From positions 1-55,207 of the forward strand of contig JAUSJA010000031.1 of the NCBI GenBank assembly GCA_030647905.1: a stretch of DNA of 55,207 nucleotides. Direction: 5' to 3'. The translations under genes were made by a program, and so were the position numbers. Below are positions 1-55,207 of the stretch, one piece after another (position 1 is the stretch's first letter; every line of letters starts with the position of its first letter). Below the pieces are notes generated by a model. The model did not search any database and was not told the origin of the DNA. It worked only from the letters and a program-made list of their open reading frames with translations. The stretch is from Gemmatimonadaceae bacterium. GTDB taxonomy: Bacteria; Gemmatimonadota; Gemmatimonadetes; Gemmatimonadales; Gemmatimonadaceae.

Positions 1-117
1 GGAAAACCAAAGATGGTCGCGATGGTCGCTTGTATGAGGAAGATTCTGATCACCCTAAATGCAATGTTAAAAGCAAAAACGCGGTGGCAGGCTCAAACCA
101 CACCGGCCACCGCTTGA
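1..117 (+). mobile_element. IS110-family transposase, C-terminal end (partial)
   Basis: An open frame runs from base 1 to a TGA at 115-117. Its product includes KPKMVAMVACMRKILITLNA and ends shortly after. This matches the conserved C-terminus of IS110/IS116/IS902 transposases (Transposase_20 domain), which pair a DEDD RuvC-like domain with this C-terminal serine domain. Only the last 38 codons are inside the window. No terminal inverted repeat is visible downstream, as expected for IS110. The edge of the window therefore falls inside a mobile element. Confidence 0.75.
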
Positions 118-204
118 CTTCTAACACAACTGCTTCGTGGCAAGTGCAGAGACATGGCTAAACTGACCCACTACCGGCGAGCTAAGACATGATAGCGTCC
201 GAAA

Positions 205-813
205 TTACTCGACGACTTTCAACCTTACCTTCCGTTCAAAGTAGCTGCCGATCATGCCTTCCTTGGGTTTGCCTTTAACCGATTCGCCTTTGGTCAGCAT
301 CACCTGCAGCGTCAACTCGGCGTCCAGGGCGGCGTCGGAGGGGCGGACGGTCATGGACAGGGCCGTCAGGGCGGCGCCCTCGTATTGGTCGAGCTTGTCT
401 CCGACGATGCGGCAGGCCATCGGCAAGTTCACGTCCCAGCCTGGCGCGAACTTGGATAGCGAGGCGCTGCCGATCGTTTTGGGATCAACGTAAAGCCACG
501 CGTTGCGATACGGCACGGCCTGCGTATCGCCCGATGCGCGCCCGATGACGGTCAGCAATGTTCTGGCGACGCCGCGCTTGACCTCGATGAGGAAGCTGCC
601 GTCGGGCTGCTTCAGGGACTTGTTCGTTTCCTTGTCGATCAAGTCAATGATAGTCCGCTGGTCGTCCTGCCACGGTCCGTTGTTGGCGTGACAAACCAGG
701 CAGTTTTTGGCCTTGCCGAGAATTCCCACAGCGGGCGGGTACGCGAACACCTGTCGCGTTATCCCCGGCGCCGCGATGATCAGAGTGGCGAGAACGACAG
801 TTGTAGTCTTCAT
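205..813 (-). CDS. secreted protein with one CxxCH haem-binding motif
   Basis: This is a 202-residue protein. It begins with a signal peptide (about residues 1-24, ending VFA) and has a single c-type haem motif, CLVCH, near residue 38. The rest is a predicted beta-rich domain I do not recognise, so electron-transfer or haem-sensing roles are only inferred. The ATG at 813 is supported by a strong AAGGAGG seven bases upstream. The gene stands alone between the IS110 remnant and the tRNA pair, so it has no operon context. It could be cargo next to the IS. Confidence 0.7.
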   Translation of the reverse strand: MKTTTVVLATLIIAAPGITRQVFAYPPAVGILGKAKNCLVCHANNGPWQDDQRTIIDLIDKETNKSLKQPDGSFLIEVKRGVARTLLTVIGRASGDTQAVPYRNAWLYVDPKTIGSASLSKFAPGWDVNLPMACRIVGDKLDQYEGAALTALSMTVRPSDAALDAELTLQVMLTKGESVKGKPKEGMIGSYFERKVRLKVVE

Positions 814-1173
814 CTCATCCTCCTTGACTTCATTTTATATTGTTACTGTTACTGATTCACCGACAGTGTGTCAATGATGCACCAGTGTTTGGCCTCCCGG
901 ATCACTCTGCCGCGGGTGAGGTAAGAGCTGGATGCATGCGTGGATCAGTCGGAGCTGTGGACCTGTTTGAGAAAAACATCCCAGATCAGCAAGCTAATTC
1001 CTTCACAAGGCTGATCACTGAGCAGCGGAAGTATGGGTCGGGTGCTGGCTGAAGCGTGGGGAACGACCGACTCGTTCGAAGCGTTGCTCATTGTAACGCG
1101 GTAGATGCCGCCCGAGCGTCCGCGTTTCGAGCCGCCTCAAACACCCTGTAGGCCAATTGGCCTCTTCTTCAAG
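814..1173. other. non-coding stretch between the haem-motif gene and tRNA-Met
   Basis: About 360 bases hold no credible gene. The first part (830-870) is AT-rich and is the likely promoter region of the leftward haem-motif gene. I see no RNA gene, repeat or clear terminator. Confidence 0.5.
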
Positions 1174-1248
1174 TAGCAGGGGCGGGACTCGAACCCGCGA
1201 CCCCGGCATTATGAGTGCCGTGCTCTAAACCGGCTGAGCTACCCTGCC
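1174..1248 (-). tRNA. tRNA-Met(CAT), elongator type
   Basis: The reverse strand folds into a 75-nt cloverleaf. The acceptor is GGCAGGG/CCCTGCT with a G-U first pair and discriminator A. The anticodon stem is CGGCA/TGCCG with loop CTCATAA, giving anticodon CAT. The T arm is GCGGG-TTCGAGT-CCCGC. The GGGTC variable region and the absence of the GGG/CCC initiator anticodon stem point to elongator Met. tRNA-Ile2 with a lysidine-modified CAT cannot be fully excluded. Confidence 0.9.
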
Positions 1249-1296
1249 GTTACAACATTCCGGAGACTCGTGATCACCGGATCCCATTCGTGCAAA

Positions 1297-1320
1297 CGGC
1301 CGGCCCTCTCGGACCGGCCG
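1297..1320 (-). terminator. GC-rich hairpin between the two Met tRNAs
   Basis: A 10-bp stem (one G-U pair) with a four-base loop separates tRNA-fMet from tRNA-Met. Read leftwards it is followed by only three Ts, so it would be a weak intrinsic terminator. It could equally be a processing hairpin in a common transcript of the two tRNAs. Confidence 0.4.
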
Positions 1321-1335
1321 CGCACGTTTCTCTCA

Positions 1336-1409
<74 letters not shown>

Positions 1410-1444
1410 ATAGAAAGGGGAATTTAGAGCGCCGGAAAGCCAAG

Positions 1445-1762
1445 TCAAGGCGTGAAGGGCGTTCTATGAAGAGTCGGCGCGCTGTCTTTCTGTTCGCCGA
1501 GCCGGTAAAGAATTTCCTTGTCGCCTTTCACCATTCCGAATTGCTCGCGCGCGATTCTCTCCTGAGTCGCGGGATCTGTCCGGATGGCATGCGCCTCCCG
1601 CCGCAGCGAGTCAACCTCCCTGGCGAGTGAGTCCGTCTCAGCCGTGAGGCGCAGCTTGATCTGGCGTTGCCGCCAGAGATCCCGCGTGCTGTATTCCCCG
1701 CCCTGCAGCGCGAACAGCGCGGCGCCCAGGACGAGAATCCAGAAGACTACTCTGCCCGCCAT
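1445..1762 (-). CDS. ftsB: FtsB/DivIC-family septum formation initiator
   Basis: A 105-residue bitopic membrane protein. It has one N-terminal transmembrane segment (about 5-20), a coiled coil (about 25-65, repeated Leu/Arg heptads), and the family signature REQFGMVKGDKEILYRL near residue 72. FtsB/DivIC proteins bridge FtsL and FtsQ in the divisome. The length is normal for the family. It follows eno with only six bases between, an arrangement common in many phyla (eno-ftsB), which supports the call. Confidence 0.85.
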   Translation of the reverse strand: MAGRVVFWILVLGAALFALQGGEYSTRDLWRQRQIKLRLTAETDSLAREVDSLRREAHAIRTDPATQERIAREQFGMVKGDKEILYRLGEQKDSAPTLHRTPFTP

Positions 1763-1768
1763 CTCGCG

Positions 1769-3058
<1,290 letters not shown>

Positions 3059-3856
3059 TCAGTCGGTGATTAGCGGTGAAGAAGCAGCCGGCGCAGCGGA
3101 TACCGCGATCTGTGGCGGACTCTCGACTCCGTAGTATGAGGCCAGTGCCTGTGCGATGCGGGATCTGACTTCAACCGCGAGCCGGTCACGGTCGTCGTAG
3201 CCAAATCCTTCCACATCCACCGGCTCGAGCAAATGTACATCCACCCGCCCGGGACGCACCAACAGCGAGCGCTTGGCGATGACTTCGCGTGAGCCGTGGA
3301 TCAGCACGGGAACGACCGGCGCGCCGGCGGCTATCGCCAGAACGAAGGGTCCCTTCTTGAATGGCCGCAGCGGGTAGTCGAATCCGCGCGTCCCCTCGGG
3401 GAAGACGATTACGGAGTTGCCGTCCCGGATGCGCCGCGCGGCTTCGTCGTAAGCACCGAATGCGGCCTTGCGGTTCTGCCGCTCGATGGGAACCATCCCG
3501 ACAGCCCGCATCGCCGGCCCGAAAACCGGGAGGCTGAACAGCTCCGCCTTGGCGATGAACTTGGCGCGAGGAAGAAAGCACGCCAGCGCGGGAACGTCGT
3601 ACCAGCTCATGTGGTTGGCGACGAAGATGTGCGGGCGCCCATCACCCGCGCGCTCCGGGTGGTGCACGACGACCCGCACACCGGTCATCGTCAGGACGAC
3701 CTTCGACCAGAGGCGTGGCAGCACGTCGTAAGCCGACCCGGCGCGATCCTGCACGTGCAGCAATGACGCGACGATGCACGCGCCTCCGATGATGAACGTC
3801 GCGACGGGCGCGACGATCACCAGGCTTATGGTTGCGAGAATTGCGAGGAGGATCAC
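3059..3856 (-). CDS. plsC: 1-acyl-sn-glycerol-3-phosphate acyltransferase (PlsC family)
   Basis: A membrane acyltransferase that makes phosphatidic acid from lysophosphatidate. The HX4D catalytic motif reads NHMSWYD, and FPEGTRGFD and VPIERQNRKAAFG match the other conserved blocks. A hydrophobic N-terminal segment precedes them. The frame is open up to an ATG at 3985, but that start would overlap thiL by 80 bases. A GTG at 3856 begins directly at the hydrophobic segment and is chosen. A 17-codon minigene lies exactly between thiL and this GTG, so the 5' end may also carry a frameshift. Confidence 0.85.
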   Translation of the reverse strand: MILLAILATISLVIVAPVATFIIGGACIVASLLHVQDRAGSAYDVLPRLWSKVVLTMTGVRVVVHHPERAGDGRPHIFVANHMSWYDVPALACFLPRAKFIAKAELFSLPVFGPAMRAVGMVPIERQNRKAAFGAYDEAARRIRDGNSVIVFPEGTRGFDYPLRPFKKGPFVLAIAAGAPVVPVLIHGSREVIAKRSLLVRPGRVDVHLLEPVDVEGFGYDDRDRLAVEVRSRIAQALASYYGVESPPQIAVSAAPAASSPLITD

Positions 3857-3905
3857 GGGAGAATGACGGCGTTGCGAGCTGAACGGCGGGCGGGAGTGTC
3901 TGACA

Positions 3906-4907
3906 TCACTGCTTGAAATGAAGATAGCCGGGAGGCGCCTCGACGTGCTCGCCGCCGAGGGTGAGCGAGACGCCCGGAGATCCATCGCCGACCAGCCCGA
4001 TCTCCGTCAGAGGCACGCCGAAGAGTGATTCGAACGCCGCCGTGTCGAAATCCACGGGAGAAGTGACAATCAACTCGTACTCTTCCCCGCTCCTCAGGGC
4101 GTCCGAGGGCGATACGCCATCAACGAGAGGAACACGCTCGAGCTCGACGTGAATTCCTGCACCGCTCGCGGCCGCGACATGACCCAGATCGCCGGCGAGA
4201 CCGTCGGATATATCGATCGCCGCCGTTGCGCCGTGGCCGGCGAGCCAGACGGCTTCCCTGATGCGAGCCACGGGACGCGCGAACCGGTCCCGGTGCAGCG
4301 CCCTGGGCTCTCGCCCCAATTCGAGCGATCTCAGCGCGGCTCCAGGCCCGCCCAGTCGTCCCGTCAGGTACACCTTGTCGCCGGGACGCGCACCGGACCT
4401 GAAGAGCGGCGCGTGGGCGGTGCCAAGCACGGTGAACGTGAGCGACAGCTCAGTGCCGCCACTCATGTCGCCGCCGAGTATCGGCGCATTGGCGCTCGCG
4501 GCAGCGTCGCCAATCCCATCGGCGATCGAATCCATGCTTTCGCGCCAGTGGCCGGGGATCGTGAGCGCCGCAAGAATGCCGAGCGGGCGTGCACCCATGG
4601 CGGCAAGATCACTGAGCGCGGCAGTCGCGGCGCGATACCCGATCTCTTCCGGCGTCAGCCAATCCTTGCGGAAGTGAACATTCTCGACGGAAGTGTCCGT
4701 GCTGACGACCAGCAGCCGCTCGCCTGGACCGGTGATGACGGCTGCGTCGTCGCCGACGCGTCGCGCGCGCGGGCCCCAACGCTCGAGCATGCGACGGATC
4801 ATGTCGAACTCCGCGCCGGTCCCGAGCGGCGTGTGCGGTGGGAACCGGTTTTCCCGGGGCGTCCGTATCTCGATCGCGCGCCGGCGACGCGGATCGTCCG
4901 CTGTCAC
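3906..4907 (-). CDS. thiL: thiamine-monophosphate kinase
   Basis: Phosphorylates thiamine monophosphate to thiamine pyrophosphate. It belongs to the PurM/HypE-like ATPase fold. The Mg-binding VGDDAAV is near residue 51, STDTSVENVHF near 69, SDLAAMGARP near 99 and DISDGL in the C-terminal half. The frame continues upstream, but the GTG at 4907 shares GTGA with the nnr stop and yields 333 residues, the normal ThiL length. The first 30 residues are poorly conserved. It is probably translationally coupled to nnr. Confidence 0.93.
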   Translation of the reverse strand: MTADDPRRRRAIEIRTPRENRFPPHTPLGTGAEFDMIRRMLERWGPRARRVGDDAAVITGPGERLLVVSTDTSVENVHFRKDWLTPEEIGYRAATAALSDLAAMGARPLGILAALTIPGHWRESMDSIADGIGDAAASANAPILGGDMSGGTELSLTFTVLGTAHAPLFRSGARPGDKVYLTGRLGGPGAALRSLELGREPRALHRDRFARPVARIREAVWLAGHGATAAIDISDGLAGDLGHVAAASGAGIHVELERVPLVDGVSPSDALRSGEEYELIVTSPVDFDTAAFESLFGVPLTEIGLVGDGSPGVSLTLGGEHVEAPPGYLHFKQ

Positions 4908-6484
4908 GAGTGTCTCTCGAGTACCGTGAGGACGCCCGGTCGGAGAGACGTTGGGTTTTCGTTCCAGGCCTCCGGCATGGCGCGCAGAATGTCGTCGAGT
5001 GTCGTGCCCCGCACGTAGCCGCAAATCTCGGCGGCGCGCCCGTGAACGAAAGCGGCGCACGCCGCGGCTTCCGCGGCGCGGTCATCAGCGGGGGCAACAG
5101 CGGGGGCAACAGCGTTCGGCAAATCGGAATCGGCCGCCATTTGAGCCAGAAGGGTACCGACCATCCCGGTGAGTACGTCCCCGCTCCCGCCGGTGGCAAG
5201 AGCCGCGGTGCCGCTGGCGCTGACGTACCGGCGCCCCGACGGAGAGAATACGACAGTGGGCGTGCCTTTGAGAAGCACCGCCGCGCCCAGTGTCGCGGCC
5301 AGCTCCAATCCGATGTCGAATCTGCGCGCAACGACGTCAGCCGTGGGAATTCCGAGCAGTCTGCCGAGCTCCGCCGGATGCGGTGTGATCACCGCGGGCC
5401 GTCCGGCAACCAGCTTGGCAAGCGAGCGCACGTCACCCGCAAAAACGTTGAGCGCATCGGCGTCGAGAACCACCGGGCCTCTCCAGGCGAGCAGGATTCG
5501 TTCGACCAGGTCGCGCGTTGCGGCGGATTGCCCGAGCCCCGGACCGATTGCCATCGCGTCGCAGCTCCGCACCGCGTCATCGAGCTCGGATGCGGACGTC
5601 GGCCACGTCTGCACGATTGCCGCCGGAAGGCCGGCGTGAACGGCGATGACGCTTTCGGGAGCGGTGACGATTCGCAGCAGCCCTATTCCAGATCTCAGCG
5701 CTCCCTCGCCTGAGAGAATCGCGGCGCCCGCCATTCCTTTTCCACCGCCGACGACGCTCAAGCGCTGGCGTGTTCCCTTATTCGCTGAAACGGGTATTGG
5801 CGGAACGCGCAGGTGCACCCATCGGGCGTCCACAAGCAGCGGAAGCGCCGACATCGTCTCGTTCTCGACGAGGCCAATGTCCACGACTATGACCTCGCCG
5901 CAGACTTCGCGCGCAATGAGATGTCCGCGCTTGGCGGTGCCGAACGAGATTGACGCGTCAGCGCGGACACATCGCTCGTGCGCGCCGGTCGTGGAGTCGA
6001 GGCCGCTCGGAAGATCGAGCGCGATGACCTTCGCTCCGGAGACACGGCGTGCCTCGATATCCTCGATAGCGTCTGCAACGACCCCTCGCGGAACGCCCGA
6101 GGCGCCGGTACCGAGCAACGCATCCACGATCACCGAATCGCCCTGCGGCGGGTCACCCATCGTGACGGTGCCGCTGCTGATGGCCGCATCACGCGCCTCG
6201 CGCGCTTCGGGAGTACGCGGAGATCCGGCTTCGGTCACGCGCACCCGAACTCCCCGTCGGGCGAGAGATCCGGCGACCACCCAGCCGTCCCCGCCATTGT
6301 TGCCGCTGCCGGTGAATATCGCTACGCCGCCACGGATCTCATCGGCGAATTTCGCCGCAATCTCGGCGGCTGCTGCTTCGCCCGCGCGGTGCATGAGCTC
6401 AGCCGATGACGTGCCCCGCGCAATCGTCGCGCTCTCGCATGCTACCGTCTCGCCAGCGCTGGCGACGCGCACTTCCATCGTCAC
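4904..6484 (-). CDS. nnr: bifunctional NAD(P)H-hydrate epimerase / ADP-dependent dehydratase
   Basis: This 526-residue fusion repairs hydrated NAD(P)H. The N-terminal YjeF_N epimerase domain (about 1-210) has GSGNNGGDG at residues 59-67, DALLGTG and DLPSGLD. The C-terminal ribokinase-like dehydratase (about 230-510) has ITPHPAELGRLLG, LLKGTPTVV and the ATP-site motif GTAALATGGSGDVLTGMVG. A low-complexity Ala/Pro/Val stretch near residue 460 looks like a lineage-specific insertion. Its stop overlaps the thiL start. Confidence 0.96.
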   Translation of the reverse strand: MTMEVRVASAGETVACESATIARGTSSAELMHRAGEAAAAEIAAKFADEIRGGVAIFTGSGNNGGDGWVVAGSLARRGVRVRVTEAGSPRTPEAREARDAAISSGTVTMGDPPQGDSVIVDALLGTGASGVPRGVVADAIEDIEARRVSGAKVIALDLPSGLDSTTGAHERCVRADASISFGTAKRGHLIAREVCGEVIVVDIGLVENETMSALPLLVDARWVHLRVPPIPVSANKGTRQRLSVVGGGKGMAGAAILSGEGALRSGIGLLRIVTAPESVIAVHAGLPAAIVQTWPTSASELDDAVRSCDAMAIGPGLGQSAATRDLVERILLAWRGPVVLDADALNVFAGDVRSLAKLVAGRPAVITPHPAELGRLLGIPTADVVARRFDIGLELAATLGAAVLLKGTPTVVFSPSGRRYVSASGTAALATGGSGDVLTGMVGTLLAQMAADSDLPNAVAPAVAPADDRAAEAAACAAFVHGRAAEICGYVRGTTLDDILRAMPEAWNENPTSLRPGVLTVLERHS

Positions 6485-6493
6485 GCGCGCCGG

Positions 6494-6880
6494 TCAGGCG
6501 TAATGCCCGGAATTCCAGGGATAGTCGCGCTCGAACGCGTCCTCGAAGTCGAAAAGATCCGCGAACTCGTCCCGCGTATCGTTCGGCTGCTTCACGAGAA
6601 ACCCGAGGTCCACCAGCGTGAACACGATCTCTCCAAGGTCCGACGTGGCGCGGACTCCCCACCGCTCGAGGACCACCCGGCTCATCAGCCCGAATCGCTC
6701 GAGCGCCAGCGCGCGGCACGACAAGACGAGCTCGGCCGCGTGGATGTGCCGCCGCGCTTCCAGCCGCGACTGCGAATACTCGAGCGCCGCGAGGACAAAC
6801 AGATACGCCTGCTCGTCGTATCGGGACTCGCGCAGGCGAATCCTGTCCATCACTCCGTCACGGAAGGCCAGCTCAGGCAC
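6494..6880 (-). CDS. Minf_1886 family protein (uncharacterised)
   Basis: A 128-residue protein with the hallmarks of the Minf_1886 family (TIGR04138), described mainly from Planctomycetes-Verrucomicrobia and relatives. These are [43 protein letters not shown] and [17 protein letters not shown]. Its function is not known. I place the start at GTG 6880, which has GGAG five bases upstream and overlaps the glyA stop by eight bases. The longer frame would add eight residues. Its fixed position between glyA and nnr suggests a housekeeping role. Confidence 0.85.
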
Positions 6881-8174
6881 CGATCTCCGACCCCCGTGAT
6901 CCAAATGCGTTGGGATAGAGCGGGAACCGCGACGTCAGGTCGCGCACCTCATCTCCAACCGCGCCGGCGATTGAAGCGTCGTCGGGCGCCAGGAGAATTC
7001 TGTCAATGAAGCCCGCGATCTGCCGCATCTCGGCCTCCTTCATTCCGCGCGTCGTGACCGCCGGCGTACCGATGCGGATGCCGCTCGTCACGAACGGCGA
7101 CTGCGTCTCCTTCGGTACGGTGTTCTTGTTCACCGTGATCGAGGCGATGTCGAGCGCTTTTTCGGCGACCTTGCCAGTGAGTGCCTTGTTGCGAAGATCC
7201 ACGAGCATGAGGTGGTTGTCGGTGCCGCCAGACACGATGTCGAATCCCGATTCCGACAGCGCACCCGCAAGCGCCTGCGCGTTGGCGATGATCTGCCGGC
7301 AGTAATCCGTGAAGGACGGGTCGAGATTCTCCTTCAGCGCCACCGCCTTCGCCGCGATCACATGTTCCAGCGGCCCGCCCTGCGTGCCGGGGAACATCGC
7401 CTTGTCAATCACCTTCGCGTGCTCCGCCTTGCACAGGATCAACCCGCCGCGCGGACCACGCAGGGTCTTGTGCGTCGTCGTCGTGACGGCATCGGCGTGC
7501 GGCACCGGCGACGGATGAAATCCCGTCGCCACAAGGCCGGCGATGTGCGCCATGTCCACGACGAACTTCGCGCCGATCTCCCGCGCAACCTCGGCGAACG
7601 GCTCGAACTCGATGATCCGCGCATACGCGCTCGCGCCGGCGATGATCATCTTCGGCCGCTCGCGTCGCGCGATCTCGCGCATCGCGTCGTAGTCTATGCG
7701 CCCGTCGTCGCCGACGCCGTAGTGGATCGCGTGGTACAGCAGTCCGGAGAAATTCACCGGCGAGCCGTGCGTAAGGTGCCCACCCTGCGAAAGGTCGAGG
7801 CCCAGCACGGTGTCACCGGGCTTGAGAAACGCGAGGTACACCGCGGCGTTCGCCTGCGCGCCGGAGTGCGGCTGCACGTTGGCGTGATCGGCGGAGAAAA
7901 GCTGCTTCGCCCGGTCAATCGCCAGCTGCTCCACCTGATCCACGAATTCACAGCCGCCGTAGTAGCGCTTGCCGGGCAATCCTTCCGCGTACTTGTTGGT
8001 GAGCGGAGTACCCATCGCCTCGAGCACCGCTTCGGAAACGAAGTTCTCGCTTGCGATCAGCTCTATTCCATGGCGCTGGCGGTCCACCTCGCGGCGGATT
8101 ATCGCCGCGACTTCGGGATCGTATTCCGAAAGCATGGGCATCTGCGCACGCTCGGCGACTTCAGTTTGCTGCAT
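6873..8174 (-). CDS. glyA: serine hydroxymethyltransferase
   Basis: A 433-residue PLP enzyme that interconverts serine and glycine with tetrahydrofolate. It shows [28 protein letters not shown] and the PLP lysine in [14 protein letters not shown] (about residue 236). The frame is open further upstream, but ATG 8174 has AGGGAG at good spacing and overlaps the rpiB stop by 14 bases, so it is preferred. Together with nnr, thiL and purine genes elsewhere it belongs to the central one-carbon and cofactor set. Confidence 0.97.
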
Positions 8175-8652
8175 CACCGTCTCCCTGTCCCGTTCCAGCG
8201 TTCTCATCTGCATCAATCTTGTCCACACGCCGCGCGTGTCTCCCGCCCTCGAAGCCGGTCTCCAGCCATCGGTTCATGATCTCCACCGCCTCGACATCGG
8301 AGACGAACCTGGCGGGCACGACGAGTACATTCGAATCGTTGTGCCGGCGTGACAGCTCGGCGATCTCCGGCATCCATGAAAGTGCGGCGCGCACGTGCGG
8401 ATAGCGATTGGCGACGATGTCCACCCCGACGCCGCTTCCGCACAGCAGAATGCCTCGCTTCGCCCGGCCTGTCGAGACCTCGCGCGCGAGCGGATGCGCA
8501 AAATCCGGATAGTCGGTGGGCGCGTCCGAGGTGGCGCCGAGATCCCGCACCGCGAAACCCTTCCGCTCCAACTCCGCCGAGAGCTTCTGCTTCAGCTCGA
8601 AGCCGGCGTGATCCGACGCGATCGGAATGGTCTCGCGGGCATTCGTGCTCAC
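8161..8652 (-). CDS. rpiB: ribose-5-phosphate isomerase B
   Basis: A LacAB/RpiB-family sugar isomerase interconverting ribose-5-phosphate and ribulose-5-phosphate. [11 protein letters not shown] at the N-terminus and the catalytic cysteine in [17 protein letters not shown] identify it. [12 protein letters not shown] is the conserved phosphate-binding region. The GTG at 8652 forms a GTGA overlap with the stop of the upstream dehydrogenase and gives 163 residues. An in-frame ATG 15 bases earlier is less likely. The order rpiB-glyA is common in bacteria. Confidence 0.94.
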
Positions 8653-9704
8653 CGCGACGGCTTCCATTTCTTCTCCACCGACTGCAGCCGGCGCTCGGCC
8701 AGCCGGTCGGCCGCCTCGTACGACGGAATGCCCTCTGCCTTCGCGATGTCGAAGACGCTCAGTACGGTATCATAGATCTCATCCGCCTTTCGGAGGGCGC
8801 GCTGAGCATCCCAGCCAGCGACCTCGCCAAAGACGTTGATCACACCGCCGGCGTTGGCGACGTAGTCTGGCGTGTACTGCATCCCCATCTGCTCCAGCTC
8901 GTCGCCGTGGCGCGGCTCGAGAAGCTGATTGTTCGCTCCGCCGGAGATCACTTCGACCTTCAGCCTGGGCAGCGTCTCGTCATTGATGATTCCGCCGAGC
9001 GCACACGGGGCGAAGATATCCGCCTTGGCAGTATAGATGGCGTCGCCCTCAACCACCGTCGCGCCGGTCTCGCGGGCAACGCGCGTCGCGCGCTCGGGAT
9101 CCATGTCCGATACGATCAGTGTCGCCCCGGCCTCGTGCAGCTCCTTCGCCAGATTGCGTCCGACGTTACCGCATCCCTGAATAGTCACGACCTTGCCGGT
9201 GAGATCGTCGGACCCCCACCGATTCTTCGCCGCCGCCTGCACTGCGCGGAACACGCCGTGAGCGGTAACAGGGGACGGATCTCCCGACTTCTCCTTCAGC
9301 CCGGCGACATGGTCCGTCTCCATATGGACATAGTCCATGTCAGCCGTGCCGGTGCCGACGTCCTCGGCGGTGATGTATCGTCCGCCGAGACTCTCCACGA
9401 ATCGTCCGTGGGCGCGGAAGATCGCTTCGCGATCCTTGATGCGGTTGTCGCCGATGATCACCGATTTTCCACCGCCGAGATCGAGCCCTGCGACAGCGTT
9501 CTTGTACGTCATCCCTCGCGACAGGCGCAGGGCGTCAGTAACGGCCGCTTCGTCCGAGTCGTATTGCCAGAAGCGCGTGCCCCCGAGTGCCGGTCCGAGG
9601 GCGGTGCTGTGCACGGCAATGATGCCGCGGTATCCGCAGGACGGGTCGCTGGCCAGGACTACTTCCTCGTGCCCCATCTCGGCCAGTCTATCAAAGAATT
9701 CCAT
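8649..9704 (-). CDS. Glu/Leu/Phe/Val dehydrogenase (leucine dehydrogenase type)
   Basis: A 351-residue NAD-dependent amino acid dehydrogenase. GGTRFWQY and the catalytic-lysine block GLDLGGGKSVIIGD follow the leucine/phenylalanine dehydrogenase pattern rather than the longer glutamate dehydrogenases. The Rossmann domain begins at VVTIQGCGNVGRNLA. It would deaminate branched-chain or related amino acids to 2-oxo acids. The upstream genes encode an acyl-CoA dehydrogenase, hydroxyacyl-CoA dehydrogenase and thiolase, which fits branched-chain amino acid catabolism. Exact substrate cannot be read from sequence alone. Confidence 0.88.
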   Translation of the reverse strand: MEFFDRLAEMGHEEVVLASDPSCGYRGIIAVHSTALGPALGGTRFWQYDSDEAAVTDALRLSRGMTYKNAVAGLDLGGGKSVIIGDNRIKDREAIFRAHGRFVESLGGRYITAEDVGTGTADMDYVHMETDHVAGLKEKSGDPSPVTAHGVFRAVQAAAKNRWGSDDLTGKVVTIQGCGNVGRNLAKELHEAGATLIVSDMDPERATRVARETGATVVEGDAIYTAKADIFAPCALGGIINDETLPRLKVEVISGGANNQLLEPRHGDELEQMGMQYTPDYVANAGGVINVFGEVAGWDAQRALRKADEIYDTVLSVFDIAKAEGIPSYEAADRLAERRLQSVEKKWKPSR

Positions 9705-9745
9705 TGATGTAGTTGCAGTTGTTGGAAGATTGCGAGCTGCTGGTA

Positions 9746-10909
9746 CTACTCGTGCGAATACTGCTCGCGCGCGATCACGATACGCTGGATCTCGGACGTG
9801 CCTTCGTAAATCTCGGTGACTTTCGCATCCCGGAACAGGCGCTCGACCGGATAATCCTTGACGTATCCGTACCCGCCGAAGATCTGAACCGCCTGATTGG
9901 TTGCGAACATCGCCGTTTCACTGGCGAAGAGCTTGGCCATTGACGTCGCCTGCTTGACGTTCTCGCCCCTGTCCTTGGCCCGCGCGGCGGCATGCAGCAG
10001 AGTGCGCGAGGCGGCGATGCGGGTGGCCATATCGGCGAGCTTGAACTGGATCGCCTGGAATTCACGGATGTGCGTTCCGAACTGCATGCGCTCGCCGGCG
10101 TACGCCGTCGCCGCCTCGAGCGCAGCGCGCGCAATGCCCACTGACTGTGCCGCGATTCCGAGCCGGCCATTCTCGAGTGACTGCATGGCGTAAACGAATC
10201 CCATGTGCGGCTCGCCGAGGAGATTGGCGCCCGGTACGCGCATGTTGTCGAACATCAGCTGGACCGTGGGAGATGAACGGAGTCCCAGCTTGTCTTCCTT
10301 TTTCCCGACGTGGAATCCGGGCAGATCGGGGGTGACGATGAAGGTCCCGATTCCGCGCGCGCCCTTTCGCTCGGCGGCGGTGTCGGTGCGGGCCATGGCG
10401 AGAATCACTCCCGCATGGCTGCCGCTGGTGACCCAGCTCTTGGTGCCGTTGAGAATCCAGTCGTCGCCGTCACGCACTGCCTGCGCAGTGAGCGACGCGG
10501 CATCCGAGCCCGCCTCGGGCTCGGAGAGCGCGAACGCGCCCAGCAGCTCACCGCGTGCCATCGGCTTGAGAAAACGCCCCTTTTGCTCGTCGTTCCCGAA
10601 ACGCAGGATCATCTGCGTCGGAAGCGAATTGTGGACGCTCATCATCACCGCCGCCGATGCATCCACGACTGCAATCTCCTCGAGCGCGATGAGGTAAGTG
10701 GATGTGTCCAGGCCGAGCCCTTCGTATTCCTCGGGGATGAGCATCCCGAGAAATCCGAGGTCGCCCATCTTCTTCACGAGCGACGGCTCGAAGTGAGCTT
10801 TCTCGTCCCATTCGGCGATGAACGGCGCGATCTCCTGAAGCGCGAACTCGCGCGCCATGTCACGGATCCCGCGCTGCTCCTCGGTGAGGCCGAGCAGATC
10901 GGACTTCAC
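9746..10909 (-). CDS. acyl-CoA dehydrogenase
   Basis: A 387-residue FAD enzyme introducing the 2,3-double bond into acyl-CoA. It has [16 protein letters not shown] and WVTSG in the FAD/substrate region. The catalytic glutamate lies in [17 protein letters not shown] at the C-terminus, and [16 protein letters not shown] is conserved. This pattern is typical of short-chain (butyryl-CoA) or branched short-chain enzymes. The start is the GTG at 10909, which overlaps the hbd stop as GTGA. The longer frame upstream is a read-through of the hbd region. Confidence 0.93.
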
Positions 10910-11757
10910 TTTGCGTAAGTGTAAAAACCGCGGCCGGTCTTCCGTCCGAGCCAGCCCGCGGCGACGTACTTCTTCAGCAATGGACAGGGCCGGTACTTCG
11001 GATCGCCGAGCCCGTCGCGAAGCACCTCGAGGATCGCGACGCACGTGTCGAGTCCGATCAGGTCGGCGAGAGCCAGCGGGCCCATCGGATGATTCATCCC
11101 GAGCTGCATCACCTGGTCAATAGCTTCGGGCTTGCCGACGCCTTCCATCACGCAGTACACCGCCTCGTTGATCATCGGCATCAGCACACGATTCGAGACA
11201 AAACCGGGGAAGTCGTTGACCTCGACGGGGGTCTTGCCAAGCTGCGTGCTGAGGTCAATCACCTTGTTCGTCGTCTCGTCTGACGTCGCAAGGCCGCGAA
11301 TGATCTCGACGAGCTTCATCACCGGGACCGGGTTCATGAAGTGCATTCCGACGACCTTCGCGGGGCGCTTCGTCTTCGCGGCAATCTCGGTGATGGAGAT
11401 CGAGCTCGTGTTCGTCGCGAGGATCGCATCGGGATTCACGATCCGATCGAGATCGCTGAAGATCCGGAACTTGAGATCGGTGTTCTCGGTCGCGGCTTCG
11501 ACGACGAGCGTGGCGTCGGCTGCCGCGTCGAGTGTCGGCTCCAGCGATATCAGACCCAGAGTCTCTTCCCGCTGCTTCTCCTGCAATGTGCCTTTCTTCA
11601 CCTGGCGGTCGAGATTCTTCTCGATCGTTGCGATGCCCTTCTCGAGCGCGTCGCTCGATACGTCAATCATCGTCACCGGAAATCCGGACTGCGCGAATAC
11701 GTGCGCGATCCCATTTCCCATCTGACCCGCGCCGATCACCGCGATCTTCTCTGCCAT
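10906..11757 (-). CDS. hbd: 3-hydroxybutyryl-CoA dehydrogenase
   Basis: A 283-residue NAD(P)-dependent 3-hydroxyacyl-CoA dehydrogenase. [10 protein letters not shown] (residues 9-18) is the dinucleotide fold, [15 protein letters not shown] follows, the catalytic His is in [18 protein letters not shown], and the C-terminal domain contains [18 protein letters not shown] and [17 protein letters not shown]. It interconverts acetoacetyl-CoA and 3-hydroxybutyryl-CoA. It is translated just after the CPBP gene (one base between) and couples to the acyl-CoA dehydrogenase. Confidence 0.95.
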
Positions 11758-11758
11758 T

Positions 11759-12619
11759 CTATGACTCCATGCGGCGCAACGGCCGCGCGTGCAGGTAGAT
11801 CAACACCAGGAACATCCCGACCGCCGCGGCGAAGCCTCCTTCAGGGCCCCATCCTCCACCCGTCAGCCAGTCCGGACCGGCATCCACTACGCGATAATCC
11901 GGCGTGCTCACCGGAAGACCGCTGACCGGAGAATGCAGAGCTGCGGCCATGAACCAGTTCCAGACAAAATGCGCCATCGTCGCGGCGTACAGACTGCGCG
12001 TCGCGAGAAAGACCGATCCGAGGAAGAAACCCGCGAGCATCACGATCACGATGGATTGCCCGTCCGCGCCCGGATTCGAAATGTGCAGCAATCCGAAAAC
12101 TATGCTCGTGGAGATCAGCGTCCAACGCGATCCCACTGCTTCGCGAAACACAGCGAAGATGTATCCGCGGAGCAGCAGCTCCTCACCGAATGCCGCGGGC
12201 AGGAGGCTGGCAAAGCTGATGCCCGCCGCGGCCCACCAGCTTCCCGGCGTGGATGGCACGGAGCGGAGCTCGCCGAGGACGAGCAGAATCACCGACGGCA
12301 CCGCGATCGGAAGCAGTCCCAGGATGGATCCTGAGGCCAGTGCAGCCGGCCGCGCGGCCACGAGATCCAGTCCCACGAAATCCCACGACTGTCCCTCGAC
12401 CCACTTCAGCATCACGAGCGTCGCGATCACCAGACCGAGTAGCACGCCCCACTCCGACACGAGCGGCCGGTACCCAAGCCCCGAGACGATTCCGTCCACC
12501 GCACTCTCGATCCACTCGGAAAGGACGAGCGCGACAAACAGGACTATCAGGAACAGGGCAATGCGCCACGGAGCGCGCAGACGGCGCTCCGGCGTGAAGA
12601 GCAGGTCCGCGGGAGTCAA
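11759..12619 (-). CDS. CPBP family intramembrane glutamic endopeptidase
   Basis: A 286-residue protein with about eight hydrophobic segments. The three CPBP/Abi motifs are visible: EELLLRGY (EExxxR), FGLLH and HFVWN (HxxxN). Such proteins are CaaX-type or regulatory membrane proteases. Its placement inside the thiolase-hbd pair is odd and may simply be a local insertion into the operon. It starts six bases after the thiolase stop, so it is cotranscribed. Its target is unknown. Confidence 0.88.
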
Positions 12620-12625
12620 CTCCGA

Positions 12626-13834
12626 TCAGGCGACGCTTTCGACGCTCAGCGCGACGGCGTCGCCGCCGCCGAGGCAGAGCGTCGCCAGGCCCGTGCGCGC
12701 ACCGCGGTCCTTCATCGCGTAGAGCAGAGTCGTGAGCACGCGCGCACCGCTGGCGCCGATCGGATGCCCGAGGGCGATCGCGCCGCCGTTCACGTTGACG
12801 CGGCTCCAGTCCCACCCCAGCCCTTCGCCATCCGCGATGGCCTGCGACGCGAACGCTTCGTTGGCTTCGATCAGATCGTAGTCGCCGATCTTCGCGCCGG
12901 AGAGCTTCATCAGGTTCTGCACGGCGAAGATCGGTGCGAAGAACAGCTCATGCGGCTCGGTGCCGCCGGTGGCGTAGCCGGTGACGCGGGCCATGATGCT
13001 CAGGCCATTTTTCTCAGCGTACTCCTCCGACACGACGACGAGAGCCGATGCGCCGTCGTTGAGCGATGACGCGTTGCCGGCCGTCACCGAGAGATCGCTG
13101 GTATCTCCCTTTCCGGGAAACGCCGGCTTGAGCTTTGTGAGGCCCTCCGCCGTCGTGTCCTTGCGCGGCCCTTCGTCGGTATCCACGACAGTCGTTCCCT
13201 TGCGGCCGGCAATCTCCACGGGCACGATCTCGTCGCGGAACCGTCCGGCCTCGATCGCCAAAATCGCCTTGGCATGCGACTGTGCGGCGAACTCGTCCTG
13301 CCGCTCGCGGCTCACCTGACCCTTGCTTGCCGTGTGCTCCGCGTGCGCGCCCATGTGGACGTCACATGCAGCGCACCAGAGACCGTCCTTGATCATGCCG
13401 TCCACGATCTTCTGGTCGCCGAGCTTCACGCCGTTCCGCATACCATAGATGTAGTACGGCGCGTTGGACATGGATTCCTGGCCGCCGGCAACGACCACCT
13501 GCTTGTCGCCTGCCTTGATGGACTGCGCCGCGAGCATCACGGCCTTGAGGCCCGAACCGCAGACCTTGTTGATCGTGAGAGCGGAGACGGTCGCCGGTAC
13601 GCCGGCCTTGAGAGCGGCCTGACGCGCGGGAGCCTGGCCAGTGCCGCCCTGGAGGACCTGGCCCATGATGACTTCCTCGATCGCGTTGGCATCTATTCCG
13701 GCTCGCTTTACGGCTTCGCGAATGGCTATTGCGCCGAGCTCGGGGGCTGTCAGGGAGGAGAGACCGCCGAGGAACTTGCCGATTGGCGTTCTGGTGGCGG
13801 AGACGATGACGGGGGTGCGGGATTTATCTGGCAT
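12626..13834 (-). CDS. acetyl-CoA C-acetyltransferase (thiolase)
   Basis: A thiolase of about 402 residues. [14 protein letters not shown] opens the protein, the acyl-accepting cysteine is in [12 protein letters not shown] (about residue 92), and [12 protein letters not shown] and [10 protein letters not shown] carry the active-site His and second Cys. It joins two acetyl-CoA, or cleaves 3-oxoacyl-CoA, and with hbd and the acyl-CoA dehydrogenase forms a short-chain beta-oxidation set. An in-frame GTG at 13861 is an alternative start. Neither candidate has a strong ribosome binding site. It is the first gene of the leftward run. Confidence 0.94.
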
Positions 13835-14275
13835 TGAGTTCTGATTCGGGTTTGGCGACACCTAAAAATAATCCGAAGCGGAGGGCGGGGCGCGCTGGCT
13901 GGGTCAGAGTGGGACTGCCGATGAACTGACAGGTACCGGGTTCCAGAGGCACAGCTGACAGTTTGGCAGGTGTTCATCGCCGATCGCGGGCATTCGCTGG
14001 CGAGGCGTGTTAACGGTGCGACTGGCAGCAGGGTGATGCGGCACTTGTGCCCGCCTAAGGCGTTCGTACTTCGTGTCCGACTACCGCAAACTGAAGGTCT
14101 GGAGGTACGCAGGATGCTTCAGGGCCTGATCAATAGAATCAGCCTCGAATGAGGCCAGACGAGTCGTCCGCGCCGAGATCACCTCAATAGCTGTCAGCTA
14201 TGCCTCTGGAACCTGGTGCCTGTCAGTACTCGGCCGCTCGTTCCCAATGTTCCAGGGGCCCCCGAATCCTGCGCC
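13835..14275. other. intergenic stretch holding a MITE-like element
   Basis: No gene is supported here. The region contains the 303-bp inverted-repeat element listed separately, plus the probable promoter of the thl run just right of 13834. Short frames inside the element look accidental. Confidence 0.5.
13925..14227. mobile_element. MITE-like element with 37-bp terminal inverted repeats
   Basis: Bases 13925-13961 and the reverse complement of 14191-14227 agree at 34 of 37 positions. The shared core is GGTTCCAGAGGCA, flanked on each side by CTGACAG. The 229 bases between show no coding frame. Terminal inverted repeats around a short non-coding body is the layout of a miniature inverted-repeat element, or of a decayed IS. 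I do not see a clear target-site duplication at the outer edges, so an alternative is a bidirectional hairpin/regulatory pair. Confidence 0.55.
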
Positions 14276-16201
14276 CTACGGCTGCAACGCTCGCGACGTG
14301 ATCTGGCCTTCGACCATCGCCACGAAATCGGCGACCGGCATCACTTCCTGCTTTTTCCCCACCCCGCGCACTCTGAGCGCAAGCGAGTCGCTCTCCGTCT
14401 CGCGCTTCCCGACGATCGCCATGTACGGAATCTTGAGCGTCTCCGCCTCACGGATCCTGTAGTTCAGCGTCTCCGAGCGATCGTCCAGGTGCACCCGCGC
14501 GCCGCGCGCCTTGAGGCGCTCGGCCACTGACCGCGCGGCATCCGCGAAATCGTCGGCGATCGGAATCACGCGCACCTGCTCCGGCGCAAGCCACAACGGA
14601 AATGCACCGGCGTAGTGCTCGACCAGTCCGCCTACGAACCGCTCCATGGATCCGACGAGCACGCGGTGCAGCATGATCGGCCTGTGCGGCGAGTTGTCCG
14701 CACCAGTGTACTCGAGGTCGAATCGCTCCGGCAGATTGAAGTCCAGCTGCACCGTCGGGCCCTGCCACTTGCGGCCGATCGCGTCAATGAGTTTGAAGTC
14801 GAGCTTGGGCCCGTAGAACGCGCCGCCGCCGGCATCTATCGAATACTCCTGACCACGGCGCGTGAGCACCTCCGCCAGCGTAGCCTCGGCGCTCGCCCAC
14901 AGCTCCGGCGAGCCAAGTGCCTTCTCCGGGCGCGTCGCAAGCTCGATCGTGTACGGATAGCCGAATGTGCCGAGCATCTCGTGAACGAGGTCGAGGAGGC
15001 GCTCGATCTCCGACGGCACCTGCTCCTGCGTACAGAAAACGTGAGCATCGTCCTGCGTGAAGCCGCGCACGCGCAGCATGCCGTGCAGCACGCCGCTTCT
15101 CTCGTAGCGATAGACAGTCCCGAATTCCGCGTAGCGGATCGGAAGGTCCCGGTACGAGCGCGCTCGCGACTGGAAGATGCAGATATGCCCGGGGCAGTTC
15201 ATCGGTTTCGGCCTGTATGCCGCGCCCTCCACTTCCATCGCGCCGAACATGCTCTCGCGGAAGTTCTCGAGGTGTCCCGAGATCTGAAACAGTCGCTCGC
15301 TGGCGATGTGAGGCGTATAGACCAGCTCGTATCCGTGGCGGAGAATGAGATCGCGCTCATAGTTCTCGATCTCGTTGCGCACGATCGCGCCGCGCGGATG
15401 CCAGAGGATCAGCCCCGGTCCCACGCGCTGGTCAGTGGAGTAGAGATCGAGTTGCTGCCCCAAAGCGCGATGATCGCGCCGCTTCGCTTCCTCGAGGCGG
15501 TGCAGGTACGCGTCCAGGTCCTCCTTGCTGAACCACGCCGTGGCGTAGATCCGCTGGAGCATCTGCCGCTTCTCGTCGCCGCGCCAGTAGGCGCCCGCCG
15601 TGTGGAGCAGCTTGAAGTGCTTCAGGAACGAAGTGTCGGGAATGTGCGGGCCGCGGCACAGATCAATGAACGGACCGTCCGTGTAGGTCGAGATGATCTC
15701 GTCTTCGCTGAACTCCGAGAGGCGTTCGAGCTTGAGGGGGTCGTCGGAGAACTTCTCGCGCGCCTCGCTCTGATTCACCTCGGCCCGAATGAACGGATAC
15801 TTCTCCGCGATGACTTTTCGCATCTCGGCCTCGAAGCGCTCGAGGTCCTCCGGCGTGAACGGTTCGGCAACCTCGAAGTCGTAGTAGAAGCCGTCCTCGA
15901 TGGAGGGCCCGAATCCGATTTTCGCGTCTGGCCGGAGACGCCGGACCGCTGTTGCCAGGATGTGCGCGCTGGAGTGGCGAAGGACGTCGAGGGCTTTGGC
16001 ATCCCTGGCCGTGAGGACGCGGAAAGGGCCACCCCGGCGGAGCGGCGTGACGAGGTCCTGCACTTCGCCGTCCACCTCGACGGCCAGCGCGTCCCTCAGC
16101 AACCGCTGGCCGATGGAGCCCACCACATCGCGCGGCAAAGTGCCCTCCTCGACCTGCCGTGTCGCGCCGTCGGGGAGGGTGAGTGTCAGCATTTCAGACA
16201 T
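14276..16201 (-). CDS. thrS: threonyl-tRNA synthetase
   Basis: A 641-residue class II synthetase. Domains in order: TGS (LTLPDGATRQVEEG, residues 5-60), the SAD editing domain with HSSAHILATAVRRL and CRGPHIPDT, the catalytic core with MNCPGHICIFQ and RVRGFTQDDAHVFC, and a C-terminal anticodon-binding domain. The zinc cysteine is in MNCPGH. The frame is open upstream, but ATG 16201 with GGAA nearby gives the family start and leaves a divergent promoter region shared with the BON-domain gene. Confidence 0.97.
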   Translation of the reverse strand: MSEMLTLTLPDGATRQVEEGTLPRDVVGSIGQRLLRDALAVEVDGEVQDLVTPLRRGGPFRVLTARDAKALDVLRHSSAHILATAVRRLRPDAKIGFGPSIEDGFYYDFEVAEPFTPEDLERFEAEMRKVIAEKYPFIRAEVNQSEAREKFSDDPLKLERLSEFSEDEIISTYTDGPFIDLCRGPHIPDTSFLKHFKLLHTAGAYWRGDEKRQMLQRIYATAWFSKEDLDAYLHRLEEAKRRDHRALGQQLDLYSTDQRVGPGLILWHPRGAIVRNEIENYERDLILRHGYELVYTPHIASERLFQISGHLENFRESMFGAMEVEGAAYRPKPMNCPGHICIFQSRARSYRDLPIRYAEFGTVYRYERSGVLHGMLRVRGFTQDDAHVFCTQEQVPSEIERLLDLVHEMLGTFGYPYTIELATRPEKALGSPELWASAEATLAEVLTRRGQEYSIDAGGGAFYGPKLDFKLIDAIGRKWQGPTVQLDFNLPERFDLEYTGADNSPHRPIMLHRVLVGSMERFVGGLVEHYAGAFPLWLAPEQVRVIPIADDFADAARSVAERLKARGARVHLDDRSETLNYRIREAETLKIPYMAIVGKRETESDSLALRVRGVGKKQEVMPVADFVAMVEGQITSRALQP

Positions 16202-16286
16202 CAGGTTTCCAGTGCCGCAGATGGCCTTTAACTTGCTCCCGCGTAAGCTATCGTTTGAGGATACCCTTCGCCACAGGTTCGAATAC

Positions 16287-17144
16287 ATGTCTCCATTCAG
16301 ATATCGCGATGAAGAGTCCCGCTCCACGAGCGCGCTATACGTCGCGCTCGGCGCTCTGGCGGGCTTTGCCGCAGGGGTCGTAGTCGCTCAGCAGTACGGC
16401 GGCATTTCCGGGCTGACCGCGAAGATCCGCGACCGCCTCGGCAGCGTCAGGCGTGGCGCCGGGGACGACGATGAGCAACAGCTGGGCGCCCACGCTCACG
16501 ATCATCGGTACGAGGACGAGGACGAGGACGGGGACGATGACGATGAATACGAAGACGAGGGCGACGGCGAGCCGCTCGATGCGACGGAAGAGCTGGAGGA
16601 ACGCGTGCTGGAGGCGTTCCGCAACGATCCGATCCTGAGCGAGCGCGCGATAGACATTGGCGCGATTGATGAGGGCATTGTCGAGTTGACGGGCTGGGTC
16701 AATGCAGACGACGAATCGCAGCAGGCCGTCGTCATCGCGCGGGGGGTGCCGGGTGTCGAGACTGTCGTGAATCGTCTCGCAGTGCGTGCGGACGAGGATC
16801 TCTTCGACGAGCTCGCCGATCGCTACGATGATGGCGATCCGTCGCTGACCGAAGGCCAATGGGAGGGACAGAGCATCGGCACCGGCCGCAGACGCCAGGG
16901 TACGTCGGCCGAACCGGACCGCCATGAAGACCCGCGACCCGGTCTCGAGGAAAAAGTGCTCGACCGCGTTTACCTCGACCCTGACGATGAAGCGGAAGCA
17001 GGGGCCGAGCGTCGCAAGCGCACCAAGCAGCCGCCTCGCCGCGGGCGTGCCGACGGATCGCCAGTGGCTCCGACCGGAGTTCCGAAGAGCGATCACGTCG
17101 CCGATCCGCTCAGCGCTCCGACGGAGTCCGCGCAGGGAGATTAG
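16287..17144 (+). CDS. BON-domain protein with N-terminal membrane segment
   Basis: A protein of about 285 residues. Residues 16-35 form one hydrophobic segment (ALYVALGALAGFAAGVVV), followed by a very acidic Asp/Glu-rich stretch. A BON domain follows (about 110-170: AIDIGAIDEGIVELTGWV, VVNRL) and then a basic, low-complexity tail. BON domains bind membranes or mediate adhesion; the role here is unknown. I prefer ATG 16287; an in-frame ATG at 16221 would add 22 residues. It is divergent from thrS and followed by valS after 85 bases. Confidence 0.8.
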   Translation: MSPFRYRDEESRSTSALYVALGALAGFAAGVVVAQQYGGISGLTAKIRDRLGSVRRGAGDDDEQQLGAHAHDHRYEDEDEDGDDDDEYEDEGDGEPLDATEELEERVLEAFRNDPILSERAIDIGAIDEGIVELTGWVNADDESQQAVVIARGVPGVETVVNRLAVRADEDLFDELADRYDDGDPSLTEGQWEGQSIGTGRRRQGTSAEPDRHEDPRPGLEEKVLDRVYLDPDDEAEAGAERRKRTKQPPRRGRADGSPVAPTGVPKSDHVADPLSAPTESAQGD

Positions 17145-17229
17145 TGCAAGGTCGGGCTCGGCGCCGGACACAGCGGCGCCGGGCTCTACTCTTACAAGAG
17201 GAAAATGCCGCGGTTAACTTGCGCGAAGG

Positions 17230-20016
17230 ATGAGCAAGACACCCCCGGCCACCGACCTTCCCCCACAGTTCGATCCCGCGTCTGTCGAGACCACCCTCTA
17301 CAAGGAGTGGCTCGACGCGGATCTCTTCACCGCAGATGCGAAGCGATCGCGCCGCACAGGCGGCGACCGCGACCCGTTCGTGGTAGTGATGCCGCCGCCC
17401 AACGTGACGGCGGTTCTGCACATGGGACACGGTCTCAACATTACGGTTCAGGACGTTCTCATCCGCTGGCGGCGCATGTGCGGCGATGAGGCGCTCTGGC
17501 TTCCGGGTACCGATCACGCCGGCATCGCCACGCAGAACGTGATCGAGCGGCAACTCGCCGCCGAAGGAAAGACGCGCTTCGACCTCGGACGCGAAGCATT
17601 CGTGAAACGCACGTCGGACTTCGTGACCGAGACGGGCGGCACGATTCTGGAGCAGCTCCGCGCCGTCGGCGCGTCATGCGACTGGACGAGGACCGCCTAC
17701 ACCCTTTCGCCGGAGCTCTCGCGCGCGGTGCGGGAAGCGTTCGTGCTGCTGTACGAGCGCGGTCTCATCTATCGCGGGCATCGGGTCATTCACTGGTGTT
17801 CACGCTGCCTCACGTCGTTGAGCGACGAGGAAGCGGAGCATAGCGAAGAGACGGGCAATCTGTATCATCTGCGGTATCCGCTGACCGACGATCCGACGAA
17901 GGGAATAACGATCGCGACGACGAGGCCTGAGACGATGCTCGCCGATGTCGCGGTGGCGGTGCATCCCGACGACGAGCGCTATCGCCATCTGATCGGCAGG
18001 ACGGTGACGCTGCCGATCGCGAATGTCGCGATCCCGATCATCGCCGATTCGATTGGCGTGGATCCGGAGTTCGGCACCGGCGCGGTGAAGATCACCCCCG
18101 CGCACGACGCCAACGATTTCGAGATGGGGTCGCGTCACAAGCTGCCGATGCCGGTCGTTCTCTCCCCGGAGGGCACGATGGCCAACGGCGCCGACGCCGG
18201 CTCCCGCGTGCCCCCTGAGCTTCTTGGAATTGACCGATTCGAGGCGCGCCAACGGATCGTGCAGATGTTGAAACATCTCGGCGCTCTCGAGAAGATCGAG
18301 TCCCACTCGCACGCCGTCCGGCACTGCTATCGCTGCGACACTGTCGTCGAGCCGCGCCTGTCCGATCAGTGGTTCGTGAAGATGAAGCCGCTCGCGGAGC
18401 CGGCGCTCGAGGCGGTGCGCGATCGCCGCATCCGGATTCTTCCGGAGAGGTGGGAAGCGGTGTATGTGAACTGGCTGGAAAACATCCGCGACTGGAACAT
18501 CTCGCGTCAGTTGTGGTGGGGTCATCGCATTCCCGTCTGGTATTGCGACGCGTGCGGCGAAGTCACGGTGAGCCGGGACGACATCTCGAAGTGCGTGAAG
18601 TGCGGCCAGCCGGCGCGCCAGGACGAGGACGTGCTCGACACGTGGTTCTCATCCTGGCTATGGCCCTTCTCCACCCTCGGCTGGCCGAATGCCGAAGCCG
18701 GGGACCTCGCCGCGTTCTATCCGACCGATGATCTCATCACCGCACCGGAAATTCTGTTCTTCTGGGTCGCGCGGATGGTCATGGGCGGCTACGCGTTCAT
18801 GGGCGAGACACCGTTCCACACGGTGTACCTGCACGGAACCGTGCGCGACATGAAGCACCTTAAGATGTCGAAGTCACTCGGTAACGGAATCGATCCGCTC
18901 GATGTCCGCGCGCTCTACGGCACGGATGCGCTGCGATACACGGTGATTGCCGGCCTCGGCATTGGCGCCGACGTCATGCTCGACCCCAACGACCTCGAGA
19001 AGTCGTTCGCTCCAGGCAGGAATTTCGTCACCAAGCTGTGGAACATCGGGCGGTTCCTTCTCACCAATGTCGGAAGTGAAAGCGTTCAACCACTCGATCG
19101 TGTGGACGCCACGAAGCTCCGCCAGTCGGACAGATGGATTCTCAACGCGCTCAACACGGCGATCGCGGAGTGCGACGCGGCGCTCGGTCCGTCGAGCCCA
19201 AAGGACGGAGTGTGGGATCAGGCCGAGTTGCGCAGCGGGCTCCGGCTGAGCGAATACACCGAATCGGCCCGGCGCTTCGTCTGGAACGAGCTCGCGGACT
19301 GGTATCTCGAGTCGACCAAGGGGCGACTTGCATCGCATGACGGCGATGGCGAAGTCGCGCGCGCCGTGCTTGCGCATTCGTTCGACGCCGCGCTGCGTCT
19401 CCTTCAGCCAATCGTGCCGTTCATCACCGACACACTGTGGCGACGCCTGCCGATCGCCGACGAGGGCGCGCGTGGCGAGTTCATCGCGCGCGCGGTGTGG
19501 CCGACGCAGAATCCGGCGTTCGGCGCCGAGCCGGGGTTCGAGCTCGTGCGCGAAGCGATCAATGCCATCCGCCAGCTCCGCGCGGACTACGCGATCCCGC
19601 CGGGCGACCGCATTCACGCTTCCCTCGACACTGGCGCCGCGGGCCGCAACGCGACACGCGACGCGGCCATCTTCGCCGAGGAATCGGAGTTCATCGAGCG
19701 CGTCGCGCGGTGCACGGTGGACGTCGAAGCGGATGAGACCGGGGGGAGCGGCGCGACGATCCTTCTCTCCAGCGGCTCGCGTATCAGAGTCCCGCTCGCC
19801 GGCGTGATTGACATCGAGAAGGAATGTCGCAAGGCGAAGGAAGAGTTGGAAAAGCTCGACTCGCAACTCGCGGCGCTGAATGGGCGACTGGCCAATCCGG
19901 GGTTCACCGACCGTGCCCCGGCTCAGGTCGTGGACGCGGAGCACGCCAGGCAGGTCGAATGGACGGCGAGGCGCGGCCAGCTCGCCGACAAGGTTGCTTC
20001 GCTGTGCGGATCGTGA
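17230..20016 (+). CDS. valS: valyl-tRNA synthetase
   Basis: A 928-residue class I synthetase, full length. The HIGH motif reads PPPNVTAVLHMGHGLN, and the KMSKS loop is LKMSKSLGNGIDPLD. The CP1 editing domain includes IATTRPETMLADVAVAVHP. A zinc-ribbon insertion has CDACGEVTVSRDDISKCVKC. The C-terminal coiled coil (about 855-925, KAKEELEKLDSQLAALNGRL) is typical of ValRS. Its stop codon overlaps the start of the next gene as GTGA. Confidence 0.97.
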   Translation: MSKTPPATDLPPQFDPASVETTLYKEWLDADLFTADAKRSRRTGGDRDPFVVVMPPPNVTAVLHMGHGLNITVQDVLIRWRRMCGDEALWLPGTDHAGIATQNVIERQLAAEGKTRFDLGREAFVKRTSDFVTETGGTILEQLRAVGASCDWTRTAYTLSPELSRAVREAFVLLYERGLIYRGHRVIHWCSRCLTSLSDEEAEHSEETGNLYHLRYPLTDDPTKGITIATTRPETMLADVAVAVHPDDERYRHLIGRTVTLPIANVAIPIIADSIGVDPEFGTGAVKITPAHDANDFEMGSRHKLPMPVVLSPEGTMANGADAGSRVPPELLGIDRFEARQRIVQMLKHLGALEKIESHSHAVRHCYRCDTVVEPRLSDQWFVKMKPLAEPALEAVRDRRIRILPERWEAVYVNWLENIRDWNISRQLWWGHRIPVWYCDACGEVTVSRDDISKCVKCGQPARQDEDVLDTWFSSWLWPFSTLGWPNAEAGDLAAFYPTDDLITAPEILFFWVARMVMGGYAFMGETPFHTVYLHGTVRDMKHLKMSKSLGNGIDPLDVRALYGTDALRYTVIAGLGIGADVMLDPNDLEKSFAPGRNFVTKLWNIGRFLLTNVGSESVQPLDRVDATKLRQSDRWILNALNTAIAECDAALGPSSPKDGVWDQAELRSGLRLSEYTESARRFVWNELADWYLESTKGRLASHDGDGEVARAVLAHSFDAALRLLQPIVPFITDTLWRRLPIADEGARGEFIARAVWPTQNPAFGAEPGFELVREAINAIRQLRADYAIPPGDRIHASLDTGAAGRNATRDAAIFAEESEFIERVARCTVDVEADETGGSGATILLSSGSRIRVPLAGVIDIEKECRKAKEELEKLDSQLAALNGRLANPGFTDRAPAQVVDAEHARQVEWTARRGQLADKVASLCGS

Positions 20017-21128
20017 AGCCGGTTGTCCTTGCATTGACGCTGTGCGCGACGGTGGCGTGCGCATCGCCCGGCGTTCCGCCCGGCGGGCCCGAGGACAAGG
20101 AAGCGCCGCAGATCGTCCGTATCGCCCCGGACAGCGGGAAGACCGGTGTCTCGCCGCGCGAAGCCATCTTCAGATTCGATGAGGTCGTGAGCGAGCGGCC
20201 GTCAGGAGTTGCGTCGCTCGGCGCGCTTTTCGTCATCTCCCCTCGTGATGGGGAGCCGCGCGTGAGCTGGCATCGCGAAGAGATCAGCGTGCGGCCCCGG
20301 CGCGCGTGGCGGAAGAACACGGCGTACACCATCACGCTGCTGCCGGGTCTCGCCGACCTGCGCGGCAACATCCGCAACACCGCCGCAGTGACCATGTTCT
20401 CGACCGGCGCAACGATCCCGACGTCGCGTATCGGCGGGACGTTGTTCAACTGGCCCGAGGGACGGATCGTCACTCGCGGTCTCGTCGAAGCACGGCCACG
20501 GGCGGACACCACTCTGGCCTACGTCGCGGCCACCGATTCGGCGGGCAGCTTTCTGTTCCCGAATCTTCCCGCAGGTTCGTATGTCGTCCGCGGCATTTCC
20601 GACGACAATGCCAATCACGGGCTCGACCCGCGTGAAGCGTGGGACACCGCAATGGTGAATCTGACCGATTCGGCAAGAGTGGATCTGTTCGGATTCGTCC
20701 ATGACTCGATCGGGTCGCGCCTCGCGAGTGTCCTGATGAAGGATTCGGTGACACTCGTGCTGACATTCGACAATCCGCTCGCGGTGACGCCTCCGCTCGG
20801 ACCGGCGAACATTCGCGTCCGCGCTCCTGATTCGACGGATGTGCCGGTGGTTTCAGTAATGCCGCCGCCACCCGACACGACGATTTCAAAAACGCCCCGG
20901 CCCTCGCGACCGATTCCGCCGCGCGTTCTGACGGTGCGTCTCGGGCGTCCGCTGCGCGCCCGCACTGACTATCGCGTTCGCGTGACCGACGCGCGCAATC
21001 TCACGGGTGTGGCCAGAACGAGCGACAGAATCCTCAGCGTTCCCGCGGCCCCTGCGGCCGCGGCGACACCTCCGCCCGCCGCTCCACCTCCCGCAGCCCC
21101 GCCCGCGGCGGCACCCATACGAAGGTGA
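20013..21128 (+). CDS. Ig-like domain lipoprotein
   Basis: A protein of about 371 residues. It has a lipoprotein-type signal (hydrophobic stretch then TVAC, Cys near residue 15) and an N-terminal SbsA/Big_5-like Ig domain (about 30-125: PQIVRIAPDSGKTGVSPREA, TAYTITLLPGLADLRGN). A carboxypeptidase-regulatory-like repeat follows (FLFPNLPAGSYVVRGISDDN), with an Ala/Pro-rich tail. I chose GTG 20013, which shares GTGA with the valS stop; GTG 20004 is possible. The protein probably acts at the cell envelope. Such Ig-like lipoproteins are common in Gemmatimonadota and Bacteroidota. Confidence 0.8.
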   Translation: MKPVVLALTLCATVACASPGVPPGGPEDKEAPQIVRIAPDSGKTGVSPREAIFRFDEVVSERPSGVASLGALFVISPRDGEPRVSWHREEISVRPRRAWRKNTAYTITLLPGLADLRGNIRNTAAVTMFSTGATIPTSRIGGTLFNWPEGRIVTRGLVEARPRADTTLAYVAATDSAGSFLFPNLPAGSYVVRGISDDNANHGLDPREAWDTAMVNLTDSARVDLFGFVHDSIGSRLASVLMKDSVTLVLTFDNPLAVTPPLGPANIRVRAPDSTDVPVVSVMPPPPDTTISKTPRPSRPIPPRVLTVRLGRPLRARTDYRVRVTDARNLTGVARTSDRILSVPAAPAAAATPPPAAPPPAAPPAAAPIRR

Positions 21129-22474
21129 CTGACCCGCGGAGAGCCATGCCCAGTGTCAGTGGCCTCCTCGAGCGCGATGACGTCCGCGCGCTCCTCGAAG
21201 GGAATCCGCGCGGTCTCGTGGTTGACGCGGTGCGCCACGCGATAGACGAGGCACGCGGGACCGCGGCGAGCGGCGACGCCACGGACTGGGGAGAAAGAAT
21301 CGCGTCGCATCTCCACACGGTGCTGCGCAGATCCCTGCGCCCGGTTTTCAACGCCACCGGCGTCGTGCTCCACACGAATCTGGGACGCGCGCCCCTGGCG
21401 GAGGCGGCGATCACCGCGGTGCGCGAAGCCGCTGAAGGCTACACGAATCTCGAGTACGACCTGGAAGCCGGCGAGCGGGGCTCACGCTACGTCCACTGCG
21501 TGGAGCTGCTTCGCGAGCTGACAGGCGCTGAGGACGCGATAGTCGTCAACAATTGCGCCGCCGCCCTCGTGCTGTCGCTGAGCGCGCTCGCTCGCGGCCG
21601 CGAAGTGATAGTCTCGCGCGGAGAGTTGGTCGAGATCGGCGGAAGCTTCCGCGTTCCCGACATCATGCAGCGAAGCGGCGCTTCGCTCGAGGAAGTGGGA
21701 ACCACGAACCGCACTCACCTCGATGACTACCGGCGAGCTATCACACCACGCACGGGCGCGATCGCAAAGATCCATCGCAGCAACTTCACGCTGTCCGGTT
21801 TCGTCGCCGACGTGGATGTGAGACAGCTCGCCCCACTCGCGGCAGAGCACGGCGTTCCGATCGTACACGACCTTGGCAGCGGTCTCATGATCGAGCTCGA
21901 TGACTGGGGACTCACCGGCGAGCCGACGGCACGCGCAGCCCTCTCGGCCGGCGCGGCGGCGGTCCTCATGAGCGGCGACAAGCTGCTTGGTGGCCCGCAA
22001 TCCGGCATCGTGCTCGGCGCCAGACACATCATCGCCCGCATGCGCCAGGATCCGTTCGCCCGCGCGGTGCGCGTGGACAAGATGACGATCGCGGCGCTGG
22101 CTGCCACACTCGAGATCTATCGCAGTCCCGAGCGCGCGGTGAGCGAAATCCCGACACTCGCCATGCTGACCGCATCGGCGGAGAGCGTCGGCGAGCGCTG
22201 CCGGCGGGTCGCGGCAGCGCTGTCCGGCGTGGGAGTGGCCGCGACCGTCGTCGAGACTTTCGCCGCCGCCGGCGCCGGCGCTTACCCGTCGCACGAGATC
22301 GCTTCCTTCGCGCTCCGGCTCGCGGACGGCGAGAAAATCGAAAAGGTTCTGCGATCGGCCGAGCTTCCAGTCATCGGCCGAATCGCCGACGGAGGGCTTC
22401 TGCTCGACATGCGCAGCGTTCCCGTACGCGACGACGAGCGATTCACCGCCGCAGTGCTGGCGGCACTTACGTGA
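21125..22474 (+). CDS. selA: L-seryl-tRNA(Sec) selenium transferase
   Basis: A 449-residue PLP enzyme converting seryl-tRNA(Sec) to selenocysteyl-tRNA(Sec). The family signature NATGVVLHTNLGRAPLA is present, along with VNNCAAALVLSLSALARG, SRGELVEIGGSFRVPDIM, the PLP lysine in LMSGDKLLGGPQSGI, and RVDKMTIAALAATL. It implies selenoprotein synthesis, but no selB, selD or tRNA-Sec lies in the window. Start GTG overlaps the lipoprotein stop, and its own stop overlaps the next start, each as GTGA. Confidence 0.95.
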   Translation: MTDPRRAMPSVSGLLERDDVRALLEGNPRGLVVDAVRHAIDEARGTAASGDATDWGERIASHLHTVLRRSLRPVFNATGVVLHTNLGRAPLAEAAITAVREAAEGYTNLEYDLEAGERGSRYVHCVELLRELTGAEDAIVVNNCAAALVLSLSALARGREVIVSRGELVEIGGSFRVPDIMQRSGASLEEVGTTNRTHLDDYRRAITPRTGAIAKIHRSNFTLSGFVADVDVRQLAPLAAEHGVPIVHDLGSGLMIELDDWGLTGEPTARAALSAGAAAVLMSGDKLLGGPQSGIVLGARHIIARMRQDPFARAVRVDKMTIAALAATLEIYRSPERAVSEIPTLAMLTASAESVGERCRRVAAALSGVGVAATVVETFAAAGAGAYPSHEIASFALRLADGEKIEKVLRSAELPVIGRIADGGLLLDMRSVPVRDDERFTAAVLAALT

Positions 22475-23019
22475 ACGCGCTTCCGACCGCGGTTTTTCTC
22501 GACCGCGACGGAACCATCGTCGAGGACGCGCATTATCTCTCGAGCCCCGATCAGCTCCGGCTCATTGACGGAGCGGCCGAGGCGATCGCACGGATCAACT
22601 CCCTGCTCATCCCGGTGATCGTCGTGACGAACCAGTCGGGAATCAGGCGCGGACGGTTCACCGTCCAGGATTACGAGCGCGTTCGCGCCCGGCTCGATCA
22701 GCTCCTCGCCGGGCTTGGCGCGCGGATTGACGCTACGTACTACTGCCCTCACACACCCGACGACGCCTGCGAATGCCGCAAGCCGGGGTTGTTGCTGTTC
22801 CGCAGAGCAGCGGAGGAGATCCCGGGCGTGGATCTTTCGCGCGCGTTGTACATCGGCGACCAGATGCGCGACATACAACCGGGGCTCGCGCTCGGAGGCG
22901 ATGCAGTACTCGTCCCTTCCCCGGAGACGCCTCCGGCAGACACGCTCGCGGCGGTGGAACGAGCCCGTGTCGCTTCCTCACTCGGCACCGCGCTGGACTG
23001 GTTTCTCTGCACCAACTGA
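22471..23019 (+). CDS. HAD-family D,D-heptose 1,7-bisphosphate phosphatase-like protein
   Basis: A 182-residue HAD-IIIA phosphatase. FLDRDGTI (residues 9-16) carries the nucleophile and acid/base aspartates, VTNQSGIRRG gives motif II, and the zinc loop CPHTPDDACECRKPG is the GmhB hallmark. YIGDQMRDI is motif IV. It could act in heptose nucleotide synthesis or as a histidinol-phosphatase-like enzyme, since the two subfamilies resemble each other. Start GTG 22471 overlaps the selA stop. Confidence 0.88.
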   Translation: MNALPTAVFLDRDGTIVEDAHYLSSPDQLRLIDGAAEAIARINSLLIPVIVVTNQSGIRRGRFTVQDYERVRARLDQLLAGLGARIDATYYCPHTPDDACECRKPGLLLFRRAAEEIPGVDLSRALYIGDQMRDIQPGLALGGDAVLVPSPETPPADTLAAVERARVASSLGTALDWFLCTN

Positions 23020-23105
23020 ACGGTGGCGCGGTGGGCGGGATGTCAAGGCCGCGAAAGCTCCCTGACGCCTCTTACTGATCAACGCCCGCGACGATAAAAT
23101 CGCAC

Positions 23106-23705
23106 ATGGCAGTGCGCACAGCGGTGCTCGCGTCCGGCGGGGGCACGAATCTTCAGGCATTGATAGACCATCTCGAAATGCTCGGCACGCGCGCGGCGGC
23201 GCGTATCGCCGTGGTCGCGGCGAACCGCGAGGCCACGGGCGCGCTCGATCGCGCGCGGGCGTCCTCGATACCCACCGAAGTCTTCGACGCATCGGACGAC
23301 GGCTCGGCTCTGCTCGATCTGCTTCACCGCCACTCCATCGAGCTGCTCGTCCTCGCCGGCTATCTGAAGAGAATTCCGCCCCTCGTCGTCGGCGAATATC
23401 AGGGACGCATCATCAACGTCCATCCCGGCCTGCTACCCGAGTTCGGGGGTGCAGGTATGTACGGTGCGAGGGTTCATGCGGCGGTGATCGCGTCGGGCGC
23501 AAAGTTCACCGGCGTCACCGCCCACTTCGTGGACGACGAGTTCGATCATGGTCCGGTGATCGCCCAGTGGCGCGTGGGCGTCAAGCCGGACGACACCGTT
23601 GAGTCACTCGCCGCCCGCGTTCTGAAGGTGGAGCACATTTTCTATCCGCGGGTGGTCGAGATGGTCGCCGCGCTCAAAGGCAACGATTTTTTCGCAGATT
23701 TCTGA
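23106..23705 (+). CDS. purN: phosphoribosylglycinamide formyltransferase
   Basis: A 199-residue enzyme transferring a formyl group from 10-formyl-THF to GAR in purine synthesis. LASGGGTNLQAL at the N-terminus binds phosphate, RIINVHPGLLPEFGG carries the catalytic His, and TAHFVDDEFDHGPVIAQ has the conserved Asp. Its stop is followed after a single base by purH, so the two form an operon. Confidence 0.95.
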   Translation: MAVRTAVLASGGGTNLQALIDHLEMLGTRAAARIAVVAANREATGALDRARASSIPTEVFDASDDGSALLDLLHRHSIELLVLAGYLKRIPPLVVGEYQGRIINVHPGLLPEFGGAGMYGARVHAAVIASGAKFTGVTAHFVDDEFDHGPVIAQWRVGVKPDDTVESLAARVLKVEHIFYPRVVEMVAALKGNDFFADF

Positions 23706-23706
23706 C

Positions 23707-25239
23707 ATGCCCCTTGCGCTGCTTTCCGTATCCGACAAGACCGGACTCCTCGATTTCGCGCAGGGGCTCTCGCGCCTGGGATGGGAGATCGTCTCGACAG
23801 GCGGCACCGCCAAGGCGCTGCGCGCGGCAGGTCTCGCCCCGCGCGAGGTAAGCGACCTCACCGGCTTCCCCGAAATTCTCGACGGTCGCGTGAAGACTCT
23901 TCACCCGGCCGTGCACGGCGGCCTGCTCGCGCGCCGCGATGATCCCGAGCACATGAAGGTCGCGGCCGATCACGGGATCGCAATGATCGATCTCGTCGCG
24001 GTCAACCTGTATCCATTCCAGGCGACCGCCGCCCGCCCCGGCGTCACTACCGCCGAAGTCATCGAGAACATAGACATTGGCGGCCCGACGATGCTTCGCT
24101 CCGCCGCCAAGAATTTCGAATCCGTGACGGTCGTCGTGGATCCCGCCGATTATGCGCGTGTACTCGCGACGTTCGAGGCCAACGACGACGACGTGGAGCT
24201 GAGACGACTGCTCGCCGAGAAGGTCTATGCCCATACGGCGGCGTACGACAGCGCGATCTCCAGGTGGTTCGCCTGCGAGCGCGCCGAGCAGTTCCCCGAC
24301 CGCACCGTGCTGGCGATAGACCGCGCGCAGACATTGCGCTACGGCGAGAACCCGGGTCAGCGCGCGGCTTTCTATGTGGAGCAGGACGGCAACGGCCTCG
24401 CGGGACTCGAGCAGAAAGGGGGCAAGGAGCTCTCGTTCAACAACCTTCTCGATCTCGAGGGCGCCCTCCTCGCGACCGATCCATTTGCCGGCGAGACCTG
24501 CTGCGCGATCGTGAAGCACACGACCCCGTGCGGCCTGGCGACCGGATCGAGCGCGCTCGACGCGTACAGGAAGGCACTCGCGTGCGACCCGGTGTCGGCA
24601 TTTGGATCGGTCATATCGTTCACGGTCACCGTGGATGCCGAGACGGCCGAGGCGGTATCGAGCCTTTTCGTGGAGTGTCTCGTCGCGCCCTCGTTCAGCG
24701 ACGAAGCGCTGGAGATTCTCGGTCGCAAGAAGAATCTGCGTGTCCTGCAGGGTCAGGCGGTGTGGAAGGAGCATGCGCTCGACTACAAGCGCGTGCGTGG
24801 CGGCTTCCTCGTGCAGGAGCGCGCGCGTCCGATGTCCGAGAACGACAGGTGGACGGTGGTGACGAAGCGCCAGCCGACGGACGAAGAGCGTGTGAACCTG
24901 GCGTTTGCGTGGCGCGCGGTTGGCAGCGTCAAGTCGAACGCGATTCTGCTCGCCCGCGATGGAGCCACCATCGGAATCGGAGCAGGGCAGATGTCACGCG
25001 TTGATGCGGCGTTCCTGTCGGTTCACAAGGCGCAGCTCGCCGGCCACGACACGCTCGGCGCAGTGCTTGGCTCCGACGCGTTCTTTCCATTCCGGGACGG
25101 AGTGGATCAGGCGGCAGAAGCGGGCATCCGCGCCATCATCCAGCCAGGCGGTTCGGTGCGCGACGAAGAAGTGATCGCCGCCGCCGACGAGCACGACATC
25201 GCGATGGTTTTCACGGGACAGAGGCAGTTCAGGCATTGA
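23707..25239 (+). CDS. purH: bifunctional AICAR formyltransferase / IMP cyclohydrolase
   Basis: A 510-residue enzyme catalysing the last two steps of IMP synthesis. The N-terminal MGS-like cyclohydrolase domain (1-about 200) has [27 protein letters not shown] and [16 protein letters not shown]. The C-terminal transformylase has [21 protein letters not shown] and the catalytic [12 protein letters not shown]. It directly follows purN. Length and motif order are normal. Confidence 0.97.
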
Positions 25240-25656
25240 GCGATTCGCGGCGCATGCGGCGGCGCGTCGTGGCGGATCCACGCGGCTGAAGCCGTTCGGG
25301 GATTCGACGGATGCGAGGGCGGCTGGGAGATAGACGGGGAGCCGTATACCACCGCGCCGGGGACGAACTTTCTGATGTAGTCGTTGTCCTCTGTCGCCCG
25401 ATACATGATGCCGCTGTTCCCGCCTTCGCCGATGCGCCAGTTGAGGGCGAGCTCGAAGTTGCGGTACTTGTCCGCCGTGAGAATGTCGCCGGCGTTCTCG
25501 CCTGCGCTGCATGTGGCTCCCGGAAGAGGCGTGGCGAACATACGCCGACCGCGCCGCGCAGGGAAGAAGTTGGCGGCTCGCCACGAACTCACCACGAACT
25601 CAACGGTTGAGGAAGCGCGGCCGGGCAAATAGCTTCCGTTAGCCGGTGATGCACTG
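25240..25656. other. gene-poor stretch between purH and tRNA-Ser
   Basis: No intact gene is supported in these 417 bases. The middle carries the DUF1080 remnant listed separately, and the rest is unassigned sequence leading into the tRNA. Confidence 0.5.
25374..25502 (-). pseudogene. remnant of a DUF1080 (3-keto-disaccharide hydrolase) gene
   Basis: The reverse strand encodes [18 protein letters not shown] followed by [17 protein letters not shown]. This is the core strand-loop signature of DUF1080 family secreted glycoside-degrading proteins (concanavalin-like fold). On both sides the reading frame passes into unrelated sequence without the rest of the domain. The fragment covers roughly 43 residues of a domain of about 180. 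It is therefore a decayed or truncated gene beside the tRNA-Ser integration site. Confidence 0.65.
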
Positions 25657-25739
25657 GGAGGGTTGGCAGAATGGCTATTGCACCAGTCTTGAAAACTGGC
25701 GCGGGAAACCGCTTGGGGGTTCGAGTCCCTCACCCTCCG
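25657..25739 (+). tRNA. tRNA-Ser(TGA)
   Basis: An 83-nt cloverleaf. The acceptor is GGAGGGT/ACCCTCC with discriminator G. The anticodon stem is CCAGT/ACTGG with loop CTTGAAA, anticodon TGA. The long variable arm GCGG-GAAA-CCGC is that of a class II tRNA. It reads UCN serine codons. Its 3' 52 bases are duplicated at 27340-27391, marking an integration site. Confidence 0.95.
25688..25739 (+). repeat. left attachment-like repeat (3' end of tRNA-Ser)
   Basis: These 52 bases, from the anticodon loop to the discriminator, recur at 27340-27391 with one difference (A to C in the variable arm). Integrases often insert elements into tRNA 3' ends and rebuild the tRNA, leaving such direct repeats. Confidence 0.75.
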
Positions 25740-25838
25740 TTCTTGATTCACAACGACTTACGCGATCGCGCCGCCTAGCCGCTCCAGTCGTTGGCACATT
25801 CTAGGCAACATTCTTCAGTTCTTCGCGTTACTACCCTG

Positions 25839-26378
25839 CTATCCTGCGGGGTACAGTATTTCCGCACTAAAGAGGAGATCTCGTGCGTCGACGGTCGGCA
25901 AACCCGCGACCGCGCGACGGATTGTGTATCGCCAGACGGTATTCTCTGTAGCCTTCCTGGGACCCCAGGGCGGAGTCTCAATCCGGAGTAGTACGTAACA
26001 CGAACTCCCGTCCCAAGTCACTCGGCCCAGCGTGACAAGTCTGGGGATGGGTCTGCTACGCCCTTCGATTGAGGCAAAGCTTTTTTCATCAGCGATGCCA
26101 GCGTGCGCCGCAGACGCCAAAAGTCTTATTGCCCACGCGTCTTCACTTGACGGAAGCGGAAAGCTGTAATCTTTCTTTTCTGCGAGTCTGCCCTCCCCTG
26201 AGTTATCGACCGCGAAGACGATCATTAGCGGAGTCTCGCCGAAACGCTGTCGGAGATCGGCTCCGACAGCAGCAATTACGACTGCCGAGTCGCGTACCGA
26301 CTGCGCTTCCGAAATCCGCCCTCCGGCGAATAGTAGTCCCCCCAGAATTGTCAAGGAAAAACTTCTTCGAGGTGCCAT
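25839..26378 (-). CDS. secreted hypothetical protein
   Basis: A 179-residue protein with a signal peptide (residues 1-26, MAPRRSFSLTILGGLLFAGG, cleavage after SEA). The mature part (VVIAAVGADLRQRFGETPLMIVFAVD) resembles no family I can name. AGGAGG nine bases before ATG 26378 supports the start, and it lies 18 bases after the HEFFH reading frame, so the two form an operon. It lies inside the tRNA-bounded segment and has visibly lower GC than the core genes. Export is supported; function is unknown. Confidence 0.65.
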   Translation of the reverse strand: MAPRRSFSLTILGGLLFAGGRISEAQSVRDSAVVIAAVGADLRQRFGETPLMIVFAVDNSGEGRLAEKKDYSFPLPSSEDAWAIRLLASAAHAGIADEKSFASIEGRSRPIPRLVTLGRVTWDGSSCYVLLRIETPPWGPRKATENTVWRYTIRRAVAGLPTVDARDLLFSAEILYPAG

Positions 26379-26396
26379 CTCTATGCCCCTCCTGGG

Positions 26397-27111
26397 CTAG
26401 GCGCAGGCATCTGCCCACTCTTCGGCGGTGTAAGCCCCGGGGGACATCCGCCAATCGTACTCCCCCATCTTGTGGAAAAATTCATGGCGAAGCGATCTGT
26501 TAAGCTCGTCGTTCGATCGTGAACGGCCTTCAGGAGTCGTTCCATCGGGAACACGTCTCGAAATCGCCGTATACCATGGCGTTCCGTTATTAGGGATGGT
26601 CGAAAAGGCGGCCACGGTACCCGACCTGCCTGTTATCGGATGTGTTGACCAAAACGCCTTCCCGAACATGCGGATGGCTCCGATGTTCATACCTATGGTC
26701 TGGCCGAGATCTCTGCAACGACCTAATGAATGGCTCTGAAGTCGATTCGCTTCGTTCTGAAACACGCTCAACTCCGCCGGACCAGGATTCACGATCGGTT
26801 GTCCATCCGGAGTGTACGTTGTGTCGCCGGCATAATACACCGGGCGATAAGAGTCGTTCGTGGCCTGGTTTTCACTGTCCCAATAGTCCGCATAGTAAAT
26901 GGGGTTTCCGTTGATCTCATCACAATTCGGATTGTCTTGGCAACTGATGAGAGGCTGACGGCTTGACCGGCGTGTCATCGTCATGCGGGGCGGGAGAGGC
27001 ACTGTCCGATACGCGGCACCCAACAATTAGAAGGCACATCGCAAGAATTCTCAGGGAGGGTCCAGAACGTATCCGTCGTATGGCGAGTGCACTAGGTTCG
27101 GGGCCAGGCAT
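26397..27111 (-). pseudogene. frameshifted lipoprotein with an HEFFH metal-site motif
   Basis: Two overlapping frames look like one broken gene. The first starts at ATG 27111 behind GAGG, encodes a basic leader and the lipobox LLIVGC, and stops at 26920. The second is open from 27026 to 26397 and encodes YYADYW, a conserved-looking C-terminal region and HEFFHKMGEYDW, an HExxH zincin-type motif about 25 residues from the end. A single-base indel between 26920 and 27026 would join them. If the second frame is used alone it lacks an export signal. No family was recognised. Confidence 0.5.
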
Positions 27112-27117
27112 TCGCAT

Positions 27118-27508
27118 CCTCGTATAGGGTTTGACAAGCGCAACTTGGTCTAATTCGGCCCTACCGCAATAGCAAGATCCAAGCTGCGTGCGGAGGCGCC
27201 GATGGTAACAATCCTGTCAACGTTTCTCCGCAAGCCATCGCAATGGATCGCAACCCGGAGCGGCCTCAATCGGAGCTCCGGCTTCCTGTTGAGAGGCGAA
27301 CGCAGACAAATTGGAGCGGTCGCAAACGGGAGGCGAGAACTTGAAAACTGGCGCGGGCAACCGCTTGGGGGTTCGAGTCCCTCACCCTCCGCTTAGACCT
27401 ACCATTATCGCAGCCAGAGTCACTTCGCGCGATTTGCCATTGGGTCTATGCGGATACGGGGACCCGCGACGCGGGTAACCTGGCATCTGAAGGCGACGAC
27501 GATATCGA
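27118..27508. other. non-coding end of the tRNA-bounded segment
   Basis: No gene is supported. The region holds the right attachment-like repeat (27340-27391) and, left of it, the probable promoter region of the leftward lipoprotein/secreted-protein pair. Confidence 0.5.
27340..27391 (+). repeat. right attachment-like repeat (partial tRNA-Ser copy)
   Basis: This 52-base copy of the 3' part of tRNA-Ser(TGA) matches 25688-25739 at 51 positions. It lacks the acceptor 5' strand, D arm and anticodon 5' stem, so it cannot be a functional tRNA. It defines the right edge of a segment of about 1.6 kb. Confidence 0.8.
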
Positions 27509-28759
27509 TCACGGCCCGAAGGCACCGATCGGAATTACCGCCACGCCATCATCGCGCACGTACCCATATCCCGACGCAACAACAACCGCGAGCGTGCTCG
27601 GCTTCCCGGACTTCCTGGCGTCGATTCGCGCAGAAAATTTGAGCAGGTTCGCCGCTGCTTCGTCGATCTGGCCATGCCCGAGCTTTACCTCGAACGCCGC
27701 CCAACGACCGTCCGCGGCCTGTACAATTGCATCGACCTCCAGTCCTGTATTGTCGCGATAATGGTAGACCGCCGCATCTGCAGCCTGTGCGTACACACGA
27801 AGGTCGCGAATGACCATCGACTCGAACAGGAAACCGAACAGATTCAGGTCCTTCAGGAGTCGCGCTGGGGTCGCCCGCAATGCGGCAACGGCAAGCGACG
27901 GATCCACGAAATGACGCTTGGGTGCGTTTCGCAGAATTGACCTGGATCGCAGGTGCGGCGCCCACGCGGGCTGATCTTCGACGATCATGAGACGCTCGAG
28001 GGCCGCCAGGTACTCGCGCACTGTATCGTCTTTGAGAGCGCCGTCCGAACCGCCTGCGTCTGCTGCCAGCGTCGTCGCCGTCACGCACGTCGCCACGTTA
28101 CGTGCGAGCGAGCTAATGAGACGCCCGACTTTGTCGGGATCGCGCCTGGTCTGGTCGACCCGGCCAACATCAACGCGCCGAATTTCGTCGAGGTAGTCTC
28201 TGACCGCCTGTAACGAGTGGCTGACTGCGCGATGACCGTGGCCCGGCCAACCTCCGACTGCGACGCGCTCGGCTATTTCCGTAATTGACAACCCCGGATC
28301 AGGGCTCCTCACGTTGGCGGCGCCTAATAGTTTTCGCAGGGAAACTGATCCTGTAGAGTGGCCAGTCTCGAAAAGACTCATTGGGCGCATTCGGAGGCGG
28401 GTGAGCCGAGCAGCACCAGTGTGCCGCGTGACATCGTCCGCCGGGACAGCGGATCCCGTAAGGATGAACTGCCCCGGCTTCCCGCGGTCGTCCACCGCAC
28501 GACGGATATGGTTCCAGATCCTGGGCTCGATTTGCCACTCGTCTATCAGTCGCGGAACGGCTCCTGCCAGCACCAGTTTCGGATCGACGGCGATAGCCAG
28601 ACGAGCGTTTTCGTCGATGTCGAGCAATACCTCGCTGGCAGCCACCTGCCTGGCCGTGGCGGTCTTGCCGCACGCCTTGGGTCCTTCGATGACTACAGCA
28701 CCTGTTGATGCAAGGCGTCTTGCCAGCTCACTATCGACCACTCGAGCCTGGTAGGTCAT
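27509..28759 (-). CDS. AAA_14 / DUF4143 ATP-binding protein
   Basis: A 416-residue ATPase. The N-terminal AAA_14 domain has Walker A GPKACGKT (residues 26-33), Walker B RLIDEWQ and FILTGSA as sensor. The C-terminal DUF4143 domain has GLEVDAIV followed by AFEVKLG, the D/E...ExK spacing of a PD-(D/E)XK-like fold. Family members occur as mobile, often solitary genes, with no settled function. ATG 28759 has GGAGGG six bases upstream; the longer frame is not supported. Five 23-bp repeats lie just upstream and probably control it. Confidence 0.85.
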   Translation of the reverse strand: MTYQARVVDSELARRLASTGAVVIEGPKACGKTATARQVAASEVLLDIDENARLAIAVDPKLVLAGAVPRLIDEWQIEPRIWNHIRRAVDDRGKPGQFILTGSAVPADDVTRHTGAARLTRLRMRPMSLFETGHSTGSVSLRKLLGAANVRSPDPGLSITEIAERVAVGGWPGHGHRAVSHSLQAVRDYLDEIRRVDVGRVDQTRRDPDKVGRLISSLARNVATCVTATTLAADAGGSDGALKDDTVREYLAALERLMIVEDQPAWAPHLRSRSILRNAPKRHFVDPSLAVAALRATPARLLKDLNLFGFLFESMVIRDLRVYAQAADAAVYHYRDNTGLEVDAIVQAADGRWAAFEVKLGHGQIDEAAANLLKFSARIDARKSGKPSTLAVVVASGYGYVRDDGVAVIPIGAFGP

Positions 28760-28814
28760 TGGCACCCTCCTAGCGGACCAGAATGACGTCGGCCGCGCTG
28801 GCCGAGCGAGTATT

Positions 28815-28929
28815 AACAGGGATAATAGCACGATATCAGCAGGGATAATATAACGATCTAAACGGGGATGATATACTCCTTTTAACAGGGATAATACAAG
28901 AATGAGCCCGGGGAGAATATAACACCAGA
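28815..28929 (+). repeat. five direct repeats with exact 23-bp period
   Basis: Units start at 28815, 28838, 28861, 28884 and 28907. The GGGA core lies at 28819, 28842, 28865, 28888 and 28911, always 23 bases apart. Consensus of the conserved part is AACAGGGATAATATAACGAT, with the last three bases of each unit variable. There are no spacers of CRISPR type. The array is 55 bases upstream of the DUF4143 start and 88 bases upstream of the divergent M14 gene, so it is best read as an operator or iteron-like protein-binding array. Confidence 0.85.
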
Positions 28930-29017
28930 TTAATCGTGGCTACAGGGGATTGACCGCTGAACCCCCGTGCGCTATCACGTCGCTGTCGTAGTTGCCACCA
29001 AAAATGTCGGGACTCTC

Positions 29018-32000
29018 ATGACGCTTTCTGGATCCGCCGCCGGCCTGTTGCTACTGTCACTGTCACTGTCACTGTCACTCTCGCTCTCAGCATCCGCATC
29101 CGGCCAGGCAGAATCGCCGCCTCGTGACGCCAGCGCCGCGGGGACACCTCTCACCCCGTCCGTCATAAAGCCCGGCCGCGACCCGATGCAGCCCATTGAC
29201 TCCGAGTACACGAAGAAGATCCACGAGTACACCACGGAGCCCTTCTTCCTCTCGTCGCTGGTGGATTACCTCCCTGCATCAGCGACCGTTCCGACGCCCA
29301 AGGCAGTCCTCGGCGACATCGCCGGCGCGAAGAACAACCTGCCGTACTCGAAAGAGATCTACACCTACTTCCGCATGCTCGAGAAAGCGAGCCCGCGCGT
29401 GAAGGTGTTCTCCATCGGCACGACCGAAGAAGGACGGGAGATGGTCGCCGTCGCCGTCGCCTCGGAAGCGCTCCTCGCCGATCTCGACGCCAACAAGGCG
29501 CGACTCGCGAAGCTCGCCGACCCGCGCTCCATCGGCATGAGTGACGACGCCGCAGACAAGCTGATCGCCGGAACGACACCCATCTACTACATCACCGGCA
29601 GCATCCATTCACCCGAGACCGGCGCGCCGACCGCCCTCATGGAGCTCGCCTACCGCCTCGCGGTGGATGAAAGCCCGTACATCCGCAACATCCGCGACAA
29701 TCTCGTCACGCTCATCACACCGATCGTCGAGGTGGACGGACGCGACCGGCAAGTGGATCTGTTCCGCTGGCACATGGCGAGGCCGAACGACACCTATCCC
29801 AACCTCATCTACTGGGGCAAATACGTCGCGCACGACAACAACCGCGACGCGATGGCCCTCACTCTCAAGCTCTCGCAGAATGTCCTGAATACCTATATAG
29901 ACTGGAAAGCGCAGGTCCTCCACGATCTCCACGAGTCCGGTGCGTTCCTTTACGACAACACAGTAGGCGACGGCCCCTACAATGCCTGGATTGATCCGCT
30001 CCTCACCAACGAATGGCAGCTCCTCGGCTGGAACAACGTCCAGGAGATGACGCGACTCGGGATGCCCGGCGTGTACACGCACGGCAACTTCGACACGTGG
30101 TCGCCCGGCTATCTCATGTTCATGGCCGCAACGCACAACGGCATCAGCCGGCTCTATGAGACATTCGGAAACGGCGGCACGGCCGAGACGGTTGACCGCG
30201 TCCTGACACCCGAGCAGACGTCGCGCACATGGTTCAGGCAGAATCCGCCGCTGCCGCGCGTGAAATGGTCGCTCCGCAACAACAACAACTACGAGCAGAC
30301 CGGACTTCTCGTCTCCCTCAGCTACTTCGCGAACAACCGCCAGCAGTTCCTTCAGAACTTCTACGAGAAAAGCAAGCGGTCGGTGCTCAAGGCGCGGACT
30401 GAAGGACCGGCGGCGTACGTCTTCCCGGCGAACGATCCCCGGCCGGGCGCCCAGGCCGAGCTCCTGCGAATTCTGCAGAAGCAGCACGTCGAGATTTCGC
30501 GCTCTACCGCGCCGTTCACCGCTCTCGTCCCAACGCCGCGCCCCAGGCCGCAGACCACCGCAAACGCCGACAGCGCGACGATCCGGAGCGCGGACACCCT
30601 GTCGCTTCGCCCAAAGCTGGAAAGCCGCGAATTCCCCGCCGGCAGCTACGTGGTGCGGATGGATCAGCCCTACTCGCGCATCGCCGACGCTCTGCTCGAC
30701 TACCAGTACTGGAGTCCCAGCGATCCGCAGAAGACTCCGTACGACGATACGGGTTGGACATTCCCCGAGAACTTCGCCGTGCGCGCCGTGCGCGTCACCG
30801 ATCCGAAAGTGCTCGACGCGCCGATGGAATCCGTGCGCGGAGAGATCCGCGCCCCGGGCGGTATTACCGGAACGGGAGCAGTATTCGCGATAGACCACAA
30901 CGCCGACAACGCGCTCGCAACGCTTCGCTATCGCTTTCGCTCGGCCGATTTCCAGATTGCCGAAGAGCCGTTCGAGGCCGATGGCCGCAAATACTCGCGC
31001 GGCTCGTTCATCATCCGCGGAGTACCTGCAACAACTCTCGAGAAAGCCACCACCGAGCTCGGCCTTCGCGCCTTTGCTCTCACCGCCGCGCCGACCGTCA
31101 GGACACATCCTGCGCGCGCCGCGCGAGTGGCGATCATGCACACCTGGACGAGCACGCAGACGGAAGGATGGTGGAGGCAGGCGTTCGACTTCCTCGGCAT
31201 CCCGTTCGATTACATCAGCACACAGGACGCCGCCCGCAATTCGAATCTCAGGGCTAAATACGACGTCATTCTCTTTCCTCCAACATCGGGATCGCCCCAG
31301 ACGATCGTCAACGGCCTCCCCATGTGGCGTAACGCGATGCCGTGGAAGAACACCGCCGAGACGCCGAACTTCGGGAAACTCGCCGAGACGGATGACATCA
31401 GGCCGGGTCTCACGTTCCACGGAGTCCAGAATCTGTCGAGCTTCGTCAACGCCGGAGGCGTGCTGGTCACAGTCGAGAACACAGCCGAATTTGCGGCCAC
31501 GATGGGCCTGGCGAGCGGCGTCACGATGAACAACCCGCCGCGGCTGCACGTCGTCGGCTCCCTGCTGAGAACGAAGATGGTGGATGACGCCAGTCCAATC
31601 ATGTACGGGCTGCCGGACAGCCTCGCCGTCTATAGCGAGGCCGGACAGAGCTTCAGCGTGACAAACGTCCTCGGCGCACGCGGCGGGCGGCTCGCCGACT
31701 CATCCACCGCGCGACCCACCGGTCGAGGCACCGCGGACGATGTGGACGTTCCCCAGGGCCGTGCGGTGCTCGATCCGAGAAATGAGGCGCCACGCCGCAA
31801 GCCGGTCCAGCCGTGGCAGGCCGCACCGGTCACGGAAGAGCAGGAGCGCAATCCGCTAACGATCATTCCGCCGGCGCTCCGTCCGAGAGTCATCCTGCGT
31901 TTCGCCGACCAGCGCAACCTGCTGGTCTCGGGATTGCTCGATGGAAACGACGTCGCACAGCGGCCGGTCGTGGTGGACGTTCCGTCCGGCAAGGGGCACG

Positions 32001-32122
32001 TCGTCCTCTTCGGGAACAATCCGGTGTGGCGGGGCTACACCGTGGGCAGCTACTTCATGATCTTCAACACGATTCTCAACTTCGACCGGCTCGACGCGGG
32101 GAGAAAGCTGGACGCGAAATAG
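29018..32122 (+). CDS. secreted M14-family zinc carboxypeptidase, large
   Basis: A protein of about 1034 residues. The signal peptide contains a Leu-Ser run encoded by four perfect CTGTCA repeats. The M14 domain (about 80-420) has the zinc ligands in SIHSPETG (HxxE) and HDLHESG. The C-terminal half holds a glutamine-amidotransferase-like or accessory region (about 690-1030) without a motif I can assign. It is probably exported to the periplasm and degrades peptides. ATG 29018 places the signal peptide at the N-terminus; a GTG at 28967 would add 17 residues. Confidence 0.87.
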   Translation: MTLSGSAAGLLLLSLSLSLSLSLSASASGQAESPPRDASAAGTPLTPSVIKPGRDPMQPIDSEYTKKIHEYTTEPFFLSSLVDYLPASATVPTPKAVLGDIAGAKNNLPYSKEIYTYFRMLEKASPRVKVFSIGTTEEGREMVAVAVASEALLADLDANKARLAKLADPRSIGMSDDAADKLIAGTTPIYYITGSIHSPETGAPTALMELAYRLAVDESPYIRNIRDNLVTLITPIVEVDGRDRQVDLFRWHMARPNDTYPNLIYWGKYVAHDNNRDAMALTLKLSQNVLNTYIDWKAQVLHDLHESGAFLYDNTVGDGPYNAWIDPLLTNEWQLLGWNNVQEMTRLGMPGVYTHGNFDTWSPGYLMFMAATHNGISRLYETFGNGGTAETVDRVLTPEQTSRTWFRQNPPLPRVKWSLRNNNNYEQTGLLVSLSYFANNRQQFLQNFYEKSKRSVLKARTEGPAAYVFPANDPRPGAQAELLRILQKQHVEISRSTAPFTALVPTPRPRPQTTANADSATIRSADTLSLRPKLESREFPAGSYVVRMDQPYSRIADALLDYQYWSPSDPQKTPYDDTGWTFPENFAVRAVRVTDPKVLDAPMESVRGEIRAPGGITGTGAVFAIDHNADNALATLRYRFRSADFQIAEEPFEADGRKYSRGSFIIRGVPATTLEKATTELGLRAFALTAAPTVRTHPARAARVAIMHTWTSTQTEGWWRQAFDFLGIPFDYISTQDAARNSNLRAKYDVILFPPTSGSPQTIVNGLPMWRNAMPWKNTAETPNFGKLAETDDIRPGLTFHGVQNLSSFVNAGGVLVTVENTAEFAATMGLASGVTMNNPPRLHVVGSLLRTKMVDDASPIMYGLPDSLAVYSEAGQSFSVTNVLGARGGRLADSSTARPTGRGTADDVDVPQGRAVLDPRNEAPRRKPVQPWQAAPVTEEQERNPLTIIPPALRPRVILRFADQRNLLVSGLLDGNDVAQRPVVVDVPSGKGHVVLFGNNPVWRGYTVGSYFMIFNTILNFDRLDAGRKLDAK

Positions 32123-32255
32123 AAGCGCCTCCCTGTCACTGGCCGCGACCCAGAACCGACTCAGGACCGCCTCAGAACTCTCTTGCGCATCCGCCTACCC
32201 CCACTACAACATGATAGGCGCGCCCAATTCTCTTCGTGAATCCTGCCGGAGCAGC

Positions 32256-33161
32256 ATGGCCAGTCGCTTCACCAGAATCGTGTCGGTCGCGGTCGCAACG
32301 CTGGCGCTCGCGGTGGGCGCGTGTGCAGCCGGCTCCGACGCGCCCGCCACCGTCGCCGCTGCCTCCAGGGACACGACCGCGGCGCAGCCGAAGAAGCTCG
32401 CGCCATTTCGCGTTCCGTCTGAAAGCGAGATCGGCGACAGCGTAACGCTTGCCTCCGTGCGCCGCGGCCGCGCGATAATCCACAGCACACGGGACAGTCT
32501 TCCAGTGCACGTCGGCGCTTCGCTGTCGTGCGCCAACTGTCACATCGCCGACGGAACGCAGCGCGACGCCATGCCCCTCATCGCATCCTATGCCCGCTTT
32601 CCGCAGTTCCGCGGCCGCAGCGGCATGGTTGATCTCATCGAGGATCGCATCAACGACTGCTTCGAGCGCAGCATGAATGGCCGGGCACTCGCACCGGACA
32701 GCCAGGATATGCGCGATATCGTCGCGTATCTCGCCTTCCTGTCGCGCGGCTTTCCCGTCGGCGGCGACATGGAAGGACAGGGCGTGCCAGCCCTCGAGCC
32801 GCTGCGCGGCGATACCACGCGAGGCCGGGCAGTGTTCGCCGTGAACTGTGTCGCCTGTCACGGCGCCGACGGCCACGGCACCGTCGCGGCACCACCGCTG
32901 TGGGGTCCGCGCTCATTCAACATCGGCGCCGGCATGGCCCGGTTGAACAGTGCCGCCCGGTTCATTCACCAGCTCATGCCGAGGGATCGTCCCGGCATTC
33001 TCACACCGCAGCAGGCGTACGACGTCGCTGCCTACATCACGTCCCGCCCGCGTCCGGATTTTGCGGGTAAAGAGAACGACTGGCCACATGGGGGCGCGCC
33101 GCCTGATGTGGCCTACAGAACCCGTTCGGCGCACGCCCGTCCGATTCGCAGCGGACAGTAG
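32256..33161 (+). CDS. dihaem cytochrome c, thiosulfate dehydrogenase (TsdA)-like
   Basis: A 301-residue protein with a lipobox (VGAC, Cys23) and two c-type haem motifs: SCANCH (His96) and NCVACH (His202). Between them GTQRDAMPL, FPQFRGRSG and DRINDCFERSMNG follow the TsdA pattern, including a cysteine (Cys135) at the place of the unusual axial haem ligand known in TsdA. TsdA oxidises thiosulfate to tetrathionate or the reverse. The following Tat-exported DsrE-like protein and ThiF-rhodanese fit sulfur chemistry. The start has GGAG at five bases. Confidence 0.82.
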   Translation: MASRFTRIVSVAVATLALAVGACAAGSDAPATVAAASRDTTAAQPKKLAPFRVPSESEIGDSVTLASVRRGRAIIHSTRDSLPVHVGASLSCANCHIADGTQRDAMPLIASYARFPQFRGRSGMVDLIEDRINDCFERSMNGRALAPDSQDMRDIVAYLAFLSRGFPVGGDMEGQGVPALEPLRGDTTRGRAVFAVNCVACHGADGHGTVAAPPLWGPRSFNIGAGMARLNSAARFIHQLMPRDRPGILTPQQAYDVAAYITSRPRPDFAGKENDWPHGGAPPDVAYRTRSAHARPIRSGQ

Positions 33162-33208
33162 CAGCGTCCGCACCTATACCCATCGCGTCACAGACGCAGG
33201 AGTGCACC

Positions 33209-33913
33209 ATGTCGAATGAAGGAAGCAGCAGTCGCCGCGAGTTCGTGGAGAAGATTACGGCGGGAGCACTGGCTATCGGTGTCGGTGTGTCGTCGTTCCC
33301 TGCCGTCGCCAGTGGAGCCGTGTCAGCCGGAGCTTCCATGAAGCCCGACCAGAGCTGGCTCAACGGCATCAGAGGCAATCACGCCCAGATCTTCGACATG
33401 CCCAGTGGCAATGGAGGGTTCCCTCTTCTCCACGTACGCAACTACATCGATACCTACAAGACCGCGTACGGGCTCTCGTATCCCAACGTGATCCCGATCG
33501 TAGGGCTTTACGGCATGACGACGCCGCTCGCCTTCAACGATGCGATGTGGTCGAAATATCAGTTCGGCACACGCACCAACACGCTGACGCGTGGCTCGAA
33601 GACTCCGGTCACCCGGAACGCTTACGCTGCGCCCGCGGCCGGCGCGAAGACCATGGGGCTCGAAGGGCCGCCCATAGATATGCCCGCCTCGGCGACCATC
33701 TCGCGGCTGCAGGCGGACGGTACCCGATTCATCCTCTGCAACAACGCATTCAACTTCTGGATCGGCCGGCTCGCCGGCGGCGGTGCCGGGACAGTGCCGG
33801 ATATCAGAGCGGAGCTCGAGCGCAACATGCTGCCGAAGGTCACGATCGTTCCCGCGATAGTGATAGCCATGAATCAGGCACAGGCCGGGGGCGCAAGCTA
33901 CATGTATCTGTAG
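33209..33913 (+). CDS. Tat-exported DsrE-like protein
   Basis: A 234-residue protein with a twin-arginine signal (SSRREFVEKITAGALAIGVG, residues 7-26). The C-terminal half, RFILCNNAFNFW and LPKVTIVPAIVIAMNQAQ, resembles the end of DsrE/DsrF-like domains, where a conserved Cys may carry sulfane sulfur. The assignment is from pattern only. CAGGAG lies seven bases upstream of the ATG. It follows the TsdA-like cytochrome by 47 bases and is followed by ThiF-rhodanese, so the three are probably cotranscribed. Confidence 0.65.
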   Translation: MSNEGSSSRREFVEKITAGALAIGVGVSSFPAVASGAVSAGASMKPDQSWLNGIRGNHAQIFDMPSGNGGFPLLHVRNYIDTYKTAYGLSYPNVIPIVGLYGMTTPLAFNDAMWSKYQFGTRTNTLTRGSKTPVTRNAYAAPAAGAKTMGLEGPPIDMPASATISRLQADGTRFILCNNAFNFWIGRLAGGGAGTVPDIRAELERNMLPKVTIVPAIVIAMNQAQAGGASYMYL

Positions 33914-33949
33914 ACCCGCCGGGAGACGCGCCGCGGATTATCTTGAATC

Positions 33950-35131
33950 ATGATCCGCGGCGCCAACGACTCACCCGACAGCTCGTTGCCACAGCTCAGT
34001 GGCGACGAGCTGCGCCGTTATGGACGACACCTTGTGCTGCCCGCGGTAGGCACGCAAGGCCAGCGAAAGCTCAAGGCGGCGCGAGTGCTGCTCGTCGGCG
34101 TGGGAGGCTTGGGATCCCCCGCCGCGCTGTATCTCGCCGCGGCCGGCGTCGGCACCATCGGCATGGTGGACTTCGATGTAGTGGACATCACCAACCTTCA
34201 TCGCCAGGTCATTCACGGCACGAGCGACATCGGACGGCCCAAGCTCGACTCCGCCGCGGACCGCATTCGCGACGTGAACCCGAACGTGCACGTCGAGCAG
34301 TTCGACACTGCGCTTTCCTCGGAAAACGCTCTCGCGATCGCCCGCGACTTCGACGTCATCGTGGATGGCACGGACAACTTTCCGACTCGCTATCTTGTCA
34401 ACGACACCTGCGTCATCCTCGGCAAGCCCAATGCGTTCGGAAGCGTGCTGCGGTTCGAGGGACAGGCATCGGTGTTCGCGACGCCGGACGGGCCGTGCTA
34501 TCGCTGTCTGTTCCGGGAGCCGCCGCCTGCGGGTCTTGTTCCGAGCTGTGCCGAGGCGGGCGTGCTCGGTGTGTTGCCGGGACTGGTGGGGATCATTCAG
34601 GCGACGGAAGCGATCAAGCTGATCCTCGGGCGGGGCGAGCCGCTCATCGGGCGCCTGCTGCTGATAGATGCTCTCTCGATGCAGTTTCGCACCATCGAGC
34701 TGCGCCGCGACCCGCAGTGCCCGGCCTGTGGAACCCACGAGATACGTGAGTTGATCGATTACGAAGCGTTCTGCGGCGTCACGCGCGACGGAGCGCGCGC
34801 CCCCGAGCCGGTCATACGCGACATCGCGCCGCGCGAGCTTGCGGAAAGAATAAGCCGGGGCGACGACATCCAGCTCGTGGATGTGCGCGAAGAGTGGGAG
34901 TGGCAGATAGCGCGTCTTCCGGGCGCCCGACTGATTCCGCTGTCACAGCTCGAAGACGCTATCGGCTCACTGGATCCGTCGCGCGAGGTCGTTCTCTACT
35001 GCAAGTCGGGAATCCGGAGCCTTCACGCGGCGGAGGAGCTGGCGGATGCGGGCTTTTCGCGGCTGGCGAATCTCAGCGGTGGAATTCTGCGGTGGAGCGC
35101 CGATGTGGATCCGACTGTGCTGAGTTACTGA
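33950..35131 (+). CDS. ThiF/MoeB-type sulfur-carrier adenylyltransferase with rhodanese domain
   Basis: A 393-residue E1-like enzyme. The adenylation domain (about 15-260) has RYGRHLVLPAVG, VGGLGSPAALYLAAAGVG, the zinc pairs CYRC and CPAC, and the catalytic Cys in PSCAEAGVLGVLPG. A C-terminal rhodanese domain (about 285-390) has the loop VVLYCKSGIRS with the persulfide Cys. Such fusions activate ThiS/MoaD-like carriers and load sulfur on them. No carrier gene lies beside it, so the substrate carrier is not defined. Confidence 0.92.
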   Translation: MIRGANDSPDSSLPQLSGDELRRYGRHLVLPAVGTQGQRKLKAARVLLVGVGGLGSPAALYLAAAGVGTIGMVDFDVVDITNLHRQVIHGTSDIGRPKLDSAADRIRDVNPNVHVEQFDTALSSENALAIARDFDVIVDGTDNFPTRYLVNDTCVILGKPNAFGSVLRFEGQASVFATPDGPCYRCLFREPPPAGLVPSCAEAGVLGVLPGLVGIIQATEAIKLILGRGEPLIGRLLLIDALSMQFRTIELRRDPQCPACGTHEIRELIDYEAFCGVTRDGARAPEPVIRDIAPRELAERISRGDDIQLVDVREEWEWQIARLPGARLIPLSQLEDAIGSLDPSREVVLYCKSGIRSLHAAEELADAGFSRLANLSGGILRWSADVDPTVLSY

Positions 35132-35137
35132 GGCCGC

Positions 35138-35473
35138 TCAGTCGTCGCGGTAGAACTCCTGAATGCACACCGTGATGACCTTCGCCAGGAAGGCGTCACG
35201 TTCCGATGTCGTGGTGAGGTGACTGATCTCGGATGATGTGTTGCACGCGTCCTTGACGGCTACCAGCAGCTGCTCGGGTGTCCAGCCGTCCCGCCGCGCC
35301 CCGCCGCAGATGGCCATGAGCGCATCGCGGGCTTCGGGAGTCAGCCTGCGCGTCGGCCTGCACGTTGCGAGGCCGGTCTGCAGTCGGGCCATGGAGTCTG
35401 CGGGAAGCATCCGGTGCTGCAAAGAATCAGGCAGTGTTCTCGGCTCCTCAGTATGCGAAATGATGCTTGTCAC
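35138..35473 (-). CDS. hypothetical protein
   Basis: A protein of about 111 residues in convergent orientation to the ThiF-rhodanese gene, six bases away. No signal peptide or membrane segment. LTPEARDALMAICGGARRDG and LLVAVKDACN suggest a small helical protein. The GTG at 35473 has GGGGAGG at good spacing; upstream in-frame ATGs lack one. Family not recognised. Confidence 0.6.
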   Translation of the reverse strand: MTSIISHTEEPRTLPDSLQHRMLPADSMARLQTGLATCRPTRRLTPEARDALMAICGGARRDGWTPEQLLVAVKDACNTSSEISHLTTTSERDAFLAKVITVCIQEFYRDD

Positions 35474-35649
35474 CTCGTCCCTCCCCTCTACAACCGCCCC
35501 AGCCATCGAGCCATACCACCGGCGGTGCACCCGAACGGCCCTGAAACCTCGCTAAACATATGTGCTCCCGCAAACCTGCGCAATCGTATGTTTCCGACGC
35601 GCCGGAAGCATAGCTTTCAGGCGGTGACCGGGAACGAGGAATCCTTCCA

Positions 35650-36549
35650 ATGGATCACGATGGAGGCAGGGTGGGGCTGATGAGCTATCCGAAGCTGGAG
35701 ACGTTGGACCAACCGATTCGAGTTTACAGGACGCAGGGAGCGACGCGGGTCCGGCGCGTGCTCAGAACCTTTGGACTGCTGCCAGTTGCATTCAGTGTGT
35801 GGCGCACGATGCGCTATTGGCGTCCGTCGCGAATTGTCCGTGATCAACGATTGCGCCGCGAGGCCCCCTTGGGACTTCCGGTTCCTCCGGGCGCGCTTCT
35901 ACTCGCAACCGGCGCAACTCGGGATGTCAAATGGTTTTTGGACTCGGGCGCCGCAACGGCTGAATCCTTCGGCGCTGCTCTTGAGCGAATCGGACGGCCC
36001 ATCGCGTCATTCCGCGCCGTGCTGGACTTTGGATGCGGATGCGGTCGCGTACTCCGACAGTGGCACGATATTGACGGTCCGATTTTTCACGGGACCGACT
36101 ACAACCCGCGTCTTGTCCGCTGGTGTGAGCAGAATCTGGACTGCGCCACTTTTCGCCAGAACACGCTCAACCCTCCCTTCGATTATGCGGACGCGTCCTT
36201 TGACCTCTGCTATGCCGTATCAGTGTTCACTCATTTGCCGGAGGCAATGCAAGAGGCCTGGCTTCTCGAGCTACGCAGGGTTCTGGAGCCCGGTGGCATT
36301 CTGCTCGTGACATTGAGCGGCGAGGGTGATCTGATCCGCACGACTCCCTCGGAGCAGGAACGATTTCGGTCAGGCGAGTTGGTTGTTGTGGACGGCGGCT
36401 ATGCCGGGACGAATATGTGTGGCGCGTATCACCCCGAGGATTATGTGCGCCGGAACTGGTCCCGGTATTTCAGGATCCTCGACTTCTTGCCTGAAGGAGC
36501 CAAGGGGAGCCCGCGGCAGGACCTCTACGTGTTGGAGCGACTTCCATAG
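35650..36549 (+). CDS. class I SAM-dependent methyltransferase
   Basis: A 299-residue protein. Motif I VLDFGCGCGRVL (about residue 122) and motif II-like FHGTDYNPRLV bind SAM; FDLCYAVSVFTHLPEAMQEAW and RVLEPGGILLVTLSGEG are the later conserved blocks. The N-terminal ~110 residues are unassigned, with RTMRYWRPSR basic and amphipathic. Base composition is visibly less GC-rich than the neighbours. It sits alone between ThiF-rhodanese and tRNA-Ser, suggesting cargo. The substrate is unknown. An in-frame ATG at 35680 is an alternative start. Confidence 0.8.
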   Translation: MDHDGGRVGLMSYPKLETLDQPIRVYRTQGATRVRRVLRTFGLLPVAFSVWRTMRYWRPSRIVRDQRLRREAPLGLPVPPGALLLATGATRDVKWFLDSGAATAESFGAALERIGRPIASFRAVLDFGCGCGRVLRQWHDIDGPIFHGTDYNPRLVRWCEQNLDCATFRQNTLNPPFDYADASFDLCYAVSVFTHLPEAMQEAWLLELRRVLEPGGILLVTLSGEGDLIRTTPSEQERFRSGELVVVDGGYAGTNMCGAYHPEDYVRRNWSRYFRILDFLPEGAKGSPRQDLYVLERLP

Positions 36550-36722
36550 TCGCTCAACGTGCTTCGCGCCGGAGGAAGGGGGAAATCTCCCCAGCACCAA
36601 CCGCTGCCACATAGAGTGGCTGGCTGGCGCGCGACCATATTGCCGACACGGAACTGACTCACCACCCGCAGCCCTCAAGGGTTGAACAAGCTCTGCTGTC
36701 TCAATACCTTGCGTGACCTCCC

Positions 36723-36811
36723 GGAGAGATGGCCGAGAGGCTCAAGGCACCGGTTTGCTAAACCGGCATACGTGGAAACGCGTATCGAGGGTTCGAATCC
36801 CTCTCTCTCCG
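36723..36811 (+). tRNA. tRNA-Ser(GCT)
   Basis: An 89-nt class II cloverleaf. Acceptor GGAGAGA/TCTCTCC with discriminator G, anticodon stem CCGGT/ACCGG with loop TTGCTAA (anticodon GCT), and a long variable arm. It reads AGC/AGU. A strong terminator follows. Confidence 0.96.
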
Positions 36812-36817
36812 TTTACG

Positions 36818-36852
36818 CGGGTCCGCTGCGACTGGCGGACCCGTTTTTCTTT
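36818..36852 (+). terminator. intrinsic terminator after tRNA-Ser(GCT)
   Basis: CGGGTCCGC pairs perfectly with GCGGACCCG across an eight-base loop, followed by TTTTTCTTT. It ends the tRNA transcript 21 bases before gltX, so gltX needs its own promoter or partial read-through. Confidence 0.88.
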
Positions 36853-36872
36853 GAGCCCCGCCCGACACCCAA

Positions 36873-38327
36873 ATGACCGATTCCACACGACGCCCGCGCC
36901 TTCGCTTCGCTCCTTCGCCCACTGGCTACCTCCACGTCGGTGGCGCTCGCACCGCGCTCTTCAACTGGCTCTACGCCCGCCACTTCGACGGCGACTTCCT
37001 GCTTCGCATCGAAGACACCGACAAGGCCCGCAGCACCGACGAGAGCACACGGGCGATCTTCGAGGGAATGGAGTGGCTCGGCCTGAATTGGGACGAGGAA
37101 GTCGTATATCAGGGCGCAAACCTCGCGCGGCATCAGGCCGACGCGTACCGCATGCTCGAGACGGGCGCCGCTTATCGCTGCTTCTGCACCGCCGCGGAGC
37201 TCGAGGAGAGGCGCCGCGAAGCGGAGTCGAGAAAGGAGAGCTTCAAGTACGACCGCCGGTGCGACCGCCTCACGAGCGAAGAGATCGAGCGTCGCGTCGC
37301 CGGCGGCGAGCCGTCGGTAGTCCGCTTCCGCATCCCCGAAGGCACCACCGAATGGAACGACCTCGTGCACGAGACGATCGCGTTCCCCAACAAGGATCTC
37401 GAGGACTTCGTCATCCTTCGCTCCAACGCGACACCGATCTACAACCTCGCCGTCGTCTCCGACGATATCGCGATGGGGATCACGGTCGTCATGCGCGGCG
37501 ACGATCACATCTCCAACACGCCCAAGCAGATTCTGCTCTATCGCGCCCTCGGCGCCGGGCTGCCGGTGTTCGCGCATCTGCCGATGATCCACGGAATGGA
37601 CGGCAAGAAGCTGAGCAAGCGGCACGGGGCGACAGCCGTCGGCGACTATCAGCACCAGGGCCTCCTCCCGAGTGCGATGCTCAACTTCCTCGCGCTCCTC
37701 GGCTGGTCGCCGGGAGGTGACCGCGAGGTCATGATGATGGACGAGATGGTCGCGCTGTTCAGTCCTGACGGGCTCCAGCGGAAGGCCGCCATCTTCGATC
37801 CGAAGAAGCTCGAATGGATGAACGGGCAGCATCTGTCGCGAATGCCGCTCGAGGAGCTCGAGCCGCGTGTGACGCCGGCCATGATCGCCGCCGGGCTGAT
37901 TGACGCCGATGGGATCGCCGCGCGTCGCGAATGGTACACGTCGCTCCTCGACCTGCTCCGCGTGCGCGCTCGGACAATAGACGACATCGTGCGCCAGGCC
38001 GGGCCTTACTTCCTCGAGACGATTGACTACGATGCCGAAGCCGTCGCGAAGAGCTGGAAGGACCGCCCGGCAGCGGCCGACATTCTGACGGCGGCGAAGA
38101 CGGCGCTCGACGAGGCCCCGCACTGGACACCCGAGGCGCTGGAGACGGCGCTCCGTACCCTCGCGGAATCGCTCGGCGTCGCCGGCGGCAAGGTTTTCCA
38201 GCCACTTCGCGTCGCTCTCACGGGATTGGCAGTGAGTCCCGGCATATTCGAGGTGCTGGTGATGCAGGGACGCGAGCTCGTGCTGAGGCGCATAGCGGAC
38301 GCCGTCGAGTGGCTGCGCCGGGAATGA
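36873..38327 (+). CDS. gltX: glutamyl-tRNA synthetase
   Basis: A 484-residue class I synthetase. RFAPSPTGYLHVGGARTALF holds the HIGH-equivalent, YRCFCTAAEL and the AIF DNK-like FLLRIEDTDK blocks are standard, and GKKLSKRHGA is the KMSKS motif (about residue 245). The C-terminal helical anticodon domain is complete. No gatCAB is in view, so whether it is discriminating or not for tRNA-Gln cannot be said. It starts just after the tRNA-Ser terminator. Confidence 0.96.
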   Translation: MTDSTRRPRLRFAPSPTGYLHVGGARTALFNWLYARHFDGDFLLRIEDTDKARSTDESTRAIFEGMEWLGLNWDEEVVYQGANLARHQADAYRMLETGAAYRCFCTAAELEERRREAESRKESFKYDRRCDRLTSEEIERRVAGGEPSVVRFRIPEGTTEWNDLVHETIAFPNKDLEDFVILRSNATPIYNLAVVSDDIAMGITVVMRGDDHISNTPKQILLYRALGAGLPVFAHLPMIHGMDGKKLSKRHGATAVGDYQHQGLLPSAMLNFLALLGWSPGGDREVMMMDEMVALFSPDGLQRKAAIFDPKKLEWMNGQHLSRMPLEELEPRVTPAMIAAGLIDADGIAARREWYTSLLDLLRVRARTIDDIVRQAGPYFLETIDYDAEAVAKSWKDRPAAADILTAAKTALDEAPHWTPEALETALRTLAESLGVAGGKVFQPLRVALTGLAVSPGIFEVLVMQGRELVLRRIADAVEWLRRE

Positions 38328-38357
38328 CCTGGAGCAGTCAGGGAAGCAGGGTTTTTG

Positions 38358-38386
38358 TTGACGCTCGCCGAACACTTCTACACATT
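38358..38386 (+). promoter_or_regulatory. possible lexA promoter
   Basis: TTGACG at 38358 resembles a -35 box and is followed 17 bases later by CACATT. This lies 60 bases before lexA. I found no convincing palindromic SOS box of the E. coli or Bacillus type nearby. Confidence 0.3.
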
Positions 38387-38445
38387 TGATTTGAGCGAAT
38401 CGGTACAAATTGCGCGAGTGACCGCCTTCACATTTCGGAGTGACA

Positions 38446-39096
38446 ATGCCTGAGGCTTTGACGCCAATAGAGGGCTCGGTATACAACTATCTTCTCGACT
38501 TCACGGCAGAGAATACATACCAGCCGAGCATCCGCGACATCGGCAAGAAGTTCCAGATCAAGTCCACCAAGACGGTTTCCGACCTGCTTCAGTCGCTGAC
38601 CAGGAAAGGCTACATCGAGCGCGATCCGGCGCGCTCCCGCGGCGTCCGCCTTCTCGGCTTCACCGGCGGCGGAAAGACCAAGCCCGTGCCCTACTATGGA
38701 AAGATCCACGCCGGCGAGCCGTCGCTCCTTCCCGAGAATCGTCAGGGCTTCATTACCATGGACCGTCGCTTCATTCCAGCGGAAGAGGTGTACTTCCTCA
38801 AGGTGAAAGGCGACAGCATGATCGGCCGCGCCATCAGCGACGGCGATTTCGTGATGGTCAACCCGGTCGCGAAGCCCAAGGAGAACGACATCATCGCCGC
38901 CCGTCTCGGTGATGAAGCGACGGTGAAAACTTTGACCCACAACGACAGGTCAACAGTGCTCGCTGCCGCGAACCCGGCTGACCGCGACATCGAGGTGAAG
39001 CCAGGCGACGACTTCAAAATTCTGGGCGTCGTCTGCGGAGTGTTCCGCCCGTTCGTCACGATGGAAGCGATGACGGCCGAGCTGACCACCAGCTGA
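38446..39096 (+). CDS. lexA: LexA repressor
   Basis: A 216-residue SOS repressor. The N-terminal winged helix (about 1-70: TPIEGSVYNYL, KTVSDLLQSLTRKGYIERD) precedes the autocleavage site Ala89-Gly90 (IHAGEP). The catalytic dyad is Ser124 (GDSMIG) and Lys161 (DEATVKTL). ATG 38446 has GGAG five bases upstream; a GTG six bases earlier is possible. It directly follows gltX and meets a leftward gene five bases after its stop. Confidence 0.95.
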   Translation: MPEALTPIEGSVYNYLLDFTAENTYQPSIRDIGKKFQIKSTKTVSDLLQSLTRKGYIERDPARSRGVRLLGFTGGGKTKPVPYYGKIHAGEPSLLPENRQGFITMDRRFIPAEEVYFLKVKGDSMIGRAISDGDFVMVNPVAKPKENDIIAARLGDEATVKTLTHNDRSTVLAAANPADRDIEVKPGDDFKILGVVCGVFRPFVTMEAMTAELTTS

Positions 39097-39101
39097 AGCC
39101 G

Positions 39102-39986
39102 CTACTTGTCCGGCGGTGATTGCGCGGCAGGCTGATCGGCCTGTCGCGTTTTCTTTTCAGTGGCGGCGCGCTCGCGTTCCTTGCGCTCGCGAATGCTCTT
39201 TACGGCTTTCCTGAAATCCGCCTCGTTCATTCCCCGCTGCGCCTGCCAGAAAATGTCGGCATGGAGCTGGTTCTGCAGCCGGTTGCGGTCGTTGACCGTC
39301 GGATTTCCCGCCTGATTGATCGGAAGCAGCGCCAGCAGCACGGTCGGAATTGAGAACTTTCCGAGGCGAATGTATTGCGGATCGATTCCGTACTTCCGGC
39401 CGCCCTTCTCGAACGTCCAGTCTCCCGGCTTCCTCTGGTCCGAGGCAACGGCGATCGAATCGTTGAACGGCTGGACGATGGAGACGATGGCGCTATCGAG
39501 CTTTTCTTTCGCGCTCTTCGGCGCGGACACGATATCTCCCGGCGCCGCCCAGACCCTCGGGCCAGTATAGGTCGGGCGAATCCCGCGCGCTGGACCTCCA
39601 GTCCCGACCAGTGGGCCGCTTCCTCCTTCCTCCTCTGCCGGTGCGGGGGCCGGCGGGGGAGCGAAGGGAATGGTCGTTGGAATGGAAGTCGGTGCAACGA
39701 GCTTCGCGGGCGGCGTCTTCGAGACGGGACGGTTGTCGCCACCACTCCTCCCTGCCACCGGCCGACCGTCCGCCCTGGGCAGTCGGAGGAATCCGATTCG
39801 TTCCGCGGGTATCTCGGCCGACGGCGCGAGAGAGAAGATCATCGTGAATGCCGCCGGCGAGATCAGGAATCGCACGAGGGCAACCGCCAGCGCGATATGC
39901 AGCGCCACCGACACCGCGAACGAGCGAGTGGCCCGCTTGCGCGGCGCCGCGCCTTCCGGCGATCTCAATCCGCGAAGCGTGTTCAT
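39102..39986 (-). CDS. hypothetical single-pass membrane protein, TonB-like N-terminus
   Basis: A 294-residue protein. A cytoplasmic basic start is followed by one membrane segment (about 25-52, FAVSVALHIALAVALVRFL) and a Pro-rich linker (about 95-125: IPFAPPPAPAPAEEEGG), as in TonB-like proteins. The C-terminal part (GGRKYGIDPQYIRLGKFSIP, RLQNQLHADIFWQAQRGM) does not show a TonB box and was not recognised. Function is unknown. It is downstream of the aminotransferase gene in the opposite direction to lexA. Confidence 0.65.
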   Translation of the reverse strand: MNTLRGLRSPEGAAPRKRATRSFAVSVALHIALAVALVRFLISPAAFTMIFSLAPSAEIPAERIGFLRLPRADGRPVAGRSGGDNRPVSKTPPAKLVAPTSIPTTIPFAPPPAPAPAEEEGGSGPLVGTGGPARGIRPTYTGPRVWAAPGDIVSAPKSAKEKLDSAIVSIVQPFNDSIAVASDQRKPGDWTFEKGGRKYGIDPQYIRLGKFSIPTVLLALLPINQAGNPTVNDRNRLQNQLHADIFWQAQRGMNEADFRKAVKSIRERKERERAATEKKTRQADQPAAQSPPDK

Positions 39987-40010
39987 CAGATTTGAGACAC
40001 CGGGACCAGC

Positions 40011-41192
40011 TCAGGCCCCTACGCTCAGACGCGTCAGCACCCGACCCGCACGCGCCGCGGCCTCGCGCAGCCGCTCCGGCGACGTCACAAACGAGACCCT
40101 GAAGAACCCTTCACCGCCTTGACCGAACGACGACCCCGGCAGTACGATCACTCCTTCCTCCTCCATCAGAAACTCGGCGAATTCGGCGCTCGTGATGTGC
40201 TCGGGCAACGGTATCCACAGGTACATCGTGCCTAACGGAGCCACGCAGTCGAAGCCGTTCTCCCGGAACGCTTCCACCGCCGCGTCCCGCCGTTCCCTGA
40301 AAACGGCGATGTTGCGAGGCACGAACTCGGCCCAGTCGTCGAGCGCCGCGGCCGCCGCGGCCTGCACCGCCATGAACGCGCCGGTGTCCACGAACAGCTT
40401 CACCTTCGCCAGCGGCGCGACGAGCTCGCGCGCGCCGACCGCCCAGCCGCAGCGCCAGCCGGTCATGTTGTAGGTCTTGGACATCGAGTGGAACTCGATG
40501 GCAACTTTGCGCGCGCCATCCACCTCGAAAATACTCGGCGGCACGTAACCATCGAACGCCATCTCCGAGTAGGCGTTGTCATACACCAGCAGGATGTCGA
40601 GTTCCCGGCATCGGCGCACGACCCGCTCCAGATAATCCATCGGCGCGACGGCGGCGGTCGGGTTATTCGGATAGTTGAGATACAGGATCTTCGTTCGCTC
40701 GAGCACATCGCGCGGCAGCGTGTCGAGATCCACCAGGAAGCCGTTCTCGGGACGGAGCGCGTACCGGTACGGCTCGCCCTGCGCGAGCTGGGTGCCCCCG
40801 ACATACGCGAGATAGCCCGGCTCGGGAATGACGGCGACATCTCCATCCTCGATGTATGCGAGCGCCACGTGCGAGATGCCTTCCTTCGAGCCGATCAGCG
40901 GAACGATCTCGGTGAATGGATCGAACTCGAGCGAGAACCGCCGCTTCATGAATCGCGCGATCGCCTCGCGGTACTCGACGAGCCCAAGTCCGAATCCGTA
41001 CCGGCTCATGGACGGATTGCGCACGGCGGCGGCGAGCCGCTCGACGGCCACCGGAGGCGGCGCCAGATCGGCGTCGCCGGCGCCCAGGTCTATCACGTCC
41101 ACTCCGCGGGCGATGAGCTGCCGTTTTTTCTCCGGAAATTTGCCGAGCGGGTACTCGGGCAACGTGAGCAGCCGGTTGGCGTACCGCGGCAT
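40011..41192 (-). CDS. PLP-dependent aminotransferase, LL-diaminopimelate/aspartate type
   Basis: A 393-residue class I/II aminotransferase. LGAGDADLAPPPVAVE and SRYGFGLGLVEYREAIARFM begin the fold, YPNNPTAAV and VYDNAYSEMAFDGY follow, and the PLP lysine is in HSMSKTYNMTGWRCGWAVG. This pattern is typical of DapL-related and alanine/aspartate enzymes; the substrate is not certain. The ATG at 41192 shares TGATG with the FAH gene stop, so the two are translationally coupled. Confidence 0.9.
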   Translation of the reverse strand: MPRYANRLLTLPEYPLGKFPEKKRQLIARGVDVIDLGAGDADLAPPPVAVERLAAAVRNPSMSRYGFGLGLVEYREAIARFMKRRFSLEFDPFTEIVPLIGSKEGISHVALAYIEDGDVAVIPEPGYLAYVGGTQLAQGEPYRYALRPENGFLVDLDTLPRDVLERTKILYLNYPNNPTAAVAPMDYLERVVRRCRELDILLVYDNAYSEMAFDGYVPPSIFEVDGARKVAIEFHSMSKTYNMTGWRCGWAVGARELVAPLAKVKLFVDTGAFMAVQAAAAAALDDWAEFVPRNIAVFRERRDAAVEAFRENGFDCVAPLGTMYLWIPLPEHITSAEFAEFLMEEEGVIVLPGSSFGQGGEGFFRVSFVTSPERLREAAARAGRVLTRLSVGA

Positions 41193-41875
41193 CAGCCCGG
41201 GAGCCTCACCGGGTTGCTCACCTTGCTCAGTCCTTCTATCTCGACCTCGACGACGTCGCCGGCGTTGAGTGGAGCGACTCCGGCAGGTGTCCCGGTGGCG
41301 ACGACGTCGCCCGGCTCGAGCGTCATGACGTGCGACACGTACGACAGAAGCATCGGAATGGAGAACACCATCTCGCTCGTCGAGGCGCGCTGCTTCTCGA
41401 TTCCATTCACCCGCGTCACCACCGTCAGGTTCGCCAGATCGTGATCGCCTTCGGCGAGATTTCCGACAGGACAGAACGAATCGAAGCCTTTGGCCCGCGT
41501 CCACTGGCTGTCCTTCTTCTGAAGATCGCGAGCGGTCACGTCGTTCAGCGCGACAACGCCCAGCACCGCGCGCGATGCCTCCGCTTCCGATGCCTTCGTC
41601 AGCCGTTTGCCGATCACGATCCCTATCTCGCCTTCGAACTCGACGCGCTCCGATTGCGGGGGCAGCACGATCGGGTCGCCGTCGCCGATGATGCTCGTCG
41701 AGGGCTTGAGGAAGAAGAGCGGCTCGACGGGGACTTCGTTGCCGAGCTCCTTCGCGTGCTCGCGATAGTTGCGCCCGATGCACACAATCTTTCCCGGCCT
41801 GTCGATTCCTCGCCGAACGCCGGCGACGTCGACGCCCCCGGCAAGTGGGTCATCCAGTCTCAGCTCCGCCATCAC
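41192..41875 (-). CDS. fumarylacetoacetate hydrolase (FAH) family protein
   Basis: A 227-residue FAH-fold protein. IVCIGRNYREHAKELG, the metal ligands in VEFEGEIGIVIGK and VVALNDVTARDLQKKD, and VMTLEPGDVVATGTPAGV are diagnostic. Relatives include oxaloacetate decarboxylase/acylpyruvate hydrolases and 2-hydroxyhepta-dienedioate isomerases, so the substrate is open. GTG at 41875 is followed by an ATG; either could be used. It lies 21 bases after dinG and couples to the aminotransferase. Confidence 0.9.
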   Translation of the reverse strand: MMAELRLDDPLAGGVDVAGVRRGIDRPGKIVCIGRNYREHAKELGNEVPVEPLFFLKPSTSIIGDGDPIVLPPQSERVEFEGEIGIVIGKRLTKASEAEASRAVLGVVALNDVTARDLQKKDSQWTRAKGFDSFCPVGNLAEGDHDLANLTVVTRVNGIEKQRASTSEMVFSIPMLLSYVSHVMTLEPGDVVATGTPAGVAPLNAGDVVEVEIEGLSKVSNPVRLPG

Positions 41876-41896
41876 CGCCTCACTTGTTGCGCGTCT

Positions 41897-44095
41897 TCAT
41901 TCCTGTTCGGACACCGCGTAGAACTCGCGCAGTTGCCTCGAGATGTCATTCCAATCTACAAGAATTCGCCTCGCCGGAGGCAGCGCGCGCAGCAGCGTCG
42001 CGCCGTATCCCTTGGTCACGACTCGCGGATCCGCGATGACGATCGCGCCGCGGTCGGTGGACGAGCGGATCAGACGCCCGAATCCCTGCTTCAGGCGCAG
42101 CGCCGCATGCGGCACCATGTACTCCGCGAACGGATCGCCGCCGCGCTCGGCGATGGCTTCGCAGTGCGCCGCCGTCATTGGCTCTGTCGGGACTCGAAAC
42201 GGCAGCTTCGCAATGAGCAGCCCGCGAAGCGCGTGACCAGCGACGTCCACGCCTTCCCAGTACGATGACGTACCTATGAGCACCGCCCGCCCCGATTCGC
42301 GGAATCGCATCAGAAGTGAATCACGCGATTCCTCGCCGTGCACGAGCAGAGGCCGCTCCGCTGCCATGCCCCGCTCGCGCAGCTCGGCCGCCGCCTGCCG
42401 CACGTCGCGATGACTGGTGAACAGCACGAAGATCCCGCCGTCAGACGCTTCGGTGAAGTCACCGACCATCCGCATCACCGACCTGAAATGTCCGGCGGCA
42501 TCCGTGTTCGGAGCGGGCGTGTCCGTGGGAATCGCGAGAATCGCCTGACGCGCGAAGTCGAAGGGCGACGGGAACGATTCCGTCACCGGCTGAATCCGGA
42601 GCTGATCCACTCCCAGGCGCCCGCTCAGGAACTCGAAACGCAAATCAGTTGAAAGCGTCGCGCTCGTCACGACCGTTGTCTTCATCCGCGCGAACAGATC
42701 GTCACGCAGGATCGGAGCGAGATCGAGCGGAACCCACGTCACCCCGATGTTGCCCTCGCCGCCGCGCGACTCGACCCAGCGGATTCGCTTGTGCGCGTCG
42801 GATCCGGGCTCGAGCGCGCCGTGCATCGCGGCGGCGAGCGCCTCGAGTCTCCTGCCGGCGCCGCGCAGCTCGCTCACGAGCGCGACGGTCGCTTCGTCGC
42901 GCGTCGTCTCGCCCTCGAGGCGCTGCCGGATCATCGCGATGCTGTCGGTGATCAAGGCCGTCGAGGTAATGAAATCCTCGAGAGCGGCACCAAGCCCCGC
43001 ACGCCAGATGGAGTTGGTCGCGAAATCGTCGGTGAGCCGAACCACCGGCTGCGCGCTCTCCCGCAGGAATGTCTCGAGCAGGTCGAACACCTGCGTGCCT
43101 TTTTCGCGCGCGGCGTCGAGCGCGGGACGAATCTTCCGGTCGAGAAGATCGAGACTGGCGATGCTGAACATGTCGTCGCGGCGGGCCAGCAATCTCTGCT
43201 CCAGCGCTGCGAGCAGACCACGTCCAGCGCGGCGACCTGACGGGGTGCGCGCGAGACGCGAAAGAAGCCGCTGCATTCCGCGTCGAGTTCCGCTCTCACC
43301 AAGATGCGCGGCTGCCGCGTCCTCGAGATGATGGCCCTCGTCTATCACGAGCCGGTTGTACGCCGGAATCACGGCGGCGTCTTCCCAGTTCTGCGCCGCG
43401 CGGCGGACCGCCAGGTCGGACATCAGCAGATGGTGGTTCACCACCACCACATCCGCCTGTGCCGCTTCACGTCGCGCGCGGAAGAGAAAACACTTTTCGT
43501 AATGCGGGCACTCGGCGCGCGTGCACAGATCCGGCTCCGCCGCGACTTCGTCCCACACTTCGGCGCTCGGCGGATACGAAAGATCGCTCAGCGATCCATC
43601 CTCGGTGCGCGATGCCCACTCGGCGATCGTATCGAGACTGCCGCCCTGGTCGTCGAGCAGAGTGGACCCAACGAGCTTCGCCTGCTCGAGACGCAGCAGA
43701 CACAGGTAGTTGCGCCAACCCTTCAGCAGCGCGAAACGTACCGGCTGCTGCCGGGCGAGCGCGGCGGCGAGGAACGGCAGATCCTTTCGTACGAGCTGTT
43801 CCTGGAGATTGATCGTGTTCGTCGAAACGACGGTGCGCTCGTTGACCAAGGCTGCCCACCGCAGCGCCGGCAGGAGATATCCGAGCGATTTGCCAACGCC
43901 GGTGCCCGCCTCGATCAGTCCGACGCCACCGTCGTTGTAGAGCGTCGCGATAGTCTTCGCCATATCGCGCTGCGCGGGGCGATCCTCGTATTGCCGCATC
44001 ACTGCCGCGATCGGACCCATGGGACCGAGGTCCGCCGCAACCGATTCAGGATCGAGCTGGGCGGGCTCCGCGGCGACACCGGGAAAAGCGATCAC
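41897..44095 (-). CDS. dinG: DinG-family ATP-dependent DNA helicase
   Basis: A 732-residue XPD/DinG-like superfamily 2 helicase. Walker A is in EAGTGVGKSLGYL (about residue 62), the [4Fe-4S] cluster cysteines occur in YLCLLRLEQAK and CTRAECPHYEKC, the DEAH-type box is VIDEGHH, and QGFGRLIRS carries helicase motif VI. The start GTG shares GTGA with the rsmI stop. lexA is only 2.8 kb away but on the other strand. It may act in repair of R-loops or replication blocks. Confidence 0.92.
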   Translation of the reverse strand: MIAFPGVAAEPAQLDPESVAADLGPMGPIAAVMRQYEDRPAQRDMAKTIATLYNDGGVGLIEAGTGVGKSLGYLLPALRWAALVNERTVVSTNTINLQEQLVRKDLPFLAAALARQQPVRFALLKGWRNYLCLLRLEQAKLVGSTLLDDQGGSLDTIAEWASRTEDGSLSDLSYPPSAEVWDEVAAEPDLCTRAECPHYEKCFLFRARREAAQADVVVVNHHLLMSDLAVRRAAQNWEDAAVIPAYNRLVIDEGHHLEDAAAAHLGESGTRRGMQRLLSRLARTPSGRRAGRGLLAALEQRLLARRDDMFSIASLDLLDRKIRPALDAAREKGTQVFDLLETFLRESAQPVVRLTDDFATNSIWRAGLGAALEDFITSTALITDSIAMIRQRLEGETTRDEATVALVSELRGAGRRLEALAAAMHGALEPGSDAHKRIRWVESRGGEGNIGVTWVPLDLAPILRDDLFARMKTTVVTSATLSTDLRFEFLSGRLGVDQLRIQPVTESFPSPFDFARQAILAIPTDTPAPNTDAAGHFRSVMRMVGDFTEASDGGIFVLFTSHRDVRQAAAELRERGMAAERPLLVHGEESRDSLLMRFRESGRAVLIGTSSYWEGVDVAGHALRGLLIAKLPFRVPTEPMTAAHCEAIAERGGDPFAEYMVPHAALRLKQGFGRLIRSSTDRGAIVIADPRVVTKGYGATLLRALPPARRILVDWNDISRQLREFYAVSEQE

Positions 44096-44928
44096 TCCTC
44101 GTGCGCCAGACGGTACGCGAGGTTACGCGGCGCGCCGTGCTCGCTCATCAATCGCTCCATTGTCTCGCGAGGCGGCACTCCGTCGGCACGAAGCTGCCGC
44201 GCGGCTTCACGAATCGAATCCTCGCTTGGCGCCGTGGGTGACACTCCTCCGATGAGGATGACAACTTCTCCCCGCGGCGGCGTGTCGGCGAATCGTTCCG
44301 AGAGCTCCGCCACCGTTCCGCGCGCGAACTCCTCGAACTTCTTCGTCAGCTCGCGCGCAACGACCGCGGCGCGGCTTCCCGCCCCCGCCTCCGCGAGCTC
44401 CTTCAATGTCGCGCCAACGCGCAGCGGAGATTCGTAGATGATCGCCGCATGAGTGAGCCGCATGATATCCGTGAGGGCGCGATGCCGGTCCTTCCCTTTG
44501 CGGGGGAGAAATCCGAAGAAGGTGAACTGATCGCCGGCGATGCCCGACGCTACCAGCGCCGCGAGCAACGCCGAGGCGCCGGGCACAGGAATGACGTCAA
44601 TGCCGGCAGCGATCGCCGCCGCGACCAGCCGCGCTCCCGGATCCGACAACAGCGGCGTTCCCGCATCGGTGATGAGCGCGATGGCCTCGCCCGCCTCGAG
44701 CCGCCTGACGAGACGCGGCGTCTCCCGCGCCTCGTTGTACTCGTGATACGCCGAGCATCGCGTGGTGATCTGGTAGTGGTCCAGCAGCCGGCGCGAGTGG
44801 CGCGTGTCCTCGGCAACGACAAGCGCGGCCGAGGAGAGAACCTCGACCGCGCGAAACGACATGTCTCCCATGTTGCCGATGGGAGTGCTGACGATGTAGA
44901 GAGCCCCTCCCGTCGTGGGCTCCGGCAT
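44092..44928 (-). CDS. rsmI: 16S rRNA 2'-O-ribose C1402 methyltransferase
   Basis: A 278-residue SAM-dependent RsmI protein. YIVSTPIGNMGDMSFRAVE opens the catalytic domain, EDTRHSRRLLDHY and LITDAGTPLLSDPG follow, and FFGFLPRKGKDR and YESPLRVGATLKEL are conserved. The C-terminal helical part is present. It lies 20 bases downstream of trxA and overlaps the dinG start. Confidence 0.95.
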   Translation of the reverse strand: MPEPTTGGALYIVSTPIGNMGDMSFRAVEVLSSAALVVAEDTRHSRRLLDHYQITTRCSAYHEYNEARETPRLVRRLEAGEAIALITDAGTPLLSDPGARLVAAAIAAGIDVIPVPGASALLAALVASGIAGDQFTFFGFLPRKGKDRHRALTDIMRLTHAAIIYESPLRVGATLKELAEAGAGSRAAVVARELTKKFEEFARGTVAELSERFADTPPRGEVVILIGGVSPTAPSEDSIREAARQLRADGVPPRETMERLMSEHGAPRNLAYRLAHEE

Positions 44929-44948
44929 TCAGCAGCCCGGCAGGAAGA

Positions 44949-45275
44949 TCAGGCTTCGTGCTGCTTGAATTTCGTCTCCAGCTGCGACTTCGGCACGGCT
45001 CCGATGACCCGATCCACGAGCTTCCCGTCCTTGAAGAAGAGGACAGCAGGAATCGAACGGATATCGAACCGCTGGGCGGTCCGGTTGTTCGTGTCCACGT
45101 CGAGCTTGGCGACCTTGGCCTTCCCCGCGTATTCCACCGCGAGCTGGTCCAGAACCGGCCCGATCATCTTGCACGGGCCACACCACGCCGCCCAGAAGTC
45201 CACCACGGCCAGTCCCTCATGCTTCTCGATCTCGGCCTCGAAATTATTGTCCGTAACTTCGAACGCATTCGACAT
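44949..45275 (-). CDS. trxA: thioredoxin
   Basis: A 108-residue cytosolic thioredoxin with the redox motif WCGPC at residues 31-35 and the cis-proline region IRSIPAVLFF. It reduces protein disulfides and donates electrons to ribonucleotide and PAPS reductases. It is the first gene of the leftward group trxA-rsmI-dinG-FAH-aminotransferase and is divergent from mce, with about 75 bases between. Confidence 0.96.
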   Translation of the reverse strand: MSNAFEVTDNNFEAEIEKHEGLAVVDFWAAWCGPCKMIGPVLDQLAVEYAGKAKVAKLDVDTNNRTAQRFDIRSIPAVLFFKDGKLVDRVIGAVPKSQLETKFKQHEA

Positions 45276-45350
45276 TTAACGCCCTCATCGGCGGGGATAC
45301 CCCGCCCGTCTCGCTGGATTAAGTTTGACTCACTCTTCGATCGAAATCTA

Positions 45351-45761
45351 ATGCAACATCCAAACCCAAAGGGGACCCGGATTTCCCACGTTGGAATCGC
45401 TCTCGCCTCGATCGCCGAGGCGATGCCGTTCTACCGTGACATCCTCCGTATGGACGAGGCCGAAATTGCGGATTCCGACGGCGCGAGTATCAGCGCGCTC
45501 CAGGCAGGCGAGTCACTGATCGAGCTTCTCGAGCCGGACGGAGAGGACACGCCGATCGGGAAATTCATTGCCCGCCGCGGAGCCGGGATCCATCATATCT
45601 GCTTCGCGGTGGACGATCTCGACGCAACGCTGGAGCGGTGCCGGAAGGCCGGTGTCCGGCTCATAGACGAGGTTCCGCGAATCGGCGCGGAGGGCAAGCG
45701 GATCGCGTTCCTTCATCCGGGCTCGACAGCGGGAATTCTCGTCGAGCTTTCGGAGCACTGA
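45351..45761 (+). CDS. mce: methylmalonyl-CoA epimerase
   Basis: A 136-residue vicinal-oxygen-chelate protein. ISHVGIALASIAEAMPFY, the Glu in SLIELLEP, GAGIHHICFAVDDLDATL and FLHPGSTAGILVEL give the metal site and the MCE pattern. It epimerises (2R)/(2S)-methylmalonyl-CoA in propionate metabolism, which fits the short-chain acyl-CoA genes elsewhere in the window. The mutase genes are not here. Confidence 0.92.
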   Translation: MQHPNPKGTRISHVGIALASIAEAMPFYRDILRMDEAEIADSDGASISALQAGESLIELLEPDGEDTPIGKFIARRGAGIHHICFAVDDLDATLERCRKAGVRLIDEVPRIGAEGKRIAFLHPGSTAGILVELSEH

Positions 45762-45817
45762 TCGCCAGAGCGCGCGCGGCGAGCCAACGCGCACATGCCG
45801 GTAACCGGGCGGCGGAG

Positions 45818-46288
45818 CTACCGGTTCGTGCCGCGGCAGAAATCGCGCACGGCGGCGATCTCCATGTTGTCCACGTAGTAGCGGTTGGACGGACCCTGAA
45901 TTGCGTAGAAGCGCGGGGTGCGGATGTTCGTTCCGCGCGTCAACTCGGTGGCGACGACGCGATGACCGCCTTCTCCCACAGTCTCGCCGAGAATGCGAAA
46001 TTTGTCGTGGCCGAAGTAGCACTGAAGAATGATCAGCCGCTTCTCCAGCTCTTCCCTGTCCATGTTGTCGCGCGACGGTCCCTTGTTCGTGCCGAATATC
46101 ACGGACATGGCCTGAATGTCCTGGGCATGGACGGCGTTGAGAAACTGCTCGACGGCGGCTCGCGGCGTGGCCGCGCCGGTCATGTGACTCACCGTTGGCG
46201 ACGGCGCGCCCACGGGGGAACTGGTCGTCGTGGTCACTGCGCGCGAGCACGCGGTGAGCAGGAAAATCGCGAGCAAGGTCTTCTTCAC
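45818..46288 (-). CDS. lipoprotein of unknown function
   Basis: A protein of about 156 residues. The signal KKTLLAIFLLTAC ends with a typical lipobox (LTAC, Cys14), then a Ser/Thr/Pro linker and a domain (AAVEQFLNAVHAQDIQAMS) that resembles SnoaL/NTF2-like folds by the pattern of its first helix. That resemblance is weak. GTG 46288 with GGAG at seven bases is chosen; the frame upstream is open but unsupported. Divergent from pdxJ with 44 bases between. Confidence 0.7.
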   Translation of the reverse strand: MKKTLLAIFLLTACSRAVTTTTSSPVGAPSPTVSHMTGAATPRAAVEQFLNAVHAQDIQAMSVIFGTNKGPSRDNMDREELEKRLIILQCYFGHDKFRILGETVGEGGHRVVATELTRGTNIRTPRFYAIQGPSNRYYVDNMEIAAVRDFCRGTNR

Positions 46289-46332
46289 ACGGTACTCCAC
46301 GGAAGTTGGTGCGAACCTAACGGGCGGGGGAA

Positions 46333-47061
46333 ATGGCAGCAAGACATCAACGGCTCTATGTGAACATAGATCACGTCGCGACTCTGAGGCAGGCGCGGCG
46401 TGGATTCGAGCCGAGCCCCATCGAGGCCGCGGCATTGTGCGAGTCCGCCGGCGCGGACGGGATCACTGCGCATCTGCGCGAGGATCGCCGGCACATACAG
46501 GACGCCGACGTGGAGACACTCGCAACCTCGGTGCGCACGTATCTCAACCTCGAGGCGGGGTGCGCGGAGGAGATGATAGACATCGCGCTGAGACTTCGGC
46601 CGCCACAGGTGACGCTCGTTCCGGAGAAGCGCGAGGAGGTTACGACCGAAGGAGGACTCGACGTCGTGCGAGAGCGCGAGCGGGTCGCGCGGGCCGTGTC
46701 CCGGCTGCGCGAAGCCGGCATTCGTGTGAGTCTTTTCATTGATCCCGATCTCACCGCCGTCAGAATGTCGAAGGAGCTCGGCGCCGACGCGATCGAGCTG
46801 CACACGGGCGATTATGCGAATCGCCCGCACGTACCTGATACACTCGAGGCGCTGAAAAGCGCCGCGCGCGAAGGCGCCGAAGCGGGTCTCGCGGTTCACG
46901 CCGGCCACGGTCTCACGGTGGCGAATGTCGGGCCGGTGGCGGCAATTCCGGAGATCGAGGAGCTCAATATCGGTCACTCCATCGTCAGCCGGGCCCTGTT
47001 CGTCGGACTGGCCGAAGCCGTGCAGGAAATACGGCAGGCGATGGACGCGGCGCGCGAATGA
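46333..47061 (+). CDS. pdxJ: pyridoxine 5'-phosphate synthase
   Basis: A 242-residue TIM-barrel enzyme of the DXP-dependent vitamin B6 pathway. LYVNIDHVATLRQAR, GADGITAHLREDRRHI, VTLVPEKREEVTTEGG and LNIGHSIVSRALFVGL are all conserved. It condenses 1-amino-propan-2-one 3-phosphate with DXP. It leads a rightward group with a hypothetical gene and the flippase-like protein. Confidence 0.96.
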   Translation: MAARHQRLYVNIDHVATLRQARRGFEPSPIEAAALCESAGADGITAHLREDRRHIQDADVETLATSVRTYLNLEAGCAEEMIDIALRLRPPQVTLVPEKREEVTTEGGLDVVRERERVARAVSRLREAGIRVSLFIDPDLTAVRMSKELGADAIELHTGDYANRPHVPDTLEALKSAAREGAEAGLAVHAGHGLTVANVGPVAAIPEIEELNIGHSIVSRALFVGLAEAVQEIRQAMDAARE

Positions 47062-47077
47062 GCCGAGATTTGAGACG

Positions 47078-47449
47078 ATGACTTCCGGCGACGACCTCAT
47101 TCCGATCTCCAGCCTCTTCTTCGACGGGCCCGGTCCGCACGTCGTGCGAGCCGGCTTTCCGCCGGAAGGCCGTGCGGTGCCGACATTCACTCCGGCCCGC
47201 GGGCAGGAGCTGCGCGCGCTGCTCAACACGAGCATTGCGCAGCTCGGCGCCGTGTCGGGAGAGACGCGGCGGAGGACACCGGTGCCACTCCCGCCCCCGG
47301 TCGCGATCGAAACGCTGCTGTATCGCGGGCGCGCCGCGTTCGACCGCGCGCTCGATGTCCGCAACGACATCGTGGACGCCGGCGGCAATCCATCCACGGA
47401 GAAGATCGACGAGCTGCTCGATCTCGTCGCGCTCGCAGCGACCGAGTAG
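47078..47449 (+). CDS. hypothetical protein
   Basis: A 123-residue soluble protein starting at ATG 47078, 16 bases after pdxJ. No signal peptide or transmembrane segment. Recognisable features are a proline-rich centre (PVPLPPPVAIETLLYRGR) and a helical C-terminus. Conserved family not identified. It is three bases from the following membrane protein, so it is cotranscribed. Confidence 0.65.
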   Translation: MTSGDDLIPISSLFFDGPGPHVVRAGFPPEGRAVPTFTPARGQELRALLNTSIAQLGAVSGETRRRTPVPLPPPVAIETLLYRGRAAFDRALDVRNDIVDAGGNPSTEKIDELLDLVALAATE

Positions 47450-47452
47450 GCC

Positions 47453-48463
47453 GTGAAGCCGAGTTGGCGCAGCACCATCGGCATCGCATTGAGCGCGGTG
47501 CTGCTGTGGTGGACACTTCGCGATGTGTCACTGGCAACGGTGTGGGCCGAGCTGTCGCACTCGAGCGTTCCGCTCTTTCTCGCGTCCACGATCTGCGCCA
47601 CGCTGATCTTTCCGCTGCGCGCACGGCGCTGGCGGACAATCCTTCAGCCCGTCGCGCCGAATCAGCCGTTCGGTCCCCTGTGGAGAGCCACCGCCGTCGG
47701 GATGATGGCGAACAATCTCCTTCCCGCGCGAGCCGGTGAGATCGCACGGGCTTACGCGCTGACCCGGCAGACCGGCATTGGGTTCGCGACGTCCATTGCC
47801 TCGCTCGCCGTGGACCGCCTTTTCGACATGCTCGTGCTCCTGTTCCTCGCTGTCGCGGCGCTCGTGGATCCCTCCTTCCCGCGCGAGGCTCGCATCGCCG
47901 GCCAGACGCTCGGCCACCTCGCGCAGGGCTCGGTCGTGATCATCGTGCTGCTGCTCGTGGCGCTGTATTCGCTTGCTTTCTTCCCGACTCAGCTCGTGCG
48001 GGTGTTCGAGCTGTTCACACGCCGCGTATCGCCCGCCCTCGAGGAGCGCGGCAAGTCGGTGCTGATCAAATTCAGCGAGGGACTGAGCGTGCTTCGGAGT
48101 CCGCGGCGATTCAGCTCCGTGCTCGCGTGGACCATTGCGCACTGGCTGCTGAACGCGCTGGCGTTCTGGCTCGGATTCAAGGCCGTCGGCATCGAGCTGC
48201 CGTACTCCGCCGCGCTGTTTCTTCAGACGCTGATAGCGTTCGGCGTTGCGCTTCCGTCGGCGCCTGGTTTCTTCGGCTTTTTCGAGAAGCTTGCGACGGT
48301 CGGGCTTGGCATCTACGGTGTCAGCGCGAGCCATGCGACGAGCTGGGCGATCGGATTCCACATTCTGAGCTTCATCCCCATTACCGCCATCGGGCTCTGG
48401 TATTTCGTGCGGCTTGGCCTCCACATGAAGGACATCAACACCGCGCGCGAGGCCACGGCGTGA
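47453..48463 (+). CDS. lysylphosphatidylglycerol-synthase/flippase-like transmembrane protein (UPF0104)
   Basis: A 336-residue protein with about eight transmembrane segments, matching the LPG_synthase_TM domain. Conserved blocks are PLRARRWRTIL, GMMANNLLPARAGEIARAY, LAVDRLFDMLVLL and LPSAPGFFGFFE. Members flip or transfer lipid-linked groups; the substrate is not determined. GTG start 47453. The stop shares GTGA with ispE. Confidence 0.85.
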   Translation: MKPSWRSTIGIALSAVLLWWTLRDVSLATVWAELSHSSVPLFLASTICATLIFPLRARRWRTILQPVAPNQPFGPLWRATAVGMMANNLLPARAGEIARAYALTRQTGIGFATSIASLAVDRLFDMLVLLFLAVAALVDPSFPREARIAGQTLGHLAQGSVVIIVLLLVALYSLAFFPTQLVRVFELFTRRVSPALEERGKSVLIKFSEGLSVLRSPRRFSSVLAWTIAHWLLNALAFWLGFKAVGIELPYSAALFLQTLIAFGVALPSAPGFFGFFEKLATVGLGIYGVSASHATSWAIGFHILSFIPITAIGLWYFVRLGLHMKDINTAREATA

Positions 48464-49392
48464 CCGGTCCGAAAGTGAGGATCGCGGCGCAGGCGAAGCT
48501 CAATCTGCATCTGCGCGTTCTGGCGCGAGAGGACTCGGGGTTCCACTCGCTGGAGACGATCTTCCACCGCATAGACCTCGCCGACGATCTCGTGATCGAG
48601 GTGACGGACGGCGAGCGCGCCGTAGATGTCGAAGGAGCGGAGACGGGGCCGATGGAATCCAACCTCGCCTATCGCGCCGCCGCCGCTTACGCCGCACATG
48701 CCGGATGGCCGAAGGGGTTCAGAATCCAGCTCACCAAGCGCATTCCAGTCGGCGCCGGACTTGGCGGCGGGAGTGCGGATGCCGCGGCAGTGCTCCGGGC
48801 GCTCAATTTCATGTCAGGCGATCCGATCGGCTCGCACGGGCTGCTACGACTGGCCGCGGGGTTCGGCTCCGACATTCCATTTCTCGCCAGCGATGCCGTC
48901 ATGGCGCTCGCATGGGGACATGGGGAGCGAATGCTCTCACTCGCGCCGCTCCCCAGATACGACGTCATGCTGATGACTCCCGAGTTCAGCGTGTCCACCG
49001 CCGACGCGTACAGGTGGCTCGACGAAGACAGGGCCCGCCAGCGCGACGTTACGGCGATGATGGGTGACGCCAAGAGCGTGGACGAAAGAGATGCCGCACC
49101 GGATGCCGCCGTGCTCGATACAGTGTCGCTGTCAACGTGGGCCTCCATCGCGCGCTTCGCGCGGAACGATTTCGAGGCGCCTGTTTCGGCGCGGCACCCG
49201 CAGCTTGCCGAGTATCTGCAAAGCCTGCGGAGTTCGACGGCGGTCTTCGCGCAAATGACCGGATCTGGCTCAACGATCTTCGGAGTATTCGACTCACCAC
49301 CCAACTATTCCCGCGTTCCCGAGGAACATCGCGAGCGGGTAACGACTACAAGGACATCAATCGACGTTGTTCAGCCTGTGAGGCTGGGCTAG
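48460..49392 (+). CDS. ispE: 4-diphosphocytidyl-2-C-methyl-D-erythritol kinase
   Basis: A 310-residue GHMP kinase of the MEP isoprenoid pathway. AQAKLNLHLRVL opens the fold, the ATP loop is PVGAGLGGGSADAAAVLRAL, and GFGSDIPF and MTGSGSTIFGVF are the other GHMP motifs. The GTG at 48460 shares GTGA with the preceding gene; the frame extends upstream within that gene without support. tRNA-Gln follows 12 bases after. Confidence 0.93.
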   Translation: MTGPKVRIAAQAKLNLHLRVLAREDSGFHSLETIFHRIDLADDLVIEVTDGERAVDVEGAETGPMESNLAYRAAAAYAAHAGWPKGFRIQLTKRIPVGAGLGGGSADAAAVLRALNFMSGDPIGSHGLLRLAAGFGSDIPFLASDAVMALAWGHGERMLSLAPLPRYDVMLMTPEFSVSTADAYRWLDEDRARQRDVTAMMGDAKSVDERDAAPDAAVLDTVSLSTWASIARFARNDFEAPVSARHPQLAEYLQSLRSSTAVFAQMTGSGSTIFGVFDSPPNYSRVPEEHRERVTTTRTSIDVVQPVRLG

Positions 49393-49404
49393 CTTTACCG
49401 CGTC

Positions 49405-49475
49405 TGCCCCCTCGTCCAATGGCAGGACATCGGTCTTTGGATCCGAGAATGGTGGTTCGAATCCACCGGGGGCAA
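49405..49475 (+). tRNA. tRNA-Gln(TTG)
   Basis: A 71-nt cloverleaf. Acceptor TGCCCCC/GGGGGCA with discriminator A, T arm GGTGG-TTCGAAT-CCACC. The anticodon loop CTTTGGA gives anticodon TTG. It reads CAA and CAG. Confidence 0.94.
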
Positions 49476-49580
49476 TTGATGCGTTCTTTCAGGGTTAGAT
49501 TGCCTGTTCCCGCTGGCGGGTGCACCGGCCCCAATTGAACTAAAGTCAGCGGTCACTTAACTTTTAAGGCTATCGCGGCA

Positions 49581-50537
49581 ATGGACGGACTTTCCGTACC
49601 GAGTCACGGCTTGAAACTCCTCGTGGGTTCCGGAAACCCGGACCTCTCGAAGGAGATAGCCCACAGTCTCGGCGTCGAGCCGGCCAAGGCGACGATTAGC
49701 CGGTTCGCTGACGGCGAAATCTTCGTCCGCATAGACGAGAACGTCCGCGGCAACGACGTTTTCATCCTGCAGCCGACCAATCCGCCGGCCGAGAACATCA
49801 TGGAGCTGCTGCTCCTGATAGACGCGGCGAAGCGGGCATCGGCCGCGCGTGTCACATGTGTCATGCCGTACTACGGCTACTCGAGACAGGACCGAAAGGA
49901 CCAGCCGCGAGTCGCCATCGGCGCGAAGCTCGTGGCCAACATGATTGTGACGGCCGGAGCGAACCGGGTGCTGGGTCTCGATTTCCACCAGCACCAGCTG
50001 CAGGGATTCTTCGACATTCCCGTCGATCATCTCTATGCGGCGCCGGTGTTCGTGTCGCATTACAAGAAGAAGCAATTGCACGATCTCGTCGTCGTTGCGC
50101 CTGACGTGGGCTCGGCGAAGATGGCGCGGGGGTTCGCGAAGCGGTTGAATGGCACACTCGCCATCATCGACAAGCGGCGCCCCAAGCCGAATCAAAGCGA
50201 AGTGGTGAACGTCGTCGGAGAGGTCGAAGGAAAGGACTGCCTTCTCACCGACGACATGATAGATACCGCGGGGACGGTTTCAGAGGCCGCGCGGGCGCTG
50301 AAGGATCTTGGCGCGAAGGATGTATACGTCTGCGCGACGCACGCGCTGCTCTCCGGCCCCGCCGTTGAGCGGCTCTGCAACGCGCCGATCACGGAAGTGA
50401 CGGTTACCGACACCGTTCGCATTCCGGAGGAGAAGCGGTTTCCGCAGCTCACCGTCCTGTCCGTCGGGGAATTGTTGTCGAAGGCAATCAGGTACATTCA
50501 CAGTGAGCAGTCGGTAAGCTCGCTTTTCGAACAGTAG
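49581..50537 (+). CDS. prs: ribose-phosphate pyrophosphokinase
   Basis: A 318-residue enzyme making PRPP for nucleotide synthesis. SRFADGEIFVRIDENVRG, CVMPYYGYSRQDRKDQPR, the flexible loop KRRPKPNQSE and the PRPP-binding DDMIDTAGTVSEAA are intact. It heads the rightward group prs-rplY-pth-ychF, a conserved order in many bacteria. Confidence 0.97.
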   Translation: MDGLSVPSHGLKLLVGSGNPDLSKEIAHSLGVEPAKATISRFADGEIFVRIDENVRGNDVFILQPTNPPAENIMELLLLIDAAKRASAARVTCVMPYYGYSRQDRKDQPRVAIGAKLVANMIVTAGANRVLGLDFHQHQLQGFFDIPVDHLYAAPVFVSHYKKKQLHDLVVVAPDVGSAKMARGFAKRLNGTLAIIDKRRPKPNQSEVVNVVGEVEGKDCLLTDDMIDTAGTVSEAARALKDLGAKDVYVCATHALLSGPAVERLCNAPITEVTVTDTVRIPEEKRFPQLTVLSVGELLSKAIRYIHSEQSVSSLFEQ

Positions 50538-50555
50538 GTCTGGGAGAATACAGGT

Positions 50556-51212
50556 ATGGCGTCAGCAAATCTTTCGGGCAGCGTACGCGAGAACAGTGGC
50601 AAGGGCGTCGCTCGTTCCCTTCGCAGCTCCGGCCGCGTTCCGGCCGTCATCTACGGCCACGGCCGCGATCCGCAGCCCCTCTCCATCGACAACCGCGAGC
50701 TGGAGAAGCTGCTCTCGCACATCTCCGCAGAGAACACGGTCATTGATCTGACGGTGGACGGAAAGAGCGCGCGCACTCTCATTCGTGAGATCCAGCGCCA
50801 TCCCTTCAAGCGCCAGATCCTGCACGTGGACTTCCAGGAGCTGGTTGTCGGTGAGAAGGTGATCGTCCGTCTTCCGATCCTTCTCATCGGTGTCCCCGAT
50901 GGCGTGCGCATGGACGGCGGCATCCTCGATCAGACAATGCGCGAGCTCGAAGTCGAGGTGGACCCGTCGAACATCCCGAATCACGTCGAGCTCGACGTGA
51001 CGAAGCTCGTGATCGGCAGCTCGGTGCACGTCAGCGACATTCCGCTCCCCGAGGGAGTCGAGGTCGTCGGTGAAGGGGACGCTTCCGTCTGCGTCGTGTC
51101 GGCTCCGCGCGCCGCTGTCGAGGCCGTCGTCGCCGAGGAGATAGCGGTCATCGCCGAGCCCGAAGTCATTCGCGCCAAGAAGCCGGACGAGGACGAAGGC
51201 CCCGAGAAGTAA
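50556..51212 (+). CDS. rplY: 50S ribosomal protein L25 (CTC type)
   Basis: A 218-residue L25/TL5/CTC protein. The N-terminal 5S rRNA-binding domain has RVPAVIYGHGRDPQPLSI and LIREIQRHPFKRQILHVDF, and the C-terminal beta domain follows (VPDGVRMDGGILDQTMREL). An acidic tail ends the protein. The two-domain length corresponds to the long CTC type rather than the E. coli short form. It lies 18 bases after prs. Confidence 0.95.
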   Translation: MASANLSGSVRENSGKGVARSLRSSGRVPAVIYGHGRDPQPLSIDNRELEKLLSHISAENTVIDLTVDGKSARTLIREIQRHPFKRQILHVDFQELVVGEKVIVRLPILLIGVPDGVRMDGGILDQTMRELEVEVDPSNIPNHVELDVTKLVIGSSVHVSDIPLPEGVEVVGEGDASVCVVSAPRAAVEAVVAEEIAVIAEPEVIRAKKPDEDEGPEK

Positions 51213-51226
51213 TCCGGGGCTAACCT

Positions 51227-51826
51227 GTGAAGGTTATTCTCGGGCTCGGCAATCCCGGGCGTCAGTACGAGGCAACACGGCACAACGTCGGCTGGTGGGT
51301 ACTCGACCACCTCGCCGACGTTTGGCATTTCGACGGCTGGAAGCGCGACGGCGAGGCGCTGGTCTCGACGGCTACAGTGGCCGGAACGCGAGTCAGACTG
51401 ATCAAGCCGCTCACGTACATGAACCTGAGCGGCAACGTACTCAAGAATTACCTGCGGCGCCCGTTCTGGGCGCCACCGAAGGACCTGCTGGTGATCGTGG
51501 ACGACGTCGCGCTCCCGGTTGGGCGGTTCCGCATCCGCGCTCGAGGCAGCGCCGGCGGACACAATGGACTGCGCAGCGTGGAAACAGCCCTGGGAAACCA
51601 GGAATACCCTCGCCTCCGCATCGGCGTCGGGCCGAGCGAGGGGAGAAAGAACGTCTATCACGACCTTTCCGACTTCGTGCTCGCTCCGTTCGCGCGCGAT
51701 GAGCGGGACGACATTCTCACGCTCATGCCGAAGCTCAACGCCGCCGTCGAGACCTGGCTGCGCGAGAGCACGAAAAGAGCAATGAACGCACACAACCGCG
51801 ACGGCGACGGCGCGACCAATCAATAG
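51227..51826 (+). CDS. pth: peptidyl-tRNA hydrolase
   Basis: A 199-residue enzyme that frees tRNA from stalled peptidyl-tRNA. GLGNPGRQYEATRHNVGWW contains the catalytic His; PLTYMNLSG, IVDDVALPVGRFRIR and SAGGHNGLRSVE are conserved. GTG start 51227 lies 14 bases after rplY. The order prs-rplY-pth-ychF is standard. Confidence 0.96.
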   Translation: MKVILGLGNPGRQYEATRHNVGWWVLDHLADVWHFDGWKRDGEALVSTATVAGTRVRLIKPLTYMNLSGNVLKNYLRRPFWAPPKDLLVIVDDVALPVGRFRIRARGSAGGHNGLRSVETALGNQEYPRLRIGVGPSEGRKNVYHDLSDFVLAPFARDERDDILTLMPKLNAAVETWLRESTKRAMNAHNRDGDGATNQ

Positions 51827-51829
51827 AAA

Positions 51830-52930
51830 ATGCTGAAGCTGGGAATCGTCGGACTCCCCAACGTGGGAAAGTCCACATTGTTCAACGCGCTCACCGCTGC
51901 CAGGGCAGAGGCGGCGAATTATCCGTTCTGCACCGTCGAGCCGAACGTCGGGATGGTGGAAGTTCCGGACAAGCGGCTCGAGCGTCTCACCGAGATCGTG
52001 CAGCCGAAGCGGACGGTTCCCGCGGTGGTGCAGTTCGTGGACATCGCGGGACTCGTCAAAGGCGCCGCCGAGGGCGAAGGGCTCGGCAACAAGTTTCTCG
52101 CCACCATCCGTGAGACGGACGCCATCGTCCACGTCGTGCGCTGCTTCGAGGACGAGGACGTCACGCACGTGATGGGCGCGGTGGATTCAGCGCGCGACCG
52201 CGAAGTCATCGAGTTCGAGCTCGCCCTCGCCGATCTCAGCGCGGTTGAGAAGCGCCTCGACAAGACGCGCCGGTCCGCGCGTACCGGCGACAAGGAAGCG
52301 CTCGCCGAGCTGCCGGCGCTCGAGCGCGCGTACGGATTTCTCAGGGAAGGGCGCGGACTGTGGGAGGCGAAGCTCACGCCGGAGGAGAGCGACGTATTGG
52401 CGCCGCTTACGCTGCTCACGAGCAAGCCGGTACTGTACGCCGCGAACGTGAGTGACAGCGAGCTCCACGGCGAGGAGGGCCCGCACTTGCTCGCGCTGCG
52501 CGAGGCGGTTCGTGCGAGCGGCGAGCATGCCGAGATCGTTCCCTTCTCCGCGAAGATCGAGGCGGAGCTCGCCGAGCTTCCGCCCGAGGACCGCACGGAG
52601 TTCCTGTCGTCGCTGGGACTGGAGTCAGCGGGACTCGACCGATTGATTCACGCCGGATATCACCTGCTCGGGCTGCAGACGTACTTCACCGCCGGCGAGC
52701 CGGAGGTGCGCGCGTGGACCATCCATCGCGGCGACACGGCGCCGAAGGCGGCGGCGGTAATTCACACCGACTTCGAGCGCGGCTTCATCCGCGCCGAGAC
52801 GGTCGCGTACGAAGATTTCGTCGCGAACGGAGGATGGAAGGGCGCGCGCGAGAAGGGCGCGGTACGATCCGAAGGAAAGGAGTACGTCGTCGCCGACGGC
52901 GACGTACTCCTTTTCCGGTTCAACGTTTAG
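51830..52930 (+). CDS. ychF: redox-regulated ATPase YchF (OBG-like)
   Basis: A 366-residue Obg-family protein that binds ATP through the altered G4 motif. G1 is GLPNVGKST (8-16), the switch region is VDIAGLVKGAAEGEGLGN, a coiled coil spans about 130-200, and the C-terminal TGS domain ends GKEYVVADGDVLLFRFNV. It associates with the 70S ribosome. The last 18 codons also form a strong terminator-like hairpin, listed separately. Confidence 0.96.
   Translation: MLKLGIVGLPNVGKSTLFNALTAARAEAANYPFCTVEPNVGMVEVPDKRLERLTEIVQPKRTVPAVVQFVDIAGLVKGAAEGEGLGNKFLATIRETDAIVHVVRCFEDEDVTHVMGAVDSARDREVIEFELALADLSAVEKRLDKTRRSARTGDKEALAELPALERAYGFLREGRGLWEAKLTPEESDVLAPLTLLTSKPVLYAANVSDSELHGEEGPHLLALREAVRASGEHAEIVPFSAKIEAELAELPPEDRTEFLSSLGLESAGLDRLIHAGYHLLGLQTYFTAGEPEVRAWTIHRGDTAPKAAAVIHTDFERGFIRAETVAYEDFVANGGWKGAREKGAVRSEGKEYVVADGDVLLFRFNV
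52876..52914 (+). terminator. terminator-like hairpin inside the 3' end of ychF
   Basis: GGAGTACGTCG (52879-52889) pairs perfectly with CGACGTACTCC (52900-52910), and flanking AAA/TTT extend the stem to 14 bp. TTTT follows. It lies within codons for the conserved C-terminus, 16 bases before the stop. It probably serves as an intragenic terminator of the prs-ychF operon, in convergent arrangement with the DUF4198 gene. Confidence 0.7.
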
Positions 52931-52950
52931 CGAGCTGCCGGGCTTCCTGG

Positions 52951-53763
52951 CTACCGCATCTCGAACGTCAGCGTCGCCCACTTCGATTCGTAGTCGATCT
53001 TTTCGGTTCCCGCGTACGGCGTCATGCTGATGAATTTGACGTACCACTGACCGCGGCTGCCGAGTCGCACTCGCGCGATGCCGGACGCGTCGGTGCGCAC
53101 GCGATGCTCCTTCAGGCGACCGCCGCTCGGCAGCCTCCCGCCCGACACCACGAGTTGACCCGCCGCCGGCTTCCCATCCACCAACGCCCGCACCCGCAGC
53201 GCTTCCCCCGGCCGCAGCGAATACGGATTGTCAACAGGCACCAGCTCGGCGGGATAGCCCAGAACCGCGCTGAAATCGCCGGTGCGCGTTGCGCCGATCT
53301 GCACGAGTGCCTTGATGTGCTTCGAGTACCGCTCGGTCGCGCCCTTGCCGAGCTCGCCACTCCGCTTGCGGGCGGCGAGGACGTCGGGAATACCATCATC
53401 AGCGAGATACGTGTTGAAATCTTTCGCCTCGATTGTGATCTCGCGCGGCTTGAGCGACGCGCCGATCACATACGTCCCGGCGGCACCTGTCTGGACCGTG
53501 AAAATGCTCGTGTCACCGGTGACCGACCATAACGCCGTATCCGGATGCGCGTGCCCGGCGGGCGACACGACGCTGAGATCGCGCAAACGGTCGCGCGTGA
53601 TGGAATTCTCGCTCTTGCTGAATGTGCCGTTGAGAGCGCGCAGCCGGATGGTGGATCCCGGCGTCGCGAGGAACGAGTCCAGCCGGAAAAAGAAATCGTG
53701 CGCCTGAAGATTGGTAGCAGCAACGAACAGCAATGCAATCGCGATCGGGTAACGCCACTTCAT
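52951..53763 (-). CDS. DUF4198 domain periplasmic protein
   Basis: A 270-residue protein. After a signal peptide (1-about 21, cleaved before HDFFF) it matches DUF4198, a beta-sandwich family related to nickel/cobalt uptake substrate proteins. HDFFFRLDSFLATPG at the mature start and LRPGEALRVRALVDGKPAAG and HRVRTDASGIARVRLGSRG at the end follow that pattern. Whether metal transport is its role here is not shown. It is convergent with ychF, 20 bases from its stop. Confidence 0.78.
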   Translation of the reverse strand: MKWRYPIAIALLFVAATNLQAHDFFFRLDSFLATPGSTIRLRALNGTFSKSENSITRDRLRDLSVVSPAGHAHPDTALWSVTGDTSIFTVQTGAAGTYVIGASLKPREITIEAKDFNTYLADDGIPDVLAARKRSGELGKGATERYSKHIKALVQIGATRTGDFSAVLGYPAELVPVDNPYSLRPGEALRVRALVDGKPAAGQLVVSGGRLPSGGRLKEHRVRTDASGIARVRLGSRGQWYVKFISMTPYAGTEKIDYESKWATLTFEMR

Positions 53764-53845
53764 CTGCCTGCTCCTTCCGGAATATGCCGGAGTTATTTGA
53801 CCTGCCCGCGGATTTCTCCACTGGGGTTCGCGGTCGTATGAACAT

Positions 53846-54265
53846 TCACGTAGCGTTACCGCTCAGAAGCAGCGTCTTGACGGATTCGAGCGTAACGCCG
53901 GCGGGTAGAGTGCCCTGGGTAATCGTCCCGCTCACGAACACGCCGTTGATCGCGACGGTCGGGGTTGCCGGCGAGAACAGTGTCACCACAACTGAACCCG
54001 CGACTCCCGGCGCGCCGTTATGAATGTGCGCCATCGTGATTCCGGTGATGCTCGACGCGCTGATCTGATAGTCAATCGAAGTCGGAAAGACGACGATGCT
54101 CACGGTTCCGCTCGCGGTGGTCGGCTTCGGCGCCGGCACCTCTGCGCCCGGCGTCAATGCGAAGAGATAGTTCTGCTCCGCGTCCAGGCCACCGGCGGAG
54201 CTGCCGCCGCCGCATGCCGATACGGCGAAGCCCGCCGCCAGAATCGTGATCATCGAATACTTCAT
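53846..54265 (-). CDS. CHRD domain lipoprotein
   Basis: A 139-residue lipoprotein. The signal MKYSMITILAAGFAVSAC ends with a lipobox (VSAC, Cys18). The CHRD domain follows: ALTPGAEVPAPKPTTASGTV, HIHNGAPGVAGSVVVTLF and a final helix-like segment. CHRD domains are small beta-sandwich modules of unclear function, common in secreted proteins. It is upstream of the DUF4198 gene, 82 bases away, and may be cotranscribed with it. Confidence 0.85.
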   Translation of the reverse strand: MKYSMITILAAGFAVSACGGGSSAGGLDAEQNYLFALTPGAEVPAPKPTTASGTVSIVVFPTSIDYQISASSITGITMAHIHNGAPGVAGSVVVTLFSPATPTVAINGVFVSGTITQGTLPAGVTLESVKTLLLSGNAT

Positions 54266-54385
54266 GCTGCTTCTCCCGAATTAGGCCCATGGCGGGCCGG
54301 TGCAAAGGTACGTGGCGATCCAGTTCACGGAAGGGTGGCAATTCTGTTGCCTCGAGGGGGTGGTCCGGATATCTTTCGGGTCCGC

Positions 54386-54407
54386 AAAAAACGGCCGCAC
54401 CGCGGCC
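54386..54407 (-). terminator. leftward intrinsic terminator upstream of the CHRD gene
   Basis: Read on the minus strand, GGCCGC-GGT-GCGGCC forms a six-pair hairpin followed by G and six Ts. It would stop leftward transcription before it reaches the CHRD gene, for example antisense reading from the IS630 copy. The same hairpin without a U tract lies in the rpsF leader on the plus strand. Confidence 0.55.
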
Positions 54408-54417
54408 TTCACACCTT

Positions 54418-54444
54418 CCCCCCGCTCCGGCAACCAGCGGGGGG
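54418..54444 (+). promoter_or_regulatory. rpsF leader hairpin, possible S6:S18 autoregulatory element
   Basis: CCCCCCGCT pairs perfectly with AGCGGGGGG around the loop CCGGCAACC, 33 bases before the rpsF start. In several phyla rpsF is controlled by an S6:S18-binding leader hairpin with an unpaired CCG. The CCG in this loop fits that idea, but I cannot confirm the full consensus. Confidence 0.45.
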
Positions 54445-54477
54445 CAGAAACAGGACCACAAGGAGGATTGCCTGCCA

Positions 54478-54843
54478 ATGTCTCGGAACTACGAGGCGGT
54501 GTACATCTTCGATTCGACCCTCGAAGACGCCGCAATCAACGAAAAACTCTCGCGCTTTCACGGACTGCTCGGTTCCACGGAGGAGCCCGAGACGAGCCAC
54601 TGGGGCCGCCGCCAGCTCGCCTATCAGATAGGCCCGCGCGAGAATGGCTATTACGTCGTATCCCGCTTCACCGTTGATCCCACGGTGCTGCCGGAGTACG
54701 AGCGCGCGCTCAAGCTCGACGATGGCGTCATCCGCTATCTCATCACGCTGCACGAGCACGAAGTCGGTGCTCCGGCGATGAGCGAAGAGGAGCTCGCGGC
54801 ACAGGCCGCGCGCCGTGACGATGACGACGACGACGAGGATTAG
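54478..54843 (+). CDS. rpsF: 30S ribosomal protein S6
   Basis: A 121-residue protein. NYEAVYIFDSTLEDAAINE, HWGRRQLAYQIGPRENGYYV and LDDGVIRYLITLHEHE follow the S6 family, and a very acidic Asp-rich tail ends it. AAGGAGG lies 11 bases before the ATG, longer than usual spacing. S6 binds S18 in the small subunit, whose gene follows after six bases. Confidence 0.95.
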   Translation: MSRNYEAVYIFDSTLEDAAINEKLSRFHGLLGSTEEPETSHWGRRQLAYQIGPRENGYYVVSRFTVDPTVLPEYERALKLDDGVIRYLITLHEHEVGAPAMSEEELAAQAARRDDDDDDED

Positions 54844-54849
54844 CCGCCA

Positions 54850-55071
54850 ATGAGAAGACCACAGAAGAGCTGCCCGTTCTGCGAGGGGCGTGTCCGCTGG
54901 ATCGATTACAAGGATGACCGCACGCTCGGCCGCTTCATCACGGATCAGGGAAAGATTCTGCCCAGCCGTCTGAGCGGAACCTGCGCCCGTCACCAGCGTC
55001 AGCTGTCCACCGCGATCAAGCGTGCGCGCTACCTGGCCATCATCCCCTATCTGAAGGGGCACACGGCCTAG
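54850..55071 (+). CDS. rpsR: 30S ribosomal protein S18
   Basis: A 73-residue protein with CPFCEG and [20 protein letters not shown], matching the zinc-type S18 with CxxC pairs. It partners S6. rplI is expected next, but an IS630 copy starts three bases after the stop. Confidence 0.96.
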
Positions 55072-55074
55072 TAC

Positions 55075-55207
55075 TTACTTCCGCAAATGAGAGTAACGTT
55101 TTTGCAGGCTGACTGCATGCACGACCTCCTTGCGCCACTCGAAGGGCGCGGCCTTGGGATTGTAGACCTTAATGTACGCGTCGATGGCGTCGCGCACGTT
55201 CCAGGGG
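55075..55207 (-). mobile_element. IS630-family transposase, C-terminal end (partial)
   Basis: On the minus strand, a frame open from the window edge ends at TAA 55077-55075. It encodes NVRDAIDAYIKVYNPKAAPF then EWRKEVVHAVS, the tail signature of IS630/Tc1-mariner DDE transposases. The rest lies outside the window. No terminal inverted repeat of the IS is visible between its stop and rpsR, because only three bases separate them. Confidence 0.75.

Follow-up and report, generated by a model that had tools for sequence, protein, structure and literature searches.

A stem-loop element between thrS and thl in a Gemmatimonadaceae bacterium, probably derived by internal deletion from a dispersed IVP element

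The described systems closest to the element analyzed here are the intervening sequences (IVSs) of rRNA genes, which carry a gene for the IVS protein, S23p or IVP. According to passages of PMC4990558, the IVS in the 23S rRNA of Coxiella burnetii comprises 428 nt with a 28-bp stem, in whose loop lies the gene for the four-helix-bundle protein S23p; it carries heptameric direct repeats, and in one strain the gene has lost 176 bp. The same passages record that mobility of IVSs had been proposed earlier and that RNase III acts on the Coxiella IVS, and they call both the function of the S23/IVP protein and the origin of rRNA IVSs open questions. As far as those passages describe it, this IVS shares with the IVP elements reported below a stem of inverted ends, an S23p gene in the loop and a length of a few hundred bases. 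The element found in our window (the whole 55,207-nucleotide stretch of Gemmatimonadaceae DNA that was analyzed, contig JAUSJA010000031.1) differs from rRNA IVSs in lying between protein genes, in having its gene cut to two fragments and in the sequence of its arms.

Three other groups of bacterial elements invite comparison. Like a miniature inverted-repeat transposable element (MITE), the window element is short and non-coding, has inverted ends and is internally deleted from a gene-carrying parent; unlike MITEs, it is present as a single copy, no transposase parent was found for it, and no target-site duplication was seen. TIRYT and REP sequences, in the portions of PMC3733652 and PMC6006769 that deal with them, are likewise dispersed bacterial inverted-repeat units with gene-less derivatives, but the protein is a different one, and the Y1 transposase was not found in the window's own genome. 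For diversity-generating retroelements, the relevant part of PMC10053308 likens PF05635 to their accessory protein Avd and gives it as the most frequent domain in the data; the IVP elements here differ in that they appear to carry only the small gene.

Structure, setting and copy number of the element

The element is located between two minus-strand genes, which we take, following the initial annotation and general knowledge, to be thrS (threonyl-tRNA synthetase, 14276-16327) on its upstream side and thl (thiolase, 12626-13861) on its downstream side. Its left arm (13925-13961, plus strand) and right arm (14191-14227, minus strand) match in inverted orientation at 34 of 37 positions, and counting the weaker inner part, which pairs to about 13975 on the left and inward to about 14177 on the right, the inverted arms come to 51 nt at 82%. 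These are the 37-bp imperfect inverted ends of the initial annotation, at the places given there; its further observation, CTGACAG at both borders of each arm, also holds, with the motif or its complement at 13926, 13955, 14191 and 14220. As the BLAST match between the arms runs slightly outward of this core of 13925-14227, pairing 13917-13961 with 14191-14234, the borders of the element are probably at about 13917-14234. Folded as single-stranded DNA, the 303 nt reach -83.4 kcal/mol (z -7.3), a value equaled by 0 of 100 shuffles. No open frame crosses the element, with stops in all six frames, and the Rfam models gave 0 matches at E <= 1 in the region 13700-14500. By eye, no target-site duplication is evident at the element, and in relatives the flanks have diverged too far to offer a clean empty site. 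The possibility of an integron attC site was also considered by eye and dropped.

Under one scoring rule, with a total length of 80-900, the element is the sole inverted repeat at threshold in 448 kb of its own genome (the window plus 20 further stretches), and Markov versions of the 20 stretches yielded 0 inverted repeats at the same threshold. Both results speak against a chance or local inverted duplication, an origin with which the single copy in the genome would agree; since each arm separately matches the profile of a family from other genomes (see below), that origin is already refuted, and we give it almost no credence.

It had been suggested that the element might provide promoter or terminator activity for the leftward run beginning with thl. 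Such activity finds no support: no sigma-70-like promoter was found in 13800-14300, and by eye the long hairpin is not followed by a T-run toward thl. The only terminator-like feature is a short minus-strand stem-loop within the element, at 14157-14140, where a consensus scan found 1 site against 0.2 in shuffles; being a consensus match, this site is not evidence of function. Between the element and thl, a short TAATC-containing motif (13864-13874, minus strand, by eye) recurs by eye at a like place in genomes G000, G003, G006, G007 and G013, and is possibly part of the thl promoter.

The initial annotation had read the element as a MITE and proposed a search for further copies with the same ends. 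That search found one full copy in the genome: the whole element matched in 1 of 149 genomes, its own, and of 395 genomes from the phylum only its own contained a 36-base end pattern when up to three mismatches were allowed. The whole element had no match in the plasmid and phage collections, nor a 19-base end pattern in viral contigs; in the species-wide genome set the same 19-base end occurred in seven stretches, all lacking an inverted partner within the DNA examined. A 15-base end pattern was present in 9 of 395 genomes; the matches in the eight genomes other than this one were fetched, found to have no inverted repeat and attributed to chance, and a weak left-end match in G009 (L110) was dropped because it lay inside open frames and was without arms. 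A relaxed left-end search of the element's own genome returned a lone arm-like stretch on contig C26 (L109:1993-2027, E 0.0042), which has no inverted partner.

An ordinary MITE mobilized by a DDE-type insertion sequence (IS), the full copy of which was lost or went unsampled, would account for terminal inverted repeats around a non-coding centre in one genome only. We nevertheless hold this origin to be improbable, as no related IS was found, nor any parent transposase with the same ends in the own genome, relatives, plasmids, phages or viral contigs; there is no second full copy, no plasmid or phage match and no viral-contig end, the seven species-wide stretches with the same end lack an inverted partner in the DNA examined, and the origin is further weakened by the IVP remnants in the interior (below) and by the lack of a visible target-site duplication. 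The MITE reading is partly supported: the element is a short, non-coding inverted repeat that internal deletion has reduced from a longer, gene-carrying parent whose ends are related, but that parent is an IVP stem-loop element and not a transposase IS, and it comes without further copies. More doubtful still is a pair of ends belonging to a RAYT/TIRYT (IS200-like Y1) transposase. In the relevant portions of PMC3733652 and PMC6006769, TIRYT elements elsewhere do have terminal inverted repeats and derived repeats, but the PF01797 gene was found 0 times in the own genome (and in 21 of the 61 genomes searched), and 30 loci of relatives were without similar inverted ends, the motif CTGACAGG occurring singly in two of them.

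A gene-less family and IVP genes between related arms

The lead to related elements came from a relaxed search with the left end in 19 same-genus genomes, the own genome included. The matches were weak, and three of them sat on inverted repeats of 158-183 bp, two in G012 and one in G014. Used as a query, one such repeat matched in 11 of 61 genomes, every one of the same genus; nine gave at least 16 match rows and the other two a single weak row apiece, when both orientations were counted and 13 candidates were scored in each genome. In the window's own genome this query found none at E <= 0.01. L119, L120 and L121 belong to this ~185-bp family, and a profile recovered 43 copies from 40 fetched stretches (L152-L191), one of them cut by the end of its stretch. 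The family carries no gene and keeps its stem by paired changes: among 42 aligned copies, 96.5% of the cells of 35 stem pairs are paired, and 12 of the 35 pairs have changed on both sides, with 61 such cells against 21.5 in shuffles. None of 500 shuffles was as high in any of five measures, a test inflated by the kinship among copies. When the partners were slid by one to three columns they paired at 32-40%, although this control leans toward the stem because the structure was derived from that same alignment. Part of the stem is variable yet co-varying, and the differences between the left arm and the right follow a regular pattern. By eye, further inverted repeats stand just outside the ends of L172, L173, L175 and L177, as if the units were nested.

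An arm profile was built from ~185-bp copies of other genomes, none from the window's own. Run against the whole window, its two best hits are the two arms of the element, facing inward (right arm, 14223-14181, E 0.00045; left arm, 13924-13971, E 0.004), the next hit having E 4.3. In the 448 kb of the own genome the window arms are again the top two (E 0.0036 and 0.032), and the third hit, at E 0.95, is the C26 stretch that resembles a single arm.

Such arms also bound two longer elements, L216 (in G012) and L225 (in G017), whose open frames match the Pfam model 23S_rRNA_IVP (E 6.6e-28 and 2e-26), the model of the 23S rRNA IVS protein. The IVP gene was detected in 51 of 61 genomes searched, with three matches, one partial, in the own genome. 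To L216 and L225 we added 40 fetched loci among the matches listed, 34 from the same genus (own genome included) and six from other genera; 41 of these 42 loci were scored with 300-bp flanks, L295 lying too near a contig end. Inverted repeats flank the IVP genes: 39 of 41 loci score above 27, the 99th percentile of 1500 random places, and 37 of 41 beat the random-place maximum of 33, with an IVP median of 82. L270 (27) and L296 (20), at or below the 99th percentile, did not pass, and L294 (28) and L279 (33) cleared that percentile without exceeding the highest control value, 33; the arms of L294 also score no better than its flanks do after shuffling. As a second control, 2048 open frames of comparable length gave the same 99th percentile and a few values up to 91, which we take to be real elements because several of the stretches had been chosen for holding elements. 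The IVP elements have a median length of 609 bp (quartiles 577-638, range 403-755) and a median arm length of 68 (range 21-136). They lie between ordinary protein genes, outside rRNA, and the 40 fetched loci contain no match to rRNA at Rfam's gathering scores. Near one IVP element, in G012, is a bacterial small SRP RNA gene (L285:1224-1320).

At 4 of the 40 further IVP loci, the arm profile built from the gene-less family hits both arms at E <= 0.01, so that gene-bearing and gene-less elements share ends. In the ~185-bp copies themselves, 831 segments yielded no significant IVP remnant (best E 3.2), and their one tie to IVP elements is therefore these shared arms. Among 38 IVP elements, the arms closest to those of the window are the arms of an intact element on contig C10 of the own genome, with a score of 59 against 41 for the next element and a maximum of 42 in 200 shuffled-arm sets; window arms and C10 arms are well diverged from each other. 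A full-length gapped alignment of the two elements was too gappy to be used (score 89, shuffle maximum 81; IVP element L292 reached 91, and the reverse strand up to 78).

Gene remnants, insertion sites and their interpretation

A profile built from 42 IVP proteins was run on six-frame segments, 1657 from the window and 13,649 from the 448 kb. The two best domain hits in the 448 kb both fall inside the element, on its plus strand. The first, VSDYRKLKVWRYA at 14073-14111, has 13 residues, scores 14.1 bits and corresponds to profile positions 3-15 of 125, near the start of the gene; the second, at 14093-14143, has 17 residues including EVRRMLQGL, scores 8.5 bits and corresponds to positions 102-118 of 125, near its end. 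As the second is barely above the third-best hit, which lies elsewhere at 8.3 bits, only the pair together is convincing. The two remnants are on the same strand and in the right order, overlapping and in different frames, from which it follows that the middle of the gene, ~87 codons or ~260 nt, is deleted and that the gene is dead. The junction lies in the overlap, at 14093-14111, where profile positions 15 and 102 abut and the frames differ. With ~260 bp of its gene missing and the rest out of frame, the window copy makes no IVP. If the lost ~260 bp are added to the present 303, the element comes to about 565 bp, just short of the lower quartile for intact elements (577), or to about 578 when the wider borders are used.

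We conclude that the window element probably arose from a dispersed IVP stem-loop element by internal deletion and is now MITE-like and probably inert, and we put the probability that it is such a deleted, non-autonomous derivative at roughly 0.86. The parent would have been a unit of ~600 bp, with two long imperfect inverted arms and, in the loop between them, a small gene that encodes a four-helix-bundle protein (Pfam 23S_rRNA_IVP, NCBIfam TIGR02436); the window copy would have lost ~260 bp of that gene, leaving the rest out of frame, and kept its hairpin arms. Such units may spread as hairpin elements, with IVP or another factor recognizing the hairpin or its ends, although IVP is not known to have transposase chemistry. 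Copies would survive where a hairpin does little harm, for example in the 3' flanks of genes, as hairpins there might be tolerated or trimmed in the way that the Coxiella IVS is by RNase III, and the IVSs of rRNA may be copies that landed in rRNA helices. As for the window copy, which flanks thrS on the 3' side, we regard it as most likely a passive relic.

Related sites were compared between genomes at two junctions. The first separates a PTS-like gene from guaA, names that we presume from the sequence and general knowledge; it matched in 59 of 61 genomes, 16 stretches were fetched, and 13 genomes were compared with G012 (junction loci L216 and L324-L337 for G012 and these 13). G012 has a 608-bp IVP element at this place, of which G016 shares the left part up to the end of its contig. 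The gap is 0-48 bp in six genomes (G001, G004, G013, G033, G096 and G102), holds a stem above shuffles without a long frame in five (G000, G006, G011, G015 and G017), and contains a GxxExxY gene (TIGR04256) with inverted repeats in two (G003 and G007). The gap of G017 (L326, 139 bp) is occupied by a gene-less hairpin made almost wholly of GGGATGC-type heptamers, possibly a minimal element.

At the second junction, the thrS-thl gap, the comparison with relatives proposed in the initial annotation could be made: the gap is 439 bp here (score 61, shuffle maximum 19) and about 85 bp in G003, which has an 8-base stem only (score 16, shuffle maximum 14). Stems well above shuffles occur in G000 (61 against 19), G006 (77 against 23) and G007 (73 against 22), and G013 has none (18 against 26). 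Elements have been gained or lost between species at both junctions, whatever the mechanism.

The second junction also bears on the possibility that the window element is a functional RNA or DNA structure (a terminator, an attenuator or a processing hairpin) held between thrS and thl by selection. The very stable fold would suit such a role, as would the paired changes by which the related ~185-bp family keeps its stem, and the stems above shuffles in the same gap of G006 and G007. The structure, however, is not conserved at this locus: those two stems have sequences unlike that of the window element, G013 has no stem above shuffles and G003 only eight bases; no Rfam model matches, by eye no T-run follows the long stem, and the pairing within the family could stem from copying between arms or from the needs of mobility. 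We therefore regard a selected structure as unlikely, if somewhat less so than a DDE-type MITE.

IVP elements on cyanobacterial plasmids and a possible wider class

A tblastn search with an IVP protein against the plasmid collection returned 15 records, all cyanobacterial by name, and the protein had no match in the phage collection. At all 12 plasmid IVP loci that were fetched, the flanking inverted arms score above every one of 100 one-flank shuffles, in a test that favours the observed score because flank shuffling breaks up simple repeats; the 12 loci are not independent, as several come from related Nostocales. A period of seven bases, with its multiples, is strong in two pools, 36 arms of this phylum (z 16.5) and 12 cyanobacterial arms (z 15.2), against z -2.2 in 36 random stretches, and seven is the best lag for 17 of 36 arms of this phylum and 10 of 12 cyanobacterial arms, against 3 of 36 random stretches. 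Much of the signal of this phylum comes from a small number of strong arrays, and the period is a property of the pooled set and not of each member; no clear 7-base period was found in the arms of the window element (z 1.4 and 1.1). Cyanobacteria have short tandemly repeated repeats of the heptamer type, to which the 7-base period of the cyanobacterial IVP arms may be linked; our literature search, weighted toward open-access sources, found no paper connecting the two.

A more general reading, toward which we lean, is that IVP/S23 proteins are the hallmark of mobile elements of one widespread class, small stem-loop units located mainly outside rRNA. Their arms would often consist of inverted 7-base repeats, and their loop would hold one small gene, either IVP or, as at one shared site, GxxExxY; gene-less, high-copy derivatives would keep their stems by paired changes, the window element would be a worn-out miniature, and the rRNA IVSs described since 1990 would be only those copies that landed in rRNA helices. 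If so, IVP genes, as the usual cargo, offer a large natural sample for work on mobility, on insertion sites and on the targets preferred, and some of the orphan inverted repeats of bacterial genomes become readable as worn-out derivatives. In a literature search weighted toward open-access sources, we found no printed account of dispersed inverted-repeat elements that lie outside rRNA and contain IVP genes.

GxxExxY genes (TIGR04256) lie between inverted repeats at both loci seen in the genus (L335:331-705 and L336:865-1239). For plasmid GxxExxY genes the arm rule is weaker, since among eight records (L339-L346) the arms exceed the shuffle maximum in three (in L340 by 3 points only) and by a single point in a fourth, and do not exceed it in the remaining four; in two unannotated records the gene borders were guessed. 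A GxxExxY match was also present on a plasmid of Gemmatirosa kalamazoonensis. Finally, three of the cyanobacterial plasmid IVP elements (L303, L307 and L310) are located between CRISPR genes, the neighbours being cas6/cas4 in two records and cas10/cmr3 in one.

Follow-up and report, generated by a model that had tools for sequence, protein, structure and literature searches.

A 1.65-kb integrase-less insert at tRNA-Ser(UGA) of a Gemmatimonadaceae bacterium, a candidate cassette mobilised in trans

Introduction

tRNA islands are usually recognised by their integrase. The Islander collection comprises 3,919 such islands, of which 2,083 have an anticodon-centred site and 159 have 5' fragments. 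It lists regeneration of the 5' half as a rare known type and requires an integrase gene in the interval (PMC4383910). Because surveys impose this requirement, small tRNA inserts may have been overlooked. Among elements described in other contexts, phage satellites measure 6-18 kb, and CALINs are integron cassette arrays without an integrase (reviewed in PMC11389934). A search of open-licence papers gave no description of integrase-less tRNA islands, which is weak evidence given that the wording for such elements varies.

Here we analyse a window of 55,207 bp, contig C31 of the Gemmatimonadaceae genome G000 (a 3.1-Mb draft in 37 contigs), in which a partial tRNA copy bounds a short interval. 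Nearly all genomes compared with it are draft or metagenome assemblies.

Results

A displaced tRNA half bounds a two-gene insert

The locus runs from purH through tRNA-Ser(UGA) and a variable zone to tRNA-Ser(GCU). Its features are as follows:

25657-25739, plus strand: tRNA-Ser(UGA), the integration target (ARAGORN; alignment with relatives)
25688-25739: attL core, the 3' half of tRNA-Ser(UGA)
25751-25762, plus strand: left-end motif CAACGACTTACG (reversed-pattern control, 0 matches in 288 genomes)
25839-26378, minus strand: gene A, secreted protein of 179 aa without a family match
26397-27026, minus strand: gene B, lipoprotein body with an HEFFH (HExxH) motif, from its translation
27229-27325, plus strand: YGCAA direct repeats, putative integrase arm sites, starting at 27229, 27239, 27249 and 27321
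27337-27391, plus strand: attR, consisting of an element-side GAA and the 52-bp displaced tRNA 3' copy (27340-27391)
27509-28831, minus strand: AAA_14/DUF4143 ATPase gene to the right of the copy, of uncertain membership

The original prediction had described a repeat from the anticodon loop to the discriminator base with one difference, and this is what we observed: the 52 bp at 27340-27391 correspond to tRNA-Ser(UGA) positions 32-83, with a single mismatch, in the variable arm, where the tRNA's GAAA is GCAA in the copy. The copy has the same orientation as the gene, and the tRNA and the displaced fragment mark the element ends. A search of the 3.1-Mb genome returned the copy with E = 1.4e-19, and a 25-mer common to tRNA and copy has two matches in the window versus 0.00 expected. 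The intact tRNAs of two relatives (G003 and G013) are identical to the window's copy at 52/52 positions, whereas the window's own tRNA differs from them at one base. Such a pattern is expected if the copy is the original 3' part in displaced form, a reading that a one-base difference cannot prove. No third tRNA copy or remnant was found downstream in the window beyond the tRNA genes. In the gap between purH and the tRNA, positions 25268-25493 hold remnants that match relatives and the 3-keto-disaccharide hydrolase family (PF06439), apparently a decayed gene.

The interval between tRNA and copy spans 1,600 bp (about 1.65 kb for the whole att-bounded element) and is AT-richer than its flanks, with a G+C of 0.54-0.60 compared with ~0.65 upstream. 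Open reading frames at 26397-27026 and 25839-26378, both on the minus strand, confirmed the predicted content of one broken lipoprotein and one secreted protein in about 1.6 kb. Genes A and B form a whole co-directional operon, and gene fragments are absent. The lipobox N-terminus of B (about 26922-27117) sits in a different frame from the body, indicating that B is frameshifted and hence that the cargo is decaying. Neither gene has a Pfam, PHROG or PADLOC match, and the Pfam and PHROG searches of A and B thus found no satellite hallmark or packaging gene in the 1.65-kb unit. Gene A has no relatives among the contigs of the compared genomes; for B, four weak homologues turned up elsewhere in the order, and one of these is an intact lipoprotein. 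A second copy of the insert was not found elsewhere in the genome.

The interval is also without an integrase, as predicted: PF00589 was absent from the contig, and a locally built integrase HMM detected neither an integrase nor a remnant over 25-37 kb at E<1.

Attachment ends and arm motifs are common to integrase-bearing elements

Full-size elements occupy the same tRNA in two other genomes. In G163, tRNA-Ser(UGA) is followed by an intact tyrosine integrase of 391 aa, by a tape-measure-like protein of 1,490 aa and, at a distance of 12.5 kb, by a tRNA copy; beyond this element lies a relic of 4.05 kb that retains 125 aa of an integrase and has a tRNA copy of its own. In G068, the element is defined by a 403-aa integrase that shares ~50% identity with the G163 enzyme and by a 56-bp copy at a distance of 11.5 kb. 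At an E-value threshold of 1e-15, G000 contains no intact integrase of this clade; two short fragments of related integrases occur elsewhere in it (contigs C22 and C26).

A search with the tRNA alone retrieved long 3' copies in G000, G001 and G163 (two copies). All 4 of the 4 start at the identical base with GAAC on the element side, although this signature was not used in the search. The right-end signature reads GAAC followed by TTGAAAAC, its GAA standing where the anticodon stem of the host tRNA would be. Used as a pattern, it additionally matched G073 and G068, and a reversed control gave 0 matches in 288 genomes.

Upstream of the copies, YGCAA repeats are enriched and phased. The 200 bp before the six copies contain 23 of them (mean 5.9, maximum 12 in shuffles). 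In the window they start at -108, -98, -88 and -16 relative to GAAC, and across the six elements their positions coincide near -16/-17, -26/-27, -88/-89, -98 to -100 and -108 to -110, giving 21 coincidences where 3.1 were expected (maximum 13 in 20,000 randomisations). YGCAA was derived from the same sequences on which it was tested, and a shuffle test over all 5-mer patterns was borderline (23 observed, best shuffle 22); therefore, we give most weight to the positional phasing. Lambda-type integrases have arm sites at helical spacing, and the phased YGCAA repeats resemble these, suggesting that they are putative arm sites.

The left-end motif CAACGACTTACG lies 12-23 bp 3' of the window's tRNA. 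It recurs at the left ends of two integrase-bearing elements, one in G068 and one beside tRNA-Cys in G073, while the G163 left end has only the shorter form TTGGACTTACGG. The window element thus agrees with the G163 and G068 phage-like elements in target, copy edge, GAAC half-site and phased YGCAA arms, and with G068 in its left end as well; it differs from both in that they carry an intact integrase (and, in G163, the tape-measure-like protein) and have no cargo gene in common with it. Separately, GACTTACG was considered as a strictly integrase-linked motif and rejected, because few of the tRNAs with the motif have a recognised integrase within 1.5 kb. The association of the motif with tRNA copies was moderate (5/22 versus 4/81 within 6 kb, p = 0.02, in a biased sample), and it may partly be a feature of the tRNA trailer.

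These attachment arms, common with integrase-bearing relatives, strongly support site-specific integration into the tRNA. A short repeat in a 37-contig draft assembly might instead arise by chance, through misassembly or by partial duplication of the tRNA without any integration. However, the element-side signature and phased arms recur in six elements, the edges are identical in independent assemblies, and integrases lie beside the same att sites; we regard such an origin as highly improbable.

On contig C8 of G000, tRNA-Ser(GGA) (L077 1924-2011) is followed by two tandem ~15-kb islands (L072, about 1800 and 16330). Its 3' copies lie at 15.8 and 30.4 kb and a tyrosine integrase gene begins each interval, so this genome hosts full-size anticodon-loop islands at a sister tRNA.

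Small integrase-less units recur at tRNA-Ser(UGA)

Two further mini-intervals are bounded by tRNA-Ser(UGA) and a copy with the window's right-end signature: one of 1.76 kb in G001 with a histidine-kinase-like gene, and one of 2.28 kb in G073 with PEP-CTERM-like and acyltransferase-like genes (all named from translations). No integrase was found in either, and the homology of the window insert to the G001 unit is confined to the tRNA part. Three separate inserts of 1.6-2.3 kb are therefore alike in compact shape and unrelated in cargo.

This recurrence bears on whether the window element is a deletion relic, that is, a full prophage-like element that inserted and later lost its integrase and phage genes internally, leaving its ends and one operon. 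Full elements with the same ends exist in G163 and G068, the neighbouring G163 unit is such a relic and shows that full elements of the window's att type decay to short ones, B is frameshifted, and two related integrase fragments persist elsewhere in the genome. Yet the insert has no trace of an integrase or phage gene, both arms are intact, the genes are not truncated at a junction, and three separate inserts are alike in compact shape. We judge this origin a serious possibility, though less likely than not.

In Actinomycetota, tandem rows of 0.8-2.9-kb integrase-less units bounded by the right-end signature occur at tRNA-Ser(UGA), and their cargo, toxin-antitoxin or defence-like, differs from unit to unit. 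L224 has the tRNA and three copies spaced by about 2.9, 1.0 and 1.4 kb, the units carrying, in turn, a Schlafen-type helicase with a nucleotidyltransferase, a HigB-like toxin and a HEPN gene. The ends of its units agree at 76-89% across about 70-110 bp, and no similarity is seen between the interiors. Elsewhere, L219 carries an AbiEi/AbiEii pair and L182 an SdpI-like gene, and L220 has a nucleotidyltransferase-like unit and, past the next copy, a DUF4143 ATPase gene. The local HMM detected no integrase in the row loci; integrases occur elsewhere in three row-bearing genomes (L224, L220 and L182). The cross-phylum scan required the GAAC signature and so cannot itself count as evidence for it, and the arm sequences of the rows differ from those of the window, making them an analogy rather than the same element.

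The interval is absent from the same locus in relatives

In relatives' loci, neither A nor B was found beside tRNA-Ser(UGA), and the interval was absent from every same-genus locus examined, so the segment is not conserved core. Likewise, no relative has a partial tRNA copy that lacks an insert. Neither of the two arrangements that the original prediction named as refuting it was therefore seen. The DNA directly 3' of tRNA-Ser(UGA) is unrelated between most same-genus genomes, which identifies the site as a hotspot. Of the two arrangements that the original prediction proposed to look for in relatives, larger tyrosine-integrase islands were found at this tRNA (G163 and G068), and the differing DNA after the tRNA left no empty-site junction alignable to the base.

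In G007, an M14 peptidase gene follows the tRNA almost directly, where the window has ~3.2 kb (the mini-island and the DUF4143 gene). As the DUF4143 gene is absent from this locus along with the mini-island, it is possibly a second insert. The mini-island might also form the proximal section of a larger composite island. That island would include the DUF4143 gene, perhaps with a further portion of the 11 kb before tRNA-Ser(GCU), and would have lost its distal tRNA copy. Besides G007, the spacing of the two tRNA-Ser genes in distant family members (100-300 bp) and a DUF4143 gene right after a copy in an Actinomycetota row point in this direction. Against it, the window has no third copy downstream, the left-end motif is absent after the copy, and the G007 tRNA carries a replaced 3' half, so that this locus has its own history. 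We therefore consider a composite island unlikely, and the related suggestion in the original prediction, that the right edge is an earlier attachment site of a larger island, draws slight support from G007 and meets the same lack of a third copy. Upstream of the DUF4143 gene, positions 28815-28940 contain several direct repeats of AACAGGGATAATA, perhaps operator sites.

Other tRNA-derived copies

Several arrangements were observed in other genomes. The tRNA-Ser(UGA) genes of the family are mosaics (L037 9768-9850, L051 19073-19157 and L032 13291-13374), with a constant 5' half and differing 3' halves or the reverse, as repeated two-sided integration would leave. In other family members, 5'-half copies lie upstream of the gene (L083 3870, 16548 and 18767; L084 9751 and 13047; L082 15873-15908; L087 5223-5268), some with integrases nearby, and correspond to islands that regenerate the 5' half instead. 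A 2.2-kb tRNA-bounded element in G012 (L174 325-2600) has a tyrosine integrase as its main ORF, a near-minimal autonomous unit. In G222, tRNA-SeC has a 60-bp copy of its 3' part ~0.5 kb downstream, at 95% identity (L158 112-749). In L192 (3268-3975, reverse-complement coordinates), a tRNA-Ser 3' copy is followed by five more repeats of 18 bp from the tRNA end, spaced 128-135 bp apart and conserved in their flanks; L208 and L210 also have short additional copies of this sort.

Discussion

Based on these data, the window most plausibly, on a modest balance of probability, contains a 1.65-kb non-autonomous, att-bounded cassette that was inserted by a tyrosine integrase, probably acting in trans, that entered in small form and that is now stranded. 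We infer a circular form and trans action in the following proposed sequence. A tyrosine integrase of the G163/G068 type would recombine a circular molecule of attP plus cargo into the tRNA-Ser(UGA) anticodon loop, whereby the element would give the tRNA a new 3' half and displace the old one to 27340-27391. Entry in small form, with the integrase supplied in trans, is most likely in view of the compact two-gene unit, the intact arms and the lack of any integrase-gene trace, and the element would then have become stranded.

Arrival as a cassette is favoured by the compact co-directional operon, the two-sided arms, the absence of gene fragments and the recurrent shape, and also by the Actinomycetota rows, in which integrase-less units combine conserved ends with unrelated interiors. 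On the other side, a shrinkage model stays plausible in view of the frameshift in B and the relic in G163, and the lack of an intact helper integrase of this clade in G000 also weighs against the cassette reading. A trans-helped cassette is thus somewhat more likely than a deletion relic; correspondingly, among the options raised in the original prediction, the evidence leans towards a satellite that uses another integrase, ahead of one whose own integrase has been lost.

More broadly, we tentatively propose, at a little under an even chance, that the tRNA-Ser(UGA) anticodon loop is a docking point for 0.8-2.9-kb integrase-less cassettes in more than one phylum. These would have conserved att ends and exchangeable cargo of host type or of toxin-antitoxin/defence type, would be mobilised in trans by phage-type tyrosine integrases, and could build rows. 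They would be a tRNA-based counterpart of integron cassettes that integrase-requiring surveys have left unreported, with the window as a single-cassette example. If this is true, some small genes, toxin-antitoxin and defence modules among them, are acquired by a cassette route that Islander-type searches exclude by design. The end motifs (GAACTTGAAAAC...GGTTCGANTCC copies near tRNA-Ser(UGA)) make cassettes searchable at single-base precision, and the two candidate integrases of G163 and G068 make trans-mobilisation testable.

Like Islander tRNA islands, the window element has a regenerated tRNA at one end and a displaced 3' fragment at the other, both in the same orientation, with the crossover in the anticodon loop; it differs in that an integrase is required there, whereas the window interval is 1.6 kb without one (PMC4383910). 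Very small, site-specifically integrated elements with few genes are also found among the cryptic integrated elements of Thaumarchaeota, but the smallest described, at 2.6 kb, still encodes an integrase (PMC6563490). With phage satellites and other hitchers it would have in common a mobility that depends on another element (PMC11389934), although at 1.65 kb and with no satellite hallmark genes found it is unlike a satellite. Finally, CALINs likewise consist of small cargo units that have recombination sites, lack an integrase and can be mobilised in trans, and the rows of the Actinomycetota cases extend this likeness. The repeated site, however, is not attC but the 3' half of a tRNA, on which a phage-type integrase acts, and the window holds one unit.
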